This document shows positions 1 to 64,000 of a DNA stretch of 64,000 bases, one piece after another. The notes under the pieces were generated by a model. That model was not told the origin of the DNA. It saw nothing but the letters and a program-made list of their open reading frames with translations, and did no database searches. Source of the DNA: Caldilineales bacterium (GTDB lineage: Bacteria > Chloroflexota > Anaerolineae > J102); NCBI GenBank assembly GCA_019695115.1, contig JAIBAP010000027.1, positions 1-64,000 on the forward strand. The letters are read 5' to 3'. The stretch's first letter is position 1. Every line of letters starts with the position of its first letter. The translations under genes were made by a program, and so were the position numbers.

Positions 1-290
1 AACCCCTTGATCCGCCCATCCCCGTAATCCGCCCATTAACCCCTTGATCCGCCCATCCCCGTAATCCGCCCATTAACCCCTTGATCCGCCCATTAACCCC
101 TTGATCCGCCCATCCCCGTAATCCGCCCATTAACCCCTTGATCCGCCCATCCCCGTAATCCGCCCATTAACCCCTTGATCCGCCCATTAACCCCTTGATC
201 CGCCCATCCCCGTAATCCGCCCATTAACCCCTTGATCCGCCCATCCCAGCAATCCACCCATCAACGCCCTAACCCGCCCATTCGACTGCT
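1..290. repeat. Tandem repeat of two alternating ~18-20 bp units
   Basis: The unit TAACCCCTTGATCCGCCCAT alternates, sometimes doubled, with CCCCGTAATCCGCCCAT. The composite period is about 37 bp. The copies are nearly perfect up to about position 235 and then decay. No gene is visible in the stretch. The array may continue to the left of the window. There is no constant repeat plus unique spacer pattern, so it is not a CRISPR array. Confidence 0.9.
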
Positions 291-434
291 CGTGAACTAC
301 CGGCTTGGGGATTCCTCACTGGCTGATCGCAGCGACAGAAGGCCAGATCGACCCATTCGGAATGACAGGGCGGGAGTTCATCGTTCCGGGCGGCATGTCG
401 TCACGAGGCATGTGCTACTCAACGGAACCCGCCC

Positions 435-562
435 CACGCCCCCTATCCCGTTCGCACGTAGGCGTGCTCACTCCTCATACGCACCACGCACCACGGAACA
501 CGCCCCCTATCCCGTTCGCACGTAGGCGTGCTCACTCCTCATACGCACCACGCACCACGGAA
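435..562. repeat. Two direct copies of a ~64 bp unit
   Basis: A block starting CACGCCCCCTATCCCGTTCG and ending in ACCACGGA occurs twice back to back (about 435-498 and 499-562). The second copy runs into the 3' end of the FmdB-like gene, which reads through part of it. It looks like a recent slippage duplication. Confidence 0.85.
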
Positions 563-861
563 CCCGGAACCCGGCCCCCCCCTCCCCCCCCCTCCCCTCT
601 CCCTGCCCGAAACTTATCGATCGTCTCCTTCGGCAGGATCGAGGCCATCTTCTCGGCCTGGCGGTTCTCGGCTGATTGCTCGGAAGGAGTCAGGCCGCCC
701 AACTCGCCCAACACAGCCACGCGCGAGACCAGGCGCCGGGTGGGGCCGCCGCTACACGAGGGGCAGATGGGCGGCTCGTGGGTCTGCGCCGCCTGCATGG
801 TGCGCCAAAGATGGGTGAAGTGGGCGCCGCAGCGGGCGCATTCGTAGTCGTAGAGGGGCAT
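532..861 (-). CDS. FmdB-family zinc ribbon protein
   Basis: A 109-residue protein starting MPLYDYECARCG, the classic start of the FmdB/CxxC_CXXC_SSSS regulatory zinc-ribbon family. Two CxxC pairs (C8/C11 and C33/C36) should hold one zinc. The start at 861 was chosen because the family begins with exactly this motif; the upstream extension has no homology-like features. The C-terminal 25 residues are low complexity (six glycines in a row, then a tail translated from the 64-bp duplication), so the original stop was probably further upstream. The family is poorly characterised; a regulatory or metal-related role is only inferred. The gene is divergent from the cNMP-patatin gene, with about 210 bp between them. 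Confidence 0.85.
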   Translation of the reverse strand: MPLYDYECARCGAHFTHLWRTMQAAQTHEPPICPSCSGGPTRRLVSRVAVLGELGGLTPSEQSAENRQAEKMASILPKETIDKFRAGRGEGGGGGGRVPGSVVRGAYEE

Positions 862-1071
862 GGCCAGCAAACAGGTCTCGATCAGGAGGATGGCGGGAGT
901 ATGCCATCGTCGCAGGCCCATCGGCAAGCGCGAGGGCGGGGCAATGCTGCCAGAGAGCAGCAGTGAGGGCCGCAGTTGGACGAGAACGGCCCTGATGCTA
1001 TGATCCAGGCCGTCCCCCGCTTTCGTGCGGCCCTGCAGCTGCACCCATGAGTTTTTTTCCAGGAGACAGCC

Positions 1072-2898
1072 ATGGTTGAGAACCGAACACGGGCGCCGCG
1101 CACCGAAGCGGTGCAGGCCCTGATCGCAGCGGGCTTCATCGACCCCGACGAGTCTGCGCTTGCGGCCCTGAGCAACGAAGTCGAGACCATCGTCATCGAT
1201 GATGGGGAGACGTTGATGACCGAAGGCGAGGCCGGCGACGCCATGTACCTGGTCATCAGCGGGCGGTTGCGCGCCTTCGTCCGGCGCGACGGCGTCGAGC
1301 AAGCGGTGGGCGAGATCGGGCGCGGCGAAGTGGTGGGCGAGATGGCGCTATTGACCGACGCCGCGCGCGCGGCCACCGTGCGGGCCATCCGCGACACCGA
1401 ACTCGCCAAGCTGAGCCGGGCCGGGTTCGAGCGACTGGCCCAAAACCATCCGGCGGCGGTGCTGAACATGACGCGGCTGATCGTGCAGCGGCTGCAACGG
1501 CTGCTCAGCGCGCCGCGCGTCGTCGAGACCATCGCTGCCATCGCCGTCGTCCCGCTCCATGCTGGCGCCCCGGCCGCAGCCCTGGCCCGGCGTTTGCAGG
1601 GCGCCCTGGCGGCCTTTGGCTCCTGCCAGGTGTGGGACGCCGCTGGCTTCGACCAGGACTTTGGCCAGCCCGGCGCCGCCCAGTCGCCAGCCGATGACCC
1701 TCTCGACCCCGCCATCCTCATCTGGCTGGGAGATCGCGAGAGCGAGCACGACTATCTCGTTTATGTGACCGATCCCGGCCCGACGCCCTGGACCCAGCGC
1801 TGTCTTCATCAAGCCGACCGCATCCTGCTGCTGGCCGAAGCTGGCGCCGACCCCGAACCGGGCGAGATCGAGCGCCGCCTGGCCGAGAACCCCAACCACG
1901 CCCGCGTCGAATTGGTCTTGCTGCATCCCTCCACGGCCGCCCATCCCACGGGCACGGCCGCCTGGCTGGAAAAACGCCCCCATCTGCACACCCACCACCA
2001 TCTGCGCCTGGATGACGAGCGCGATCTGCGTCGCCTGGCCCGACGGCTGACGGGCAGGGCCGTAGGGCTGGTTTTGGGCGGGGGTGCGGCGCGCGGTTTC
2101 GCCCACATCGGCGTCCTCCGGGCGCTGGCAGAGGCCGGGGTCGAGATCGACCTCTACGGCGGGGCCAGCATCGGAGCGCTGATCGCCGGCCCCGCCGCCA
2201 TGAACTGGGATGCCGCTCAGATGCACCAGGCAGCCGAGATGCTCGGCTCGACCAAGAAAATCTTCGACCGCACCCTGCCCCTGGCGGCGATGATGGAGAG
2301 CAAAAAAGTGACTCGGATCGTGCAGCAGGTGTTCGGCGACCGTCGCATCGAGGACCTCTGGCAGCCCTTTTTCTGCATGGCCAGCAACATGACCCGCGCC
2401 CGGCCGGTGGTCCTGCAGCGCGGGCTGCTGTGGGAGGCCGTGCGCGCCAGCATCGCCATCCCTGGCATCTTCACGCCCATGTTGCGCGAGGGCGAGGTCA
2501 TGATCGATGGCGGGGTGATGAACAACCTGCCCATCGATGTTATGCGCAACCAATTCGAGGCCGGGAAAGTGATCGCCGTCGATGCCAGCCCCGCCAAGAC
2601 CAAACTGCACCATTACGACTTCGGCCCTAGCATTTCTGGCTGGCGCGTCTTATGGGGCAGGATCCTGCCGGGGGTTCGCCCGCTGCGGGCGCCGTCGCTG
2701 ATCGGCTCGATGCTGCGTGCGATCGAGTTGAACAGCGCCTTTGCCGTCGAACACGATCTGGCCGCCCAAGCCGATCTGCTCATCCGGCCGCCGCTCGAAG
2801 ACTTCAATGCCCTCGATTGGGATGCCTACGCCGCCATCATCGAGGCGGGGTACAAGGCCGGCCGAGAGCAAGCCGCGGGCTGGCGAGCGGCCGGGTGA
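1072..2898 (+). CDS. Cyclic-nucleotide-binding patatin-like phospholipase (NTE/RssA type)
   Basis: A 608-residue protein. Residues about 22-135 form a cNMP-binding (Crp-like) domain with the pattern GDAMYLVISGRLRAFV followed by GEVVGEMALL. A middle region of about 180 residues resembles the linker seen in neuropathy-target-esterase-like proteins. Residues about 330-500 are a patatin domain with the oxyanion loop GGGAARGFAHIG, the nucleophile elbow GASIG (Ser366) and the catalytic Asp in DGG (Asp479), so a complete Ser-Asp dyad. It should hydrolyse acyl esters of (lyso)phospholipids at the membrane, with the cNMP domain as a possible regulator. A C-terminal tail of about 100 residues follows. 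The domain order matches the bacterial NTE-type family. Confidence 0.92.
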   Translation: MVENRTRAPRTEAVQALIAAGFIDPDESALAALSNEVETIVIDDGETLMTEGEAGDAMYLVISGRLRAFVRRDGVEQAVGEIGRGEVVGEMALLTDAARAATVRAIRDTELAKLSRAGFERLAQNHPAAVLNMTRLIVQRLQRLLSAPRVVETIAAIAVVPLHAGAPAAALARRLQGALAAFGSCQVWDAAGFDQDFGQPGAAQSPADDPLDPAILIWLGDRESEHDYLVYVTDPGPTPWTQRCLHQADRILLLAEAGADPEPGEIERRLAENPNHARVELVLLHPSTAAHPTGTAAWLEKRPHLHTHHHLRLDDERDLRRLARRLTGRAVGLVLGGGAARGFAHIGVLRALAEAGVEIDLYGGASIGALIAGPAAMNWDAAQMHQAAEMLGSTKKIFDRTLPLAAMMESKKVTRIVQQVFGDRRIEDLWQPFFCMASNMTRARPVVLQRGLLWEAVRASIAIPGIFTPMLREGEVMIDGGVMNNLPIDVMRNQFEAGKVIAVDASPAKTKLHHYDFGPSISGWRVLWGRILPGVRPLRAPSLIGSMLRAIELNSAFAVEHDLAAQADLLIRPPLEDFNALDWDAYAAIIEAGYKAGREQAAGWRAAG

Positions 2899-2937
2899 TG
2901 CGTGATGCGTGATGAGTGATGAGTGATGCGTGATGAG
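2896..2937. repeat. Short GTGATGCGTGATGAGT repeat between genes
   Basis: The heptamer GTGATGC/GTGATGA is repeated about six times between the patatin stop and the start of the RecQ gene. In reverse complement it is the same family as the TCACGCATCACG runs at 21343-21383, 49289-49317 and 50907-50945. The start codon of the downstream gene lies inside the repeat. Confidence 0.75.
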
Positions 2938-5415
2938 TGGCGGGTTTCTGGATCCGCAAGGCGCAATTCGCAATCCCATGCCTCTTTGCTGGCGCATCTG
3001 GACCTGAGCGCTGCCGATGTCGCCCGGCTGCCCGGCCCGGCCCGCCAGCAGGTGCTGGAGTTCCTGGTGCGGTGGGAAGCCCACCAGGATGCGCTCTCGT
3101 GTCTGGCTCTGGTCGAGGCCGAAGTGGGCCGTCTGGTCTCGCTGCAAGACTTGCTGGCCGAGGCGCTGGCCGGGGTGGGGCGCTTTGACGAGGCCGTGCG
3201 CCTGCTGCAGCGGCGGTTGGCGCGCCAACCGGCGCCCACGACCGAGATTCTGCTGGCGCGCATCCATCTGGCCGCGGGCAATCCGGCGGCGGCTGCCGCT
3301 ATCGCCCGCCGGCTGATCGAGGCCAACGGCCCGGTGGCGGCCCTGGGCCTGGCCGGAGAAGCGGCGCTGGCGCAGGGCGACCTGGCCGGCGCCGAAGCGA
3401 TGTTCGTGCGCTACCAGCAGCGCCTGCCCCGCCACCGGGCGCCGCTGCTGGGTCTGGCGCTCATCCATCGGCAGCAGGGCAACCCGGTTGCGGCCTCGGC
3501 CTATGCCGTGCGCTGCCTGACCCTGCCCGGCGAGGCGCCCGTGGCCATGTTGCGCGAACTGCGCGATTTCTTCGCCCAAACCGGCGACCGCAACCATCTG
3601 GCCGCCACGAATGAGCAGCTGCGAGCGCGGTTTGCGGCGGAAATGGCGGCGAGGGGGGGAGAGGGAGAGACGCAGGGAGGGGGAGACGCAGGGACGCAGG
3701 GAGGGGGAGACGCAGGGACGCAGGGAGGGGGAGACGCAGGGACGCAGGGAGGGGGAGGGAGGGTGGTGGTTAGCGCCGGCGAGCGGCAGGAGTTGGTGAA
3801 GGAGGCCAGACGGCTGTTTGGTTTCACTGAATTGCTGCCGTTCCAGGCCGAGATCATGGCCGCCACCCGCCGCCGGCAGCATGTCCTGGCCGTTCTGCCC
3901 ACCGGCGCCGGCAAATCGCTCTGCTACCAGCTCCCCGCCTTCTTGGACGATGGCCCCACCCTGGTCATTTCCCCGCTCATCGCCCTGATGAAAGACCAGA
4001 TCGACGGCCTGCCGCCGGCCCTGGCCCGCCGCGCCATCGCCATCAACAGCAGCCTGGATGGCCGCGACCTGCGCCAGGCCATGGTCGATGTGAGCAAGGG
4101 CCGCTATCGCCTGGTCTACGCCGCACCAGAGCGATTGCGCCAACCGGCCTTCCTCCAGGCCCTGCGCCAGGCCCGCCTCAGCCGCCTGGTCATCGATGAA
4201 GCGCACTGTGTGAGCATGTGGGGCCACGATTTTCGGCCCGATTACCTGGTCATCGCCCAGGCTCACGCCGCCCTGGGCAGCCCGCCCATCCTGGCCATGA
4301 CGGCCACCGCCCCGCCGGCCGTGCGCGAGGACATCATCCGGCGGCTATTCGACCCCGCCGCCGGCTTTCACCTCCTGGTCGCCGATCCCTATCGCCCCAA
4401 CCTGCGGCTGCAAGCGATCGCCGTCAAAAACGACGACGAAAAGCGCCGCCGCCTGCTGCAACTCTGCCAGGAAACGGACGGCAGCGGCGTCATCTATGCC
4501 CGCAGCCGCCGGCGCTGCGAGGAAATCGCGGCCCGGCTGAACGAGGCGGGGGTGGCTGCCGAACACTATCACGCCGGGCTGAGCGACCGCGACGCCCGCC
4601 AGGATCGCTTCATGCAGGGACAGACGCGGGTCATGGTCGCCACCATCGCCTTCGGCATGGGCGTCGACAAGCCCGACATCCGCTTCATCCTCCACGACGG
4701 CCTGCCCGATTCGCTGGAGGCCTACACCCAGGAGATCGGGCGCGCCGGACGCGACGGCCTGCCCGCCGATTGCATCCTCCTCTACAGCCCCTACGACCGC
4801 AGCCACCACGCCCGCCGCGGCCAGGAACCATGGATCGACAAGGACTGGCTGCGCCGGGTGTTGGCGGCGGTGAAAGAGCTGTTGGCCGGCCGCAACCCCG
4901 GCCCGGTATCGCTGACCGAGCTGGCCGCCAGGCTGACTTCTGGGCAGGAGCCGGTGGATGCGACCGACCTGCGCGTGGCCCTGAGTGTGCTGGAGCAGGC
5001 CGGTCTGCTGCGCCGTCGCTACGACATCCCCCGCCAAGCCACCCTCTCGCTGCCCGACCGCGCGCCCGGCCCCGCCCTGGCCCACTTCATCCAGGCGGCC
5101 GGGCTGGCCCCCGGCCAGACCACCACACTCGAGTTCCTGGCCCTCAGCCAGCAGGCCCGGCTGCCGCCCGACCGCCTGGAAAGCCAACTGCTGGCCTGGG
5201 AAGCCGAAGGCGGGCTGACCCTGGCCACCAGCGGACGCCAGATGTTGATCGAGATCAGCAAGGCCCCGGCCGACGCTTCGACTCGCATCGACAGCCTGCT
5301 CAGCCAATACGCCGCCCTCCAGTCCCAACGCCTGGCCCAGGTGGTCGAATACGCCGCCACCCGCGGGCCTCGGCCCACTTATCTGGCCAATTATCTGGGT
5401 GGGGTTGGGCGTTAG
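2923..5415 (+). CDS. TPR-repeat / RecQ-type ATP-dependent DNA helicase
   Basis: An 830-residue protein. Residues about 25-230 are helical TPR-like repeats, then a glycine-rich repeat insert (245-281), then a RecQ-type superfamily 2 helicase. Walker A is PTGAGKS (Lys331), the DEAH box is residues 425-428 followed by the RecQ loop CVSMWGHDFRPDY, then MTATAPP and motif VI QEIGRAGRDG. RecQ unwinds DNA 3' to 5' in repair and recombination. After the helicase core only a winged-helix-like segment is seen. The four-cysteine zinc module and HRDC domain of classic RecQ are absent. The N-terminal TPR fusion is unusual. The start is uncertain because it lies in repeats; a later in-frame start is possible. 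Confidence 0.9.
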   Translation: MMRDEWRVSGSARRNSQSHASLLAHLDLSAADVARLPGPARQQVLEFLVRWEAHQDALSCLALVEAEVGRLVSLQDLLAEALAGVGRFDEAVRLLQRRLARQPAPTTEILLARIHLAAGNPAAAAAIARRLIEANGPVAALGLAGEAALAQGDLAGAEAMFVRYQQRLPRHRAPLLGLALIHRQQGNPVAASAYAVRCLTLPGEAPVAMLRELRDFFAQTGDRNHLAATNEQLRARFAAEMAARGGEGETQGGGDAGTQGGGDAGTQGGGDAGTQGGGGRVVVSAGERQELVKEARRLFGFTELLPFQAEIMAATRRRQHVLAVLPTGAGKSLCYQLPAFLDDGPTLVISPLIALMKDQIDGLPPALARRAIAINSSLDGRDLRQAMVDVSKGRYRLVYAAPERLRQPAFLQALRQARLSRLVIDEAHCVSMWGHDFRPDYLVIAQAHAALGSPPILAMTATAPPAVREDIIRRLFDPAAGFHLLVADPYRPNLRLQAIAVKNDDEKRRRLLQLCQETDGSGVIYARSRRRCEEIAARLNEAGVAAEHYHAGLSDRDARQDRFMQGQTRVMVATIAFGMGVDKPDIRFILHDGLPDSLEAYTQEIGRAGRDGLPADCILLYSPYDRSHHARRGQEPWIDKDWLRRVLAAVKELLAGRNPGPVSLTELAARLTSGQEPVDATDLRVALSVLEQAGLLRRRYDIPRQATLSLPDRAPGPALAHFIQAAGLAPGQTTTLEFLALSQQARLPPDRLESQLLAWEAEGGLTLATSGRQMLIEISKAPADASTRIDSLLSQYAALQSQRLAQVVEYAATRGPRPTYLANYLGGVGR
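3655..3765 (+). repeat. In-frame GGAGACGCAGGGACGCAGG repeat inside the RecQ gene
   Basis: A purine-rich unit of about 24 bp (GGGAGGGGGAGACGCAGGGA core) is repeated three to four times and translated as GGGDAGTQ repeats between the TPR and helicase domains. The reverse complement of the same motif (TCCCTGCGTCCCTGCGTCCC) lies between panD and the DUF2520 gene at 56500-56530. It is therefore a dispersed intergenic repeat that has entered or expanded within a gene at a domain linker. Confidence 0.85.
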
Positions 5416-5422
5416 CGGTCGG

Positions 5423-5455
5423 AGCGGTCGGAGCGCTGCGAGCGCTCCGACCGCT
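5423..5455. terminator. 33-nt perfect palindrome (possible terminator hairpin)
   Basis: Arms AGCGGTCGGAGCGCT and AGCGCTCCGACCGCT are separated by GCG, giving a 15-bp perfect stem just after the RecQ stop codon. The identical 33-nt sequence occurs at 44210-44242 just after another stop. There is no T-run directly after it. A partial extra copy of the arm flanks each side here. It could stabilise the 3' end or stop transcription. Confidence 0.6.
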
Positions 5456-5511
5456 GCACCGACCGCTGCATTCCGACCGCTTTTGTGGTATGATTGCGAT
5501 CAAGGAGATTG

Positions 5512-6117
5512 ATGATGGCAGACCCCGATCCTCGTCTCGAAAACGCTTTGCGACAAGGTTTCCGCCGCTTCAACCGTTTCATGCTGTTGCTGTGGCGCCT
5601 GGGGCTGGGCGGATGGGTGAACGCCTGGCCGTCGGTGGGCGGACGCATCATGGTGCTGATGCAGCGCGGGCGCAAAACGGGACTGCTGCGCCGCACGCCG
5701 GTGAACTACGCCATTATCGATGGCGACGTGTATTGCACAGCCGGTTTTGGCGGCGGCTCCGATTGGTATCGCAACCTGATGGCCGATCCGCAGGTCGAAG
5801 TCTGGCTGCCCGATGGCTGGTGGGCAGGCGAGGCTGAAGATATCGCGGAGACGCCCGACCGGCTGCCGCTCCTGCGCCAGGTGCTCATCGCCAGCGGTTT
5901 CGCTGCCCGCGCCGCTGGCCTCGACCCGACCGCCATGAGCGACGACGCCCTGGCCGCCTCCACCGACAGCTATCGCCTCGTCCGTATCCGCCGCACCGAA
6001 GCCCGCACCGGCCCCGGCGGTCCTGGCGATCTGGCCTGGGTGTGGCCGGCCATCGTCTTCCTCCTGCCGTGTATGTGGTTGTACTGGCGGGGTGGGAGGT
6101 CGAAAAAGGGTTATTAG
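5512..6117 (+). CDS. Deazaflavin(F420)-type nitroreductase/quinone reductase family protein
   Basis: A 201-residue protein of the DUF385/DDN-like split-barrel family. The pattern VLMQRGRKTGLLRRTPVNY followed by YCTAGFGGGSDWYRNLMADP is typical; the family binds deazaflavin F420 and reduces quinones, nitro compounds or other substrates. The start at 5512 (or ATG 5515) fits the ribosome site AAGGAG at 5502-5507. A C-terminal hydrophobic segment (about residues 178-192) followed by RGGRSKK may anchor it to the membrane. The actual cofactor and substrate cannot be told from sequence. Confidence 0.82.
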   Translation: MMADPDPRLENALRQGFRRFNRFMLLLWRLGLGGWVNAWPSVGGRIMVLMQRGRKTGLLRRTPVNYAIIDGDVYCTAGFGGGSDWYRNLMADPQVEVWLPDGWWAGEAEDIAETPDRLPLLRQVLIASGFAARAAGLDPTAMSDDALAASTDSYRLVRIRRTEARTGPGGPGDLAWVWPAIVFLLPCMWLYWRGGRSKKGY

Positions 6118-6246
6118 AGATTGGTTATTGGAGATTGGTTATTGGAGATTGGTTATTGGAGATTGGTTATTAGAGATTGGTTATTGGAGATTGGTTATTG
6201 ACAGTCAATGACCAATAACCAATAACTAATCTCTAATCTCTAATCA
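6115..6246. repeat. GGAGATTGGTTATT tandem repeat with inverted tail
   Basis: The unit GGTTATTGGAGATT is repeated about six times. It is followed by the reverse complement (AATAACCAATAACTAATCTC), so the whole stretch can fold into a long hairpin. It lies between two plus-strand genes. It belongs to a dispersed family also seen at 20505-20540, 21247-21276, inside trpF at 21852-21898, inside nifJ, and at 58325-58394. Confidence 0.9.
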
Positions 6247-6255
6247 CATTCAGCA

Positions 6256-6531
6256 ATGGCTATGAACACGAAAACGACCAAAATCATTCAGCTACTGAGT
6301 ATGATCTGCGTGCTGGCAATCGTGTTGACGCTGGTTGCGGCCTGCACCAGCAGCCCACAGCCGCCCAGCGATAGCACCGTGATCGAGGCGGCCAAGAAGT
6401 TCGCCGTCGCCCTGGAACGAGCCGGCGAGGACGCCCAGGTGATCATCGACAAGGCGCGCGCTGAAGCCGAGAAGTGGGGGCCAAAGGCCGAGCTTTTCAT
6501 CCAAACGGTGATCGACGAACTGCAGAAGTGA
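6256..6531 (+). CDS. Small putative lipoprotein
   Basis: A 91-residue protein with a hydrophobic signal segment (about residues 10-28) ending in the lipobox LVAAC (Cys30), predicting cleavage by signal peptidase II and lipid attachment. The mature part is short and helical, with many Ala, Glu and Lys. An internal start at ATG 6262 is equally possible. No function can be assigned. Confidence 0.65.
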   Translation: MAMNTKTTKIIQLLSMICVLAIVLTLVAACTSSPQPPSDSTVIEAAKKFAVALERAGEDAQVIIDKARAEAEKWGPKAELFIQTVIDELQK

Positions 6532-6566
6532 CCGCCTCGGCCTGATCTGGACCTGCGGTCGCGGTC

Positions 6567-8795
6567 TCACACCAGATCGTCGGTCATTTCGATGCCATAG
6601 TGGGCCAGCAGTTCCTGCAAACGCTGGCGGTCGGCCGGGTCGAAGGTGGCCAGGGCGTGCTTGGGTTGGAAGGGTTTGAGTAGACGGGCGATCTGGGGGT
6701 CGTTGCGCAATTCGGCCAGCACCTCGGCGCTGCGAAGCTCCAACAGGGCGCGGGGAGTGGTGCGGGCATTGCCGAAGTGCGCGGTCCAGGTCTTCAACCG
6801 GCGCTCCCATTCGGGTGAGAGCGGATGCACCAGGGCCTTTTTGAGGGCATCGAGGATGGCCTCGATTTTCAACCCCGACTTGACCGCAGCCTGCAACGCC
6901 CGCGGGCTGAGGATGAGGCCGGCGTCGGTGTTCTCGGTGAAGGCGGCGACGGGGGCGCTGGCGCCCAGGCCGATGACCGGGGTGACGGGGTGCAAGAGAC
7001 CCTCGTCGCTGAGGCGAAAGGCCGGGCGCCCGCCGGATGACTGGGCGCTGCTATGCTCCAGCAGCAAGTTGGCGGCGCGCATGGCCGTTTGCAGGGCGCT
7101 GAGGTCGCGCACCAGGCTGAGCGTGGGCGTCAGGGTTTGGCCCAGGGCGGCGGCCACAGGGGGCAGGCGGTGGAGGGCCGTGGTTTCGGCGGCGTTGGCT
7201 GTTTCCAGGACGGCAAGGGGTGAGAAGAAGCGGATGCGGTTGTGCCCTTCCTCCCATTCCTGCAAGGTGCGCAAGACATTGCCCGGCAAAGCCGCGCCCG
7301 TGCTCTGCTGCAAAAAGTCGATGACCCGGCGCACAGGCCAGGCGCCCAACGCCCCCTGATGCACCGAGGCCTTGGTCAGTTCGTATTCGGTGACGCGGCC
7401 GGCTTTCTGGCGCTCGGCAAAAGCGTCGAGGCTGGCCAGGGTGGCGTCGGGCACAGGGTCGATGGCCAGGATGTGGTAATTGGGCTGGACGATGACCTGC
7501 CCGGCAGCGGCAGGGAGATCGAGTTGGGCGATGCGACCCAGGGCCAGGGCGCCGGCGGGGGTCAGGCGAAAGGCGGTGGGATTCTGTTTGGCGTCGAAGC
7601 CGATGTCGACCAATCCCATCCAGTGCAGCGGGCCTTCGAGCGAGGCCTTGAGATAGCTGCCAAGCGGGTCGCCATAGACGCTGAGACGAGCGGCGGTGGT
7701 GACGAGTGAACTCAAGGCGTCGCGCCCGTGGTAGGTGTAGGCGCTGATTTCGCTATAGATGGCGCCCAACAACATCGGCGACAGGGCATCGACCAGGCTG
7801 GCGCGGTCGATCCACTGGTCGACCGGCGCCTGCTGCAAATGGGCGACCAACAGCTGTCGCAAATCCGTGCCGAAGGTCGAATTCTGGCTGAACTGGGAGA
7901 TAGCGGTGGATTCGTCCCACCAATTCGCTTTCAGCCAGGCGTCGAAACAGAGGCGGATGCGGTTTTCGGGTGTGTCGTCGAAGAAGGGCGGTGAACCGGG
8001 CGCAGTGATCATGTCGCCGGGGGCCAATTGCAGCAGTCTCAGAGCTTGCGCCATCAGCCTGAAGAAAAGCAGGTCTGGATGCTCAGGCTCTCCTTGCAGG
8101 TTGGCGATGGGCTGCATCAGCACCGCATTGATGGCTTTGAGGTCGCGCTTGTAGAGGAAGCCATCCTGCCTGATCTGGAGGGATTGGCGGTGCACCTGGC
8201 TCCAATAGAAGTACAGGCTGCGCTGGAAACTGCGGGCCGATCCCGAGGCCGTGTGCTTGATCTCAGCCTCGGGCAGCAGCTTCGGCGCCCAGGCAGGCAG
8301 CGGCAGGGCGCGGCGCACGTGTTCGGGCAGGCCGATGGCATCGAGGGCATCCCAGCTCACCACGGTCTGGTAGGAGGGCAAGTCCCTGGCCCGACCCCGC
8401 CAGCCAACCGCCAGGCCGAGCGCGCACAGGCGCAGCGGCGTCTGGATGATGTTGGCGCTGGCGGCCCTGAGCGTCCGCAACGTGGGGCGTATTGCTTCCA
8501 GGTCGGTGGTGGAGGGCATGGGAGCGATGCCGAGGATCTGGGCCAGCCGGAACAGCGCCGGCAGGGTCAGGCCGTCGGCCGGGGCCGCCAGGAGCAAATC
8601 CAGCACCTTGCGCTCCAAGGGGTTGAGCCGGGCCAGGGTCTGGCGGATCACCTCCGGGCGCTCGAAATGGTGGGACAAGGCCGTGATCAAATCAGCTTTC
8701 TTGGGCTGGCGACCGGGAAAGAGGTTGTGCAGGTCGGCAAACGCGCGCAAGGTGCTGAGGTCGTAGCGGTTGAGGTCGTAGATGGGCGCGGGCAT
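6567..8795 (-). CDS. Helicase-associated (Helicase_C_3-like) protein, second copy
   Basis: A 742-residue protein. The region from about residue 432 (VIVQPNYHILAIDP ... TEYELTKASVHQG ... DFLQQSTGAALPGNVLRTL) matches the pattern of the 'helicase-associated' domain found next to XPB-type helicases in Actinobacteria and Chloroflexota. The N-terminal part has winged-helix-like repeats. The start MPAPIYDLN at 8795 was chosen because the upstream extension is low quality. It follows the 8821-10653 gene by 25 bp and is the third gene of the XPB operon. It probably acts with the helicase in DNA repair; this rests on gene context. Confidence 0.75.
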   Translation of the reverse strand: MPAPIYDLNRYDLSTLRAFADLHNLFPGRQPKKADLITALSHHFERPEVIRQTLARLNPLERKVLDLLLAAPADGLTLPALFRLAQILGIAPMPSTTDLEAIRPTLRTLRAASANIIQTPLRLCALGLAVGWRGRARDLPSYQTVVSWDALDAIGLPEHVRRALPLPAWAPKLLPEAEIKHTASGSARSFQRSLYFYWSQVHRQSLQIRQDGFLYKRDLKAINAVLMQPIANLQGEPEHPDLLFFRLMAQALRLLQLAPGDMITAPGSPPFFDDTPENRIRLCFDAWLKANWWDESTAISQFSQNSTFGTDLRQLLVAHLQQAPVDQWIDRASLVDALSPMLLGAIYSEISAYTYHGRDALSSLVTTAARLSVYGDPLGSYLKASLEGPLHWMGLVDIGFDAKQNPTAFRLTPAGALALGRIAQLDLPAAAGQVIVQPNYHILAIDPVPDATLASLDAFAERQKAGRVTEYELTKASVHQGALGAWPVRRVIDFLQQSTGAALPGNVLRTLQEWEEGHNRIRFFSPLAVLETANAAETTALHRLPPVAAALGQTLTPTLSLVRDLSALQTAMRAANLLLEHSSAQSSGGRPAFRLSDEGLLHPVTPVIGLGASAPVAAFTENTDAGLILSPRALQAAVKSGLKIEAILDALKKALVHPLSPEWERRLKTWTAHFGNARTTPRALLELRSAEVLAELRNDPQIARLLKPFQPKHALATFDPADRQRLQELLAHYGIEMTDDLV

Positions 8796-8820
8796 GGAGC
8801 AACGTGATCGCCGGATGGCT

Positions 8821-10653
8821 TCAGGTGGACTTGTGATCAGGATCGACCAGGGTGGGCGTGTAGCCCTGGCGCACAAAGCGCCGGAACAGTTCTTCGGCGT
8901 GGCGGCGTTCGATGGCGATCAGCCGCGGGCTGAATTGCCGGCGGAGATAGATGGCCAGGTCGGTGCTGCGTAGCAATTCGGGCAAGGCCAGATCATCGCC
9001 GAATTCGATCAGGGTCAGCTCGGAATGGGCATGATAATGACCAAAGGTGGCGGCCCACTCGCGCACCAGGGCCACAGTCCCCGTGGGCAGAGGGCCGTCG
9101 CACAGCGCGGCCAAAGCATTCAGCAGGCCGTCCAGGTCTTCGCCCTGGCTCAGGCTGGCTCGCAGCCGGTCCTGGCTGAGGACATAGCCCGGCTGGCCCT
9201 GTTTGTCCCGCCCTGGCGCCGCCAATTTGGAGAGCAGAATGTGCAGGGCCGGGCCGGCGTTGAGCGTCCGCAAGAAGGTGGGGGTGTCGAAGCTGATCCG
9301 ACCCGTGCTGGTCGGTTCGGCAGTCTGTTCGGGCGCGGCCGCCAGCCCCAGGAAGTAGCGGCAGAATGGCGTCAGACGGATGGCTGTCACCTCGCTGCCG
9401 CCGTAGCCCAGATCCACCAGACCCAGGTGATGAAACGGGCCGGTGAGCAGATAGGTGTAGATGCGCTTCAGGGTGGCTTGCCAGCCGGTGTCCTTGCTGG
9501 GGTCCAGCCGGCGGCCATCTTCGGTCAGAAAGCCCAGGCTGCCCAGGCTGGATGCCGAAGTGACGAACGTGCGCAGTTGATAGAGCCGCTGCAGCAGGTC
9601 GGCCAGAGAATACCAGACGCCCGGTTCGAGCAAGAGCAAGGTCCGGGCCACCACCTGCCGCCAGCGGATGTTCTCTTGCGTGAACAGGCTGCCGGGCATG
9701 TAGGATGGGGTGCTGATGGCAAGCAACGGCGGCGGGAACAGGCTGTCGATCGTCGCCCAGATCGGGGTGATGAGAAGGATTTGGACGAGCTGCCGCGCCA
9801 GATCAGCCAACTCGACCTGGCGCAGTCTCTCGCTGGCTTCAGGCCCGATCGTGATCTTCCCATAAGTCTGGCGTTCGAGAAAACCCAACCCAGCCATAGC
9901 CAGCAACAGCAGATGCGCTTCCAGGGGTCCGAGGTCAAGCCCTTCCGCCAACCGCTCCAGGCCGGCCAGGGGCACGAGCGGCGGCTGCGGGCGCGCGATC
10001 ACCTCGCTCCCGCGGCGTTCGCTGTGCATGGGCACCGTGGTCGACGGCAATGACCATTGCACCGAATACTCGGATGGCGCCGCGAGCTGATTCTGGGCCA
10101 GGTAGTCGGGCAGGCGGTGGGCCGCCAGCGCCAACCGCATGGGATCAGCCAGCGCCATGCGCCCCAGCCGCTGCGTCTCGGCCAGGGGCGCCAGCCAACT
10201 TGCGTCCAATGGCAGCACGCGATAGACATCGGGCCACAAAAAGAAGCGGTCGCCGACCTGGACGAACGATTGCACGCTCAGCTGACTCTTGCCGACTTCC
10301 TGGAAGTAGGAGGCCGGGGTGATGCCCACCGCCTGGCCGAGCATCTGGCTCATACCACTCTGAACGCCTCCTTCGACGCCGCCACTCACCCACATCTGCT
10401 GGAAGAGGGCGCGCAGGCCCACCGGCAGCCGCCGTAGCTCCGCCGCCCAGCCATCATCGGCCTGGTGGTAGGCGACGACCTGCTCGATCAGGGCCTGTTT
10501 GCTCGTCCCTTGCAGCTTCCAGCCCCGGCTGCGCGCCAGATCGCGCAGGTCTTGCAGCCGGAAGCCGATCTCGAGTAGTTCGGGCAACGGTCGCCTGCCC
10601 GCCAAACCCAGTTGGGCGAGGGCCGTGGCATCGATCGGGTCTGTGGTCGTCAT
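8821..10653 (-). CDS. Helicase-associated domain protein, first copy
   Basis: A 610-residue protein, predicted mostly helical, with an N-terminal SAP-like segment (DLRDLARSRGWKLQGTSKQ) that could bind DNA. The rest resembles the downstream 742-residue protein in arrangement (winged-helix repeats) though it is diverged. Its start overlaps the XPB stop by 4 nt (ATGA), so the two are translationally coupled. No catalytic motif is visible. It is likely an accessory factor of the XPB-like helicase. Confidence 0.72.
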   Translation of the reverse strand: MTTTDPIDATALAQLGLAGRRPLPELLEIGFRLQDLRDLARSRGWKLQGTSKQALIEQVVAYHQADDGWAAELRRLPVGLRALFQQMWVSGGVEGGVQSGMSQMLGQAVGITPASYFQEVGKSQLSVQSFVQVGDRFFLWPDVYRVLPLDASWLAPLAETQRLGRMALADPMRLALAAHRLPDYLAQNQLAAPSEYSVQWSLPSTTVPMHSERRGSEVIARPQPPLVPLAGLERLAEGLDLGPLEAHLLLLAMAGLGFLERQTYGKITIGPEASERLRQVELADLARQLVQILLITPIWATIDSLFPPPLLAISTPSYMPGSLFTQENIRWRQVVARTLLLLEPGVWYSLADLLQRLYQLRTFVTSASSLGSLGFLTEDGRRLDPSKDTGWQATLKRIYTYLLTGPFHHLGLVDLGYGGSEVTAIRLTPFCRYFLGLAAAPEQTAEPTSTGRISFDTPTFLRTLNAGPALHILLSKLAAPGRDKQGQPGYVLSQDRLRASLSQGEDLDGLLNALAALCDGPLPTGTVALVREWAATFGHYHAHSELTLIEFGDDLALPELLRSTDLAIYLRRQFSPRLIAIERRHAEELFRRFVRQGYTPTLVDPDHKST

Positions 10654-12452
10654 TGGTCTGGTGCGGTCAGGGTGTCAGTTGCGGTCTGGCCCGATGGCAG
10701 GGCGCGCAGCACGGGTTCGGCCTCGAGCTCGAGCGTGATCGGTTCGTAGTCGTCGATCTCGTGGTCGTAGAGGATGTCGTAGCGGTAGCCTTGTTCGGTC
10801 AGGAACATCTGGCGATGGGCGCCGAAGCTCTGGTCGGTGGTGTCGCGCGAGACCAGGCTGTAGAAATGGGCCAGCAACCCGTTGCGCTTGGGCCGCAGGA
10901 TGCGGCCCAGGCGTTGTGCTTCTTCCTGGCGGCTGCCGAAGGCGCCCGAAATCTGCAACATGACATTGGCCTCGGGCAGATCGACGGCGAAGTTGCCCAC
11001 CTTGGAGATGACGAGATGTTTGATCTGGCCCTCGCGCAGCTTCTGGAAAAGCTCCTCCCGCTCGCGCACCGGCGTCTTGCCGGTGATCAGCGGCGCGCCC
11101 AGGCTGCGCGACACGCGCTCGATCTGGTCGATGTACTGGCCGATGATGAGGACGGTGTCATCCTTGTGTTTGGCCAGCAGCTTCTCCAGCACCTCCACCT
11201 TGGCCGGATTCTCGGCGGCCAGGCGGTGTTTTTCGCGCTCGTTGGCCAGGGCGTATTCCATCCGCAGGTCGGGGGGCAGAGGGATGCGGATCTCGTGGCA
11301 TTCGGCGGTGGCGATCCAGCCCTGTTTTTCCAGTTCTTTCCAGGGGACATCGTATTTCTTGGGGCCGACGAGCGAGAACACCTCCTCTTGCATCCCGTCC
11401 TCGCGCACCAGGGTGGCGGTCAGGCCCAGGCGGCGGCGGGCCTGCAACTCGGCGGTGATGCGAAACACCGGCGCCGGCAACAGATGCACCTCGTCGTAGA
11501 TGATCAGCCCCCAGTCGCGCTCGTCGAAGACTTTGAAGTGCGGGAAATCGGCCGGTTCGATGAATTTGCGCTGCGGGCCGCGATGCCAGGTGAGCACCTG
11601 GTAGGTGGTGACGGTGACGGGGCGGATTTCTTTGGCCAGGCCGGTGTATTCGCCGACGTCGTCGGGGCCGAGGCTGGTCTTGTCGAGCAGTTCGCGGATC
11701 CACTGGCGCACAGCCACGGTGCTGGGGCAGAGGATGAGGGTGTTGGTGCTCAGTCTCTCCATCGCCCCCATGCCCACCAGCGTCTTGCCGGCGCCGCAGG
11801 GCAGGACGATGACGCCACTGCCGCCGCCCGCCTCGCCGCCTGCCCAGAAGGCGCCGATGGCGTCTTCCTGATAATGGCGCAAACGCAGGGCGTCGCCGGT
11901 CGCGACCATCGCCTGGCGCAGGCGGATGGGCAGCGGCGCCCCATCCACATAGCCCGCCAGATCCTCGGCCGGATAGCCGATCCCCACCAGGGCGCGTTTG
12001 AGATAGCCGCGTTGGGCCGGGTCGGCGCGCAAATGGGTGGCGTCGATGCGTTCGACGATGAAATTGCGCACATCCTTGTGGCGTTCGATCTCGACCAACA
12101 GGGCCGTGTCGTCCGAAACCAATAGCAGTTCCCCGGTCGGGCCTTTCAGCAGTTTGACCCGGCCATAGCGCCCCACATACTCGAAGATGTCGCGGCGGAC
12201 GTTGTCGGGGATGTCGAATTTGGCGTAGCTTTCAAGGCCCCCCAGGATGGCGTCGGCGCGCAGGCCGGCGGCGGCCGCGTTCCACAACGAAAGCGGCGTG
12301 ATCCGGTAGGTGTGCACATATTCCGGGCTTTTTTCCAGCTCGGCGAAGCGGGCCAGGTGGTCGCGCGCGGCTTCGTAGAGGTCGTTCTGGACTTCGAGCA
12401 GGACGGTCTTATCGCCCTGAACGATGACCGGGTTCTGAGGCTGGTAGGGCAT
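10650..12452 (-). CDS. XPB/Ssl2-type DNA repair helicase
   Basis: A 600-residue superfamily 2 helicase. The N-terminal domain (about 1-180) is the XPB damage-recognition-like region. Walker A is PCGAGKT (Lys223), motif II is DEVH (320-323), motif III is LTATL, and motif VI is QRLGRILRPKRNG. DEVH plus the LRPK ending is typical of XPB rather than RecQ or UvrB. The start MPYQPQNPV at 12452 is clear because upstream codons are just translated tandem repeats (PPATCDL repeats). It heads a three-gene operon with two helicase-associated proteins, a context known from Actinobacteria (one such neighbour) and here doubled. Confidence 0.92.
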   Translation of the reverse strand: MPYQPQNPVIVQGDKTVLLEVQNDLYEAARDHLARFAELEKSPEYVHTYRITPLSLWNAAAAGLRADAILGGLESYAKFDIPDNVRRDIFEYVGRYGRVKLLKGPTGELLLVSDDTALLVEIERHKDVRNFIVERIDATHLRADPAQRGYLKRALVGIGYPAEDLAGYVDGAPLPIRLRQAMVATGDALRLRHYQEDAIGAFWAGGEAGGGSGVIVLPCGAGKTLVGMGAMERLSTNTLILCPSTVAVRQWIRELLDKTSLGPDDVGEYTGLAKEIRPVTVTTYQVLTWHRGPQRKFIEPADFPHFKVFDERDWGLIIYDEVHLLPAPVFRITAELQARRRLGLTATLVREDGMQEEVFSLVGPKKYDVPWKELEKQGWIATAECHEIRIPLPPDLRMEYALANEREKHRLAAENPAKVEVLEKLLAKHKDDTVLIIGQYIDQIERVSRSLGAPLITGKTPVREREELFQKLREGQIKHLVISKVGNFAVDLPEANVMLQISGAFGSRQEEAQRLGRILRPKRNGLLAHFYSLVSRDTTDQSFGAHRQMFLTEQGYRYDILYDHEIDDYEPITLELEAEPVLRALPSGQTATDTLTAPDQ

Positions 12453-12455
12453 AGA

Positions 12456-12770
12456 GGGTGGCAGGTCGCAGGTGGCGGGTGGCAGGTCGCAGGTGGCGGG
12501 TGGCAGGTCGCAGGTGGCGGGTGGCAGGTCGCAGGTGGCGGGTGGCAGGTCGCAGGTGGCGGGTGGCAGGTCGCAGGTGGCGGGTGGCAGAGCCTGTCCT
12601 GAGTGAAGCGAAGGATGGCGGGTGGCAGGTGGCAAGTCGCAGGTGGCAAGTCGCAGGTGGCAGGTGGCAGGTCGCAGGTGGCAGGTCGCAGGTGGCGGGT
12701 GGCAGAGCTTGTCCCTTCGCTCCGTTCAGGGCAGGCTCTGAGTGAAGCGAAGGATGGCAGGTGGCAGGTC
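12456..12770. repeat. GGTGGCAGGTCGCAGGTGGC repeats with TGTCCTGAGTGAAGCGAAGGA elements
   Basis: Six close copies of a 21-23 bp unit (GCGGGTGGCAGGTCGCAGGT) are followed by shorter variants (GGTGGCAGGTGGCAGG) to about 12770. Two 'CCTGAG...CGAAGG' elements are embedded: one at about 12590-12616 and an inverted pair at 12707-12754 (CCCTTCGCTCCGTTCAGGG ... CTGAGTGAAGCGAAGG). There is no gene. The same unit occurs upstream of trpB (20545-20660). The region lies between the XPB and trpA genes on the minus strand, so it is upstream of XPB and downstream of trpA. Confidence 0.9.
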
Positions 12771-12793
12771 AGGCAGAAGTGGCCCCGCTATTT

Positions 12794-13615
12794 TCAAAGT
12801 GAATCGGGTCGAGGGAGCGGTGTGTGGGCGGCGGCGGCCAGGGCGCGAGCGGCGGCGAGGACGGCCGGTCGCGGCGCATCCCCGCCGGCCAGTTTGACCA
12901 GGGCGCTGCCCACCACCACGCCATCGGCGATGCCTGCCACGGCCGCAGCCTGGGCGGGCGTGCCGATGCCAAAGCCCACCGCCAGCGGCAAATCGGCCAA
13001 TGCACGGACGCGGGCGACGAACCCGGCCAGGTGCGGGGGCAGGTCGGCGCGGGCGCCGGTGATCCCGGCCACGCTGACGAGATAGATGAAGCCGGTGCTG
13101 TGGCGGGCGGCCTGGGCGATGCGCTCGGTGGTGCTGGTGGGCGCGACCAGGTAGATCATGGCCAGGCCGTGGCGCTGGCAGGCGGCCTCCACCTCCTCGG
13201 CTTCGTCGGGCGGCAGGTCGGGGATGATCAGGCCGTCCGCCCCGGCGTCGGCGGCGTCGGCGGCATAGCGCTCGACGCCATAGGCCAGGATGGGGTTGAT
13301 GTAGCCCATGAGCATAAGCGGGACGGCCACCCGGCGCTGGCGCAGCCTTCGCACGGCGGCAAGGCAATCGGCAGGGGTGACGCCCTGGGCCAGCGCCTGC
13401 TGGGTGGCGGCCTGGATGACAGGGCCATCGGCCAGCGGGTCGGAGAAGGGGACGCCGACCTCGATCAGGTCGGCCCCGGCCTCGGCCAGCGCCTGCAAGA
13501 GGTCGAGGCTGGTGGGCAGGTCGGGGTAGCCCACCGGCAGGTAGGGCATGAAGGCGGCCCGGTTTGCGGCTTTGGCCTGGGCAAAGGTGGTGCGGATGTG
13601 TTCGATGCCGGTCAT
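12794..13615 (-). CDS. trpA: Tryptophan synthase alpha chain
   Basis: A 273-residue TIM-barrel protein that cleaves indole-3-glycerol phosphate to indole and glyceraldehyde 3-phosphate; indole passes to TrpB. The motif [15 protein letters not shown] carries the catalytic Glu52 and Asp63. [11 protein letters not shown] and the phosphate-binding [10 protein letters not shown] and GVVVGSALV are present. The start at 13615 was chosen by the family start; the long upstream open frame is antisense to the transporter fusion. Unlike classic trp operons it is 5.7 kb away from trpB, with unrelated plus-strand genes between. Length is normal. Confidence 0.96.
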
Positions 13616-13807
13616 CGCCACTGATCCTGAAAATGTCTGAGCATGGCGCTTGCAAGTATAGGCGGCAGGGTGAGACTTCTCAAATTGCGCTCGGTAGTTT
13701 TGGCAGGGGCGGGTAAGGGTGGGGGGAGGGAGCGCCGTGGGAAGCGCAGAAAACGCGATGATACCATTAACCGGAACAGGTGCGAAGTGTGATAAACTCG
13801 ACCCGCT

Positions 13808-16800
13808 ATGACTTCGACACATCTCGGCCCCACCACTCGCCGGATTCTGCGCAAGCTCGCCGATACGGCCATCATCCTGCTTGCTGTCGTCTTTCTGGCT
13901 CTGTTTGGGCTGATCATGGCCGAACGGGGCCGCGAACGCGTGCCCGCCCCGCCGCTGGAAGTGGCCGGCCAGGCGCTGGTGCGCACGGCCGATTATGTCC
14001 TGAATCATCCGCAGACCTATTTCTTCCAGCGCAACGAGCAGCCCGCCCTGGAACTCGTCTCTGTCGCCTTCTTGCGTAGCGCCGGGCTGCTGGTGGTCGC
14101 TCTCGTCGTCGCCGCCCTCCTGGGGATTGGTCTGGGTCTGGCGATGGCGCTGTCGCGGCGGCGGATCGGTTCGACGGTGATGCTGGCGATCTCCGTCATC
14201 GGCATCTCCACCCCCAGCTTTCTGCTGGCTATGTTCCTGTGGGTGATCAACATCCAGATCTACCGGCGTTTCGCGGTCAGCGCCCTGCCGTCGGCCGGTT
14301 TTGGCTGGGATTTGCACATGGTGATGCCGGTCATCGTCCTGGCCGTCCGCCCGCTGGCGCAGCTCGCCCAGGTGACTTATGTCTCCATGTCCGAGGTCTT
14401 GGCGCAGGATTACATCCGCACCGCGCGGGCCAAGGGCCTCTCGGCGCGGCAGGTGGTCATCGGCCACGTGACGCCCAATATCCTGCTGCCGGTGCTGACC
14501 ACGCTGGGAACCTCGCTCCGCTTCTCGCTGGCGGCGCTGCCGGTGGTGGAATACTTCTTCGACTGGCCGGGGGTCGGTTGGCTGCTGCTCGAGGCGATTC
14601 GGCTGGGGATGACGACCCTGGCCATCGATCTGGTGGTGGCGCTGGGGTTGTTTTTCTTGATCGTCAACCTCCTGCTCGACCTGCTGTATCCGATCCTGGA
14701 CCCCAGGCTGCGCGGCGAGGCCGCCCTGCAGGTGGGCTACCAGGCCGCGAGCGTCAGCCCCCGCCAGAGCCTGGCCGGGCTGGGCCAGGCCCTGCGCGAC
14801 CGCTGGCGCGACTGGCAGGATCGGCGCGACCCCGCCGCAGCGAAGAAGCCCGGTCTGCCCCCCCTGCCCGCCCCCCCGACCGTGGTCGATCAGACCCTCC
14901 CCGTCAGCGGGGCCTCCCGCATCTTCCGCAGCCTCATCCACAACCCCATCCTGCAGTTCAGCACCGTGCTGATCATAGCCTTCGCCGCCCTGGCCGTTTT
15001 TGGCGACGGGCTGACCGCCGCCAACCCCTACGAGATGCACGGCTTGATGTTGATCGACGGCAAGAGCGGCACGCCGCCGTTCCCGCCTTCGCGCGTTTTT
15101 GCCTGGGGTTCTGACCATGTCGGGCGCGATGTGCGGGCGTTGGTGCTGTCGGGCGGGCGCCAGACGCTCACCCTGGCTCTGTTCGGCATGATTGCCCGCG
15201 TCCTCTTGGGCGCGGCGCTGGGGTTGGTGGCCGGCTGGTGGCAGGGCGGGCGTTTCGACCGCCTGGTGACGGGCGTCATCGGCGTCTGGGCCGCCTTTCC
15301 CGCCACCATCTTCGCCATGATCCTGATCCAGGGGCTTGGCATCCAGCAGGGCATGTGGGTGTTCATCGTGGCCATTTGTCTGGTGGGCTGGGGCGAGGTG
15401 ACGCAGTTCGTCCGCAGCCAGGTGATCAAGCTGCGGCCCGAACCCTATGTCGAGGCGGCGCGTGCGCTCGGCGCCGGAACGCCGCGCCTGCTCACGCAGC
15501 ATCTCCTGCCGCATTTGCTCTCGCCATTGCTGGTGCTGGCGGTGCTGGAGATGGGGGGCGTCTTGCTGCTGTTGGCCGAACTTGGTTTCCTCAACACCTT
15601 CCTGGGCGGCGGCTTCAGGGTGGAGATCGCCGAGGCCGGCAACATGGTGCCTGTCATCGCCTATGTCTCGGATGTGCCGGAATGGGGGGCGATGCTGGCC
15701 AACATCCGCCTCTGGTGGCGCAGCTATCCCTGGATGGCCTGGTATCCGGGGCTGGCCTTCTTCCTGGCCATTTTCGCCTTCAATCTCTGGGGCGAGGGAC
15801 TCCGGCGTTTTCTGAACGATAGCCGCATCAATATCTCCCGCCTGATCAACCGCTATTCGTTCGTCGCCCTGGCGGTAGCGGCGGTGGCGCTGGTGTGGTT
15901 CCTGCGGGCGGCGACGCCGATGGGGGTGTATGCCTCGTCAGCCGGGGCATTCGACGCCGAAGCCGCCCAGTCCCATGTCCAGGTGTTGGCCGGGCCAGCG
16001 ATGGAAGGGCGGGAAACAGGGACGCCCGGGGCCGAGAAAGCCGCCCAGTACATCGCCCAACAGATGGAGGAAATCGGCCTCTTCCCGGCCGGCGATGACA
16101 ATACCTTCCTGCAGACGGCCATCGTCTCCCGCTCACATCTGGTCGAAACGCCCCGCCTGGTCCTCCTCGATGACCAGGGCAACGTGGCCGAAGCGCTTGT
16201 CTATCGGCAAGATTTCGTCGAATCCACCGCGACTTTCCAGGTCCCCGGCCAGGGCGCCATTGTGGGGGTGGCGGTTGGCCCAGACCCCGATACGCCCGGC
16301 GCCGATCCTTATCGACTTGGCAACAGCGACTTGTTCGACAAGGTGATCGTGGTCGCCGACGCCGGGGACAAGCGCATCAACGTCAGGGCGGCGGCGGGGG
16401 TGCTGTTCGTCAGCGATGATCCGATGGTTTTCGAACGCAAAGAGTTGTTCGCCACCTTGCAGCCAGGGCGGACGAACTGGCGGCCGACCCCGCCGGTGAT
16501 GTACATCACCCCGCAAACAGCCGACCGCCTGTTGGCCACCGCTGGCAGCAGCCTGGCCGAACTGCGCCAGATGGCGGCAGGCTTGGAGCGCGGGGAGGTG
16601 GCGATGACGGCAGCCGGCGTCACGGTCGATCTCGAGACCTCGGTGGTGGAGGATGAGACGCTGCAAGAAAAGTATTTCAACGTCATTGGCTTCATCCCCG
16701 GTTCGGGCGCGGCCATGCGAGACGCAGGCGGGAGCCTGGATCAGCAGGTGATCATGGTCAGCGCCTACTACGATGGCCTGGGCGTTGGCCCGGACGGGAC

Positions 16801-17335
16801 GCTGTACCCCGGCGCCAACGACAACGCCAGCGGGGTGGCGGTCATGCTGGAGATGGCCCGCGCCCTCAAGCAAAGCCCCTACGAGCCGAAGAAGACGGTG
16901 GTTTTCGTAGCCTGGACGGGCGGCGAACGCAGCGAAGCCCTCAGCCTGATCAACGTCATGAACGCCAAGCGCGGGTTCTCCTCGTTGAAGATGGAGGCGG
17001 TGATCGAGCTAAGCGGCGTGGGGGCGGGCGACGGCCAGGCGATTGCCCTGGGCGAGGGCAGCAGCTACCGGCTGGTGAAGCTGTTTCAGCAGGCGGCGGG
17101 GCGCACCGCCGCCGCCATCACCACCCGCGGGCGCGGGCCGCACTACGACCGGCCCGCGGCCATCGCCTTTGGCGGGCGCGATGCGATGACGATGTACGTC
17201 AGTTGGGATGGCTCCGACGGCACAGCCCACACCCCGCGCGACACCTTCGCCGCTATCGACCCCGACAAGTTGCGGCAGGTGGGGGAGACGACGTTGCTGA
17301 CCTTGACCGCGCTGGCGCGGGAGACGGATTATTGA
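13808..17335 (+). CDS. Fusion: DppB-like permease + DppC-like permease + M28-like peptidase domain
   Basis: One 1175-residue frame joins three proteins. Residues 1-305 are a DppB-type ABC permease (EAA loop near [16 protein letters not shown]). Residues about 370-690 are a DppC-type permease ([12 protein letters not shown] loop [12 protein letters not shown]). After a membrane segment (about 693-712) residues 735-1175 are a PA/M28 aminopeptidase-like domain, probably outside the membrane. In M28 enzymes the first zinc His sits in SAHYDS; here it is SAYYDG (Tyr987). The GEE pair is GER (Glu1040, Arg1041). The bridging Asp1005 (GANDNASG) and His1141 (AHTPRDT) remain. So the peptidase may be inactive or altered. 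No ABC ATPase or substrate-binding protein lies nearby. Confidence 0.88.
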
Positions 17336-17367
17336 CCGCGGCTTCGCCGGCTGTGTAGCCCAGTTTC

Positions 17368-17413
17368 TTGATTTCTCATGCATATTTGCAGTACAATCGC
17401 AAATATGCATGAG
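17368..17413 (+). promoter_or_regulatory. Promoter overlapped by a perfect 15-bp inverted repeat
   Basis: TTGATT (17368-17373), 18 nt, TACAAT (17392-17397) form a good sigma-70 promoter for the ATPase gene at 17425. Arms CTCATGCATATTTGC (17375-17389) and GCAAATATGCATGAG (17399-17413) are perfect inverted repeats around the -10 box. This is the layout of an operator; the regulator is unknown. It could alternatively act as an mRNA hairpin hiding the ribosome site. Confidence 0.7.
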
Positions 17414-17424
17414 GTTTGGTTGCG

Positions 17425-18660
17425 ATGAGTGCGCCCTACATCTCCAGAAGCCTGGAGCCGGTTCTCGTACAGGCGGTGCGGGAGTTCCCCGTGGTCGTCC
17501 TGGTTGGCCCGCGGCAATCGGGCAAGACGACGCTGCTGCAGCGACTTTTTGGCGGGCAACGACTGCTCGTCTCACTGGAAACGCCCGATGTGCGCGCCGC
17601 CGCCATCGCCGACCCACGAGGCTTTCTCGATCTCTATGGGCCGCCGGTCGTTTTCGACGAAATCCAATACGCGCCAGAGCTGTTGCCCTACATCAAAGAG
17701 AGGGTGGATGCGCAGCGTGAGCGACCAGGCCAGTTCATCCTCACCGGCTCACAGAATCTGCTTTTGATGCAGCGTGTGACCGAAAGCCTGGCCGGACGCA
17801 CTGCTGTGCTCAAACTCCTGCCTCTCAGCCAACGCGAGATCGCCAACGAACCCATGCGCCCGTTACCGTGGGAGCAGAGCCGCCCGTTTGCCAGCTTCGA
17901 AGCGCAGGCCAACGGTGATCTGTGGACACAGACCCTGACTGGCTTCTACCCGGAGCTTGTCAGGAGCGCAAAGCAAGGCGGGCAGCGCAGCGCCCGGCTG
18001 TGGCAGGCCAGTTATGTGCAAACCTACCTGGAACGCGATGTTCGCAATCTGCGCAACATCGGCGACCTGACTCTGTTTCAGGTCTTTCTGCGCAGCCTGG
18101 CCGCACGCAGCGCCGGTCTGCTCAACCTGAGCGATCTGGCTCGCGACGTGGGCATTGCCATCAACACGGCCAGGGACTGGCTCTCCATCCTGGAAGCCTC
18201 GTTTCAAGTTTTTTTGCTCCGCCCCTATTTCGTCAACCTGGGTAAGCGGTTGGTGAAATCGCCCAAAGTCTACTTCACCGATACCGGCCTGCTTTGCTAC
18301 CTTGTTGGCCTGCAAGAGGCCGGGCATGCCGCCGCCGGCCCGATGGGTGGGGCGCTATTGGAGAACCTGGTGGTGGCCGATCTCTACAAGACCTATTTGC
18401 ATCGCGGCCAAGAGCCGGCGATGTACTTTTGGCGCACGGCCGCCGGGGTCGAGGTGGATGTGATCCTGGAGACGCCTGGCGGCCTTGTTCCGATCGAGAT
18501 CAAAGCTTCGGCCACGGCCCGGCCCGAAATGGCTGCTCAATTGCAGGTTTTTCGTCGTGATTTCGGCGACCGCGCCGCTGGCGGCTTCGTCCTCCATCCC
18601 GGCAAGATGATTCTGCCCCTGGGCGAAGGCGCGCTGGCCTGGCCCCTGACTGCACTTTGA
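17425..18660 (+). CDS. AAA ATPase with DUF4143 domain
   Basis: A 411-residue protein. Walker A is GPRQSGKTTLL (Lys34), Walker B FDEIQYAPELL, sensor FILTGSQNLLLM, and the C-terminal DUF4143 nuclease-like part ends with WRTAAGVEVDVILE and VPIEIKASATA, which resembles a PD-(D/E)xK core (D, E-x-K). ATG 17425 was preferred over TTG 17416 because GAGG lies 10 nt upstream. These proteins are solitary and often sit in mobile or accessory regions; their role is unproven. It has its own promoter with a striking palindrome. Confidence 0.85.
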   Translation: MSAPYISRSLEPVLVQAVREFPVVVLVGPRQSGKTTLLQRLFGGQRLLVSLETPDVRAAAIADPRGFLDLYGPPVVFDEIQYAPELLPYIKERVDAQRERPGQFILTGSQNLLLMQRVTESLAGRTAVLKLLPLSQREIANEPMRPLPWEQSRPFASFEAQANGDLWTQTLTGFYPELVRSAKQGGQRSARLWQASYVQTYLERDVRNLRNIGDLTLFQVFLRSLAARSAGLLNLSDLARDVGIAINTARDWLSILEASFQVFLLRPYFVNLGKRLVKSPKVYFTDTGLLCYLVGLQEAGHAAAGPMGGALLENLVVADLYKTYLHRGQEPAMYFWRTAAGVEVDVILETPGGLVPIEIKASATARPEMAAQLQVFRRDFGDRAAGGFVLHPGKMILPLGEGALAWPLTAL

Positions 18661-18881
18661 GGACGCTGTGACGCTGGTCGATGCCGCCAGCGGCCTCCTT
18701 GATCTCTCCCGGGCGAATCCGCCCCTGCCAGGCCAAGCCGTCAGCAGGGGCGCCAGGAGCGCGAGGAGAAGAAAAGCAAGAGATCACAGAAACCCCTCTG
18801 AGTTGTAGCCCGCCAGGGCGTAGGACCTGAGGCGCTTTTGGTTTCCTGAAAATTCGATGATACAGAATCGCAGACTTGTGG
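18661..18881. other. Intergenic stretch with no gene seen
   Basis: Region after the DUF4143 ATPase stop. It holds no convincing frame in either strand. A purine-rich run near 18755-18780 (GCGAGGAGAAGAAAAGCAAG) is the only notable composition. It leads into the candidate small RNA at 18882. Confidence 0.4.
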
Positions 18882-18960
18882 TATACTATAGCTAATCCAT
18901 CTAGTGGAGGTGGATGGCCGTAGGCCATCGGGAGGGCGCCCGCAAGGGCGCTTCTCTTTT
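18882..18960 (+). ncRNA. Candidate small RNA or double-hairpin terminator
   Basis: A -10-like TATACT (18882-18887) is followed by two clean hairpins, GATGGCC-GTA-GGCCATC (18913-18929) and GCGCCC-GCAA-GGGCGC (about 18936-18951), and then TTCTCTTTTT. Read on the plus strand this is a 65-nt structured transcript ending in an intrinsic terminator. The -35 is weak (GATACA). It is convergent with the decayed DUF3800 gene, whose stop codon touches its end. Confidence 0.4.
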
Positions 18961-19276
18961 TATGGGAGGAGTCTCTTGCCGTAGCCTTCGATTCTACCGG
19001 TGCGCCCGTCGCGCAGGTACTTGCTTTGACGCAAGATGGCGCAGATCTGATCTCCAAATGTGTTGCGATCATCCACAATTAGTTGATTGTCCAGCAGCAC
19101 TTCGCGCCGAGAGGGATGAGCCACGAGATCGGCAAGTTGGAGGGTTGGAGTGTCTGCGCGATATAGCCAGATTCCAGGATCACACCCGTAAGCGACAGGA
19201 AGCGCTGATTGGGGTCGTCGGCGTGCGTCATGTCGTGATTGCCGACTTCATCGACATAGATGCGATAAAGCGCCAT
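18960..19276 (-). pseudogene. DUF3800 protein with internal deletion and frameshift
   Basis: The first 35 codons (MALYRIYVDEVGNHD ... RFLSLTGVILES) are the typical N-terminus of DUF3800 proteins (a predicted RNase-H-like fold with YxDE). The frame then stops at 19079. In another frame the C-terminal end of the same family follows directly (ADLVAHPSRRE ... FGDQICAILRQSKYLRDG ... EGYGKRLLP, stop 18960-18962). The middle of about 130 residues is missing. So this is one gene with a large deletion plus a frame shift, not two small genes. Confidence 0.8.
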
Positions 19277-19299
19277 CGTCCTAACTCCACCGCTGTTAC

Positions 19300-20544
19300 T
19301 TATTGGCGGTCACCAGCCCAGCCAAACGCCTTCATCACCGTATCCAAATCCTTGTCCCCTCGCCCCGACACATTGACGAGCAGGATGTGATCGCGGGGCA
19401 GGGTGGGGGCCAGTTCCAGCACGTGGCCGATGGCGTGGGCGCTTTCGAGGGCGGGGATGATGCCCTCGAACTCGCACAGCGCCTTGAACCCGGCCAGCGC
19501 CTGCTCATCCGTGCAGTAGGTGTACTCTGTCCGGCCCAGGTCGCGCAGATAGGCGTGCTCTGGTCCCACCGAGGCGTAGTCCAGCCCGGCGCTGATGCTG
19601 TGCGTGAGCGCAATCTGGCCGTGCTCGTCCTGCATCACATACGAACGCGTGCCGTGCAGCACCCCCAGGCGGGAGATTTTGGGGTCGGCGAAGCGGGCGG
19701 CGTGCTCGCCCGAGGCGATGCCCCGGCCCCCGGCCTCCACGCCCAACAACCGCACCTCCTCGTCCTCCAAAAAGCCGTAGAAGATGCCGATGGAATTGGA
19801 GCCGCCGCCCACGCAGGCCACCACCGTATCGGGCAGCCGGCCGGCCCGCTCCAGCATCTGCTGGCGGGCTTCCTCGCCGATCACGCGCTGGAAATCGCGC
19901 ACGAGCATGGGGTAGGGGTGCGGGCCGAGGGCCGAGCCGAGCAGGTAGTGGGTAGTCTCCACATTCGTCACCCAGTCGCGGATGGCCTCGTTGATGGCGT
20001 CCTTCAGCGTCTTGCTGCCGCTCTCGACCCCGCGCACCTCGGCCCCCAGCAACTTCATGCGGAAGACGTTGGGCGCTTGCCGGGCCATATCCACCGTGCC
20101 CATGTAGACGACGCAATCGATGCCCAGCAGGGCGCAGGCTGTGGCCGTGGCCACGCCGTGTTGCCCGGCCCCCGTCTCGGCCACCACCCGCTGCTTGCCC
20201 ATGCGTTTGACCAGCAGGGCCTGGCCCATGGCGTTGTTGATCTTGTGGGCGCCGGAGTGGGCCAGGTCTTCGCGCTTGAGATAGATCTGCGCCCCGCCCA
20301 GGTGCTCGCTCAGGCGGCGGGCATGGGTGATGGGGGTGGGCCGGCCGACGAAATCGCGGAAATAGCCGTTGAGTTCGGCCCAGAAGCCGGGATCAGCACA
20401 GGCGGCGCGATAGGCTTTCTCCAACTCGGCCAGGGCCGGCATGAGCGTCTCGGGCACGAACTGGCCGCCGTAGGGGCCGAAGCGGCCGCGGGGGTCGGGG
20501 AGATTGGGGATTGGAGATTGGTTATTGGTTATTGAGTGGGGCAT
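19300..20544 (-). CDS. trpB: Tryptophan synthase beta chain
   Basis: A 414-residue PLP enzyme joining indole and serine to make tryptophan. [18 protein letters not shown] contains the PLP lysine (Lys101), and [15 protein letters not shown] is the phosphate-binding loop. Family-typical ends: [18 protein letters not shown] at the N-terminus and [13 protein letters not shown] near the C-terminus. Residues 3-14 ([12 protein letters not shown]) are translated from the GGTTATT/GGAGATT repeat, so the start codon has moved into, or been replaced by, repeat DNA. A start at the original position is no longer visible. On the minus strand it follows the Nudix gene. Confidence 0.96.
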
Positions 20545-20776
20545 GAGGTCGTAGGTGGCGGGTGGCAGGTGGCAGGTGGCAAGTGGCAGAGCTTGTCCCT
20601 TCGTTTCACTCAGGGCAGGCTCTGAGTGAAACGAAGGATCGCAGGTGGTAACTGGCAACTGGTAACTGGCTCTATTCGTGCCATTCGTCCATTCGTGTCA
20701 TTCGTGATGGCAGTTTTACCCGTTGATTGTTGACTGTTGATTGTTGACTGTTGATTGTTGATTGTTGCCTCTCCCT
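20545..20776. repeat. Mixed intergenic repeats between Nudix and trpB genes
   Basis: Contains GGTGGCAGGTGGCAGGTGGC (about 20556-20590), an inverted pair CCCTTCGTTTCACTCAGGG / CTGAGTGAAACGAAGG (20598-20638), and a TTGATTGTTGACTG tandem run (about 20722-20766). No gene is seen. The same families recur at 12456-12770 and elsewhere. Confidence 0.85.
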
Positions 20777-21247
20777 TCAATCGACATGCAGCACAGGCGG
20801 GTGGGCGAAGGCATCGGCGATGCGGATGAAATGGGTGGGGATGAGGTTGGCGGGCAGGGCGTCGGGCCGGAACCAGCGCAGCTCGGCCGTCTCCTCGTTG
20901 GCCGTGATCAGCTTGCCGCCGGCGGGACGGGCCAGGAAGTTGAGGACGGCGATCTGGGCGCGGTTGCCATCGGGATAGACGGAGCAGACATTGGGGTCGG
21001 TGTAGGCCCCCACCAGCCGGATGATCTCGATCTCCAGCCCGGTTTCCTCGCGCGCCTCGCGGCGGGCGGCGCTGGTGAAGGTGTCGCCGGCGTCTAGCCG
21101 GCCGCCGGGCAGCCCCCACCAGTCACCGTCGGTGCGTTTTTGCAGCAGCACCCGGCCTTCCTCATCGCAGATGGCGACCGAGCAGCACAAGCGGACTTCA
21201 GCGCCGATGGTGGCGTTGGGGTGGATGTCGAAGTGGAGGGTGGGCAT
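20777..21247 (-). CDS. Nudix hydrolase
   Basis: A 156-residue protein with the Nudix box from Gly49: GRLDAGD, then REAREETGL (Arg63-Leu71). The metal-binding REXXEE core is intact; the first Glu of the box is Asp55. It hydrolyses a nucleoside diphosphate linked to some other group. LLQKRTDGDWWGLPGG is typical of ADP-ribose/NTP-type members, but the substrate is not predictable. It sits between trpF and trpB, on the same strand. Confidence 0.9.
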   Translation of the reverse strand: MPTLHFDIHPNATIGAEVRLCCSVAICDEEGRVLLQKRTDGDWWGLPGGRLDAGDTFTSAARREAREETGLEIEIIRLVGAYTDPNVCSVYPDGNRAQIAVLNFLARPAGGKLITANEETAELRWFRPDALPANLIPTHFIRIADAFAHPPVLHVD

Positions 21248-21370
21248 TGGTTATTGGAGATTGGAGATTGGTTATTGCGTATTCCGTGTTGCGTGTTGCG
21301 TGTTGCGTGTTGCGTATTTCGCATGGATTCGATTCTTACGCGATACACTTCACGCATCACGTCTCACGCA
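21248..21370. repeat. GTGTTGC and TCACGCATCACG tandem repeats
   Basis: Three motifs in a row: GGTTATTGGAGATTGGAGAT (21247-21272), CGTGTTG repeated four times (about 21285-21314), and TCACGCATCACGTCTCACGC (21350-21383) running into the trpF 3' end. No gene is seen. Confidence 0.85.
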
Positions 21371-22039
21371 TCACGTTTCACGACTTTTGGCCGCAAGTAC
21401 GAACGCGCGCACTGCCTCGTGGTCTTTGCGGCCAGGTTCGGTCTCGACGCCGCTGCTGACGTCCACGCCCCAGGGTTGGACGCGGGCGACGGCCTCGGCG
21501 ACGTTGGCGGGGGTGAGGCCGCCGGCCAGGAGGAGGCGGTGTTGCCGGGCGAGGGCGGCGGCGATGTCCCAATCGGCCCGCTGGCCGGCGCCGCCGCGCA
21601 GTTGTGGGTGATAGCCGTCGAGCAGTAGGTCGGGGCCGTCAGCGGGGCCGAGGTCGGCGTACCATTCGGCGTCGGCCTCAGCTTCGACCAGGCTGCGCGA
21701 GCGCAGGGCCTTGAACGCCCGTCCGCCGAGTCTTTCCAACACGACAGGCGGCTCGGAACCGTGCAGTTGGGCCAGATCGAGGCCGGTTTCGGTCAGGAGG
21801 CGCTGGATGGTCTCCAGGGGTTCATCGACGAAAACGCCGATGGTGCGGTAGGTGGGGGTTGGAGATTGGAGATTGGAGATTGGGGGTTGGAGATTGGGGA
21901 GGAGGGCGGCGATGCGGGCGGGGGGGAGGTAGCGGGGGGAGTTGGGGTAGCAGATGAAGCCGAGGAGGTCGGCGCCGGCATCGAGGGCGGCCTGGGCGTC
22001 GGCCAGGGTGGTGAGGCCGCAGATTTTGACGAGGGTCAT
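21371..22039 (-). CDS. trpF: Phosphoribosylanthranilate isomerase with in-frame repeat insert
   Basis: A 222-residue TIM barrel that isomerises phosphoribosylanthranilate in tryptophan synthesis. MTLVKICGLT holds the catalytic Cys7, VDVSSGVETEPGRKD the catalytic Asp and phosphate loop, and LLAGGLTPANV is typical. ATG 22039 is the family start. Residues about 48-62 (NLQPPISNLQSPTPT) have no counterpart in the family and are encoded by the GGAGATTGGAGATTGG intergenic repeat; they fall just before a beta strand (TIGVFVDE). Normal members are about 205-210 residues long, so the extra length matches the insert. Confidence 0.95.
   Translation of the reverse strand: MTLVKICGLTTLADAQAALDAGADLLGFICYPNSPRYLPPARIAALLPNLQPPISNLQSPTPTYRTIGVFVDEPLETIQRLLTETGLDLAQLHGSEPPVVLERLGGRAFKALRSRSLVEAEADAEWYADLGPADGPDLLLDGYHPQLRGGAGQRADWDIAAALARQHRLLLAGGLTPANVAEAVARVQPWGVDVSSGVETEPGRKDHEAVRAFVLAAKSRET
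21852..21898. repeat. GGAGATTGGAGATTGG repeat inside trpF
   Basis: Five GATTGGAG-type units lie in frame within trpF and are translated as NLQPPISNLQSP. The same sequence type is intergenic at 6115-6246 and 58325-58394 and lies inside nifJ at 47924-47983. Confidence 0.85.
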
Positions 22040-22100
22040 GGCCGGGGGGACGGAGATCAGAGAGCAGAGAGCAGAGAACAGAGGGCGGAATGTCACCTTG

Positions 22101-22484
22101 TTAGGAGGCAGGGCGGAGGAGGAAGGGGGTGGGGTTGGTGAGGATGGCGCCGAGCATAGCGCCGATCTCACGGCATTCGCTGGTAAGGCGGGAGTGGTCG
22201 GCGCTGGAGAGGTAGCCGCAGTCATGGGCCAGGTCGAGCCAGGTGTCGGTTTCGCCGTTCTCGCCATCGGCATCGGTCAGTTTGCTGATGAAGTTGGCTT
22301 CGTAGCGACGTTTGGCCCAGGCTTCGCGCAGTTGCGAGCAAGTGGAGCGGGAGGAGCGCCGGACCTGGTCGGTCAAGGCGTATTTTTCTTCGGGGGGCCA
22401 GGTTTTGCTCAGGCGAAAGATTTCCATCGCCAGGGCATAGGCCTTCTGATAGACTCGCAAGTCCTTTGCTGACTTGATTTCCAT
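22101..22484 (-). CDS. Four-helix bundle protein (23S rRNA intervening-sequence type)
   Basis: A 127-residue protein starting MEIKSAKDLRVYQKAYALA with QVRRSSRSTCSQLREAW, ending in ECREIGAMLGAI, the pattern of the S23/IVS four-helix-bundle family. Most members are chromosomal, scattered near repeats, and of unknown function (one structural member exists; no enzyme activity is known). A second copy with a deletion is at 23323-23580, so the gene was duplicated around the DUF433/DUF5615 pair. Confidence 0.85.
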   Translation of the reverse strand: MEIKSAKDLRVYQKAYALAMEIFRLSKTWPPEEKYALTDQVRRSSRSTCSQLREAWAKRRYEANFISKLTDADGENGETDTWLDLAHDCGYLSSADHSRLTSECREIGAMLGAILTNPTPFLLRPAS

Positions 22485-22540
22485 GATTCACTCTCATTAC
22501 AAAGCATAGCAAAGAACAAAATAAATCACACCATTCGCGT

Positions 22541-22617
22541 CCCCCCGTCCTCTGCCCTCTGACCTCTGACCTCCGCCCCCTGCTCTCCGCCCTCCGATCC
22601 CCCCGACCCAAGGGTGT
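22541..22617. repeat. CCTCTGACCTCTGACCTCCGCC repeat
   Basis: CTCTGACCTC/CCGCCCTC-type units upstream of the DUF433 gene. The same family is at 22045-22090, 23280-23345 (translated as the C-terminal tail of the DUF5615 protein) and 23640-23712. Confidence 0.75.
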
Positions 22618-22646
22618 TTGCAGGGGGTGGGGTTCGCTGGTAGAAT
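22618..22646 (+). promoter_or_regulatory. Promoter of the DUF433/DUF5615 pair
   Basis: TTGCAG (22618-22623), 17 nt, TAGAAT (22641-22646). It is followed by a ribosome site AGGAG at 22670-22674, 8 nt before ATG 22683. Confidence 0.6.
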
Positions 22647-22682
22647 GGGAGGGTAGTGATTTGCTGTTCAGGAGATATGAAG

Positions 22683-22922
22683 ATGTTTGGCTTCGATCGT
22701 ATCACTTTCAACCCCACTATGCTGGGGGGAAGACCGTGCATCCGTGGTATGCGAATTTCGGTGGCGTTAGTCGTTAATTTGGTGGCGAATGGAATGTCAA
22801 ATGCGGAGATCATGGATGAGTATCCAGATCTGGAGTCTGAGGACATCCACCAGGCTTTGCGCTATGCTGCCTGGGCATCTGAGGATAGGATGTACGCACC
22901 GATGGCATTGCCGGCGGACTGA
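22683..22922 (+). CDS. DUF433 antitoxin
   Basis: A 79-residue protein with ITFNPTMLGGRPCIRGMRI, then a helix-turn-helix-like NGMSNAEIMDEYPDLESEDI and ALRYAAW, the standard DUF433 pattern. DUF433 proteins are antitoxins paired with DUF5615 PIN-like toxins, and such a gene follows 5 nt downstream. ATG 22683 is preferred over ATG 22677 because the AGGAG site would be only 2 nt from the latter. It likely binds DNA and neutralises the toxin. Confidence 0.85.
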   Translation: MFGFDRITFNPTMLGGRPCIRGMRISVALVVNLVANGMSNAEIMDEYPDLESEDIHQALRYAAWASEDRMYAPMALPAD

Positions 22923-22927
22923 GCGAT

Positions 22928-23341
22928 ATGAGATTTCTTCTCGACATGGGGCTGGCGCGCAGCACGGCGGCATTTCTGCGCGACGCCGGACACGATGCAG
23001 TCCATCTGCGCGAACTTGGTTTGCAGCGGCTTGAAGATGACGGCATCATCGACAAGGCTCGTCAGGAAAATCGTATCGTTCTGACGCATGATCTGGACTT
23101 TGGCAGGCTGGTTGCGCTGAGTCGGGCCGGGCAACCAAGCGTGATCACGTTCCGTCTGGCGGATATGCGAACTGCGAACGTCAATCGTTATCTTGACGAT
23201 ATCATCGAGCGTTTCTCAGAAGAGCTGGAGTTGGGTGCGCTGATGAGCGTGACAGAACAGGGTATTCGGGTGCGGCGGCTGCCGGTGAGGGCGGAGGTCA
23301 GAGGGCGGAGGTCAGAGGGCGGTCAAGGCAGAGGGTGGTGA
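22928..23341 (+). CDS. DUF5615 PIN-like toxin
   Basis: A 137-residue protein. MRFLLDMGLARSTAAFLRDAGHDAVHL, then THDLDFGRLV is the Mut7-C/PIN-like DUF5615 signature with acidic residues (Asp6, DxDF) expected to bind metal for RNA cleavage. It is the second gene of the pair. The last 20 residues (VRAEVRGRRSEGG) are translated from the CTCTGACCTC-type repeat, so the original stop codon was lost to repeat DNA. Typical members are 110-120 residues. Confidence 0.85.
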   Translation: MRFLLDMGLARSTAAFLRDAGHDAVHLRELGLQRLEDDGIIDKARQENRIVLTHDLDFGRLVALSRAGQPSVITFRLADMRTANVNRYLDDIIERFSEELELGALMSVTEQGIRVRRLPVRAEVRGRRSEGGQGRGW

Positions 23342-23580
23342 GGGCGGAGGAGGAAGGGGGTGGGGTTGTTGAGGATGGCGCCGAGCATAGCGCCGATCTC
23401 ACGGCATTCGTTGCTAAGGCCGGAGTGGTCGGCGTTGGAGAGGTAGCCGCAGTCACGGGCCAGGTCGAGCCAGGTTTCGGTTTCGCCGTTCTCGCCATCG
23501 GCAGCGGTGAGTTTGCTGAGGAAGTGGGCTTCGTAGTGGCGTTTGGGCCAGGCTTCGCGCCTTGCTGACTTGATTTCCAT
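23323..23580 (-). pseudogene. Four-helix bundle protein copy with internal deletion
   Basis: 85 codons that match the 22101-22484 protein at both ends (MEIKSA, then REAWPKRHYEAHFLSKLTAAD ... ECREIGAMLGAILNNPTPFLLRP), but about 45 residues between are deleted in frame, which removes the first helix hairpin. The upstream DNA is also duplicated (compare 22485-22530 with 23581-23625). Likely non-functional. Confidence 0.8.
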
Positions 23581-23639
23581 GATTCACGCTCGTTCCAAAG
23601 CATAGCAAAAAACAGGATGAATGACACTATCCGCCTCCC

Positions 23640-23712
23640 CCGCCCCCCGCCCGCTGATCTCTGCTCTCTCTGATCTCCGCCCCCCGCCCTCCGCCCTCCG
23701 CCCTCCGCCCTC
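23640..23712. repeat. CCGCCCTCCGCCCTC repeat downstream of intI
   Basis: Cytosine-rich CTCCGCC units close to the intI stop codon. Same family as 22541-22617. No gene is seen. Confidence 0.75.
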
Positions 23713-23715
23713 TGT

Positions 23716-24726
23716 TCAATCGAGGGGGCTGCGAACGGCGAAGGGGCCCTTTTGGAGGACGTGGGTGTAGATCATGGTGGTTTTGACATCAGCATGGCCG
23801 AGGAGTTCCTGGACGGTGCGGATGTCCCTTCGGCTGTGCTCAGGGTGAACTCCGCCGGCTTCGAGGAGGTGGGTGGCGAAGCTGTGGCGAAAGGTGTGGG
23901 GGGTGACGTGTTTGCTGATTTTGGCGGCCAGGGCAGCCTGGCGCACGGCTTTTTGGACGCCGCTTTCGTCGAGGTGATGGCGACGGACCATGCCGGAACG
24001 GGGGTCTACGGAAAGGCGGTCGGAGGGGAAGATGTATTGCCAGATCCATTCGCGGGCGGCGTTGGGGTATTTTTCGGCCAGGGCGTAGGGGAGGTAGACG
24101 GCGCCGTGGCCGGCGGCCAGGTCGGCGTCGTGCAGTTGTTTGGCTTGCTGGAGCTGGAGGCGGAGAGGTTCGACGGTGCGGGCGGGGAGCATGGTGAGGC
24201 GGTCTTTTTCACCTTTGCCATCGCGCACGATGACCTGGTGTTGGCCGAAATCGACGTTCCTTCGTCTGGGCTCAGGACGAGCTTTGACGCGCAGGCGCAG
24301 GGCTTCGAGGAGACGAAGGCCGGCGCCGTAGAGGAGGAGGGTGACGAGTTGGTGGACGCCGCTGAGGCGGTCGATGACGGCGCGGGCTTCGTCTTTGCTG
24401 AGGACGGTGGGGAGGTGTTGGGGGGCCTGGGCGCGGGCGGATTGGATGGGGGCGTCGAGGGGACGGTCGAGGACTTCGCGGTAGAGGAAGAGGAGGGCGC
24501 TGAAAGCCTGATTCTGGGTGGAGGCGGCGACGTGCTTATCGACGGCGAGATGGGTGAGGAAGGCTTCGACCTCGGCGGCGCCCATGTCGGCGGGGTGCTT
24601 TTTGCCATGAAAGAGGATGAAGCGCTTGATCCAGTCGACGTAGGCCTCTTCGGTGCGGAAGGCGTAGTGTTTGAGGCGGAGTTTGTTCCGCACTTGATCC
24701 AGGAGTTTTACCGGTGGTGTGTCCAT
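23716..24726 (-). CDS. intI: Integron integrase (tyrosine recombinase) with two in-frame repeat inserts
   Basis: A 336-residue tyrosine recombinase that moves cassettes between attC and attI. N-terminal [20 protein letters not shown] is typical. The catalytic set is present: Arg138 ([11 protein letters not shown]), Lys in [26 protein letters not shown] and Tyr320 (MIYTH). The integron-specific extra helix [20 protein letters not shown] followed by [13 protein letters not shown] proves IntI rather than XerC. Two inserts (ARPEPRRRN after [11 protein letters not shown] after EAGG) are encoded by the dispersed CCTGAG-N-CGAAGG element. Removing 24 nt at each place restores RVKDVDFG and EAGGDIRTVQ. 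No stop or frame shift is present, so it may be active. Confidence 0.95.
23827..23850 (-). repeat. 24-nt repeat element inserted in intI (copy 2)
   Basis: Read on the gene strand: GTTCACCCTGAGCACAGCCG plus AAGG, giving VHPEHSRR. It lies between the HxxR motif helix and the [11 protein letters not shown] helix. Removal gives LLEAGGDIRTVQ, the family consensus. Confidence 0.85.
24258..24281 (-). repeat. 24-nt repeat element inserted in intI (copy 1)
   Basis: Read on the gene strand: CTCGTCCTGAGCCCAGACGA plus AGGA, splitting a GAC codon. Removal restores RLRVKDVDFG, which is the usual IntI sequence before the catalytic-lysine hairpin. Related copies lie at 12590-12616, 46036-46061, 47936-47960 and 52494-52521. 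Confidence 0.85.
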
Positions 24727-24887
24727 TTGCGTGGTGTTTGGGAAGTTGGTATACTTGATGCTGTCGTCCGGGTTGCCGGAGAAGGTGATGTGGATAGCCG
24801 GTCTGGCAACTCAAGCGTGAATCCGTTTTTCGTCCGTATGCAGGCTATTATACGGAGGAGTTCTGTGTTTGCCAACCCAGGAGGGGT

Positions 24888-24894
24888 GTTAGAC
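24888..24894. other. Candidate attI core site
   Basis: GTTAGAC fits the integron core GTTRRRY and lies 162 bp upstream of the intI start, where attI is expected. DNA to its right becomes AT-rich, as in the first cassette. An alternative core GTTGAGT lies at 24996-25002. The exact crossover cannot be proven from one sequence. Confidence 0.5.
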
Positions 24895-25065
24895 AGATGC
24901 CGGATAATGTCTTTTGGAGGCTGGAAAAACGGATTCCCCCCAATAATAGTTGCGCGGCTTGCAATGGAGCGTATAATTCTATGTGATAAACTGGTGTTGA
25001 GTATTGTTTTGGGGTGGATGAAGTAAGTTTCGGAAAGACTTCGTGTAAATGAAGGTGGAAAAGAT

Positions 25066-26781
25066 ATGAAAATCGATGAAAATGATGATCTTGAGAAGAT
25101 TAGTACTTCCACCAGAGTCCCCCCTACGAGATTTCGCTTTGTCCTTGCCCTGGGGGTAACCTTTGGGATCATGCTCAATTTGGGTTTCTTTCATCTTTTG
25201 GCTAGATTTTTTGGAACAGAATGGGAAAACGATAGAAGGCCAGTGGTCTATGGCAGGAATGCCAAAAAACTAAAGCAATTATTGCTTTCACTACAAGGCA
25301 TATTCATCAAAGCGGGGCAGTTGATCAGCATTCTCAGCAATTTTCTGCCCGATTATTTTCGGAAAGAATTGGAAGAGCTGCAAGATAAAATTCCTCCGCG
25401 GCCAATAAGCGAAATTTATGAGCGTATCCATAAGGAGTTGGGCAAAGACCCAGATACGCTATTTGCAGAATTCAATAGGAAGCCGATTGCCAGTGCCTCT
25501 CTGGCGCAAGTTCATTTAGCCCGCCTCCACGATGGCCGTCAGGTTGCAGTAAAGGTCCAATACTTAGATATCGAGGCCAATACAAAAATAGATTTACAGA
25601 CGATAAAACGGTTACTTTCCTTTTATGGTTTTTTTCTACGCATCAAGGGGCTTGGAAATCTACATAGCCAATTTAGCGAAATGATCAAAGAAGAATTGGA
25701 TTTTCGCCTGGAAGCGGCACATATTGAGACAATTGCCGCCAATTTTGCAGGTAATCCCCACGTCTTATTCCCAAAGGTGATTCATGAATTATCGTCAGAA
25801 AGAGTGTTAACCACAGAGTTTATGCCAGGATGCAACATATCTGATCTGGAGAAATTAGCCGAACAAAATATTGACCGGCAAGTCCTCGCAGAGCGCGTCG
25901 TAACTGCCTATTGCCAGATGATTTTTCGAGATGGGATATATCATGCTGATCCTCATCCAGGAAACATTCTTGTGCAAGCAGATGGGAGTATCGTTTTCGT
26001 AGATTTTGGAGCGGTTGCCCAATTATCTGATGAGATGAAAAAGGGAATCGTCCAATTCTTTCAGGGGGTCATAAAACGTGACAATAACCAAGTTTCCGCT
26101 GCCCTACAACAAATGGGGGTTATCGCTCTGCACGAAGATACTCGCCATGTTGAGCGACTTATAGACTACATCTATGGTCGTTTTTTGAAACAGATGACGG
26201 TTGAATCATGGAATTTATCCGATATCCATGTGAGCATGCAAGACAAATTGGACATGATGGTGGATTTTTCGGAAATGGACATTTCTCTTCGAGAACTTAT
26301 GGCAACTTTCCAGATACCCAAGGATTTAGTACTCTTATCACGCACCTTTCTACTGCTACTGGGTTTATGCACGTCACTCAGTCCTACCATGAACCCCATG
26401 AAGACGATCCAACCGTATCTAGAAGAGTTTGTTTTTGGCCAAGACAAGAATTGGGTCAAGCTAATCGAAACAGCGATAAAGGATATTCTAGTTTCCGCAA
26501 TCACCATACCAGCAAATCTTCAGAGTTTTCTTACAAAAGCGAATCAGGGAGAGCTAGAAGTCAAGGGACTGGCTGAAAGCGTAAACCTTATCTATGCTTT
26601 AGGTCACCAATTGCTTTACGGCTTGTTCGCTATGTTTTTTGGTGGTTGTGGATATTTCGCCTATGTGAATGGAGAAGATGTGTTCTCAAAAGGGATGTTT
26701 CTTATCAGTGCCTTTTTCTTGTTATGTTTGGGATACTCTTTCCTGCGTGCTCGCAAATGGCAAAAAAAGATAAGGGCCTGA
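25066..26781 (+). CDS. ABC1/UbiB-family atypical kinase (first cassette gene)
   Basis: A 571-residue UbiB/AarF/COQ8-type protein. It has the family KxGQ motif (Lys82-Gln85), the Ala-rich loop ASASLAQVH (143-150), VAVKVQ (Lys163), the catalytic HADPHPGN (293-300) and VDFGAV (Asp313). Two hydrophobic segments at the C-terminus (about 520-538 and 545-562) suggest membrane anchoring. Members support quinone/lipid metabolism by a protein-kinase-like ATPase; the substrate here is unknown. The gene is clearly more AT-rich than its surroundings, and it is the gene nearest to attI, so likely the newest cassette and horizontally acquired. At about 2.1 kb the cassette is unusually large. Confidence 0.9.
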   Translation: MKIDENDDLEKISTSTRVPPTRFRFVLALGVTFGIMLNLGFFHLLARFFGTEWENDRRPVVYGRNAKKLKQLLLSLQGIFIKAGQLISILSNFLPDYFRKELEELQDKIPPRPISEIYERIHKELGKDPDTLFAEFNRKPIASASLAQVHLARLHDGRQVAVKVQYLDIEANTKIDLQTIKRLLSFYGFFLRIKGLGNLHSQFSEMIKEELDFRLEAAHIETIAANFAGNPHVLFPKVIHELSSERVLTTEFMPGCNISDLEKLAEQNIDRQVLAERVVTAYCQMIFRDGIYHADPHPGNILVQADGSIVFVDFGAVAQLSDEMKKGIVQFFQGVIKRDNNQVSAALQQMGVIALHEDTRHVERLIDYIYGRFLKQMTVESWNLSDIHVSMQDKLDMMVDFSEMDISLRELMATFQIPKDLVLLSRTFLLLLGLCTSLSPTMNPMKTIQPYLEEFVFGQDKNWVKLIETAIKDILVSAITIPANLQSFLTKANQGELEVKGLAESVNLIYALGHQLLYGLFAMFFGGCGYFAYVNGEDVFSKGMFLISAFFLLCLGYSFLRARKWQKKIRA

Positions 26782-26897
26782 TGCACCCATATTGTCATTT
26801 TCTTAGCATCCTAACCGGCAACTATAACGTGAGCTTAAGGACAAAAACCACCCATTGATGAGTTGGTATTCTGATGAACACAAAAATACCAAAAGCC

Positions 26898-27030
26898 GCC
26901 CAACCTCTGCTTGCACACCGACTTGGCTGGATTCTGCCGGTTAATTTGAACTATCAGCGCCCCGAGGTTGGTTCTGATCCCAAAAAGTAATCTCATCCCG
27001 CCGCCAAGCCGGTGAAGCAGGGCGTTAGGC
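26898..27030. other. attC site 1 (end of ABC1 kinase cassette)
   Basis: R'' GCCCAAC (26898-26904) and R' GTTAGGC (27024-27030), 133 nt. The inner arms CACCGACTTGGC (26917-26928) and GCCAAGCCGGTG (27003-27014) pair. A long attC, within the known size range. Confidence 0.8.
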
Positions 27031-27254
27031 GATCGTGTCGGCGGGCGGAGTACGGGAGTTGGCTCGATTGCGCCCGTGCGGTCAAGCAGCGTCACAGCGG
27101 GCGAGAGTGCGCAGGTCACGTCTGCTGCGTCCTGGTGGACAAAACTGGGAGAAGCGGGCAGCCTCACGGCAGCGGCGCCTAACATCAGGTGCAGCCGACC
27201 GGGGATGAGCTGGGCGGTTTGTACGTGGAATGCGCCCGGCGGCTGACCTCGGCG
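27025..27254. other. ORF-less integron cassette, copy A
   Basis: A cassette of 230 bp from the cut site in GTTAGGC to the next one, holding no plausible gene, only GATCGTGTCGGCGGGCGGAG ... GTCACGTCTGCTGCGTCCTG. It is almost identical to 28091-28321. It may carry a promoter, a small RNA, or be passive. Confidence 0.8.
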
Positions 27255-27260
27255 TTGGGC
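27177..27260. other. attC site 2
   Basis: R'' GCCTAAC (27177-27183), R' GTTGGGC (27254-27260), 84 nt. CAGGTGCAGCCG pairs with CGGCTGACCT leaving one unpaired base, as expected for a folded attC bottom strand. Confidence 0.88.
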
Positions 27261-27364
27261 GCACGCAAATCAACCATTCTGGGTCAGCCAAACGCGGATA
27301 CTTTCAGGGCAAGCGTTGGGCAGGTTGTGGCACATGAAAACACAAAAATCGCCCTGCTAGATTG

Positions 27365-27393
27365 TTGCCAAAAAGCACACACAGGCGTATACT
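27365..27393 (+). promoter_or_regulatory. Cassette promoter for BrnT-like TA pair (leaderless type)
   Basis: TTGCCA (27365-27370), 17 nt, TATACT (27388-27393), then 6 nt to the GTG start at 27400. The expected transcription start coincides with the start codon, so the mRNA would be leaderless. Confidence 0.75.
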
Positions 27394-27399
27394 GAAGGC

Positions 27400-27699
27400 G
27401 TGAAATACTTTGCATGGAACGCCGAGAAAAACGAATGGCTCAAACAAACGCGTGGCATTGCGTTTGAAGAAGTGGTGTTCCACATTGAAAACGGTGATTT
27501 GTTGGATGTTGTAGTGCATTCGAATCCGGAGAAATACCCTAACCAGCAAATCTTTGTCATCCAGATTGAGCAGTACGTTTATCTTGTACCGTTTGTCGAA
27601 TCCGATACTGAATTATTTCTCAAGACCGTGATTCCCAGCCGTAAAGCCACCCGTCACTATTTGAAGGTAGATTTCGATGAGCAAAACGACCTTGACTAA
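27400..27699 (+). CDS. BrnT-like toxin
   Basis: A 99-residue protein starting with GTG: MKYFAWNAEKNEWLKQTRGIAF ... ending TVIPSRKATRHYLKV. The FxWNxxKNxxLxxxRGIxFEEVV opening is BrnT-like (RNase toxin fold related to RelE). It comes first in the pair, with the antitoxin downstream and overlapping by 23 nt, as in BrnTA. GC is lower than in the core genome. It is the BrnT cassette of the integron. Confidence 0.8.
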   Translation: MKYFAWNAEKNEWLKQTRGIAFEEVVFHIENGDLLDVVVHSNPEKYPNQQIFVIQIEQYVYLVPFVESDTELFLKTVIPSRKATRHYLKVDFDEQNDLD

Positions 27700-27955
27700 A
27701 GACGAGCGCGAATTGCTCGATTCGTATGAGCAAGGCGAATGGCATTCAACGGTCAAACGTAAGACTGACCTTACCAAGTACCGTGAAATTGCCCGCGCCA
27801 CGTTCCGCAAAGATAAACGGGTAAATATTCGAATTTCAGAAAAAGATTTGGTGGGGATTCAAAAACGGGCATTAGCCGAAGGTATTCCCTATCAAACTCT
27901 GATGTCAAGCATTTTGCATAAGTACTTAGCAGGCACGCTTACCGAAAAAGCCTAA
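27677..27955 (+). CDS. CopG/ribbon-helix-helix-type antitoxin
   Basis: A 92-residue protein. The C-terminal half (KRVNIRISEKDLVGIQKRAL, then YQTLMSSILHKY) is a ribbon-helix-helix DNA-binding pattern. The N-terminal half is charged and helical and probably covers the toxin. It overlaps the toxin gene and shares its promoter. RHH antitoxins usually repress their own promoter. Confidence 0.82.
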   Translation: MSKTTLTKDERELLDSYEQGEWHSTVKRKTDLTKYREIARATFRKDKRVNIRISEKDLVGIQKRALAEGIPYQTLMSSILHKYLAGTLTEKA

Positions 27956-27969
27956 GCCCAGTCATGTGC

Positions 27970-28096
27970 GCCCAACCCGGGTCAAGCCGACTGGCGCTTC
28001 GCGCCGACCAACCGTGCCCTTGTCGCACAGTTTCTGGTTTTTCAACTGAGTCGCCCTAGCGAAGTACGCGCCAGCGGCTTACACGTATCGTTAGGC
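27970..28096. other. attC site 3 (end of BrnT-like TA cassette)
   Basis: R'' GCCCAAC (27970-27976), R' GTTAGGC (28090-28096), 127 nt. AAGCCGACTGGCGC pairs with GCGCCAGCGGCTT leaving an unpaired A. Confidence 0.85.
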
Positions 28097-28321
28097 GGTC
28101 GTGTCGGCGGGCGGAGTGCGGGAGTTGGCTCGATGGCGCCCGTGCGGTCAAGCAGCGCCACGGCGGGCGAGAGTGCGCAGGTGACGTCTGCTGCGTCCTG
28201 GTGGACAAAACCGGGAGGAGCGGGCGGTGGCCACGGCAGCAGCGCCTAACATCAGGTGCAGCCGACCGGGGGTGAGCTGGGCGGTTTGTACGTGGAATGC
28301 GCCCGGCGGCTGACCTCGGCG
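28091..28321. other. ORF-less integron cassette, copy B
   Basis: 231 bp, nearly identical to 27025-27254 (same order of GTGTCGGCGGGCGGAG, GTGCGGTCAAGCAGCG, CTGCTGCGTCCTGGTGGAC). The two copies bracket the BrnT-like cassette, so the empty cassette was captured twice or copied. Confidence 0.8.
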
Positions 28322-28327
28322 TTAGGC
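28244..28327. other. attC site 4
   Basis: R'' GCCTAAC (28244-28250), R' GTTAGGC (28321-28327), 84 nt; nearly the same as attC site 2. Confidence 0.88.
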
Positions 28328-28377
28328 ACGCTGGCGGAACGTTATTGGTTCACCACCAGAACAATGGAGATTCTGAC

Positions 28378-29061
28378 GTGAGCAACTTGCGGACATGGAT
28401 TTCGCGCCATCGCCTGGCTTGGGGCTTGATAGTCGTCGTCCTCTTTGCGTTGCTGCGTGCAGCGCAAACTCTGGCTTGGCGGCAAGGTTTTGGCGCGCTG
28501 GATTTTCCAACCAGTTGGCCCTTTACGGTGTTTCTGCTCCTCTGGTTTGTCATCCTCGCCGTGGTCTTGGTCGGTGGCGGCTTGGTGTGGCTGCCGTGCG
28601 TGACGTGGGTGCAGTTGGGTTGGCGCCGATCAGGTTTGCTCAAAGCGATCGGGTGGGGCGTGCTGGGGTTTGTCCTGCTCTACCTCAACGTCATCGTCTG
28701 GGCGGTGTTCAAAGGCGCCACGGCCCAGCCCGCCCTATTGGCCCCCAGTCCGTGGCGTTTGGCATTGGTAGTCTTCTTTGCCTTTGGCATCGCGGCCTGG
28801 GTGGAGGAAAACCTGTATCGGGGCTATCTCCAACCGTTGTTGGTTGGTCGTTTTGGTTTGCCGGTGGCGGTGGTCGTGCAGGCCGCGCTTTTTGCACTTG
28901 CGCATCTGGGCTACTATCGGCAGGCGCTCGATTTCGGTATGGCCTTCGTCGCCGGTCTGATCTTGGGTTGGTTGCGCAAGCGCGACGGGAGTCTCGTCGC
29001 ACCCTATGTGGCGCATGGGTTGTTTTGGCTCATGGCCGCATTCATGGCTGTGGCTGCGTGA
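28378..29061 (+). CDS. CPBP-family intramembrane metalloprotease
   Basis: A 227-residue membrane protein with about seven hydrophobic segments. The CPBP/Abi signature is complete: EExxxR (Glu143, Glu144, Arg148 in WVEENLYRGYLQPLL), FxxxH (His176 in FALAHLGYY) and a third His213 (VAHGLFW). It starts with GTG at 28378, preceded by GGAG at 28366-28369. Bacterial members process prenylated-like peptides, confer bacteriocin self-immunity or have unknown roles. As an integron cassette an immunity or defence role is plausible but not shown. Confidence 0.88.
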   Translation: MSNLRTWISRHRLAWGLIVVVLFALLRAAQTLAWRQGFGALDFPTSWPFTVFLLLWFVILAVVLVGGGLVWLPCVTWVQLGWRRSGLLKAIGWGVLGFVLLYLNVIVWAVFKGATAQPALLAPSPWRLALVVFFAFGIAAWVEENLYRGYLQPLLVGRFGLPVAVVVQAALFALAHLGYYRQALDFGMAFVAGLILGWLRKRDGSLVAPYVAHGLFWLMAAFMAVAA

Positions 29062-29157
29062 GGCTCGCCCACGCTGTGCGGTAGGGCCGTGGGTCGTCAG
29101 CACGGTTCGCCGTTGTGGGCGGCGCTCGTCGTTTTGGTGGTTTAGTGCTTGGGCCTT

Positions 29158-29252
29158 GCCTAACACTGGTTCCAGTTGACGGCTGCGCCGGTCAGGTCAG
29201 GGGTCGCGGGAGGCTCGCCAGGCGCAGGCGCAGCTTACGCGGGCCGTTAGGC
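29158..29252. other. attC site 5 (end of CPBP cassette)
   Basis: R'' GCCTAAC (29158-29164), R' GTTAGGC (29246-29252), 95 nt. Inner GACGGCTGCGCC and GGCGCAGGCGCAGC pair imperfectly. Confidence 0.85.
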
Positions 29253-29384
29253 ATCCAAGCGGAAGGACGTGGGTCAACCAGCGGGATAACCCACGGCCTA
29301 CCCTTTTCACCGACAGAACACCATCATATAGCCAGATAGCCAGTGGTAATTGCCGTTCAAGGTGCTACTTCGTCATTCTTCTGC

Positions 29385-29413
29385 TTGCATAAACGTATCC
29401 TTTGGGATACAAT
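29385..29413 (+). promoter_or_regulatory. Cassette promoter (leaderless type)
   Basis: TTGCAT (29385-29390), 17 nt, TACAAT (29408-29413), 6 nt, ATG 29420. The inverted repeat GTATCC-TTTG-GGATAC (29395-29410) overlaps the -10 box and may be the antitoxin operator. Confidence 0.75.
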
Positions 29414-29419
29414 TACGCC

Positions 29420-29710
29420 ATGATCGAAATTCGTCAGACCGAAGTCTACGCCGCTTGGTTCGCCAATCTGCGCGATCGCCAAGCCCGCGCCCGCATTGAT
29501 GTGCGCATCCGCCGGCTTTCGTTGGGCAATCCTGGCGACGTGCGGCCGGTAGGCGGTGGAGTCTCGGAGTTGCGGATTGATTATGGGCCTGGTTATCGGG
29601 TGTACTTTCTCCAACGCGGCGCGACATTGGTGATCTTATTGGCAGGCGGCGACAAGCGGACGCAAGATCAGGATATTCAGACCGCGTTGGAACTGGCACG
29701 AGCTGTATAG
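29420..29710 (+). CDS. RelE/ParE-family toxin (addiction module killer type)
   Basis: A 96-residue protein with VGGGVSELRIDYGPGYRVYF, then LLAGGDKRTQDQDI, the hallmark of the 'addiction module killer' subgroup of RelE/ParE toxins, usually ribosome-dependent RNases. ATG 29420 is set by the promoter. A related toxin lies outside the integron at 43586-43921. It is the first gene of its cassette; the antitoxin follows directly. Confidence 0.88.
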   Translation: MIEIRQTEVYAAWFANLRDRQARARIDVRIRRLSLGNPGDVRPVGGGVSELRIDYGPGYRVYFLQRGATLVILLAGGDKRTQDQDIQTALELARAV

Positions 29711-29719
29711 GTGAAAAGC

Positions 29720-30034
29720 ATGGAACACAAAAAGATTATCACTCATGCTTGGGACGTAACCGAGCATCTCGAAACCGAAGCGGACATGGCTGCCTATCTG
29801 GACGCGGCCTTGGAAGATGGCGATGCGGCTTTGGTAGTGGCTGCGCTCGGCGACATCGCGCGCGCCAAAGGCATGTCACAAATCGCTCGCGACGCGGGGT
29901 TGGGCCGCGAGAGCTTGTACAAGGCGCTCTCCGCAACGGGCAATCCGGAGTTTGGCACGATTCTCAAGGTCGTACAGGCACTCGGGTTACAGTTTCATGT
30001 GCAGGTGGCAGATACTCAAAGGGCAGGCGCTTGA
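29720..30034 (+). CDS. COG3636-type addiction module antidote (HTH)
   Basis: A 104-residue protein with an Xre-like helix-turn-helix (MSQIARDAGLGRESLYKALS, then GNPEFGTILKVVQALG), typical of the antidote partner of the preceding toxin. ATG 29720 is used; GTG 29711, which would couple directly to the toxin stop, is also possible. Likely represses the common promoter. Confidence 0.88.
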   Translation: MEHKKIITHAWDVTEHLETEADMAAYLDAALEDGDAALVVAALGDIARAKGMSQIARDAGLGRESLYKALSATGNPEFGTILKVVQALGLQFHVQVADTQRAGA

Positions 30035-30124
30035 AACATCTGTGGTTTTTGTTCAGCACGGCTCGCCGTCATGGGCAACGTTCGGCGTTGGGCGGGTTTG
30101 GGGCTTCGGCCTGGCTTCGGCCTG

Positions 30125-30219
30125 GCCTAACACTGGTTGCAGTTGACGGCTGCGCCGGTCAGGTCAGGGTCAACGGGAGGCTCGCCAGGCGCAGCCGCAA
30201 CTGAACATCGCCGTTAGGC
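30125..30219. other. attC site 6
   Basis: R'' GCCTAAC (30125-30131), R' GTTAGGC (30213-30219), 95 nt. CAGTTGACGGCTGCGCC pairs with GGCGCAGCCGCAACTG leaving a single unpaired A, a textbook attC fold. Confidence 0.92.
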
Positions 30220-30288
30220 TCTCCCATGCAGCTTGCGCCGTTCACAGCCGTATCCTTTCCAGCTATGCGCGTCGCGGCTACTTCAGAT

Positions 30289-30329
30289 TTGACAAACACG
30301 AGACTCCGACGTATCTTCTATGTAGATAC
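30289..30329 (+). promoter_or_regulatory. MazEF cassette promoter with operator-like palindrome
   Basis: TTGACA (30289-30294), 17 nt, TATCTT (30312-30317). GTATCT (30311-30316) and AGATAC (30324-30329) form an inverted repeat over the -10 box, a fit for MazE autoregulation. This module has a normal leader with ribosome site AAGGAG at 30336-30341. Confidence 0.75.
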
Positions 30330-30347
30330 TAAGACAAGGAGAAACGG

Positions 30348-30590
30348 ATGGAAACTCGTGTGCAGCGTTGGGGTAACAGTCTCGCCGTGCGGATTCCCAA
30401 GCCACTGGCGGATGAAGTCGGCCTGAAAGACAACTCGCCCGTTCAGATTTCACTGCATGATCAGCAGTTGGTGGTCGTGCCGGTGCTCAAACCTGCCTTC
30501 AGCCTGGAGGCGCTACTCACCCAAGTCACCGAAAGCAACCGACATGCCGAAATGCTGACCGGCCCGGCCGTTGGGGGTGAAGCGTGGTAG
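30348..30590 (+). CDS. mazE: MazE-type antitoxin (AbrB/SpoVT fold)
   Basis: An 80-residue protein. METRVQRWGNSLAVRIPKPLADEVGL is the swapped-hairpin AbrB/MazE DNA-binding domain; the flexible C-terminus binds MazF. Ribosome site AAGGAG is 6 nt before ATG. The antitoxin comes first, unlike the other cassettes. Confidence 0.9.
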   Translation: METRVQRWGNSLAVRIPKPLADEVGLKDNSPVQISLHDQQLVVVPVLKPAFSLEALLTQVTESNRHAEMLTGPAVGGEAW

Positions 30591-30931
30591 AGCCATCGTC
30601 ATACGTGCCACGTCGTGGCGATGTCGTGTGGCTCACCTTCAATCCGCAGGCGGGCCATGAGCAGGCGGGACGACGCCCGGCTGTGGTGCTGTCTCCGCTC
30701 TCCTATAATGCCAAAGTTGGTTTGGCGCTCTTGTGTCCGATCACCAGTGCGGTCAAGGGGTATCCGTTCGAGGTGACGATTCCGAACGGCTTACCCGCAA
30801 GCGGTGTGATTCTGGCGGATCAAGTCAAGAGCCTGGACTGGCAGGCCAGGGATGTAGAGTTCATCTGCGCTTTGCCAGCGGCGGTTACGCATGAAACTCT
30901 GCAGAAGGTTGGGCTGCTTTTGGCAGAATAG
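30584..30931 (+). CDS. mazF: MazF-type endoribonuclease toxin
   Basis: A 115-residue protein. YVPRRGDVVWLTFNPQAGHEQ followed by GRRPAVVLSP and LCPITSAVKGYPFEV is the MazF/PemK fold with the catalytic Arg and Thr (ITS). It starts at GTG 30584, overlapping mazE by 7 nt. It cleaves mRNA at specific short sites; specificity is unknown here. Confidence 0.92.
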   Translation: MVEPSSYVPRRGDVVWLTFNPQAGHEQAGRRPAVVLSPLSYNAKVGLALLCPITSAVKGYPFEVTIPNGLPASGVILADQVKSLDWQARDVEFICALPAAVTHETLQKVGLLLAE

Positions 30932-31027
30932 CTTTGCCGCTTGGTCTGTTGATCAGACCGCGGTCGTCGGCGCGGTTCGCCATCGCAGGTGGTAGGTCTC
31001 GTTTTGTTGGTCTGGTGCATGGGCGGG

Positions 31028-31117
31028 GCCTAACAACGGGTTCCAGCGGACGGGCCGCGCTGCCCGTTGTGAGCGGTCAGGGGTAACCGGCCCGCCGCTG
31101 AACCCTGGCCGTTAGGC
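31028..31117. other. attC site 7 (end of MazEF cassette)
   Basis: R'' GCCTAAC (31028-31034), R' GTTAGGC (31111-31117), 90 nt. CAGCGGACGGGCCG pairs with CGGCCCGCCGCTG with one unpaired A. Confidence 0.9.
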
Positions 31118-31139
31118 CGCGGCGGACACTACTCGCGCG

Positions 31140-31586
31140 GTGTTTCCGCCAATACTCAGAACGCGCGTAACAACCATCACGGAGGTAATTGCGATATCCC
31201 AGGTTCGTGGAGTCCTTCTGTCCGGTCGTTTCCGTTCGCAGCATGATCTGAACGATATGAGTCCTGATGGCCAGCGAAACACGCTGATCACCGAATTGGT
31301 CGGCCGTACCAATCAGCCCGTGGGTCATTATCAGGCGATGGACGATGCGACGCTTGCGGGCGCTGGGGCAGTTCTCGTATTCCTTCGGGAGGCGGGGATC
31401 CGTGACGACGCAGCGATCCGGTCGATGAGCGACGATGATCTGTGCAACATCGCGATCGTCGAAGTCGCAGCGCAACCGAACGTCGCGATTGACTTTCCTG
31501 GTCCCGGCGCTCTGTTGCAAGGAAGGACGAATCTTGCCATAATGGGCTTCGTGCTTGGCACCTTCGAAGGGCAAATTCTCAAATAA
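31140..31586 (+). CDS. Unknown cassette protein
   Basis: Up to 148 residues if it starts at GTG 31140, 23 nt after the attC core. The central part, VRGVLLSGRFRSQHDLNDMS, then RNTLITELVGRTNQP, and YQAMDDATLAGAGAVLVFLR, looks like a small alpha-helical soluble protein. No family is recognised and no catalytic motif is seen. A GGAGG sequence at 31181-31185 suggests a later start with an unusual codon. It is alone in its cassette. Confidence 0.5.
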   Translation: MFPPILRTRVTTITEVIAISQVRGVLLSGRFRSQHDLNDMSPDGQRNTLITELVGRTNQPVGHYQAMDDATLAGAGAVLVFLREAGIRDDAAIRSMSDDDLCNIAIVEVAAQPNVAIDFPGPGALLQGRTNLAIMGFVLGTFEGQILK

Positions 31587-31626
31587 GCGGGGGCGTGGCC
31601 GAGTTACCGCTGGCCACGAGCAAGAG

Positions 31627-31728
31627 GCCGAACAAGTAGCTCAAGCTGACCGCCGCCCTCATAGCTTAATGGGAGTTCGTTGCCACTGGGGCGGCGGCAG
31701 CTGAGCCGGGCTGGAGCGCCCGTTAGGC
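31627..31728. other. attC site 8, variant R''
   Basis: R' GTTAGGC (31722-31728). R'' is GCCGAAC (31627-31633), one base off the RYYYAAC consensus. GCTCAAGCTGACCGCCGCCC pairs with GGGGCGGCGGCAGCTGAGCC with two unpaired bases. Length 102 nt. Confidence 0.7.
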
Positions 31729-31799
31729 GCGCCAATGTAACAAGCGTCGTTTGGCAGCGCACAAACCGAAACAATTCTCCTCAATCAACATCTTTCCGC

Positions 31800-31828
31800 T
31801 TGCAGACGATAGCAGAATGTGCTATCAT
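31800..31828 (+). promoter_or_regulatory. HicAB cassette promoter (leaderless type)
   Basis: TTGCAG (31800-31805), 17 nt, TATCAT (31823-31828), 6 nt, ATG 31835. GATAGCA-GAATG-TGCTATC (31809-31827) is a perfect inverted repeat over the -10 box and a likely HicB operator. Confidence 0.78.
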
Positions 31829-31834
31829 CAAGCC

Positions 31835-32089
31835 ATGAATAAACGTCAGCGCGAAACCCTGGACAAGATCTTCCAAACGCCTGTGCCCGCCTCGCTGGAA
31901 TGGCGCGATATCGAGGCGCTCTTTCTGGCGGTTGGCGCACGCATGGTGGAAGGCAGCGGCTCACGGGTGCGTTTCGAGTTGAATGGTGTGGTAGCGACGT
32001 TCCATCGACCCCACCCGGAGAAAGAGGCGAAACCGTACCAGGTGCGCGACGCGCGGCGGTTCTTAGAGCAAGCAGGGGTCAAACCATGA
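31835..32089 (+). CDS. hicA: HicA-family toxin
   Basis: An 84-residue double-stranded-RNA-binding-like toxin. It has the catalytic His in FHRPHPEKEAKPYQV and the VRDARRFLEQAG C-terminus; WRDIEALFLAVGARM is typical of the 'type II HicA' group. It cleaves mRNA. ATG 31835 is set by the promoter. It overlaps hicB by 4 nt (ATGA). Confidence 0.9.
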   Translation: MNKRQRETLDKIFQTPVPASLEWRDIEALFLAVGARMVEGSGSRVRFELNGVVATFHRPHPEKEAKPYQVRDARRFLEQAGVKP

Positions 32090-32418
32090 ACACGATGACT
32101 TACAAAGGATATGCAGCTCGTATCGAATACAGCGATGAAGATCAATGCTTCATCGGCCATGTCGCCGGCATCAATGACGTGGTCGGTTTTCACGGCGAGT
32201 CGGTCGCCGAATTACGCACGGCGTTTGAGGAAGCGGTCGAGGACTATCTCACCACCTGCGAGAAGCTGAATCGCGCGCCGCAGAAACCCTATTCTGGCAG
32301 GCTCATGCTGCGCGTCTCGCCCGAAATACACGCTGCGGTCGCTGCGGCCGCGCAAGTCAGCGGTAAAAGCATTAATCAGTGGGCTGCTGATGCCTTCACC
32401 CGCGCCGTGCACGCCTAA
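32086..32418 (+). CDS. hicB: HicB-family antitoxin
   Basis: A 110-residue protein. The N-terminal partial RNase-H fold (YKGYAARIEYSDEDQCFIGH, VVGFHGESVAELRTAF) is followed by a ribbon-helix-helix/CopG-like C-terminus (GRLMLRVSPEIHAAVAAAA, then SINQWAADA). It binds HicA and the operator. Coupled to hicA by a 4-nt overlap. Confidence 0.92.
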   Translation: MNTMTYKGYAARIEYSDEDQCFIGHVAGINDVVGFHGESVAELRTAFEEAVEDYLTTCEKLNRAPQKPYSGRLMLRVSPEIHAAVAAAAQVSGKSINQWAADAFTRAVHA

Positions 32419-32492
32419 CGGACGAAACGGTCACCGCGGTTCGCCGCTATCCATAGCAAGTCTCGTTGCGCGGGTCTGGTGCTTGGGCAGCG

Positions 32493-32587
32493 GCCTAACA
32501 TTGCTTCCAGGTGACGGCTGCACCGGGAGCCGCTCGCCGGATTGGCGGTTGTGTCAGTGCAGCCGCACCTGAACCCGGCCGTTAGGC
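32493..32587. other. attC site 9 (end of HicAB cassette)
   Basis: R'' GCCTAAC (32493-32499), R' GTTAGGC (32581-32587), 95 nt. CAGGTGACGGCTGCAC pairs with GTGCAGCCGCACCTG with one unpaired A. Confidence 0.92.
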
Positions 32588-32643
32588 AGCGGCCGAAAAC
32601 TTCTTGTCGTCCCGTCATGACCTCTCAAATGGGCATCCTCAAG

Positions 32644-32671
32644 TTGACCCTTGCAGAATTCTGACTATAAT
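32644..32671 (+). promoter_or_regulatory. Promoter of the RelE-like/Phd cassette
   Basis: TTGACC (32644-32649), 16 nt, TATAAT (32666-32671), 8 nt, GTG 32680. AGAATT-CTGACTAT-AATTCT (32656-32675) is an inverted repeat over the -10 box. Confidence 0.75.
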
Positions 32672-32679
32672 TCTGGGCC

Positions 32680-33003
32680 GTGCCATATACCCACGGATTT
32701 GAGTTGAGCTTTGCGCCTGAAGTCATCGAGCATCTTGACGTCATCGAGCGCAAGTATCATCCACTCATCCAAAAGACTTTGGACGAGCAGTTGGGGTATG
32801 AACGCGACCGCAGGACGCGAAACCGCAAACCGGTTGAGCAGCCTGCCCCGTTCGCGGCAACTTGGGAACTGCGGTTTGGCCCAGGCAACCGCATTCGCGT
32901 TTTTTATGATGTGGATCGCGAGGAGCACACCGTGTGGATTCTGGCCATCGGCATCAAGGAGCGCGAACGGTTGTTCATCAGTGGAGAGGAATTCAAGTTA
33001 TGA
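32680..33003 (+). CDS. RelE/ParE-family toxin
   Basis: A 107-residue protein starting at GTG: FELSFAPEVIEHLDVIE, WELRFGPGNRIRVFYDV, VWILAIGIKERERLFI, a RelE/ParE-fold toxin. It overlaps its antitoxin by 4 nt. The toxin-first order and likely leaderless start match the other cassettes. Confidence 0.82.
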   Translation: MPYTHGFELSFAPEVIEHLDVIERKYHPLIQKTLDEQLGYERDRRTRNRKPVEQPAPFAATWELRFGPGNRIRVFYDVDREEHTVWILAIGIKERERLFISGEEFKL

Positions 33004-33308
33004 GAATCGCCCCTTTGGCAGAAGTCAAAGCGCAACTTAGCGCCTATATCGAGCAGTGCCAAACGCAAGGACCGATCGTCATCACCCGCAATGGCAAAGC
33101 CGTCGCAGTGTTGCTGGCGCCCGCCGACGATGACGATCTGGAAGGGTTACTACTGGCCCGGTCGCCGCGCTTTCAAAGCCTGCTGGCGCGCTCGCGCGAA
33201 AGCATCAAGCAGGGCAAAGGCTTGTCAGGCGAGGACTTCTGGAAGGCAGTCGCCGAACGCACGCCAGAGAAGGCCAAAGCGCCCCCAACGACGTCATCGT
33301 CCGCCTGA
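33000..33308 (+). CDS. Phd/YefM-family antitoxin
   Basis: A 102-residue protein: MRIAPLAEVKAQLSAYIEQC, GPIVITRNGKAVAVLLAPAD, the Phd/YefM DNA-binding dimer fold, then a flexible toxin-binding tail. Coupled with the toxin (ATGA). Confidence 0.9.
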   Translation: MRIAPLAEVKAQLSAYIEQCQTQGPIVITRNGKAVAVLLAPADDDDLEGLLLARSPRFQSLLARSRESIKQGKGLSGEDFWKAVAERTPEKAKAPPTTSSSA

Positions 33309-33324
33309 GAGTTTGTGATTGCGG

Positions 33325-33400
33325 CCAGCCCCACAATTCGCCGTCACGGGTGGCGAGGCTCGTTTTTGCCGGTCTGGTGTTTGGGCCTGGCAACACTGCT
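33325..33400. other. Damaged terminal attC (site 10) and shared pre-attC segment
   Basis: TCGCCGTCACGGGTGGCGAG, GCCGGTCTGGTGTTTGGGCC, then TGGCAACACTG, which aligns with the pre-attC segment and the R'' of other sites (TGGCCTAACACTGG) but lacks the bases CCT, and no R' follows. The array is therefore truncated here. Confidence 0.7.
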
Positions 33401-33559
33401 TTCTCAGAAAGCATCCCTGCCCCCACCCGCGCCAGCTGCAGAAAACCCGCACTACTACGCCCATTTCTAGAGTCACAAAGCTCCACTCACCCCACTTTTC
33501 GGGCAACTGACCTGCGCCCCCATGCGTCCAGCCCCCCGGTTTCTCCCGTCCAAAATGGG

Positions 33560-33776
33560 TAGCGCACCGTCCCAAGGACTTGCTCGATATCCGTACGCTC
33601 ATCGAAACGGGCGCATCTGGATGTTTCACGCATCCGGCGCTGGGTGAAGGAATTTGGCAAGGCGCTGGACAGGCCGGAGATGTGGAAGGATATTGCACCC
33701 TGGTTTGTGAATAAAGTGTAGAGCACTGCGAGACAACGAGCGGCTTGCGCGGCGCCGGTCGCTGGGCGTCGTCCCT
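33560..33776 (+). pseudogene. Duplicated fragment of a nucleotidyltransferase-like gene (copy 1)
   Basis: About 217 bp nearly identical to 36014-36233. It encodes the remains of HRPKDLLDIRTLIET ... RIRRWVKEFGKALD ... PWFVNKV but has no start and a small deletion near ACGGGCGCATCTGG. The stretch 33400-33559 before it holds no gene. Confidence 0.75.
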
Positions 33777-35169
33777 ATACAACTAACGCCTCCGCCCCTA
33801 CCAGCCGCAGGCCCTCAGCTGCGGCGCGGGCGAGCAGGGCGGGGGTGAAGCCTGATTTGGCGAAGATGGCATACGAGACGGCCGGCCAGCGGCCATCAGG
33901 ATCGACGAGACGCGTTTTGCTCTGCAAGTCTTCGAGCACATCGATCCCAACCGGGTTGATCGACCATTTGCACTCGCCCAGCAGCAGAGCGCCATCGGCA
34001 TCGCTGACTGCAACCACATCCACCTCGGCCGCCCGATCCCACCACGAGCCGACCCGTTCCGGCAGGAAAGCGAGCTGCCCCGACCGCGCCAGGCGCGCGA
34101 CATGGGCTTGGGCCGCTTCTTCAAAAGCGTAGCCAACGAATTGGTCGAAGGTGGGCTGCACACGTTGCGCCAGAACGGCGTCGTCCAGCCCCAGGTCGAG
34201 CGAACCTTGGTGAGGATGAACATAGCGAAACCAGAAGCGCAAGAAGGCGTCGGTGATGCGATAGAGGCCGCGCTTGCTCTTGTCGGGCCGGGTCTCGGTG
34301 GCGGGCACGACGCGTCGCACCAGCCGCAGTTCCTGCAAGATGTCCAGGTAGCGGGCTGTCGTCGCCGCGTCTCCCACCCCGGCTGCCTGGCTGATCTCGT
34401 TTAGCCGCGTCGAGCCGTGAGCGATGGCGCGTAAGATCGAGAAGTAGTTGCGCGGCTCGCGCAGTTCTTCCATCAACAGGAACTGTGGCTCCCGCCGGAG
34501 CGATCCCTGCTTATCCAGAATGTGGGCGCGGATGTTGGCGAAGATATCGAGCTGATCCGAGAATGCCGTCAGATAATAGGGCATCCCGCCCAACACCGCC
34601 CAGGCCTCGATCTGCTGGATGGGTGTGTAGGCGGGGAAGAAGGCGGCAGCGGCGGGAAGCTCCATCGCCTGCAACAGGTAGCTGCCTGTGCGCCGGCCAT
34701 AGAGCGGCGCCTGGTAGCCCAGTATCTCGCGCTCCATCATGCCTACATACGAACCGCACAGGATCAGAAAGACCTGGCTGGAGCGCAGCGCCTCGTCCCA
34801 AACCTTCTGCAACACCGACGGAATGGCTTTATTGCCGCCGATCAAGTAGGTGAATTCGTCCAGCACCACGATGGGGCGGCCCGGCAACTCTGCCAGGGCG
34901 CGGAAAGCCGCCTCCCACGAGGGGAAGGTGAAGCCGGCGGGCGTCTCGGTATGGGTGAAGCGCCAGATCTCCTGGGAGAAGGAAGCGAGCTGGTCGCGAT
35001 CCGAGCTAAGGGTGGCGATGAAGAAGATGTGCGGTTTCCCGGCGCAGAAATAGCGCAGAAGCTCGGTCTTGCCCACCCGCCGCCGCCCGTAAAGGACGAA
35101 CAACTCGCTGCGCCCCGAGCGATGGTGCGCTTCCAGGTTGGCCAATTCGGTTGTGCGGTCGATGAACAT
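33775..35169 (-). CDS. AAA ATPase with DUF234 domain (archaeal-type ATPase)
   Basis: A 464-residue protein. FIDRTTELANLEAHH and Walker A LYGRRRVGKTELL (Lys34), Walker B VVLDEFTYL, sensor LILCGSYVGMM, a winged-helix domain (about 240-300), and a C-terminal DUF234 part with a PD-(D/E)xK-like pattern (AEVDVVAVSDADG, GECKW). These solitary ATPases are found in accessory regions of archaea and bacteria; the role is unknown. Ribosome site GGGAGGG precedes ATG 35169, and a 41-bp near-palindrome lies in its promoter. Confidence 0.88.
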   Translation of the reverse strand: MFIDRTTELANLEAHHRSGRSELFVLYGRRRVGKTELLRYFCAGKPHIFFIATLSSDRDQLASFSQEIWRFTHTETPAGFTFPSWEAAFRALAELPGRPIVVLDEFTYLIGGNKAIPSVLQKVWDEALRSSQVFLILCGSYVGMMEREILGYQAPLYGRRTGSYLLQAMELPAAAAFFPAYTPIQQIEAWAVLGGMPYYLTAFSDQLDIFANIRAHILDKQGSLRREPQFLLMEELREPRNYFSILRAIAHGSTRLNEISQAAGVGDAATTARYLDILQELRLVRRVVPATETRPDKSKRGLYRITDAFLRFWFRYVHPHQGSLDLGLDDAVLAQRVQPTFDQFVGYAFEEAAQAHVARLARSGQLAFLPERVGSWWDRAAEVDVVAVSDADGALLLGECKWSINPVGIDVLEDLQSKTRLVDPDGRWPAVSYAIFAKSGFTPALLARAAAEGLRLVGAEALVV

Positions 35170-35195
35170 GGCGTCGCCCTCCCTGAGTCCAACAA

Positions 35196-35236
35196 AGAAT
35201 ACGAATCGTGATTATTATAATCGCGATTCGTATTCT
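35196..35236 (-). promoter_or_regulatory. 41-bp near-perfect palindrome in the ATPase promoter
   Basis: Arms AGAATACGAATCG (35196-35208) and CGATTCGTATTCT (35224-35236) flank an AT-rich centre holding TATAAT in minus-strand reading, a likely -10. It lies 27 bp upstream of the DUF234 ATPase start. Looks like an operator for a dimeric regulator. Confidence 0.7.
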
Positions 35237-35257
35237 TGCGCCAGGATTGGATAGGGC

Positions 35258-35290
35258 AGGTGCGACGCACTTTGGAAGTGCGTCGCACCT
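35258..35290. repeat. Dispersed GTGCGACGCACTT palindrome, copy 1
   Basis: AGGTGCGACGCACTT / AAGTGCGTCGCACCT around TGG. One of four full copies in the window (also 38184-38218, 43305-43335, 55798-55828). Confidence 0.85.
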
Positions 35291-35318
35291 GACCCTGCCG
35301 GCCTGCCAGGGAGAGGCA

Positions 35319-35347
35319 TTGCTCATCCTCTGGAATGCTGGTAGAAT
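35319..35347 (+). promoter_or_regulatory. Promoter of the 35381 gene
   Basis: TTGCTC (35319-35324), 17 nt, TAGAAT (35342-35347). Ribosome site GAGAGG at 35366-35371 before ATG 35381. Confidence 0.6.
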
Positions 35348-35380
35348 ACAGACCTTCAATCTGGCGAGAGGCCTCGAACG

Positions 35381-35725
35381 ATGATTCTTAGCGACCTTCT
35401 ACTCGATATTTACGCGCTCGAAGACGAGATGCGCGCCTATGAGCGCAAATATGGCGTCCTATCCGAGACGTTCTACGAAGCGTACAGTGCAGGCGAAGAG
35501 CCGCCCGACGCCGCCTGGGTGCGGGATTGGACGGCCTGGGCCAGCGCCTACAAGCTATGGCTGCGCCGTCGCCAGCAATATCAGGCGGCGCTGAAGGCTT
35601 TGCGCGCCAAGACCCAAACGATCTCAGATGGGCGGCTGATTGTGTCGAGGAAGTCAGCGTCCCAATGGCTGCGATTGGGCCAGCAGGGTAGAAATCAAAA
35701 CCTGTTTTTTTACCCAGAGGCTTGA
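35381..35725 (+). CDS. Small helical protein, TA-like, C-terminus replaced
   Basis: A 114-residue protein. The first 75 residues (LEDEMRAYERKYGVLSETFYEAYSAG, WTAWASAYKLWLRRRQQYQ) have the look of small antitoxin-like proteins that precede DUF6516-type toxins. The rest (TQTISDGRLIVSRKSASQ) is different in style and may come from a fusion after a deletion that removed the toxin start. Promoter and ribosome site are good, so it is probably expressed. Function unknown. Confidence 0.55.
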   Translation: MILSDLLLDIYALEDEMRAYERKYGVLSETFYEAYSAGEEPPDAAWVRDWTAWASAYKLWLRRRQQYQAALKALRAKTQTISDGRLIVSRKSASQWLRLGQQGRNQNLFFYPEA

Positions 35726-35729
35726 TGCG

Positions 35730-35963
35730 ATGAGTCACGCCCTCACCCGTGAAATGATCGAAGCCTGGCAGACGGGCTGGCAAGCTGTGGCCGAGATCGA
35801 AGCCGCCGAACGCCGAGCCGAGACCATGGCCGACCGCTGGCAAGAATTGAATATGCTCTACGAATTCGCGTTGGAGATGGGTCTGATCGAAAGAGATCGA
35901 GCGCGCCGGAGCGAGAGCGAATTGACAGTCTATAAACGATGGGGGAGGTTGAAGGAAAATTGA
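35730..35963 (+). CDS. Small hypothetical protein
   Basis: A 77-residue protein with two predicted helices (MIEAWQTGWQAVAEIEAAER, WQELNMLYEFALEMGLIERD) and a basic C-terminus. It follows the previous gene by 4 nt and overlaps the nucleotidyltransferase remnant. Such small helical proteins often precede nucleotidyltransferase genes in TA-like loci. No family recognised. Confidence 0.5.
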   Translation: MSHALTREMIEAWQTGWQAVAEIEAAERRAETMADRWQELNMLYEFALEMGLIERDRARRSESELTVYKRWGRLKEN

Positions 35964-36178
35964 CCAACCCAATCCGCCTGCCCACGCCCGAGGATCTGAT
36001 CATCCTGAAGGCGGTAGCGCACCGTCCCAAGGACTTACTTGATATCCGTACGCTCATCGAAACACATCCGCATCTGGATGTTTCGCGCATCCGGCGCTGG
36101 GTGAAGGAATTTGGCAAGGCGTTGGACAGGCCGGAGCTGTGGAAGGACATTGCACCCTGGTTTGTGAATAAGGTGTAG
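35939..36178 (+). pseudogene. N-terminally truncated nucleotidyltransferase-like gene (copy 2)
   Basis: Encodes only the C-terminal third of a nucleotidyltransferase-like protein (LPTPEDLIILKAVAHRPKD, LLDIRTLIETHP, RRWVKEFGKALD). The catalytic GS...DxD part is absent. Its last 165 bp plus 55 bp of downstream DNA are duplicated at 33560-33776. It could still be translated (79 residues), but not as an enzyme. Confidence 0.7.
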
Positions 36179-36238
36179 AGCACTGCGGAGCAACGAGCGG
36201 CTTGCACGGCGCCGGTCGCTGGGCGTCGTCCCTGCGAG

Positions 36239-36490
36239 TCAAGCAAACTCCAACACCGGAACTGACAGTCGCGGCGCTGTCTGCGGCGGCGCCTGCATCA
36301 GCCGTTCCATCTCGCGCACCACTGCTGCCGAAAAATAGCGTTCTCCGCAGCGGGAACACACCCGCGCGGGGACATGTTCGAAGATGATGTGCTGGCCCAG
36401 CCGATGCCGATAGACGGTAACGTGCTTTTCGGCGGCTCCTAGAGGGGTGTGACAGTATTCGCAGAAATCGCTTGAGTTGTTTTCATCCAT
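36239..36490 (-). CDS. YgiT/MqsA-type zinc finger protein
   Basis: 83 residues if it starts at ATG 36490 (107 if ATG 36562). CEYCHTPLG and VCSRCGERYFSAAVVREMERL are the two CxxC zinc pairs and helix of the YgiT/MqsA N-terminal domain. Such proteins are antitoxins, usually with a DUF4258 or MqsR toxin, but no partner is seen here. The DNA-binding HTH of full MqsA is missing. Confidence 0.75.
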   Translation of the reverse strand: MDENNSSDFCEYCHTPLGAAEKHVTVYRHRLGQHIIFEHVPARVCSRCGERYFSAAVVREMERLMQAPPQTAPRLSVPVLEFA

Positions 36491-36693
36491 TTCGGCGAGG
36501 GCAAGGGTCGAGTATTCGTAGCGGCCCAAGCGAACCGCCCGACGAATCGATGCCTTGCTCATACGACTTGGCCGATGTTCATGGGTGGCAACTCCGTCGC
36601 TCTGACGTGGTATTACGCACGATGGACGCAATTATGGCATAGTGCTTGCGTTCAGCCAAGTGCGGGCGCGGAGCATTGGCGATTGGCGGTGGT

Positions 36694-36735
36694 AGGAAGT
36701 GCGTCGCACTCGAGATAACCTGACTTCAGCAGGTT
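36694..36735. repeat. Half copy of the GTGCGTCGCAC palindrome with CCTG..CAGG hairpin
   Basis: GGAAGTGCGTCGCACTCGAG followed by ACCTGACTTCAGCAGGT. The same pair of motifs in the same order is at 38203-38242 (AAGTGCGTCGCAC then AACCTGCTCTCAGCAGGTT), so the element is composite. Confidence 0.65.
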
Positions 36736-36777
36736 TGCGTTGCATAAGCAGCTCAGGACCATTTCACTGGGTAGTCA

Positions 36778-37059
36778 CTACGCTGGAATACGTCCTGAAC
36801 CACGTTTTTCACTCGTGCCACCACACGTTCGACAATTCCATCCACCTTTCCCGTCACATGCTGGACACCAAGTACTTCCTGATCCTGAACAGCGGGCACA
36901 GCGAGCATAAATGGGTGGCTTTTCAACCAACATGACTCCGTTGCCTGTGCCATTGCACAAGGTACAACGCACGTCGCCAGAACCGCCGCATGGACCGCAA
37001 CGGCTGCCACCCGCTCCATTACATGTTGGGCATATTCTTGTAATAGCCATTATGTGCAT
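36778..37059 (-). CDS. DnaJ-type cysteine-rich zinc finger protein
   Basis: A 93-residue protein made almost only of CxxCxGxG-like repeats: CPTCNGAG, CGPCGGSG, CTLCNGTG, CARCSGSG, CPACDGKG, CRTCGG. This is the pattern of the DnaJ central domain (two zinc sites), without J-domain or substrate-binding domain. ATG 37059 or 37050. It lies downstream of two similar small zinc-ribbon genes on the same strand. A chaperone-like or redox role is possible; nothing proves it. Confidence 0.75.
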   Translation of the reverse strand: MHIMAITRICPTCNGAGGSRCGPCGGSGDVRCTLCNGTGNGVMLVEKPPIYARCARCSGSGSTWCPACDGKGGWNCRTCGGTSEKRGSGRIPA

Positions 37060-37125
37060 CCTTGTGTGTCGTTATTGATGATTGAATACATAAGACTCAT
37101 GAATTTTCATCGCTTTATGTCTATA

Positions 37126-37581
37126 TTAAATAATGTTCGTGGAAACTACACGAATTACTAGATCGACCAAAACTCTAGCATAGATTCGAAGTGTTGGAAA
37201 ATATTGAATAATACTTACTATCTTAGGAGAACCGAAGTAGTAAGATTTAATAAACAGTCTTCCGAAATAGTTGGGCATTAAGCTTTGATCCCGCCATAAT
37301 TGTAACATCGAGACTTGGGGTGAATTGTAGCCATAGAGTTCTGTAGCGATGAAGCATGGCCCTGTCCAGTTTCCAAATTTAGCCGCGCTTATTGTGGTTC
37401 CGCAGTTGGGGCACTGCACTGATCTGATTTCGGACTTGCATGACTGGCAGACAACATGATCATTCCCGTTTTGATCCATCAGTGTCTGCCAGTTGTTGTT
37501 ACGACAGTTTGGGCATGCTGTGAGATGTACCTGTCTTCCACAACCAGCGCCTGGACAAGTTACTGAGGTTTTGATTCCCAT
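37126..37581 (-). CDS. Zinc ribbon protein with CFI-box C-terminal domain
   Basis: A 151-residue protein. Three CxxC pairs (CPGAGC, CPNC, CQSC, CPNC) form zinc ribbons in residues 9-62. The C-terminal part PCFIATELYGYNSPQV, LQLWRDQSLMPNYFGRLF, is the 'CFI-box' C-terminal domain, a conserved but uncharacterised module often attached to unrelated domains. Ribosome site AAAGGAG lies 8-10 nt before ATG 37581. The region is AT-rich relative to the core genome. Confidence 0.8.
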   Translation of the reverse strand: MGIKTSVTCPGAGCGRQVHLTACPNCRNNNWQTLMDQNGNDHVVCQSCKSEIRSVQCPNCGTTISAAKFGNWTGPCFIATELYGYNSPQVSMLQLWRDQSLMPNYFGRLFIKSYYFGSPKIVSIIQYFPTLRIYARVLVDLVIRVVSTNII

Positions 37582-37644
37582 TCTATTGGCTCCTTTGTGA
37601 GTTGATTTTGAAGGTCAACCTGTCCGCATTCATTTTCTCCCTCT

Positions 37645-37791
37645 TCATTTGGAATTGCTGCCCTTCTGCCTGGCAGCAAGCGCCAGCCCAAGCGCCGCCC
37701 CGGCTACTTCGGCGCCAGTGGCTTCTTGTCTGACAACGGTTCGTTCTTCGCCAAAGAAACTGGTTTCGTTTTTGACGACGTACTTCGGCAT
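37645..37791 (-). CDS. Small 48-residue protein
   Basis: MPKYVVKNETSFFGEERTVV ... EVAGAALGLALAARQKGSN. A good ribosome site (GAAGGAG) precedes ATG 37791 by about 8 nt. The Ala/Gly-rich hydrophobic segment EVAGAALGLALAA could be a short membrane or glycine-zipper helix. It precedes the CFI-box gene by 63 bp on the same strand. No family recognised. Confidence 0.55.
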   Translation of the reverse strand: MPKYVVKNETSFFGEERTVVRQEATGAEVAGAALGLALAARQKGSNSK

Positions 37792-38183
37792 TTTGCACGC
37801 TCCTTCACTGTCTGCGGGATAGGACTAGCCAAATGCGACACGCCCGGAGCCGCTGTGGTTCAAGCCACCGTAGCTGATGTGTCGCACCTGAATGGGTTCG
37901 ACTGCTCCCCTCACACACTCGCCCCGACTCTCCATCCCCCACAGCCCCGCTATGAACAAAGATTCAACAAGCGGCAAGAAGTCAACACTTTTGGTTAACT
38001 CTTGCTTCGTATAGTTAACAGGGGGGGGGGGGTAAGACACCATTTTTCTCATTCGAGCGTATATGTAACACCATGCCAACCGATGGCTGCACCTGTTTGT
38101 TGCTCGAGGCGCGTGTCGCCGGAGGTGAATGGAAATCTATCACAGGCGGAATGGGGCGTCAAATTGTGCCATCAGGTGTCTCT
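37792..38183. other. Intergenic region with no gene seen
   Basis: Upstream of the small-protein operon. TGCGACACGCC (37828-37838) and a distant GATGTGTCGCA (37874-37884) are inverted. A run of eleven G at about 38022-38032 lies near TTAACTCTTGCTTCGTATAG. No plausible coding frame was found. Confidence 0.5.
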
Positions 38184-38242
38184 CATGTGCGACGCACTTT
38201 GCAAGTGCGTCGCACATGCAATCGCAACCTGCTCTCAGCAGG
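38184..38242. repeat. Dispersed GTGCGACGCACTT palindrome, copy 2, composite
   Basis: CATGTGCGACGCACTT / AAGTGCGTCGCACATG around TGC, then ACCTGCTCTCAGCAGGT. The outer pairs differ from other copies but still pair. A further hairpin follows (CCCGCCTGCGGG ... CCCCAGGCGGGG, about 38259-38286). No gene between 38243 and 38479. Confidence 0.85.
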
Positions 38243-38479
38243 TTGTGCGCACTACCCGCCTGCGGGTTTCAACCCCAGGCGGGGCCGCGGAGTGGCGCGG
38301 GGTCAGAAAGTAATCCGATCAGCGCGATGTATTTATCCTCCAATTGTCAGCAACAACACACAAACAACCATGATAAGGGAGAAAACTAAGAACGCCACAC
38401 CAAATGACAATATAAGCCCACAACATGCGCCTTCCTGCTCACTCATCGCTCATTCTCCTGTTATGACGATCGATCTGTC

Positions 38480-38740
38480 TCAATCCCACCTTCTCACCCC
38501 CTCGCTGATCCACCCCCGCATCAGCGCTGGCCGATTCTGTTCGGTGGTGCGGTGCCCCCGCCGGTAGTCCTTGTACACATAGTCGAGATCATCCGCTCGC
38601 CAGTGCACTTGGACGACCTCGATGGGGATTTCGCCCAGACTGTTGTGAGGGCCGCTCACTCGCGCATCGAACTTGATCTGGTAGCCCTGCACGCAGACCT
38701 TATCGCCGGAGCGGAGGGAGTTGAATTCAGCGTCGGTCAT
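38480..38740 (-). CDS. Small hypothetical protein (beta-rich)
   Basis: An 86-residue protein. FNSLRSGDKVCVQGYQIKFDA looks like an SH3/KOW-like beta barrel start, then VVQVHWRADDLDYVYKDYRR. Fifth and last gene of a tight minus-strand run of small genes; spacing to the previous gene is 6 nt. No family recognised. Confidence 0.6.
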   Translation of the reverse strand: MTDAEFNSLRSGDKVCVQGYQIKFDARVSGPHNSLGEIPIEVVQVHWRADDLDYVYKDYRRGHRTTEQNRPALMRGWISEGVRRWD

Positions 38741-38746
38741 GGGCTT

Positions 38747-39022
38747 TCACCGCTTTTCCTGCTTCCATTGCTCGAAAACTTCATCGGCGATCTGCTTCGT
38801 CTCGGCCGACATCTGCCAACCGATTTCCTCTGCCCGGCGCTCGGCATCGTCGCGCACGTCCATCACCTTCCATGCGGCTTCTTCGGCCTGGTGGCGCCTC
38901 TCCGGAAACAACGCGCCGACAATCGGGCTGTAATTAGCCCTGGCAGTGTTCAGCGCCCGGCTTGCGATCTCCGCTTCTTGCCGTGCTCGCAGGTATTCCT
39001 TGGCTTGTTCCATTTCGTCCAT
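38747..39022 (-). CDS. Small coiled-coil protein
   Basis: A 91-residue, highly charged, helical protein: EQAKEYLRARQEAEIASRAL, RRHQAEEAAWKVMDVRDDAE. Probably a coiled coil. Lies 20 nt after the previous gene of the small-protein run. No family recognised. Confidence 0.6.
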   Translation of the reverse strand: MDEMEQAKEYLRARQEAEIASRALNTARANYSPIVGALFPERRHQAEEAAWKVMDVRDDAERRAEEIGWQMSAETKQIADEVFEQWKQEKR

Positions 39023-39042
39023 TTCGGTTCGCCTCTCCGTCC

Positions 39043-39357
39043 TTACGCCAACGGTTCGTAAGTTCTGAGAACATCCTGATAACCATTGTCTCGCGCCCAG
39101 GCGTCGAGACGTCGTCTGGCCTCGGTGACAGCGCCATGTCCACCGGGCAATGCCTTCAGTTGGTTCACAATCTCGCGCACAGCCTTGCGCCGCTGCTTGC
39201 GCGTCTCGTCCAGTTCATCGCACATCGCGCTGTATGCTCGCCGATCGACCGTCAAGCTCGATGTTCGAGGGTGCAAGCAATCTTCATACTGTTGGCATGC
39301 CCGGACGAAGTCCTGCATCGCGTCTTCGAGTTCCCATTGCAGGCTGGCGACACTCAT
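39043..39357 (-). CDS. Small helical hypothetical protein
   Basis: A 104-residue helical protein (LQWELEDAMQDFVRACQQYE, CDELDETRKQRRKAVREIVN). Third gene of the small-protein run, 22 nt after the previous stop. No family recognised. Confidence 0.6.
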   Translation of the reverse strand: MSVASLQWELEDAMQDFVRACQQYEDCLHPRTSSLTVDRRAYSAMCDELDETRKQRRKAVREIVNQLKALPGGHGAVTEARRRLDAWARDNGYQDVLRTYEPLA

Positions 39358-39379
39358 CGATGCCTCCTGTCATGGCGAC

Positions 39380-39682
39380 CTACAAGTCGCCGTACGAATC
39401 CTGATTCGAGCGCGCCGGGACACCGGAGACATCCAGTCCGCGGCGCTGCGCTTCTTTGACCAACGATTGCAGACGGCGGGCGTCTTTCTCGTACTCGGCG
39501 ATCTCGTCCTGTCTGGTTTGTGCATCCACCGCCGGGCCGCCCAGGAGCCTGCCTAACACACCCTGGTTACGCTCCATCTGTTGGCTTTCCGCGATCTGCT
39601 TGGCGTCGTAGTCAACATCCCATCTCGCATTGGCGATCGCTACCTTCAAATCTCGATCGGAAAGACTGCTCGGTTGACTCAT
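39380..39682 (-). CDS. Small coiled-coil hypothetical protein
   Basis: A 100-residue protein starting at ATG 39682: SLSDRDLKVAIANARWDVDY, then DEIAEYEKDARRLQSLVKEA. Helical with a GRLLGGP break. Second gene of the run, 46 nt after the zinc ribbon gene. The ribosome site GGAGG (39689-39695 region, read in reverse) supports this start. Confidence 0.62.
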   Translation of the reverse strand: MSQPSSLSDRDLKVAIANARWDVDYDAKQIAESQQMERNQGVLGRLLGGPAVDAQTRQDEIAEYEKDARRLQSLVKEAQRRGLDVSGVPARSNQDSYGDL

Positions 39683-39728
39683 GATTGAACCTCCATGAAA
39701 TTCTGAAGTGCAGGAATGACCTCGGAGA

Positions 39729-39920
39729 CTACTTATACACCCTCCCCACCACCCGATACCGCGACGAACCACAGCGCGGGCAGGCGCGACCGCCATTGCT
39801 GCCGGGGCAACGCCAACAAAAAGAGGTATGGCAGTTGTCGCACTGATAGACTTCCATGTGCGAAGCCCCCCAACCTTCGGGCTTGCTGCCGCAGTTCGGA
39901 CAACTTTGATAGGTTGACAT
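39729..39920 (-). CDS. Small zinc ribbon protein
   Basis: A 63-residue protein with four cysteine pairs: CPNC, CDNC, CWRC, CPRC, that is two zinc ribbons. ATG 39920 follows a GGAGG-type ribosome site. It is the first gene of the five-gene small-protein run and lies 94 bp after the histidine kinase stop. Could be a regulator or an adaptor for nucleic acids. Confidence 0.7.
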   Translation of the reverse strand: MSTYQSCPNCGSKPEGWGASHMEVYQCDNCHTSFCWRCPGSNGGRACPRCGSSRYRVVGRVYK

Positions 39921-40014
39921 CGGGCCTCCAGGATGAAACAGGAAGAGGACAGCAGGTTCGTCGATGATGCTAATCGTTGATCAAAGGAACGAACGATGCT
40001 AGGGGGAAAACCCC

Positions 40015-42516
40015 TCAGTTTCGGTCCGCCGGCAGCCATCCCTGCACCGTCGCGCCCCCCTCCGGCCCTGATGTCACCGCCAACTCGCCGCCAAGCGAAG
40101 TGATGCGGTCTTGCATCGAACGCAGACCGAAATGCCCCTCTGCCTCGGCCTGCGCCCGCTCCGCCTCGGTGAAGCCGCTGCCGTCGTCTCTGACCGAGAA
40201 CGTCACCCGCCCATCTTCGCCCTGCACCACGACCCACACCCGGCTGGCCCCTTTGGCGTGGGCCTCGGCGTTGTCGAGCGCCTGCTGGATCACCCGGAAT
40301 AACGCATGGCGGGCCTCCGGCGATAGTCCATCGTCCACATCCGGCGCGATATCGGCTTCCACCACCCACTCTGTGCGCGCCCGAAAGCGGTCCAGCAGAT
40401 TCTGCAGCGGTTCTGCCAGTTCGTTGTCCAGTTGGATCGGCGCCAGCGCCCCACGGATCTGGCGCACGGTTCGCGCCGCCTCCTCGCTATCGGCAATACA
40501 GCGCTGCAACAGCGCCTCGGCTCGTTCGGGCTGGCTGCGAACATCGCGGCGGCTGACCTCCAGAAAGAACGGCAACCGGCCCAGGAATTGTTGGACGGTG
40601 TCGTGCAACTCTTGCGCCAATTTGAAGCGATCACGCTCCTGCGCCTCGGTCATCCGCCGGGGCACCTCGCGCAGGTGCTCGATCTGTTGGGCGGTCAGCA
40701 GGAACAGCGCCGCCTGCTGGCCGATCAGCTCGACGATCTCGAGATCGCGGGCATGGAAGATTTCCTCGTCCACCCGTTTCCCCAATGCCAACAGACCAAG
40801 CCATGTTTCCTGAGTCGCATCGGCGGCGCCTGGCGCCCGCAGTGGCGCCACCGCTTCGAAGCCGCAGGCTTGTAGCGGGCGCAGCCAGGCGGCAACCGGG
40901 CTGGCGTCGAGGCCGATGACGGCAGGATGCACCAGAAGCTCATCGGCTGGCGGCGACAACACCTCTGGCAGGCCGTCTTTGGGCAAGCCAGCTTCGGCGG
41001 CCAGGTGCAGTGGCGTCGCGCCTGGCTGCCGCAGCCAGAGACCAACCTGATCCAGTTGCAGCGTCGAGGCCAGGGTCGCCACGATGTCATCGGGCAGGGT
41101 GGCCAGGTCGAGACGGTGGATCATCTCCTGCCCGAATTGCCGCACGGCGCCATAACTGCTGCTCTCCCATCGAAACAGCCGGCCGAACCAGCGCGGGAGA
41201 AAGACTCCGGCCGTGCTGGCGGCGAATACGACCGCCAGGATCGGCACGAACGGCGGCACAGAGGACGAAAGCGCCAGACCCGGCGCAACTGCCCCGACTC
41301 CACCCGTCGGCGCGGTTTGGCGCACCAGCCAATCGCCGATGCTGGCCAGCAGCGCACTGACCGATAGCAACAATATCAACACGAATACTGGGTGCGTACC
41401 TCTGAACGCCTGATAGCGCAGGATGACGAAGGCAAACGCCAACGGAATGGCGAGATAGAGATAGCGCAGATCCAGTCCGCCGCAGCAATAGGTCGAGCCT
41501 GGGAGAGTCAACCCAGCCCGAAAGCTGATAGCAATCATTGGTAAGGCAATAGCAAAACCCACCAGAATGCCAAAGATATGCTTCCGCACACGCGGCGGGG
41601 TGTGGTTTTGAATTAGTACCCGCGCCAAACGTAACAAAACATAGGCAAAAGCAATGATCCCACCGATCAGAGCCATTGCGTAGGCCACCTTGTCCAATCG
41701 ACCAGAAAAGGGTGTCCAACCCACCAGCCACAATGAGATTCGGGATCCCCACCACATGAGCGACGACAACAATGCCAGCGCATAACCTATCTGGAGGGGA
41801 ATGCGATGCAAGGTTACCCGGCTGCGCTCCGGGTCGGGCGTTGTGAGCATGATTGTCGCGTGAATGGCTAATGGACAGAGGAACCCGGCACTCAGTCCTA
41901 GCATTTTCGGGAACCACAAGAAATGACTGAAATGGGTAGTGTCCGCAAATAGACTGTGCCGCCAACTCATAATCATGGTTGCTGCCAATGAGCCAATGAG
42001 GGCATAAGCACGGTTAAGTGGCTCAGTGGGGCGTAGGCGGTAGATCATCAATGCCAATAGCCAGAAGCTAAACCCGATGATCAGATCAGGCAGCTTTATC
42101 TCGAAGAAATGCCGCGCCGTGAAGATGAGGATGGGCACACTCGCCTGGACGCGCATGCCGCGTCGATCAGCTATGATCTCGACTGAAGGTTTCGCGTCGG
42201 CGAGGGCCGTCTGGTAGATGCGCTCCTGATCGAGCAGATCGCCCTGCCCATTGACAGTGATCAACGTATCGCGCTGCGTTAAGCCACCGTTATTAACTCC
42301 CGACCACCATGGCGGAGTCGCTTCATCAATCTGCCACGTATTGACTCCTAGGTTGTGCATTAGCATATAGCCCCCAAAAGGCCGGCCGATGTCGTGCCAC
42401 AAGTTCACCGCGCCGGCGATGTCGGCCCAGAGGGTCAGCGCCAGCAGCGCCGGCAGCCAATAGCGGCGCCACAACGCCTTCAAGCGGGCGAAACCGGTCA
42501 TTGGGACGGCATTCAC
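40015..42516 (-). CDS. Sensor histidine kinase, NarL/DegS type, with membrane sensor and GAF domain
   Basis: An 833-residue protein. N-terminal membrane anchor, an extracytoplasmic PDZ-like segment (INGQGDLLDQERIYQ region), then about seven more membrane helices (about 135-440), a GAF-like domain (about 465-620), HisKA_3 with phospho-accepting His638 (KLAQELHDTVQQFLG), and HATPase_c (RVIQQALDNAEAHAKG; VRDDGSGF; GLRSMQDRI). It overlaps the response regulator gene by 4 nt, so they form a two-component pair. The signal is unknown. Confidence 0.9.
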   Translation of the reverse strand: MNAVPMTGFARLKALWRRYWLPALLALTLWADIAGAVNLWHDIGRPFGGYMLMHNLGVNTWQIDEATPPWWSGVNNGGLTQRDTLITVNGQGDLLDQERIYQTALADAKPSVEIIADRRGMRVQASVPILIFTARHFFEIKLPDLIIGFSFWLLALMIYRLRPTEPLNRAYALIGSLAATMIMSWRHSLFADTTHFSHFLWFPKMLGLSAGFLCPLAIHATIMLTTPDPERSRVTLHRIPLQIGYALALLSSLMWWGSRISLWLVGWTPFSGRLDKVAYAMALIGGIIAFAYVLLRLARVLIQNHTPPRVRKHIFGILVGFAIALPMIAISFRAGLTLPGSTYCCGGLDLRYLYLAIPLAFAFVILRYQAFRGTHPVFVLILLLSVSALLASIGDWLVRQTAPTGGVGAVAPGLALSSSVPPFVPILAVVFAASTAGVFLPRWFGRLFRWESSSYGAVRQFGQEMIHRLDLATLPDDIVATLASTLQLDQVGLWLRQPGATPLHLAAEAGLPKDGLPEVLSPPADELLVHPAVIGLDASPVAAWLRPLQACGFEAVAPLRAPGAADATQETWLGLLALGKRVDEEIFHARDLEIVELIGQQAALFLLTAQQIEHLREVPRRMTEAQERDRFKLAQELHDTVQQFLGRLPFFLEVSRRDVRSQPERAEALLQRCIADSEEAARTVRQIRGALAPIQLDNELAEPLQNLLDRFRARTEWVVEADIAPDVDDGLSPEARHALFRVIQQALDNAEAHAKGASRVWVVVQGEDGRVTFSVRDDGSGFTEAERAQAEAEGHFGLRSMQDRITSLGGELAVTSGPEGGATVQGWLPADRN

Positions 42517-43280
42517 GCCCTCTGACCTCGCAGATCGCAGATCATAAGCGCTTTGGCCAGCAGCACCGCCCGGCGCAGGTGGCGGGGCGCATCACTCAGT
42601 CCCAACTTGTTGTAGATACGACTGATATAGTTCTCTACGGTCTTCAGCTCAAGGACGAGCGATTGGGCGATGCCTTCGTTGCTGTGCGCTGCCGCCAGCC
42701 GCCTTGCCACTTCGTGTTCGCGCTGGGTAAGCTCGTGTAGCAGGGCGATGACCGTCTCGACATAGTGCAACTCTTCCGGCGTCAGATGGCGGAGAATCTG
42801 CTCGGCCAAGGCATGGGTGTTCGTCACCTCGTCATCGATGATCACTCCGCCGGCCATGACGGCGTGTAAAGCCTCCAACAACGCCGCCGGCCGGCAACCC
42901 TTGAGCTTGTAGGCGACGCCCCGGCAGCCGTCCCCGATCATCTCCCGGATTTCGCCGCCGCGATCCTCATAAGCCGAAAAGAGCACGACGCCAAAAGCCG
43001 GATCTGCCGCCTTGATCTGTCTGACCAACCGGATGCCCTGGCTGTGATTCAGTTGGACTTTGTGGCCGGAGGCGGCGGGGATGGCGATATCGATGACGGC
43101 CGCAGCGAAAGGTGGAGCGGCTGTGCCTGCCGCGGCGAACATCTGCCAGGCAGTGGCGGCGTCGCCGGCTTCGCGGGCGGCAAAGCCCTCTTGTTCAAGA
43201 TAGAGACGCACGCCTTCACGGTTGAAGGCGTCGTCATCGACCAGGAGAATGGTGGGGGGAGAGGAGGGGGAAGGACTCAT
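42513..43280 (-). CDS. NarL/FixJ-family response regulator
   Basis: A 255-residue protein. The receiver domain has the acidic pocket DDD (15-17) and phospho-acceptor Asp64 (VIDIAIP), with a longer than usual beta3-alpha3 loop (AASGHKVQLNHSQG). The C-terminal LuxR-type HTH is LTQREHEVARRLAAAHSNEG, TVENYISRIYNKLGL. It is upstream of and coupled to the kinase gene. Targets unknown; may include the small-protein run downstream. Confidence 0.9.
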   Translation of the reverse strand: MSPSPSSPPTILLVDDDAFNREGVRLYLEQEGFAAREAGDAATAWQMFAAAGTAAPPFAAAVIDIAIPAASGHKVQLNHSQGIRLVRQIKAADPAFGVVLFSAYEDRGGEIREMIGDGCRGVAYKLKGCRPAALLEALHAVMAGGVIIDDEVTNTHALAEQILRHLTPEELHYVETVIALLHELTQREHEVARRLAAAHSNEGIAQSLVLELKTVENYISRIYNKLGLSDAPRHLRRAVLLAKALMICDLRGQRA

Positions 43281-43304
43281 CGTTCGTGGAAGTCAGTGAG
43301 GAAA

Positions 43305-43376
43305 GGTGCGACGCACTTTGCAAGTGCGTCGCACCCGAACGAAAACGCCCGCGCATCAACACGGATGGCGCGGGCG
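43305..43376. repeat. Dispersed GTGCGACGCACTT palindrome, copy 3, plus GC hairpin
   Basis: GGTGCGACGCACTT / AAGTGCGTCGCACC around TGC (43305-43335), then CGCCCGCGC / GCGCGGGCG (43346-43376). No gene lies between 43281 and 43585. Confidence 0.85.
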
Positions 43377-43550
43377 AGAGGGTTGGCGTGTGTCGTTGTC
43401 TTCGTCTGGCTTCCGATTGGCGAGAGGAAGGACAGCGAAGGGCGCCGGCGGCGGGAGAGCGAGGCCGCCGACGGCAAACGCGGGGGAATCTATCACACGC
43501 TGGTAGGAACGCCAAATTCGATCAGGACAATCCACATCGCTGGTCCAAAC

Positions 43551-43579
43551 TTGACATATCTTCGCCTTTAAGCGACAAT
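43551..43579 (+). promoter_or_regulatory. TA promoter (leaderless type), outside the integron
   Basis: TTGACA (43551-43556), 17 nt, GACAAT (43574-43579), 6 nt, ATG 43586. Same geometry as the cassette promoters. Confidence 0.72.
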
Positions 43580-43585
43580 ACGGAC

Positions 43586-43921
43586 ATGGAACCGTCCGAA
43601 CGCGAACTGCGCATCCTTATTCTGCGCGACGGCAGATCACCCTTCAAGGACTGGATGCGGTCGCTGCGTGATAGACCAACGCAAGCCCGCATCCAAAATC
43701 GTATCGACCGGTTGCGGCTGGGGGCCTTTGGTGATTCGCGAGGCGTAGGTGGCGGCGTATTCGAGTTGCGCATTCATTTTGGACCAGGTTATCGCGTCTA
43801 TTTTGCCGTGCACGGCGCGCAAGTAATCCTTTTGCTGTGTGGTGGTGATAAGAGCACGCAAGTGCGTGACATCGCTGCTGCCCAGCGTTACTGGCAGGAG
43901 TTTTTGGCCGATGAGAACTGA
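43586..43921 (+). CDS. RelE/ParE-family toxin (addiction module killer type)
   Basis: A 111-residue protein with VGGGVFELRIHFGPGYRVYF and LLCGGDKSTQVRDI, clearly related to the integron cassette toxin at 29420-29710. It overlaps its antidote by 11 nt. Located between the two-component system and the dihydroorotate-dehydrogenase-like gene, with no attC nearby. Confidence 0.88.
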   Translation: MEPSERELRILILRDGRSPFKDWMRSLRDRPTQARIQNRIDRLRLGAFGDSRGVGGGVFELRIHFGPGYRVYFAVHGAQVILLLCGGDKSTQVRDIAAAQRYWQEFLADEN

Positions 43922-44207
43922 AAGTTACGACGAATTCCTACAAGAACAACTCCGTGATCCTGAGTTGGCCGCCGAGTACCTCACGGTCGCTGCCGAAGAA
44001 GGTTCAGCCGAGTTGTTTCTGATTGCCCTGCGCAACGTGACCGAAGCGCAAGGCGGCATCGCTGAGATTGCCGCGGCGACGCATCTGAACCGCCAGACGA
44101 TGTACCGGACGCTGTCGAGCGAAGGCAACCCCACCCTTTCGACCCTACTGTCGATTTTGCGCGCCGTCGGCCTGAATCTGTCATTCAAGCCGGCGACTTC
44201 AACTTAA
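43911..44207 (+). CDS. COG3636-type addiction module antidote
   Basis: A 98-residue protein with the HTH pattern GGIAEIAAATHLNRQTMYRT, then NPTLSTLLSILRAVGL. Same family as the cassette antidote at 29720-30034. Start ATG 43911 overlaps the toxin. Confidence 0.88.
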   Translation: MRTESYDEFLQEQLRDPELAAEYLTVAAEEGSAELFLIALRNVTEAQGGIAEIAAATHLNRQTMYRTLSSEGNPTLSTLLSILRAVGLNLSFKPATST

Positions 44208-44209
44208 GC

Positions 44210-44242
44210 AGCGGTCGGAGCGCTGCGAGCGCTCCGACCGCT
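44210..44242. terminator. 33-nt perfect palindrome (second copy)
   Basis: Identical to 5423-5455: arms AGCGGTCGGAGCGCT and AGCGCTCCGACCGCT around GCG. It lies 2 nt after the antidote stop and just before the convergent dehydrogenase stop, so it may terminate both transcripts. Confidence 0.65.
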
Positions 44243-44255
44243 ATCTTCCTTCTTC

Positions 44256-45272
<1,017 letters not shown>

Positions 45273-45293
45273 CGTTGACCTCCTTTTGGGAAC

Positions 45294-45343
45294 GTGAAAC
45301 GTGAGGCGTGAAACGTGAAGTCAGTTCACGCCTCACGTTTCAC
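45294..45343. repeat. 19-bp perfect inverted repeat between nifJ and the DHOD-like gene
   Basis: GTGAAACGTGAGGCGTGAA (45294-45312) and TTCACGCCTCACGTTTCAC (45325-45343). Built from the dispersed TCACGCCTCACGTTTCACG motif. Could act as a terminator or processing hairpin between the genes. Confidence 0.75.
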
Positions 45344-45353
45344 TCGTCACGCA

Positions 45354-49058
<3,705 letters not shown>

Positions 49059-49320
49059 TTGCTATCTCCTTACGATATGCGACAATAACCACAATCCCCA
49101 TTGTAGGTCTGTCTTCCGGCCTGCGCCCTGATCTAGGTCATGTTTACGGGGCAATTTTGTTTGCTCAAGACCTAGCAGCGACTGGCTTACCGACTTTAAC
49201 CCCGACCTGGCCTATCCTCTGGGGAGCAGATAAGTAGACAAGGAAACAAGTAGACAAGGTTGAGCAGTCAACGACCGAGCCGCCAATCGTCACGCATCAC
49301 GCATCACTCCTCACTCACCC
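49059..49320. other. Divergent intergenic region upstream of nifJ and the MoxR gene
   Basis: Contains the nifJ ribosome site, a direct repeat AAGTAGACAAGG (about 49230 and 49249), and TCACGCATCACGCATCACTC just before the MoxR start. No gene is seen. Confidence 0.6.
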
Positions 49321-50271
49321 ATGTTCAATTCTACCTCCGCCGTCGCCAAGGCCCTCACCGCCCAAAACTATATCCCCTCCGAAAGCATCTGCACCGTGCT
49401 GTACCTGGCCGAGCACCTGTGCAAACCCGTGCTGGCCGAAGGCCCGGCCGGCGTGGGCAAGACCGAGCTGGCCAAGGTCTGGGCCACGGCTTCCGGCAGC
49501 CGGCTCATCCGCCTGCAATGCTACGAGGGCCTGGACGAGACCAAGGCCCTCTACGAGTGGGAGTACGCCAAGCAGATGCTCTACACCCAGCTTCTGCGCG
49601 ACAAGCTGGGCGACCTCATGGCCGACGCCCGCAGCCTGCGCGAGGCCGCCGACCGCATCGGCGCCGAGGAGGAGGTCTTCTTCTCCGAACGTTTCCTGCT
49701 CCCCCGGCCGCTGCTGGCGGCGCTGACCTCGGACGAGCCGGTGGTGCTGCTGATCGACGAGATCGACCGCGCCGACGCCGAGTTCGAGGCCTTCCTGCTC
49801 GAAGTCCTGAGCGATTTCCAGATCTCGGTGCCGGAGTTGGGCACCATCCGGGCCAAACACCAGCCGATGGTCGTCCTCACCTCCAACAACACCCGCGAGT
49901 TGTCCGAAGCGCTCAAGCGCCGCTGTCTCTACCTCTTCCTCGACTACCCCACGCCCGAAGCCGAGCTGCGCATCGTCCGCCTGAAGGTGCCCGGCCTGGC
50001 GCCTGAACTGGCCCGGCAGGCGGTGGATCTGGTGCAACAGTTGCGGCGGATGGACCTGAAGAAACACCCCTCGATCTCCGAGACCCTGGACTGGGCGCGG
50101 GCGCTGCTCATGCTCAACGCCGCGGAACTGGACGACCAGACCCTGGAATCCACCATCACCGTCCTCCTCAAACACGAAACCGACATCACCCGCGCCCGCC
50201 GCCAGATCCAGCGCCGCGGCAGCAGCCCTGGCCCCGGCCCCATGCAAATGCCCCCCTCGCGACGGAATTGA
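49321..50271 (+). CDS. MoxR-type AAA+ ATPase (CoxD-like)
   Basis: A 316-residue protein. Walker A AEGPAGVGKTELAK (Lys47), Walker B LLIDEIDRAD, sensor VLTSNNTRELSEALKRRC, arginine and sensor-2 region TLDWARALL. Together with the downstream VWA protein it forms the MoxR/VWA chaperone pair used to activate metal enzymes or assemble complexes (for example CoxD/CoxE). The target is not in the window. The C-terminal tail is Pro/Arg-rich. Confidence 0.9.
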   Translation: MFNSTSAVAKALTAQNYIPSESICTVLYLAEHLCKPVLAEGPAGVGKTELAKVWATASGSRLIRLQCYEGLDETKALYEWEYAKQMLYTQLLRDKLGDLMADARSLREAADRIGAEEEVFFSERFLLPRPLLAALTSDEPVVLLIDEIDRADAEFEAFLLEVLSDFQISVPELGTIRAKHQPMVVLTSNNTRELSEALKRRCLYLFLDYPTPEAELRIVRLKVPGLAPELARQAVDLVQQLRRMDLKKHPSISETLDWARALLMLNAAELDDQTLESTITVLLKHETDITRARRQIQRRGSSPGPGPMQMPPSRRN

Positions 50272-50297
50272 TCTTGCGCCGCTACACGAAGTAGAAT
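50268..50297 (+). promoter_or_regulatory. Promoter of the antitoxin-toxin pair
   Basis: TTGATC (50268-50273), 18 nt, TAGAAT (50292-50297). The -35 overlaps the MoxR stop. Ribosome site GAGGT at 50315-50319 before ATG 50328. Confidence 0.55.
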
Positions 50298-50327
50298 GGG
50301 GTCACTCACAAGATGAGGTAACGATTG

Positions 50328-50606
50328 ATGGCTCCGACAATTACCGTGGGTCTCGATGAATTGGAACTGGTTGTCCGGCGTGCGTTGAGGAAGGAACTGG
50401 CGCAGTTTGTGACCCAGAGGCGCACCTCCATTCTTCACGACTGGGATCAGGAAGGGCCAGAGGATGATGTGGCAGATGAGGCCCTGGCCGCAGAGGCTTT
50501 GGCCATTCTGGAGCGATACCGGAAGGATCGCACGGGCTGGCAGAAGTGGGAAGACTTCGAGGCCGAACTTGACGCAGCCGAGGCGGCAGGTGAGCTACCA
50601 AATTGA
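50328..50606 (+). CDS. Putative antitoxin
   Basis: A 92-residue acidic protein (ITVGLDELELVVRRALRKEL, ALAILERYRKDRTGW) typical of small acidic antitoxins next to RelE toxins, though the family is not named with certainty. It overlaps the toxin by 17 nt. Confidence 0.7.
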   Translation: MAPTITVGLDELELVVRRALRKELAQFVTQRRTSILHDWDQEGPEDDVADEALAAEALAILERYRKDRTGWQKWEDFEAELDAAEAAGELPN

Positions 50607-50871
50607 AGTGCCGGCGTCGGTCAAGAAGGATATTCGGTCGCTTCCAGGCTATGTGCGCGCAGAGGCGAGGGTCTTGATTCGAGAACTTGCATTAGATCCG
50701 AGACCGGCTCGAAGCAAAGAATTGCGCGGCAAACCGAATATCTATCGCATCTGGTTGGCCGGTAGGTGGAGGATTGCCTATCACATCGACGACGAAGCGC
50801 GAGTCATCGTTGTCTTGCGGGTGGAGAGAAAGGAATCGATCTACTACGAAGGTCTGGAGTTCATGGGTTAG
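50590..50871 (+). CDS. RelE-family toxin
   Basis: A 93-residue protein starting at GTG: VSYQIEVPASVKKDIRSLPG, IYRIWLAGRWRIAYHIDDEA, VLRVERKESIYYEG. Classic RelE/ParE fold with the Arg-rich strand. The pair is inserted between the MoxR and VWA genes, which normally are adjacent. Confidence 0.87.
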   Translation: MSYQIEVPASVKKDIRSLPGYVRAEARVLIRELALDPRPARSKELRGKPNIYRIWLAGRWRIAYHIDDEARVIVVLRVERKESIYYEGLEFMG

Positions 50872-50906
50872 CCAAAACAACCTGCCCTTTTTATCACCGG
50901 CGATCA

Positions 50907-50945
50907 CGTTTCACGCCTCACGCCTCACTTCTCACGCCTCACGCC
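50907..50945. repeat. TCACGCCTCACG repeat before the VWA gene
   Basis: CACGTTTCACGCCTCACGCC continues as TCACTTCTCACGCCTCACGC directly before ATG 50949. Same family as 21350-21383 and 45294-45343. Confidence 0.75.
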
Positions 50946-50948
50946 CCC

Positions 50949-52325
50949 ATGGAACAACGCCTGATCGACTTCATCACCGGCCTGCGCGCCGGCGGCGTCC
51001 GCATCTCGCTGGCCGAAAGCGCCGACGCCTGGCGGGCTATCGAACTGCTGGGCGTGCAGGACCGTGAGCACTTCCGCCAGGCGCTGGCGGCCACCCTGGT
51101 CAAAGACCCCGCCGATCTGCCGGTTTTCGAGCGCCTCTTCCCCGTTTATTTTGGCGGCGATGGCCCGCCCAGCCAGGACCTGACCCAGGAGATGGGTGGG
51201 GACGAGCAGGACATGCTGCGCCAGGCGCTGCAAAACCTGCGCGACCGCCTGAGCGACATGCTGGAGCGGCTGCTGCGCGGGGATCGCCTGCGCCCGGACG
51301 AACTGCGCCAGGCCGGGGAGCAGGCCGGCCTGGAGAACGCCAGCCATCCCTACCAGCAAAGATGGTTCACGCGGCGGATGTTGCAGGAGATGGGCTTCGA
51401 CAAGCTGATCCAGGACATCGAACGCTTGCTGGCGGAACTGGCGCAGCAGGGCATGGACCCGGTCGAGGCGCAACTGCTGGCCCAGGGCATCTCCGAAAAC
51501 CTGGAAGCCTGGCGCGAGCAGATCGCCAACTATGTGGGCGCGCAGATCGCCCGCAACCAGGCCAACCAGCAGGAACCCCGGCCGAACATGGACGACCTGA
51601 TGGAGCGGCCGTTCCGCAGCCTGTCGGAAGCCGAGGCCGAGGCCCTGCGCCAGCAAGTGCGGCGTCTGGCCGCCCACCTGCGGGCGCGGGCGGCGCTGCG
51701 GCGCAAACGCGGCAAGAAAGGGACGCTGGATGTCAAGGGCACCCTGCGCGCCAACCTGCGCTACGGCAGCGTGCCGATCGAGATGCACTGGAAGAAGCGG
51801 CATCTGAAACCCAAGCTCTGCCTGATCTGCGATGTGTCCACCTCGATGCGCCCGGTGGTCGAGTTCATGCTGCGGCTGATCTACGAATTGCAGGACCAGG
51901 TGGCCCAGGCCCGCTCCTTTGCCTTCATTGGCGACATGCACGACATCTCCGCCGACTTCGACGAAAACCGGCCGGATGTGGCCGTGCGCCTGGTGTTGGA
52001 ACGCCTCCAGCCCGGCTACTACAACACCAACCTGGGCCGCAGTCTCGACACCTTCAGCCAGGAGCACCTGAGCGCCGTCGATGGCCGCACCACCCTCATC
52101 TTCGTCGGCGACGGCCGCAACAACTACAACAACCCTCGCACCGACCTGGTGCAGATGCTCCAGCGCCGCGCCCGCCACACCCTCTGGCTGACGCCGGAGC
52201 CGGAGCCGATGTGGGGCACGGGCGATAGCGACATGCTGGCCTATCTGCCGTACCTGGATCACGTCGCCCATGTCCAGAATCTGGCCGATTTGGTGCGGGC
52301 GGTGGATGGCATTCTGACGCGGTAA
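50949..52325 (+). CDS. VWA-domain protein (CoxE-like)
   Basis: A 458-residue protein. The N-terminal helical half (to about 280) is CoxE-like; the C-terminal VWA domain carries the metal-ion adhesion site DVSTSM (Asp295, Ser297, Ser299), then NLGRSLDTF and FVGDGRNNYNNPRTD. It acts with the MoxR ATPase as a metal-dependent adaptor. Confidence 0.88.
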   Translation: MEQRLIDFITGLRAGGVRISLAESADAWRAIELLGVQDREHFRQALAATLVKDPADLPVFERLFPVYFGGDGPPSQDLTQEMGGDEQDMLRQALQNLRDRLSDMLERLLRGDRLRPDELRQAGEQAGLENASHPYQQRWFTRRMLQEMGFDKLIQDIERLLAELAQQGMDPVEAQLLAQGISENLEAWREQIANYVGAQIARNQANQQEPRPNMDDLMERPFRSLSEAEAEALRQQVRRLAAHLRARAALRRKRGKKGTLDVKGTLRANLRYGSVPIEMHWKKRHLKPKLCLICDVSTSMRPVVEFMLRLIYELQDQVAQARSFAFIGDMHDISADFDENRPDVAVRLVLERLQPGYYNTNLGRSLDTFSQEHLSAVDGRTTLIFVGDGRNNYNNPRTDLVQMLQRRARHTLWLTPEPEPMWGTGDSDMLAYLPYLDHVAHVQNLADLVRAVDGILTR

Positions 52326-52493
52326 GGGCGGGGCGCGGCCACGATGCGAATGGGGCTAATCCCTTCTCATAGTGGACTACTTCTGAATGCCAGATGCCAT
52401 ACAGCGGCATGTGGCCGAGCTAGAAACCTCCCTTATTGTGTCACCCTGAGCGGGTCGATCCGATATTCTGTCACTTCGATCAGCCAGCGAAGA

Positions 52494-52521
52494 GCCTGCC
52501 CTGAGCGAAGTCGAAGGGGTC
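52494..52521. repeat. CCTGAGCGAAGTCGAAGG dispersed element
   Basis: GAGCCTGCCCTGAGCGAAGT CGAAGGGG, the same family as the elements inside intI and nifJ. It lies in the gene-free stretch 52326-52567, in which nothing else was seen. Confidence 0.8.
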
Positions 52522-52567
52522 TCCAAGTCGGAAGTTTCTAAGCAATCGGGTTGCGATAGACGATGTC

Positions 52568-52721
52568 TCAGCCAGTATTCGAGTTGGCGAGCGCCCTCAG
52601 AAATTCCCCAAAGGCAGCCAACTCACTGCGCACCTGTGGCCAGAGCGTCGAGAGACCAACGACCAGATTGATCGATCTCGAGTTCGATGCGCCGCGCAAG
52701 GAGTTGAAAGTGGGCGGTCAT
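52568..52721 (-). pseudogene. Broken HepT-like partner of the nucleotidyltransferase
   Basis: Starts ATGA-coupled to the upstream gene: MTAHFQLLARRIELEIDQ, stop after 32 codons. A second frame continues LVVGLSTLWPQVRSELAAFG. The two halves together read like the start of a HepT/HEPN-type toxin, but the frame is shifted and the gene is only about 50 codons instead of about 140. So the toxin partner seems lost. Confidence 0.65.
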
Positions 52722-53068
52722 AAGGCCACTCCCTGCATGGCGATTTCGGCGCGCAACGGTTCCATCGCTGATTCGAGGGCGACGAGATCGATCTCGAACG
52801 AAGGTCCCAGCCTATCCAGCGCCGCCCAGGCGCGCCAGAAGGCCGCAGGGGGGATGCCTTCGACCGCTAGGTCGATATCGGAGTGCAAGCCAAACCAGGC
52901 GCCGTGCGCCAAAGAACCGAAGGCAATTACCTGCGTGGCGCCAAAACGCTCTTTCAAGACGCGTGCAACCTGGCGGCGCTGCTCACGCTCCCGCTGCTGC
53001 GCCAAGTCTCGCGCTTGCGCCGAACGCCGGTATATCGTCATGGCTTCTGGTGTGATAGCTGTCTTCAT
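52718..53068 (-). CDS. MNT-type nucleotidyltransferase (MntA-like antitoxin)
   Basis: A 116-residue minimal nucleotidyltransferase. VIAFGSLAHGAWFGLHSDID holds GS (51-52) and the metal-binding DxD (Asp64, Asp66). In MntA-HepT pairs this protein AMPylates and silences the HEPN toxin. Here the partner is broken. ATG 53068 lies 6 nt after a -10 box. Confidence 0.85.
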   Translation of the reverse strand: MKTAITPEAMTIYRRSAQARDLAQQREREQRRQVARVLKERFGATQVIAFGSLAHGAWFGLHSDIDLAVEGIPPAAFWRAWAALDRLGPSFEIDLVALESAMEPLRAEIAMQGVAL

Positions 53069-53074
53069 ACTTGA

Positions 53075-53103
53075 ATTGTAGTGCGGCTCCAGCATCTTAA
53101 CAA
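53075..53103 (-). promoter_or_regulatory. Promoter of the nucleotidyltransferase gene (leaderless type)
   Basis: On the minus strand: TTGTTA, 17 nt, TACAAT, 6 nt, ATG 53068. Same spacing as the integron TA promoters. Confidence 0.72.
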
Positions 53104-53319
53104 ACAGCTTGGCTGACAACGTATAGACTATCGCAGCGCCAAAGCTGCCGATGGCATCAAGATAAGGTTGAAGAGATTGGCAGAAGTTCGACGCAAAACG
53201 GGGGGTGATTTGGAGCGCGGAATAGCGGATGTGATAATTGTATTCTTCTCGTTATACTCTTTCTTTCGCCCACAGACTGGCTGCCTAAAGTCGGGATCTC
53301 GCCTCCAGAGAGAACGATT

Positions 53320-53964
53320 ATGACAACAAGAATCTTCCTGATCGATACCAGGCTGCTTGTACGGCTTGGATTTGCCGCGCTGATGGGAGCGACGCGCGAC
53401 TTCGAGATTGTGGGCGAGGCCAGTTCGATGACCGAGGCCTTGCCCGGCCTGAAAAGTTTGCGCCCTCATGTCGTTTTGGTCGAGTGGCCGCCGGCAGACG
53501 GTGGTTTGGAAACAGGCCAAGAGGTGGGTTGCCCCTGGTTAGCGTTGAGCAAAGATGAGCGTATTTCTTTTTTGTTTCTGGCCGTGAGGGCGGGGGCGGT
53601 CGGATTTATCGATGAGTCGATGACATCTGAAGCCCTGATCGAGGCCGTGCGCGCAGTCGCACAAGGACAAAACCTGTGGAGCGCGGAGCAGAAGCAACAA
53701 GCCTGGTCGTGGGAGCAGGGGGTGTATCGGAAATGGGCAAGCCTGAGTGAGCGTGAGCGGGGGATGCTCTCTTGGCTGGCGCAAGGGATGACACAAAAAG
53801 CCATCGCCGGCAAACTGCACGTTTCGCAAAGAACGGTGGAATCACATGTCTGTGGTCTCTTGCGTAAGCTCGACCTCACGACTCGCAACGAAGCCGTCGC
53901 CTGGACGATGAAGACTGGACTCTGGCCGCTGATCGAGCGGGATCAGGGAAAATACCGAGGATAG
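53320..53964 (+). CDS. LuxR-family regulator with degenerate receiver domain
   Basis: A 214-residue protein. The N-terminal half has the receiver fold but Glu55 (VLVEWPPADGG) replaces the phospho-acceptor Asp, the acidic pocket is reduced (LIDTR), and the usual Lys is missing (GFIDESMT). The C-terminal HTH is intact: LSERERGMLSWLAQGMTQKA, then VSQRTVESHVCGLLRKLDL. Likely a phosphorylation-independent (or Glu-mimic active) regulator. No kinase is next to it. The downstream secreted genes may be targets. Confidence 0.85.
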   Translation: MTTRIFLIDTRLLVRLGFAALMGATRDFEIVGEASSMTEALPGLKSLRPHVVLVEWPPADGGLETGQEVGCPWLALSKDERISFLFLAVRAGAVGFIDESMTSEALIEAVRAVAQGQNLWSAEQKQQAWSWEQGVYRKWASLSERERGMLSWLAQGMTQKAIAGKLHVSQRTVESHVCGLLRKLDLTTRNEAVAWTMKTGLWPLIERDQGKYRG

Positions 53965-54170
53965 GATCAGGGTTTTCCCGCATGACGAGAGATGAAGAGA
54001 GTGCTATGCTGATGATCGTTCAGGACAATTACTTCCAACTGTAGGCGCCGGATGCTTGAATCCGAGCCTACAGCAACGACTTCAAGGCCACGGTGTCCTC
54101 TCGATCGACTTGAACCGCCTAGCATCTGAGTAGTCACTTGCTTGCTCAAGGTTTCAACCGGAGACCAAAA

Positions 54171-54917
54171 ATGAAACAAAGGTTACTCTTCTTCGTGTTT
54201 ACCTTAGCGGCGTTCGCTGCGATGTTATCGTCGGCGCTCGCAGCCCCACTACCTCAATCAGACGAGATGGAGTGGACGGCTTTCCAATCACTTCAGTTAG
54301 GCATTTCCTTTTCGTACCCATCGGATTGGACGATAGCGGCAGCAGAAGCCGAACCAACTGAAACCACTCCTTACATTATTACGCTCTATGCGCCAGACGA
54401 TAATCTCCTCAAGGGTAACAGGATCGACATTGCCTATCTCTCCTTCGAAAGAAATGGCGACAAAGACCTGAAAACCTGGAGCGAGATGTATGAACTTGCA
54501 GCTCACGGCAGCCCATCGCCCGAAGCGATCATCCTGCGTCAGGAGCATTTCACCGGTCAAGACGGTGCTGAACACGAATTCCTGCTCAAGATGGGCAGGC
54601 ACGCAGGGCCATTCCAGGCTGCTTTGCTCACGAATGGCAGACTGGTACTATCTGCAAGTTCTTACACCCATACAGAGCTTGCCACCCAAATCCTCGAAAA
54701 ACTGGCTGATTCCGTGGTTTTTGGGACGGAGGCACCGAAAACACTTGACGATTTGAATGGAACTGCCACAGAGCGCATGTCGTTGGAAGATGTGTTGGAG
54801 CAAAACGGGCGTGGCGGTGGCGATCCATGCGATGTCGTTTGTCAGGATGAAGATACGCAAAGGAGATTGACGCCAACTCCTCCTCCCCCAACGCGTTCGT
54901 TGGGGACAACACGGTGA
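54171..54917 (+). CDS. Secreted protein with PsbP-like/unknown domain and CDVVCQD motif
   Basis: A 248-residue protein with a signal peptide (KQRLLFFVFTLAAFAAMLSS, cut after ALA about residue 24). The core LQLGISFSYPSDWTIAAAEA is like many secreted domains of the PsbP-like or 'photosystem II reaction centre PsbP' style. The C-terminal CDVVCQDEDTQRRLTPTPPP is shared in form with the next protein. Ribosome site CGGAGA before ATG 54171. Confidence 0.65.
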   Translation: MKQRLLFFVFTLAAFAAMLSSALAAPLPQSDEMEWTAFQSLQLGISFSYPSDWTIAAAEAEPTETTPYIITLYAPDDNLLKGNRIDIAYLSFERNGDKDLKTWSEMYELAAHGSPSPEAIILRQEHFTGQDGAEHEFLLKMGRHAGPFQAALLTNGRLVLSASSYTHTELATQILEKLADSVVFGTEAPKTLDDLNGTATERMSLEDVLEQNGRGGGDPCDVVCQDEDTQRRLTPTPPPPTRSLGTTR

Positions 54918-54936
54918 AGTGAGCCCTTTCCTATCC

Positions 54937-55707
54937 ATGAAGATGAGGCGACCCATCCTCGTTCTGGCCCTCGCGGCCTTGCTCATGGCCGCATGCCAGA
55001 TCCCTGCTGCTCCGAAGGCGCCCGTGCCACCGGCTCCCGCGCCTTCGACGACACCGGCAGTCGACCGGCTGGCTACTGCTACGCCCGTATGCGATCTCGT
55101 CTGCCAGGACGCTACCGCCACAGTGCGACTGACGCTGACGCCGCTTCCCTCCCTCACCGTCACCAATAGCTCACAGTATTACACGCAAGAAGCGCAGTAT
55201 CATGCCCGACTAACGCTTGAGGCTGGCCACACCGAGTCCCCCACGCCCGGCCCGGTGCACACACCCACGCTTCTTCCCACCGATCAGCCGGGCTTCGCCG
55301 TCTACCAGGGACAAAGCTACATCGCCGAAACGGAGCCGCCGCCGCTTTATCGCCTGCTATACGCGATGGGCTTATGGCGGCTGGAAGATTCAGCAGACTG
55401 GCAGTACAGCGGTATTGGCCCCAGTGATCTCAGGCGGCGAGAGATCGAGGGCTGTATCCTCCATCTTGCTACATTGCCGCGCGACGTTTTGGAACCGGTC
55501 ACACGCGATCACATCTCTCTGGCCGATTACACCTGGAAACGCACTTTCGCCGAACGCGAGCACAAGGTGTTCTACAGCCTTTCCCTGGGTCGCGATTGGT
55601 ACGGCTTCGAGCTTGACCTGCCGCCGAGCGCACCGGCTACCAATGTCCAGCAATGCCAATCTGAGGCTGAGACGGTAATCGATACCTTCACACTGGTGGC
55701 AAAGTAA
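54937..55707 (+). CDS. Secreted lipoprotein with CDLVCQD motif
   Basis: A lipoprotein of 256 residues (ATG 54937; GTG 54919 would add six). Signal ending in LLMAAC. A proline/threonine-rich linker follows, then CDLVCQDATATVRLTLTPLP, which mirrors CDVVCQDEDTQRRLTPTP of the upstream gene, then a globular part with WRLEDSADWQYSGIGPSDL. No family recognised. Pair likely co-expressed (20 bp apart). Confidence 0.65.
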   Translation: MKMRRPILVLALAALLMAACQIPAAPKAPVPPAPAPSTTPAVDRLATATPVCDLVCQDATATVRLTLTPLPSLTVTNSSQYYTQEAQYHARLTLEAGHTESPTPGPVHTPTLLPTDQPGFAVYQGQSYIAETEPPPLYRLLYAMGLWRLEDSADWQYSGIGPSDLRRREIEGCILHLATLPRDVLEPVTRDHISLADYTWKRTFAEREHKVFYSLSLGRDWYGFELDLPPSAPATNVQQCQSEAETVIDTFTLVAK

Positions 55708-55797
55708 GTCACCCAATCACTTCGTCACCCTTGCGTCACTCGTTTGTCAGCCGCCTGACTTGCACAGCGGCGCCGATTCCTGTAAAGTAGGCGAGTA

Positions 55798-55828
55798 GAT
55801 GCGACGCACTTCGCAAGTGCGTCGCATC
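55798..55828. repeat. Dispersed GCGACGCACTT palindrome, copy 4
   Basis: GATGCGACGCACTT / AAGTGCGTCGCATC around CGC. Outermost pairs differ from other copies but pair. Confidence 0.85.
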
Positions 55829-55973
55829 TGTAAGCCAAAGCCACCGACCTTCACCGGCGGTGAGCGCCCCCCAACCCCGGACGGCCTTCCGTCCTCTTCT
55901 CCCAAACAACTCGCTCGCTCGGATCCTTGCAGACCGAGACGGCCGATAGCTCAGACGCACGAGTCTATTCCAG

Positions 55974-56001
55974 CCACAGGTCTGCACCTGTGGCTTTTTT
56001 T
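55974..56001 (+). terminator. Intrinsic terminator upstream of panD
   Basis: CCACAGGT (55974-55981), CTGC, ACCTGTGG (55986-55993), C, then seven T. It lies 75 bp before panD. It may end the lipoprotein transcript or act in a panD leader. The remaining stretch 55708-55973 has no gene. Confidence 0.8.
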
Positions 56002-56075
56002 GTCTCACCCACACCCCTTCGTGTCCTCTTTGTGTCCTTCGTGACTTCGTGTTCGAAACTCCTACGCCCACAACC

Positions 56076-56489
56076 ATGATTACCCGCACCCTGCTCAAGA
56101 GCAAAATCCATCGCGCCACCGTCACCGACGCCGACCTCCACTACGTCGGCTCCATCACCATCGACGAAGACCTGCTCCGCGCCGCCGACATCCTCCCCTA
56201 CGAAAAAGTCCAGGTGGTGGATGTGGACAACGGTAACCGGCTGGAGACCTATGCCATCGCCGGCCCCGCCGGCCAGGGCGACATCTGTCTGAACGGCGCC
56301 GCCGCCCGGCTGGTCAGCCCCGGCGACACCGTGATCATCATGTCGTACGTGGATGTGACCGAGCCTGTGCCCCAGCCCTGGGAACCGATCGTCGTCCATG
56401 TCGACCGCCACAACCGCATCGCCGACCTGGCCCACGCCATCCACCCCGGAACCTACGTCGACCCAACCCCCGCCTTCTCCCTCTCCTAA
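56076..56489 (+). CDS. panD: Aspartate 1-decarboxylase
   Basis: A 137-residue pyruvoyl enzyme that makes beta-alanine for pantothenate. [20 protein letters not shown] is the family start. The self-cleavage site is Gly25-Ser26 ([10 protein letters not shown]), with Tyr23 and Lys9. [19 protein letters not shown] is the conserved C-terminal half. First gene of the pan cluster. The extended frame upstream of ATG 56076 is not used. Confidence 0.96.
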
Positions 56490-56499
56490 CCCACCCCCT

Positions 56500-56530
56500 C
56501 CCTGCGTCCCTGCGTCCCTCCCTCTCCATG
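56500..56530. repeat. TCCCTGCGTCCCTGCGTCCC repeat
   Basis: Reverse complement of the repeat inside the RecQ gene at 3655-3765. It touches the start of the DUF2520 gene. Confidence 0.8.
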
Positions 56531-57439
56531 TCTCTCCCCCTCCCTCCCTCCCCCCTCCCCACCCTCGCCTTCGTCGGCGCCGGGCGGGTGGGCGGCGCCC
56601 TGGCCCTGGCCGCACACCGGGCCGGCTACACCGTGGTAGGCATCACCACCCGCACCCCGGCCCGCGCCCGGCCTCTCCTGGCTGCCACCGGCGCCCGGCT
56701 GCTGCCCGACCTGGCCGCCGTGGTCGCCGCCGCCGACCTGGTCTTCCTGGCCGTGCCGGATGACGCCATTGCCGGGGTCGATGCCGAGGGGGCCGGGGTC
56801 TGGAGGGCGGGCCTGGGGGTCGTCCACCATTCGGGACTGCACGGCGCCGGGCTTCTGCACCATGCCGCCGCTGCCGGGGCCAGTGTGGGCGCCCTCCATC
56901 CCCTGCAAACCATCACCGACCCTGAATCCGCCCAATCGTTGCTGCCCGGTTCTTACTTCGGCCTGAGCGGCGACCCCGACCTGCTGCCGGTGCTGCGTGA
57001 GTTCGTGCTGGCGCTGGGCGGGCGGCCGCTGCTGGTGCCGGATGAGGCCAAAGCCCTCTATCACGCCGCCGCCGTCTTCGCCAGCAACTACCTCGTCACC
57101 TGTTTTGCCCAGGCGGTGGACTTGCTGGCCGGGTTGGGCATCCCTGCCGACGATGCCGCCCAGGCCCTGCTGCCGTTGGTGCAGGGCGCCGCCAGCAACC
57201 TGGCCCACCGCGGCCTGCCCCAGGCCCTCACCGGCCCCATCTCGCGCGGCGACGCCGGCACCCTGGCCACCCACCAGCAACACCTGGCCGCCGCCCGGCC
57301 CGACCTGCTGCCCCTCTACCAACTGTTGGGCCGGGCCACCCTACCCATCGCCGCCGCCCAGGACCGGCTTTCGCCCGCCGCCCTGGCATCTCTCGACGCC
57401 GTCCTCACCCTTCCCACCCCTTCAGGAGAACGACCATGA
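56528..57439 (+). CDS. Rossmann-like/DUF2520 reductase, candidate ketopantoate reductase
   Basis: A 303-residue protein. [20 protein letters not shown] is an NAD(P)-binding Rossmann start; [35 protein letters not shown] and the C-terminal helical DUF2520 domain ([20 protein letters not shown]) follow. It sits between panD and panB (4-nt overlap with panB). panE is not in the cluster, so it may supply the ketopantoate reduction step, as the non-PanE enzyme PanG does in Francisella; whether this is the same family was not checked. The first 11 residues are from repeat DNA. Confidence 0.8.
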
Positions 57440-58320
57440 AAACCACCATCCGCACCATCCAACAGAAGAAAGAACGCGGCGAAGCGATCGTCATGTTGAC
57501 GAGCTACGACTACACCTCGGCCCGTCTTGCCGCCGCCGCTGGCGTCGACATCCTGCTCGTCGGCGATAGCCTGGGCATGGTCATCCAGGGCTACGACACC
57601 ACCCTGCCGGTCACACTCAACGACATCATCTACCACACCCGCGCCGTGGTGCGCGGCGCCCCCGAAAGCCTGGTCGTGGCCGACATGCCCTTCATGAGCT
57701 ACCAGGTCTCGCCCGAACAGGCGCTGGTCAACGCCGGGCGGGTGATGCAGGAGACCGGGGCGCAGGCTGTCAAGCTGGAGGGCGGCGCCCACATGGCCGC
57801 CACGGTGCAACGGCTGGTGCAGGTGGGCATCCCGGTCATGGGCCACATCGGGCTGACGCCGCAGAGCGTGAACCAGATGGGCGGCTGGCGGGTGCAGGGC
57901 CGCAGCTCGGCCGAGGCCGACCGCCTCATCGCCGACGCCAGAGCGTTGGCCGAAGCCGGGGCCTTCAGCATCGTGCTAGAGCTGGTTCCCATCGAGCTGG
58001 CCGCAGCCATCACCGCCGCCGTGCCCGTCCCCACCATCGGCATCGGCGCCGGGCCGCACTGCGACGGCCAGGTGCAGGTGTGGCACGACATCCTCGGCCT
58101 CTTCTCCGATTTCCAGCCCAAGCACGCCCGCCGCTACGCCGACCTGGGCGCGGCCATCCGCCAGGCCGTGAGCCAATACGCCGCCGACGTGCGCGGCCGG
58201 GCCTTCCCCACCGAGGCCCACGCCACCCACCTGACCGCCGACCTGGCCGCCCTCTACGCGCCTGCCCAAGCCGCTCAGCCAGAGCAGCTTAGCCCGATAC
58301 CCGTGGCCAAAGCTGCGTAG
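57436..58320 (+). CDS. panB: 3-methyl-2-oxobutanoate hydroxymethyltransferase
   Basis: A 294-residue TIM-barrel enzyme that makes ketopantoate with methylene-tetrahydrofolate. [40 protein letters not shown] and GHIGLTPQS are the family motifs; metal and substrate residues Asp and Glu (VKLEGG, LELVP) are in place. [20 protein letters not shown] is near the C-terminus. Confidence 0.97.
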
Positions 58321-58324
58321 TGTG

Positions 58325-58394
58325 GAGATTGGAGATTTGAGATTGGTTATTCGCGCTCAATCTCCAATCTCCACTCTCTAATCTCCAATCTCCT
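58325..58394. repeat. GGAGATTGGAGATTTGAGAT repeat with inverted half
   Basis: Forward GGAGATTGGAGATT units then AATCTCCAATCTCC units, so the region can form a hairpin between panB and panC. Same family as 6115-6246. Confidence 0.85.
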
Positions 58395-58404
58395 CACCCC
58401 ACCT

Positions 58405-59247
58405 ATGGAACTCCTCACCACCACCCCCGCCATGCAGTCGCGCCGGCGGGAGATTGCCGGCGCGGTCGGCGTCGTGCCGACGATGGGCTATCTGCACGCC
58501 GGCCACACCTCGCTGGCCCGCCGCGCCCGGGCCGAAAACGACTTTGTGATCGCCACCATCTTTGTCAACCCCAGCCAGTTCGGGCCGAACGAAGACCTGG
58601 CCGCCTACCCGCGCGACCTGCCCCGCGACCTGGCCCTGCTCGAAGCCGAGGGCGTCGATCTCGTCTTCGCGCCCGATTCCCCCGCCCAGATCTACCCGCC
58701 CGGCTATCAGACCTGGATCGACCTCAGCGACCTGCCCGCGCGGCTGGAGGGCGCGCAACGGCCGGGGCATTTCCGCGGGGTGGCCACCGTCGTCGCCAAG
58801 ATCTTCAACCTCACCCGGCCCAGGCGCGCCTATTTCGGCCAGAAAGACGCCCAGCAGTGCGCCGTCATCCGGCGGATGGCGCTGGACCTCAACTTCGACC
58901 TCGAAGTCGTCATCTGCCCGACGGTGCGCGAGCCGCACGGCCTGGCCATGAGCTCGCGCAATGCCTATCTGACCGCCGACGAGCGCGCCCGCGCCGGCGT
59001 GCTGTTCCGCGCCCTCAGCGCCGCCCAGGCTGCCTACCAGGCGGGCGAGCGAGATGCAGGGCTGCTGCGCCAGATGATGAGCGACATCCTGGCCGCCGAG
59101 CCGTTGGCCCGCCCCGACTACGTCAGCGTCGCCGACCTGGACACCCTGGCCGAGATCGACGGCGCCCTCCCCGGCCCGGCCCTGGCTTCGTTGGCGGTGC
59201 GTTTTGGCCGGGCGCGGCTGATCGATAACTTGACCCTCAAACCCTAA
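58405..59247 (+). CDS. panC: Pantothenate synthetase
   Basis: A 280-residue ATP-dependent ligase of pantoate and beta-alanine. VPTMGYLHAGHTSLARRARA is the HIGH-like ATP site, FVNPSQFGPNEDLAAYPRDL is typical, YFGQKDAQQCAVIRRM, and AMSSRNAYL is the KMSKS-like loop. Completes the pan cluster. Good length. Confidence 0.97.
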   Translation: MELLTTTPAMQSRRREIAGAVGVVPTMGYLHAGHTSLARRARAENDFVIATIFVNPSQFGPNEDLAAYPRDLPRDLALLEAEGVDLVFAPDSPAQIYPPGYQTWIDLSDLPARLEGAQRPGHFRGVATVVAKIFNLTRPRRAYFGQKDAQQCAVIRRMALDLNFDLEVVICPTVREPHGLAMSSRNAYLTADERARAGVLFRALSAAQAAYQAGERDAGLLRQMMSDILAAEPLARPDYVSVADLDTLAEIDGALPGPALASLAVRFGRARLIDNLTLKP

Positions 59248-59253
59248 ACCAAA

Positions 59254-59284
59254 CCCTAAAGGTCTCTGAGACCTTTAGGGTTTT
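59254..59284. terminator. Intrinsic terminator between panC and AI-2E/HAD fusion
   Basis: CCCTAAAGGTCT / AGACCTTTAGGG (12-bp perfect stem, loop CTG, 59254-59280), then TTTT. It lies between convergent genes. The reverse strand lacks a strong T-run, so it mostly serves panC. Confidence 0.88.
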
Positions 59285-59289
59285 CCTGG

Positions 59290-61068
59290 TCAGAACCGCT
59301 GCACCAGGTCGGCGGTGCTATCGAGGATGAGGTCGGCGTCGGCCAGGTCGCGAGGCCCGCCAAAGCCGCACAAGACGCCGATGGTGCGCGTCCCGGCCGC
59401 CTGCCCGGCCCGGATATCGACGACGGTATCACCCACCATCACACATGCCTGCGGCTCCAGCCCCAACAGTCGGCTGGCCGTGAGCACGGGTTCGGGGTGC
59501 GGCTTCAGGCGGCGGACGTCATCCCGGGTCACGACGGCATCGAATAGCTCCTCCAGGCCATGGGTGCGCAAAAAATGCCAGGCGATGCTGTCGTCGCGAG
59601 TTGTGACCAGGGCCAGTTTGTAGGTCGGCTTGAGGGTGCGCAGCGCTGCCTCGACGCCGGGCACCGGTTTCATCGCCTCGGGATGGCAGTGACCCAGGCA
59701 GCTCTGCATCCACCGGTTCAGACGGAAGGCTTCGTCGTCGAGGTGCAGGCGGTCGAGCTGCGTCACCAGCCAGTTGGCGGGACCTTCGGCTGCCATCGCC
59801 AGACGGCGCAGGAACGGCGTCGGATCGCCGCGGGGGAACAGGCTGCTTAGCCGGCCGAGACGGGCGGCCAGGTTGCTGACGATGGCGTTGTCGGTGTCGG
59901 CCAGGGTGCCGTCCAGGTCGAAGAGGACGCCGGCCATAGGTTGCCCGCCCAGGAAGCCACGCTGATCAGGGGTCAGAACAGCGGTTGGCGATGAGAACGG
60001 CGCCTCGTCGAGCAGCTTGTCATAGATGTAGCCGCCGAGCAAGCGGGCCGTGGCCAGAACGGGGGCCGCGAACAACACACCCAGAACACCCGCCTGCGCT
60101 GCCCCGATGATGCTGGCCACAAAGACCAGGCCGGGATGGAGTTGCACGCGCCGGCCGATGAAGCGAGGGATGATGTAGACCTGATCGAGCTGAAAGACCA
60201 GGGTGTAGACCACCAGCACGACCAGGGCCACGGTGGCGTTGCTGACCGGCAGCCAGGACGAACCGCTAAAAAGGGCGATGAACAGGGCCGGGAGAACGGC
60301 GATGATCGGGCCGACGGTGGGGACGAATTCGCCCAGGCCGGCAATGGCGCCGAGCAGAAACGCGTTCGACATCCCCATCACCCACATCGACAGACCGATG
60401 GTGACCCCAACCGTTGTCGAAACCAGGATCTGACCACGGAAAAAACTGCCCCAGATCAGCCCCATGTCCTGCAACAGGCGGATGAGTTCAAGGCGGAAGG
60501 AGGCACGGGCATGGCCGAGCAGCCAACCTCTTAGCCGGTAGCTATCCTTGAGCAGCCAGAAGACGACGACCAGGATGAAGAGCAGCCACAGCAAGCTGGA
60601 GGCCAGGCCAGAGACGATGCTGACGGCGCTGCCGGCCAGGGGAGCGATGAGCGCCTGCGAGGCCTCGACCAGGCGCTGGGCCAGATCGCTGCCTTCCAGC
60701 ACCAGCGGGCCAAGCCGGAATGTTTCGGCGCTGAGACGGTCGAGGAGGGGGCGAAGGCCGGCGGCTTCGTGCTGGATGCGGGCGACCAGGTTGGCAAGGC
60801 TGGGGGTGAGAAGGACGGGCGCCAGCACGAGCGCCAGCACGGTCAGCGCCAGCACCACAAAGGCGGCCCCGCCGCGGCTCCAACCGGTGCGCCGGATCAG
60901 CCATTCGGTGGGCGGCTTGAGGAAATAGGCCAGCACCCCCGCCAGGATCAGCGGGGGCAACGACTGCCCGAATTGCACCAGCAGCCAGGCGACTACCACC
61001 AGGCTGCTGATGAGCACGATCAGTTTGGTGGTGGGCGTCCAGCGATTCTCCATCCTGTCCTGCCGCAC
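59290..61068 (-). CDS. Fusion: AI-2E-family transporter + HAD hydrolase
   Basis: One 592-residue frame. Residues 1-365 form an AI-2E/PerM-type transporter with about eight membrane helices (LAYFLKPPTEWLIRRTG; GEFVPTVGPIIAVLPALFIA; FQLDQVYIIPRFIGRRVQLH). Residues about 379-592 are a HAD phosphatase: DLDGT (Asp384, Asp386), TTRDD, RLKPHPEP lysine and GDTVVDIRAG. All HAD catalytic residues are present. The two activities are normally separate. A start at ATG 61053 (MENRW) is also possible. Confidence 0.88.
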   Translation of the reverse strand: MRQDRMENRWTPTTKLIVLISSLVVVAWLLVQFGQSLPPLILAGVLAYFLKPPTEWLIRRTGWSRGGAAFVVLALTVLALVLAPVLLTPSLANLVARIQHEAAGLRPLLDRLSAETFRLGPLVLEGSDLAQRLVEASQALIAPLAGSAVSIVSGLASSLLWLLFILVVVFWLLKDSYRLRGWLLGHARASFRLELIRLLQDMGLIWGSFFRGQILVSTTVGVTIGLSMWVMGMSNAFLLGAIAGLGEFVPTVGPIIAVLPALFIALFSGSSWLPVSNATVALVVLVVYTLVFQLDQVYIIPRFIGRRVQLHPGLVFVASIIGAAQAGVLGVLFAAPVLATARLLGGYIYDKLLDEAPFSSPTAVLTPDQRGFLGGQPMAGVLFDLDGTLADTDNAIVSNLAARLGRLSSLFPRGDPTPFLRRLAMAAEGPANWLVTQLDRLHLDDEAFRLNRWMQSCLGHCHPEAMKPVPGVEAALRTLKPTYKLALVTTRDDSIAWHFLRTHGLEELFDAVVTRDDVRRLKPHPEPVLTASRLLGLEPQACVMVGDTVVDIRAGQAAGTRTIGVLCGFGGPRDLADADLILDSTADLVQRF

Positions 61069-61079
61069 GCCGGCGGCCT

Positions 61080-61730
61080 CTACTCGACGAGACCGACATC
61101 GCTGAACGGCCAGTAGCGTACCCAGGCCCTGCCCACGATGTTGTCGAAAGTGATCGGCCCGAACGAACGCGAGTCGTTGGAGTTGTTGCGATTGTCGCCC
61201 ATGACAAAGACGCTGCCAGCGGGGACGGTGAGAACCGGGTAATCGCCGCGGGTGACGGTGCGCAGATAGGGTTCGGCCAGCGGCTGGCCGTCGATGAGCA
61301 CCTGGCCGCTGCTGACCTGGATCGTTTCGCCGGGAAGACCGATGACGCGCTTGATCAGCATCTCCCGGCCATAGTTGGGAACATGGATGACGATGATATC
61401 GCCCCGATGGGGGGGGTGGAGATGGTAGCTGACCTTCTCGATCACCAACCGCTGGTGGCCGTAGAGCGTCGGCTCCATGCTGTAGCCCTCGACGCGCGTG
61501 GCCTGGGCCAGGAAGAGGTGGATGAGCAGGGCGATGAGGACGGCCGGGAGGACGGTGCTGACCAACTCGCGCAGGCTCTGGCCGATGAGCGAGTCAGAGG
61601 GCGCCGCCAGACGGCCGCTTGTCTGTGGGACGGGCGGCGGGGTGTAGGCAGACAGGTCGTAACGCTCCGGCTGGTCTTCCGGGCGGATGATGCGGGCGTC
61701 GGGTGGGAGGTGGGGCAGGGGTGAGGTCAT
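61080..61730 (-). CDS. lepB: Signal peptidase I
   Basis: A 216-residue membrane protease. A membrane helix (about 55-75) is followed by Ser84 (GYSMEPTL) and Lys127 (LIKRVIGLPGE), the catalytic dyad, then GDNRNNSNDSRSFGPI. It cuts signal peptides of exported proteins. ATG 61730 was chosen; upstream codons do not look coding. Downstream by 11 bp is the AI-2E/HAD gene. Confidence 0.95.
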   Translation of the reverse strand: MTSPLPHLPPDARIIRPEDQPERYDLSAYTPPPVPQTSGRLAAPSDSLIGQSLRELVSTVLPAVLIALLIHLFLAQATRVEGYSMEPTLYGHQRLVIEKVSYHLHPPHRGDIIVIHVPNYGREMLIKRVIGLPGETIQVSSGQVLIDGQPLAEPYLRTVTRGDYPVLTVPAGSVFVMGDNRNNSNDSRSFGPITFDNIVGRAWVRYWPFSDVGLVE

Positions 61731-61945
61731 GGAGGGGCGGGAAAGCGGCGGGAAACGGCAAGACAACCTGGGTGCGGCGCGCCGGCGGGGATAGATGGCT
61801 TTGCGCAACGCAGTTCTTGGCCCAGTGCGAAGACGGACGGTATGAAGCTATTCTAGCCGGGTGTGTGCATTCCTGGCAAACGATGTGGCCCGGATGGGTG
61901 TCTTTCCTTACGCCTACCCCCTTGCGTCCCGGTTTCGACTCCCCC

Positions 61946-62209
61946 TCACCCCTCCCAGTCGATATCGATCGGCCCACGGTTTTCGGGTTCCTCGCCGGCA
62001 TAGTAGCGGCGGCGCAGGCTCTTGAGCAGCAGCCGGGCCGCGGCCAGGAGTTCGTGGGCGGCGCGATCGAGATGCTGCCAGAATTCCTCCGGCAAACCAA
62101 AGTCATGGCGAAAGAGCGTTCGGCGCAGGGCGCGCAGCCCCTGCATCATCCACTTCTCCCACGAGAAGCCTTCCTGGGCGGGCTTGGGTTCGCGGTCGGC
62201 GTCGGGCAT
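61946..62209 (-). CDS. Small hypothetical protein
   Basis: An 87-residue protein, Arg/Glu/Leu-rich: SWEKWMMQGLRALRRTLFRH, WQHLDRAAHELLAAARLLLK, ending in acidic ENRGPIDIDWEG. Two amphipathic helices; could bind a membrane or a partner. 14 nt after the methyltransferase stop, so probably co-transcribed. No family recognised. Confidence 0.6.
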   Translation of the reverse strand: MPDADREPKPAQEGFSWEKWMMQGLRALRRTLFRHDFGLPEEFWQHLDRAAHELLAAARLLLKSLRRRYYAGEEPENRGPIDIDWEG

Positions 62210-62223
62210 CGCTGGCTTTTCCT

Positions 62224-63012
62224 TCAGGCCGGCCCCACCGGAGCAGAAGCGGGGGGCTTCTGGGCCACGGCGATGATGCTGGTGCCGATCGGCAACGGCA
62301 GGCGGCGCAAAAGGGCGACCTCGAGCTTGCCGACGCCTGCGAGCAGGGAATTCAGCCAGGGTGGGGCCGGCTCCATCTCCACCTGATAGGCGTCGTCGTC
62401 GAAATGGGGCGACTCCATCTCCGGTTCGCGGCCCAGCCAGCGCCGGCCCAAGATCAACCCGGCCGAAAGGGGGAAGATGAGGGTGAAGTTGTAGCTGCAA
62501 AAAGGCAGTTGCCAGCCGGCCGCCTGCAACTTGCGGCGCAGGTCGGCGGTCGAATAGCGCCGCTGATGGAAGTTGAGCACATCGTTCTGGCTCCAAAGCC
62601 ACATCAACGCCGGCACAGTGACGACCATCCACCCGCCCGGTTTCGTCACCCGATAGGTTTCGGCGAACACCGCTGTCTCGTCGGGGATGTGCTCGACAGT
62701 ATCCAGCAGCGCCACCAGATCGAAACTCCCGTCGGCAAAGGGGATGGCGGCGGCGGAACCCTGGCGCACGTCGAAGCCGCGCTGGTGGGCGATTGGGATC
62801 GGCTTGGGGTTGAATTCAAGACCGGTCACCTCGCCGTAGTGGGCCAGATGATGCATCATGTTCCCGGCCCCTGCGCCCACATCCAACACCCGGCGGCCAT
62901 CCTTGCCCGGCCCGGCGTATTTGTCCAGCAGCGCCAGGATGGCTCGCGTGCGGGTGGCAAACCACCAATGGCGATCTTCTTCGATTTGAACGTGCATACG
63001 AGTGGGCATCAT
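62224..63012 (-). CDS. Class I SAM-dependent methyltransferase
   Basis: A 262-residue protein. VLDVGAGAGNMMHHLAHYGE is the SAM-binding motif I, FDLVALLDTVEHIPDE motif II, KPGGWMVVTVPALMWLWSQN motif III region. A C-terminal hydrophobic segment (FTLIFPLSAGLILGRRWLG) suggests membrane contact. The pattern 'EEDRHWWFATRTRAILALLD' is common near polyprenol or glycan genes. Substrate unknown. Confidence 0.88.
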   Translation of the reverse strand: MMPTRMHVQIEEDRHWWFATRTRAILALLDKYAGPGKDGRRVLDVGAGAGNMMHHLAHYGEVTGLEFNPKPIPIAHQRGFDVRQGSAAAIPFADGSFDLVALLDTVEHIPDETAVFAETYRVTKPGGWMVVTVPALMWLWSQNDVLNFHQRRYSTADLRRKLQAAGWQLPFCSYNFTLIFPLSAGLILGRRWLGREPEMESPHFDDDAYQVEMEPAPPWLNSLLAGVGKLEVALLRRLPLPIGTSIIAVAQKPPASAPVGPA

Positions 63013-63154
63013 GAGCCTGGCCGGTCGGGGATGGGGGTGTTAGCCCCTAGTCTCTGCTGTCCCACGGTTTGCTGTCAAGTTCGGACACGCCCGCCGAAGC
63101 GATGGGCAGACGGTGGTCGTGCTACAATCCCCCCGCCAGGAGACGCCAAAACGC

Positions 63155-64000
63155 ATGTCAATCGCCCACACCCCCTTCCTGCTCGACCTCACCCTCTGGT
63201 ACGGCTGGCGCCAGCGGCTGGGGACGCTGCCCGCCCGCTGGCGACAGCAAACCCTGCCCCAGATCTGCCGCAACCTGGGTGTTCCGGTCTGGATGACGGC
63301 CAAAGCCTACCGACTGGACTGGGGGCCGACCGAGATCAAGGTCGATCGGCAGGGCGGCGAGCGCATCGTCCGTTACGAATCGCCGTTTGGGGTGCTGAGC
63401 GAACGATGGGAAAAAGGCCCCGATGGCGACTGGTGGCAGACCGACTATCTGGTCAAGACCGCCGCCGATCTCAGCATCGCCGGCGCCATCTTGAATGCCC
63501 GCGCCTACCGTTTTGACCGCGCGGCCTACGACAAGCTGCAAGCCGAGGTCGGCGAGGATGGCATCGCCGCCATCGAACTGCCCCGCCGCCCCTTCTCGCA
63601 GATTTTCCTGGAGTGGCTGGGCTGGAGCGATGGCCTGATGTTGTTTTTCGAGGCCGAAGCCGAGATCGAGGCCATCGTCGAACTGCTGGAAGAACAGGTG
63701 CAGGCGCTCGTCCGCGAAGCAGCCACCCTGCCGGGATCGGTCTTCGTCTCGCCCGACAACCTGGATGCGCAGTTCATCGCGCCGGCCTACTTCGACCGTT
63801 ATCTGGCCGCCAGCTATCGCCGCAGCGCCGATGTTTTGCATGCCCAGGGCAAACAGCTCATGGCCGGCACCGGCGGCTACATCCGTCGTTTGCTGGCCCC
63901 GCTGGCTGGGGCGGGCGTGGACGCCGTGCAGGGGATTTCCGGCCCGCCGCAGAGCGACGCCACCCTGGCTGAAGCCCGCGCCATCGCCGGCCCCGACCTG
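63155..64000 (+). CDS. Uroporphyrinogen decarboxylase-like protein (cut by window end)
   Basis: The first 282 codons of a gene that runs out of the window. FFEAEAEIEAIVELLEEQVQ, then APAYFDRYLAASYRRSADVL and LAGAGVDAVQGISGPPQSDA follow the C-terminal half of the UroD/corrinoid methyltransferase-like family, which more often acts in methyl transfer than in haem synthesis in such genomes. Ribosome site AGGAGA before ATG 63155. It is divergent from the methyltransferase gene. Confidence 0.75.
   Translation, partial: MSIAHTPFLLDLTLWYGWRQRLGTLPARWRQQTLPQICRNLGVPVWMTAKAYRLDWGPTEIKVDRQGGERIVRYESPFGVLSERWEKGPDGDWWQTDYLVKTAADLSIAGAILNARAYRFDRAAYDKLQAEVGEDGIAAIELPRRPFSQIFLEWLGWSDGLMLFFEAEAEIEAIVELLEEQVQALVREAATLPGSVFVSPDNLDAQFIAPAYFDRYLAASYRRSADVLHAQGKQLMAGTGGYIRRLLAPLAGAGVDAVQGISGPPQSDATLAEARAIAGPDL

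Follow-up and report, generated by a model that had tools for sequence, protein, structure and literature searches.

A permease-peptidase fusion and its altered zinc site

The window, which is the whole 64,000-nucleotide stretch of DNA that was analysed, carries at positions 13808 to 17335 of the forward strand a single frame of 1175 amino acids, running from an ATG at 13808 to the stop at 17335 with zero internal stops. Pfam finds two BPD_transp_1 domains in its product (5.5e-53) and a Peptidase_M28 domain at residues 976-1163 (1.1e-22), and the NCBIfam models nearest to the permease halves are the Opp/Dpp/Nik B and C permeases, with every listed score below its equivalog cut-off. The AF2 model, calculated from a family alignment of 49 rows, has a pLDDT of 87.3 and a pTM of 0.81. 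In Foldseek, its second permease half matches 8z1x_B, the DppC of E. coli (target TM-score of 0.90), and matches of its C-terminal part include PA/M28 aminopeptidases, transferrin receptor 1 (TfR1) and GCPII. These results bear out the preliminary description of one uninterrupted 1175-codon frame with DppB-like, DppC-like and PA/M28-like parts; the Pfam domains and the AF2 model also rule out a chance reading frame.

The following features all lie on the forward strand. The chain begins with TM1 and a shortened TM1-TM2 loop (residues 8-79; 13829..14044) without the scoop motif (PGDP...LDxP) known from E. coli DppB (PMC12136057). The DppB-like half, delimited by Pfam and NCBIfam (about residues 76-305; 14033..14722), contains the first coupling (EAA) loop (residues 197-230; 14396..14497) and is followed by an inter-half linker (residues 306-371; 14723..14920), whose confidence in the AF2 model is low at residues 357-366. 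The DppC-like half, recognised by NCBIfam and by the Foldseek match to 8z1x_B (about residues 372-675; 14921..15832), contains the second coupling (EAA) loop (residues 546-572; 15443..15523), placed by alignment like the first. Beyond it, the AF2 model has an extra transmembrane helix (residues 682-702; 15851..15913), and Pfam and Foldseek then delimit a predicted extracytoplasmic PA/M28-like pseudo-aminopeptidase domain (residues 703-1175; 15914..17332). Considering the six-TM fold of DppC together with this helix, we infer that the helix would cross the membrane after the DppC core and thereby put the M28-like domain outside. A strand-rich stretch of the model within that domain appears to be a PA-like insert (about residues 800-955, with approximate boundaries; 16205..16672); its Foldseek matches are the PA-containing BSAP, TfR1 and GCPII. 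The fold of the putative receptor domain is that of M28 peptidases, according to both Pfam and Foldseek, and not that of a binding protein (SBP).

The active site was aligned to solved M28 enzymes and to neighbouring M28 proteins. Among its five zinc ligands, the His is replaced by Tyr987, converting AHYD to AYYD with Asp989 kept (16766..16774), and the Asp of LDMVG is replaced by Ser1069 (17012..17014); Asp1005, at the position of the bridging ligand (16820..16822), and His1141, at another ligand position (17228..17230), are kept. The alignments confirm what was first noticed at Tyr987, Asp1005 and His1141, and they add Ser1069 as a lost ligand that had been missed. The remnant of the catalytic/ligand Glu pair is Gly1039-Glu1040-Arg1041 (16922..16930). 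Its original reading as Glu1040-Arg1041 holds against BSAP, where Glu1040 is the catalytic Glu and Arg1041 occupies the ligand position, but not against the aminopeptidase from Vibrio or the M28 proteins of neighbouring genes, where Gly1039 occupies the catalytic position and Glu1040 that of the ligand. By either alignment, one Glu is left and one is lost, and the identity of the survivor depends on the alignment.

Across the family, all five zinc ligands are kept in 0 of the 79 fused B-C-M28 copies (73 triple and 6 quad fusions), so that the pseudo-enzyme state proposed for the window copy extends family-wide; judged by these residues, the fused aminopeptidase domain is apparently inactive. 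Only one of the 22 split DppC-M28 copies in this set has all five ligands (L104), and it has a Val at the catalytic Glu position, while the full set is present in 10 of the 23 stand-alone neighbouring M28 domains. Despite the family-wide loss of the zinc site, the former active-site loop is, by sequence, still one of the best-conserved stretches of the domain: residues 986-1020, which make up 35 of the 476 residues of the M28 part, hold 11 of its 36 invariant or near-invariant positions.

Distribution, gene neighbourhoods and origin of the outer domain

A search for the architecture in other genomes, as the preliminary description had suggested, covered 396 genomes of the host's class and detected this fusion, or one much like it, in 70 of them, representing 53 of 222 genera (E<=1e-90); these matches are mostly full length, with identities of about 33-59%, and they rule out a lone oddity of the host genome. 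Of the five matches at E<=1e-70 in a phylum-wide draw of 400 genomes, two lie outside the class, and the fusion is thus rare there in this sample. Two named strains carry the full-length fusion, Thermanaerothrix daxensis (GNS-1) and Ornatilinea apprima (P3M-1), the latter with two copies in tandem. Within the taxonomic family of the window copy, a homologue is present in 7 of 20 genomes; the six besides the window copy show 37-39% identity to it, and full-length copies with 53-57% identity to the window copy sit in other taxonomic families; two genomes of the same genus, one of them 98% complete, were searched and the fusion was not found. This pattern is compatible with horizontal acquisition as well as with differential loss. 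A phage-type integrase is encoded about 6 kb downstream of the fusion (23716-24726, reverse strand). Elsewhere, a triple fusion in a Myxococcota MAG (L172) reflects either transfer or mis-binning, and a copy in genome G052 (L062:8532-10117, reverse strand; 58-69% identity) is broken into overlapping frames with large internal losses and has the appearance of a gene in decay or of an assembly error.

The family has three architectures, called split, triple (the window type) and quad. In the split form, a DppB gene and a DppC-M28 gene are often followed by genes for a propeller protein of the PD40 type and for a large protein with M28-MA-M28 domains, and the first M28 domain of these large downstream proteins usually has an intact site. 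A heliorhodopsin gene adjoins the M28-MA-M28 gene at L044:12871-13665 (by Pfam), and its homologue does so at L059:560-1402. In the quad form, a LolD/MacB-type ATPase domain is placed ahead of DppB-DppC-M28, in operons with HlyD and MacB/FtsX genes. This ATPase domain is degenerate in the quads L048, L058, L093, L094 and L095, where the signature and the H-loop are lost in five of five and Walker A in three of five.

In eight loci (L050, L055, L056, L121, L141, L167, L169 and L185), the neighbours of the fusion include canonical genes for DppB and DppC. Seven of these loci also show an SBP and six an ATPase; the SBPs there have their own DppC and their own, mostly scoop-bearing, DppB. A gene for a lipoprotein-like protein of about 600 amino acids often lies between the fusion and the canonical Dpp genes. 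One example is L056:12255-14045 (reverse strand), which has homologues in L055, L057, L050, L167, L169, L173 and L185; the protein has C-terminal TM helices and no Pfam match. The surroundings of the window copy are different. Across the whole 70-kb contig that bears it (C27), there are zero matches to ABC_tran, oligo_HPY and SBP_bac_5, so that this contig lacks the same-locus SBP and two ATPases of a Dpp/Opp importer, the SapD/SapF-type ATPases of a SapBCDF-like operon and the functional ATPase of a MacAB-type system. The same genome overall has 122, 8 and 12 matches to these models, respectively; its eight DppD/F-type (oligo_HPY) ATPase genes are on contigs C10, C13, C25 and C49, none adjoining the fusion. 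The initial observation that ATPase and binding-protein genes are missing nearby is therefore correct for C27, but the eight Dpp-adjoining loci show that it is not a general rule.

Some relatives indicate where the outer domain may have come from. Outside the class, genomes G405 (L192), G615, G839, G840 and G848 carry a DppC-M28 protein with a catalytically intact site beside a scoop-less DppB. In a further scoop-less relative, G045 (L187:9798-12044, forward strand), DppC is fused instead to a PQQ_2/BamB-type propeller, again beside a scoop-less DppB. In a tree of DppC regions, the scoop-less group is separated from the canonical DppC rows with a support of 100/99, leaving aside one long row (L005_2405_3352; end branch of 5.83), which is probably a misfiled DppB frame and whose placement is to be ignored. 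Inside the scoop-less group, the propeller-fused row and L188 branch first (99/89), followed by the intact copies of the G615 type; the placement of L192 within the split clade has moderate support, and some inner branches are weakly supported. Because of this topology and the intact DppC-M28 relatives, an active peptidase is the likelier ancestral state, with degeneration occurring more than once, and the window domain would then descend from an active peptidase. The preliminary description had counted relatives with an intact zinc site and a separate gene against its reading; intact sites do exist, and DppB is separate there, but the M28 domain is still fused to DppC.

The scoop motif and the ATPase contacts

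In E. coli, the binding protein DppA receives the scoop motif of DppB in its cleft (PMC12136057). The signature of this motif, defined as PG[DGS]P...LDxP after TM1, was seen in 19 of 24 ordinary DppB proteins and in none of the 107 DppB halves from the family, a contrast that is descriptive rather than blind because the motif was settled after viewing these same sequences. Among the five ordinary DppB proteins without it, two (L038 and L039) are the family's own nearest relatives, and an alignment indicates that E. coli SapB likewise lacks the scoop segment. The residues equivalent to ATPase contacts are retained. In particular, the first EAA loop of the window copy keeps all equivalents of E. 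coli DppB D235, T239, K243, H254 and N258, and across the family these DppD-contact positions are kept in 38, 32, 38, 37 and 38 of 38 sequences, respectively; coupling-loop and DppD-contact residues are strongly conserved, quads included. The family thus has the core of a Dpp/Opp system, with two BPD_transp_1 halves, EAA loops and DppD-contact residues, but not the SBP-docking scoop of its DppB, and it would be unwarranted to call it a Dpp importer outright. Loss of the scoop together with conservation of the DppD contacts supports a transporter that would be SBP-independent and would obtain its ATPases from elsewhere in the genome.

Comparison with known systems and candidate mechanisms

The fusion resembles E. 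coli DppABCDF in its two BPD_transp_1 halves, EAA loops, DppD-contact residues and DppC fold; unlike Dpp/Opp systems, it joins the halves in one chain, lacks the scoop, adds a TM helix and an M28-like domain, and has no local ATPase or SBP genes. With SapBCDF, the putrescine exporter of E. coli, it shares a Dpp-type permease pair with a scoop-less B subunit, whereas SapBCDF has separate genes, ATPases in its operon and no extracytoplasmic enzyme domain. GlnPQ, an ABC importer with substrate-binding domains linked to its TMD (PMC8025302), offers a likeness in that the substrate receptor lies within the permease chain; the receptor of GlnPQ is a true substrate-binding domain, while the putative receptor of the fusion has the fold of an M28 peptidase and sits on a core of the Dpp type. 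By this analogy, the fusion may work like a permease with a built-in receptor, a statement to be kept apart from what it appears to be, namely a Dpp-type core with an M28-derived domain. PA-domain M28 aminopeptidases (BSAP/YwaD, PaAP, 2ek8) have the nearest fold to the C-terminal domain, which differs from them in the loss of its zinc site and one Glu and in its membrane tether to a transporter. TfR1, nicalin (the PDB match of an intact relative) and nicastrin, termed a substrate receptor in PMC3349648, are M28-fold receptors and a possible precedent for peptidase folds as receptors; unlike the fusion, they are eukaryotic and outside ABC transporters. Likeness to MacAB is found in the quads, with their LolD/MacB-type ATPase domain and adjoining HlyD and MacB/FtsX genes, and is absent from the window copy; unlike in MacAB, the fused ATPase domain of the quads is degenerate. 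No earlier description of a permease-M28 fusion was found in the open-access papers searched, where absence is weak evidence.

The best explanation, which we adopt tentatively and with somewhat less than even confidence, is a Dpp-type transporter that needs no SBP, has a pseudo-aminopeptidase as its receptor and relies on ATPases acting in trans, probably working as an importer. Both permease halves and the extracytoplasmic receptor domain would form one chain on a Dpp-type ABC core, the receptor being folded like a PA/M28 aminopeptidase and anchored through a seventh TM helix that follows DppC. Its ancestor would be an active aminopeptidase that was joined to DppC and later lost its zinc chemistry; the receptor most likely binds a peptide or another small molecule with an amine in what used to be the active-site cleft, and would hand it to the DppBC channel. 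Because the receptor would capture the substrate itself, no soluble SBP is proposed to dock, and ATP would be hydrolysed by shared DppD/DppF-type ATPases encoded elsewhere in the genome. The Dpp-adjoining loci favour peptide import and a local ATPase source, the intact DppC-M28 relatives make a peptide ligand plausible, and the presence of TfR1, an M28-fold receptor, among the closest structures to the model would count for the receptor role. Against this explanation, the scoop-less SapB of E. coli belongs to a putrescine exporter (PMC12772348), the window copy has no ATPase or SBP gene near it, and Dpp operons adjoin only a minority of loci; the degenerate ATPase domain of the quad subclade suggests that transport could have been lost there. 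The original proposal of a built-in pseudo-enzyme replacing the SBP therefore stands as far as the zinc sites and the scoop are concerned, while the binding of peptides and their import are inferred.

The strongest competing reading, unlikely but with several points in its favour, is export. The fusion would then be an SBP-free, SapBCDF-like exporter of peptides or amines whose outer M28-like domain serves as an exit-side lid or sensor or, in the active relatives, as an enzyme trimming the exported peptides. SapBCDF exports putrescine in E. coli and Proteus (PMC12772348) with a B subunit that lacks the same scoop segment, a dedicated SBP is missing from the fusion, and the HlyD-type and MacB/FtsX genes of the quad operons are typical of export. 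The MacB/HlyD association is limited to one subclade, several members adjoin canonical Dpp operons or large M28 peptidases, and the window halves score higher with the Opp/Nik importer models of NCBIfam than with its SapB and SapC models.

It is more doubtful that the fusion is an auxiliary permease still served by the usual soluble SBPs of other Dpp systems, whether near or distant, with the M28-like domain as a platform for docking SBPs, peptidases or propeller proteins. SBP genes adjoin the fusion in several relatives and beta-propeller and peptidase genes are among its neighbours, but those SBPs have a DppC and a mostly scoop-bearing DppB of their own, and all 107 family DppB halves examined lack the scoop. 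A non-transporting membrane scaffold or sensor is similarly improbable: the window copy lacks a local ATPase and the quad ATPase domains have lost the motifs listed above, yet the coupling-loop and DppD-contact residues are strongly conserved even in the quads. A residually active or metal-independent peptidase fused to a permease could draw on the persistence of Asp989, Asp1005, Glu1040 and His1141 and on the intact relatives, but is very improbable given that the window copy has lost the zinc His, the zinc Asp and one Glu and that the full set occurs in none of the fused B-C-M28 copies. An assembly artefact joining separate genes, conceivable in a draft genome of 135 contigs, has a negligible probability, and a false join is ruled out because dozens of independent assemblies, and the two named strains, contain this fusion at full length.

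If the SBP-independent transporter with a pseudo-aminopeptidase receptor is correct, a possible generalization, more tentative still, is that the Chloroflexota have a Dpp-type class freed of soluble SBPs, with a receptor made from an aminopeptidase in the permease chain and an outer domain that can be swapped, as the fusion of a scoop-less permease to a PQQ/BamB-type beta-propeller suggests. One transporter family would then offer a natural series from an active peptidase-permease fusion to a pseudo-enzyme, alongside loss of the scoop, making it possible to test both Dpp-type ABC transport without a binding protein and the conversion of an enzyme into a transport receptor. Study in culture is feasible, since the fusion is present in two named strains, T. 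daxensis GNS-1 and O. apprima P3M-1.

Other genes in the window include one for cNMP-binding, NTE P-loop-like and patatin domains in one protein (1072-2898, forward strand; Pfam), followed by a RecQ-type helicase with an N-terminal TPR stretch (2923-5415, forward strand). Three neighbouring genes with Helicase_C_3 matches lie at 6567-12635 on the reverse strand, where 10650-12635 encodes an XPB-type helicase scoring far above its NCBIfam cut-off. An AI-2E family transporter and a HAD-type phosphatase domain share one frame of 592 amino acids at 59290-61068 (reverse strand).
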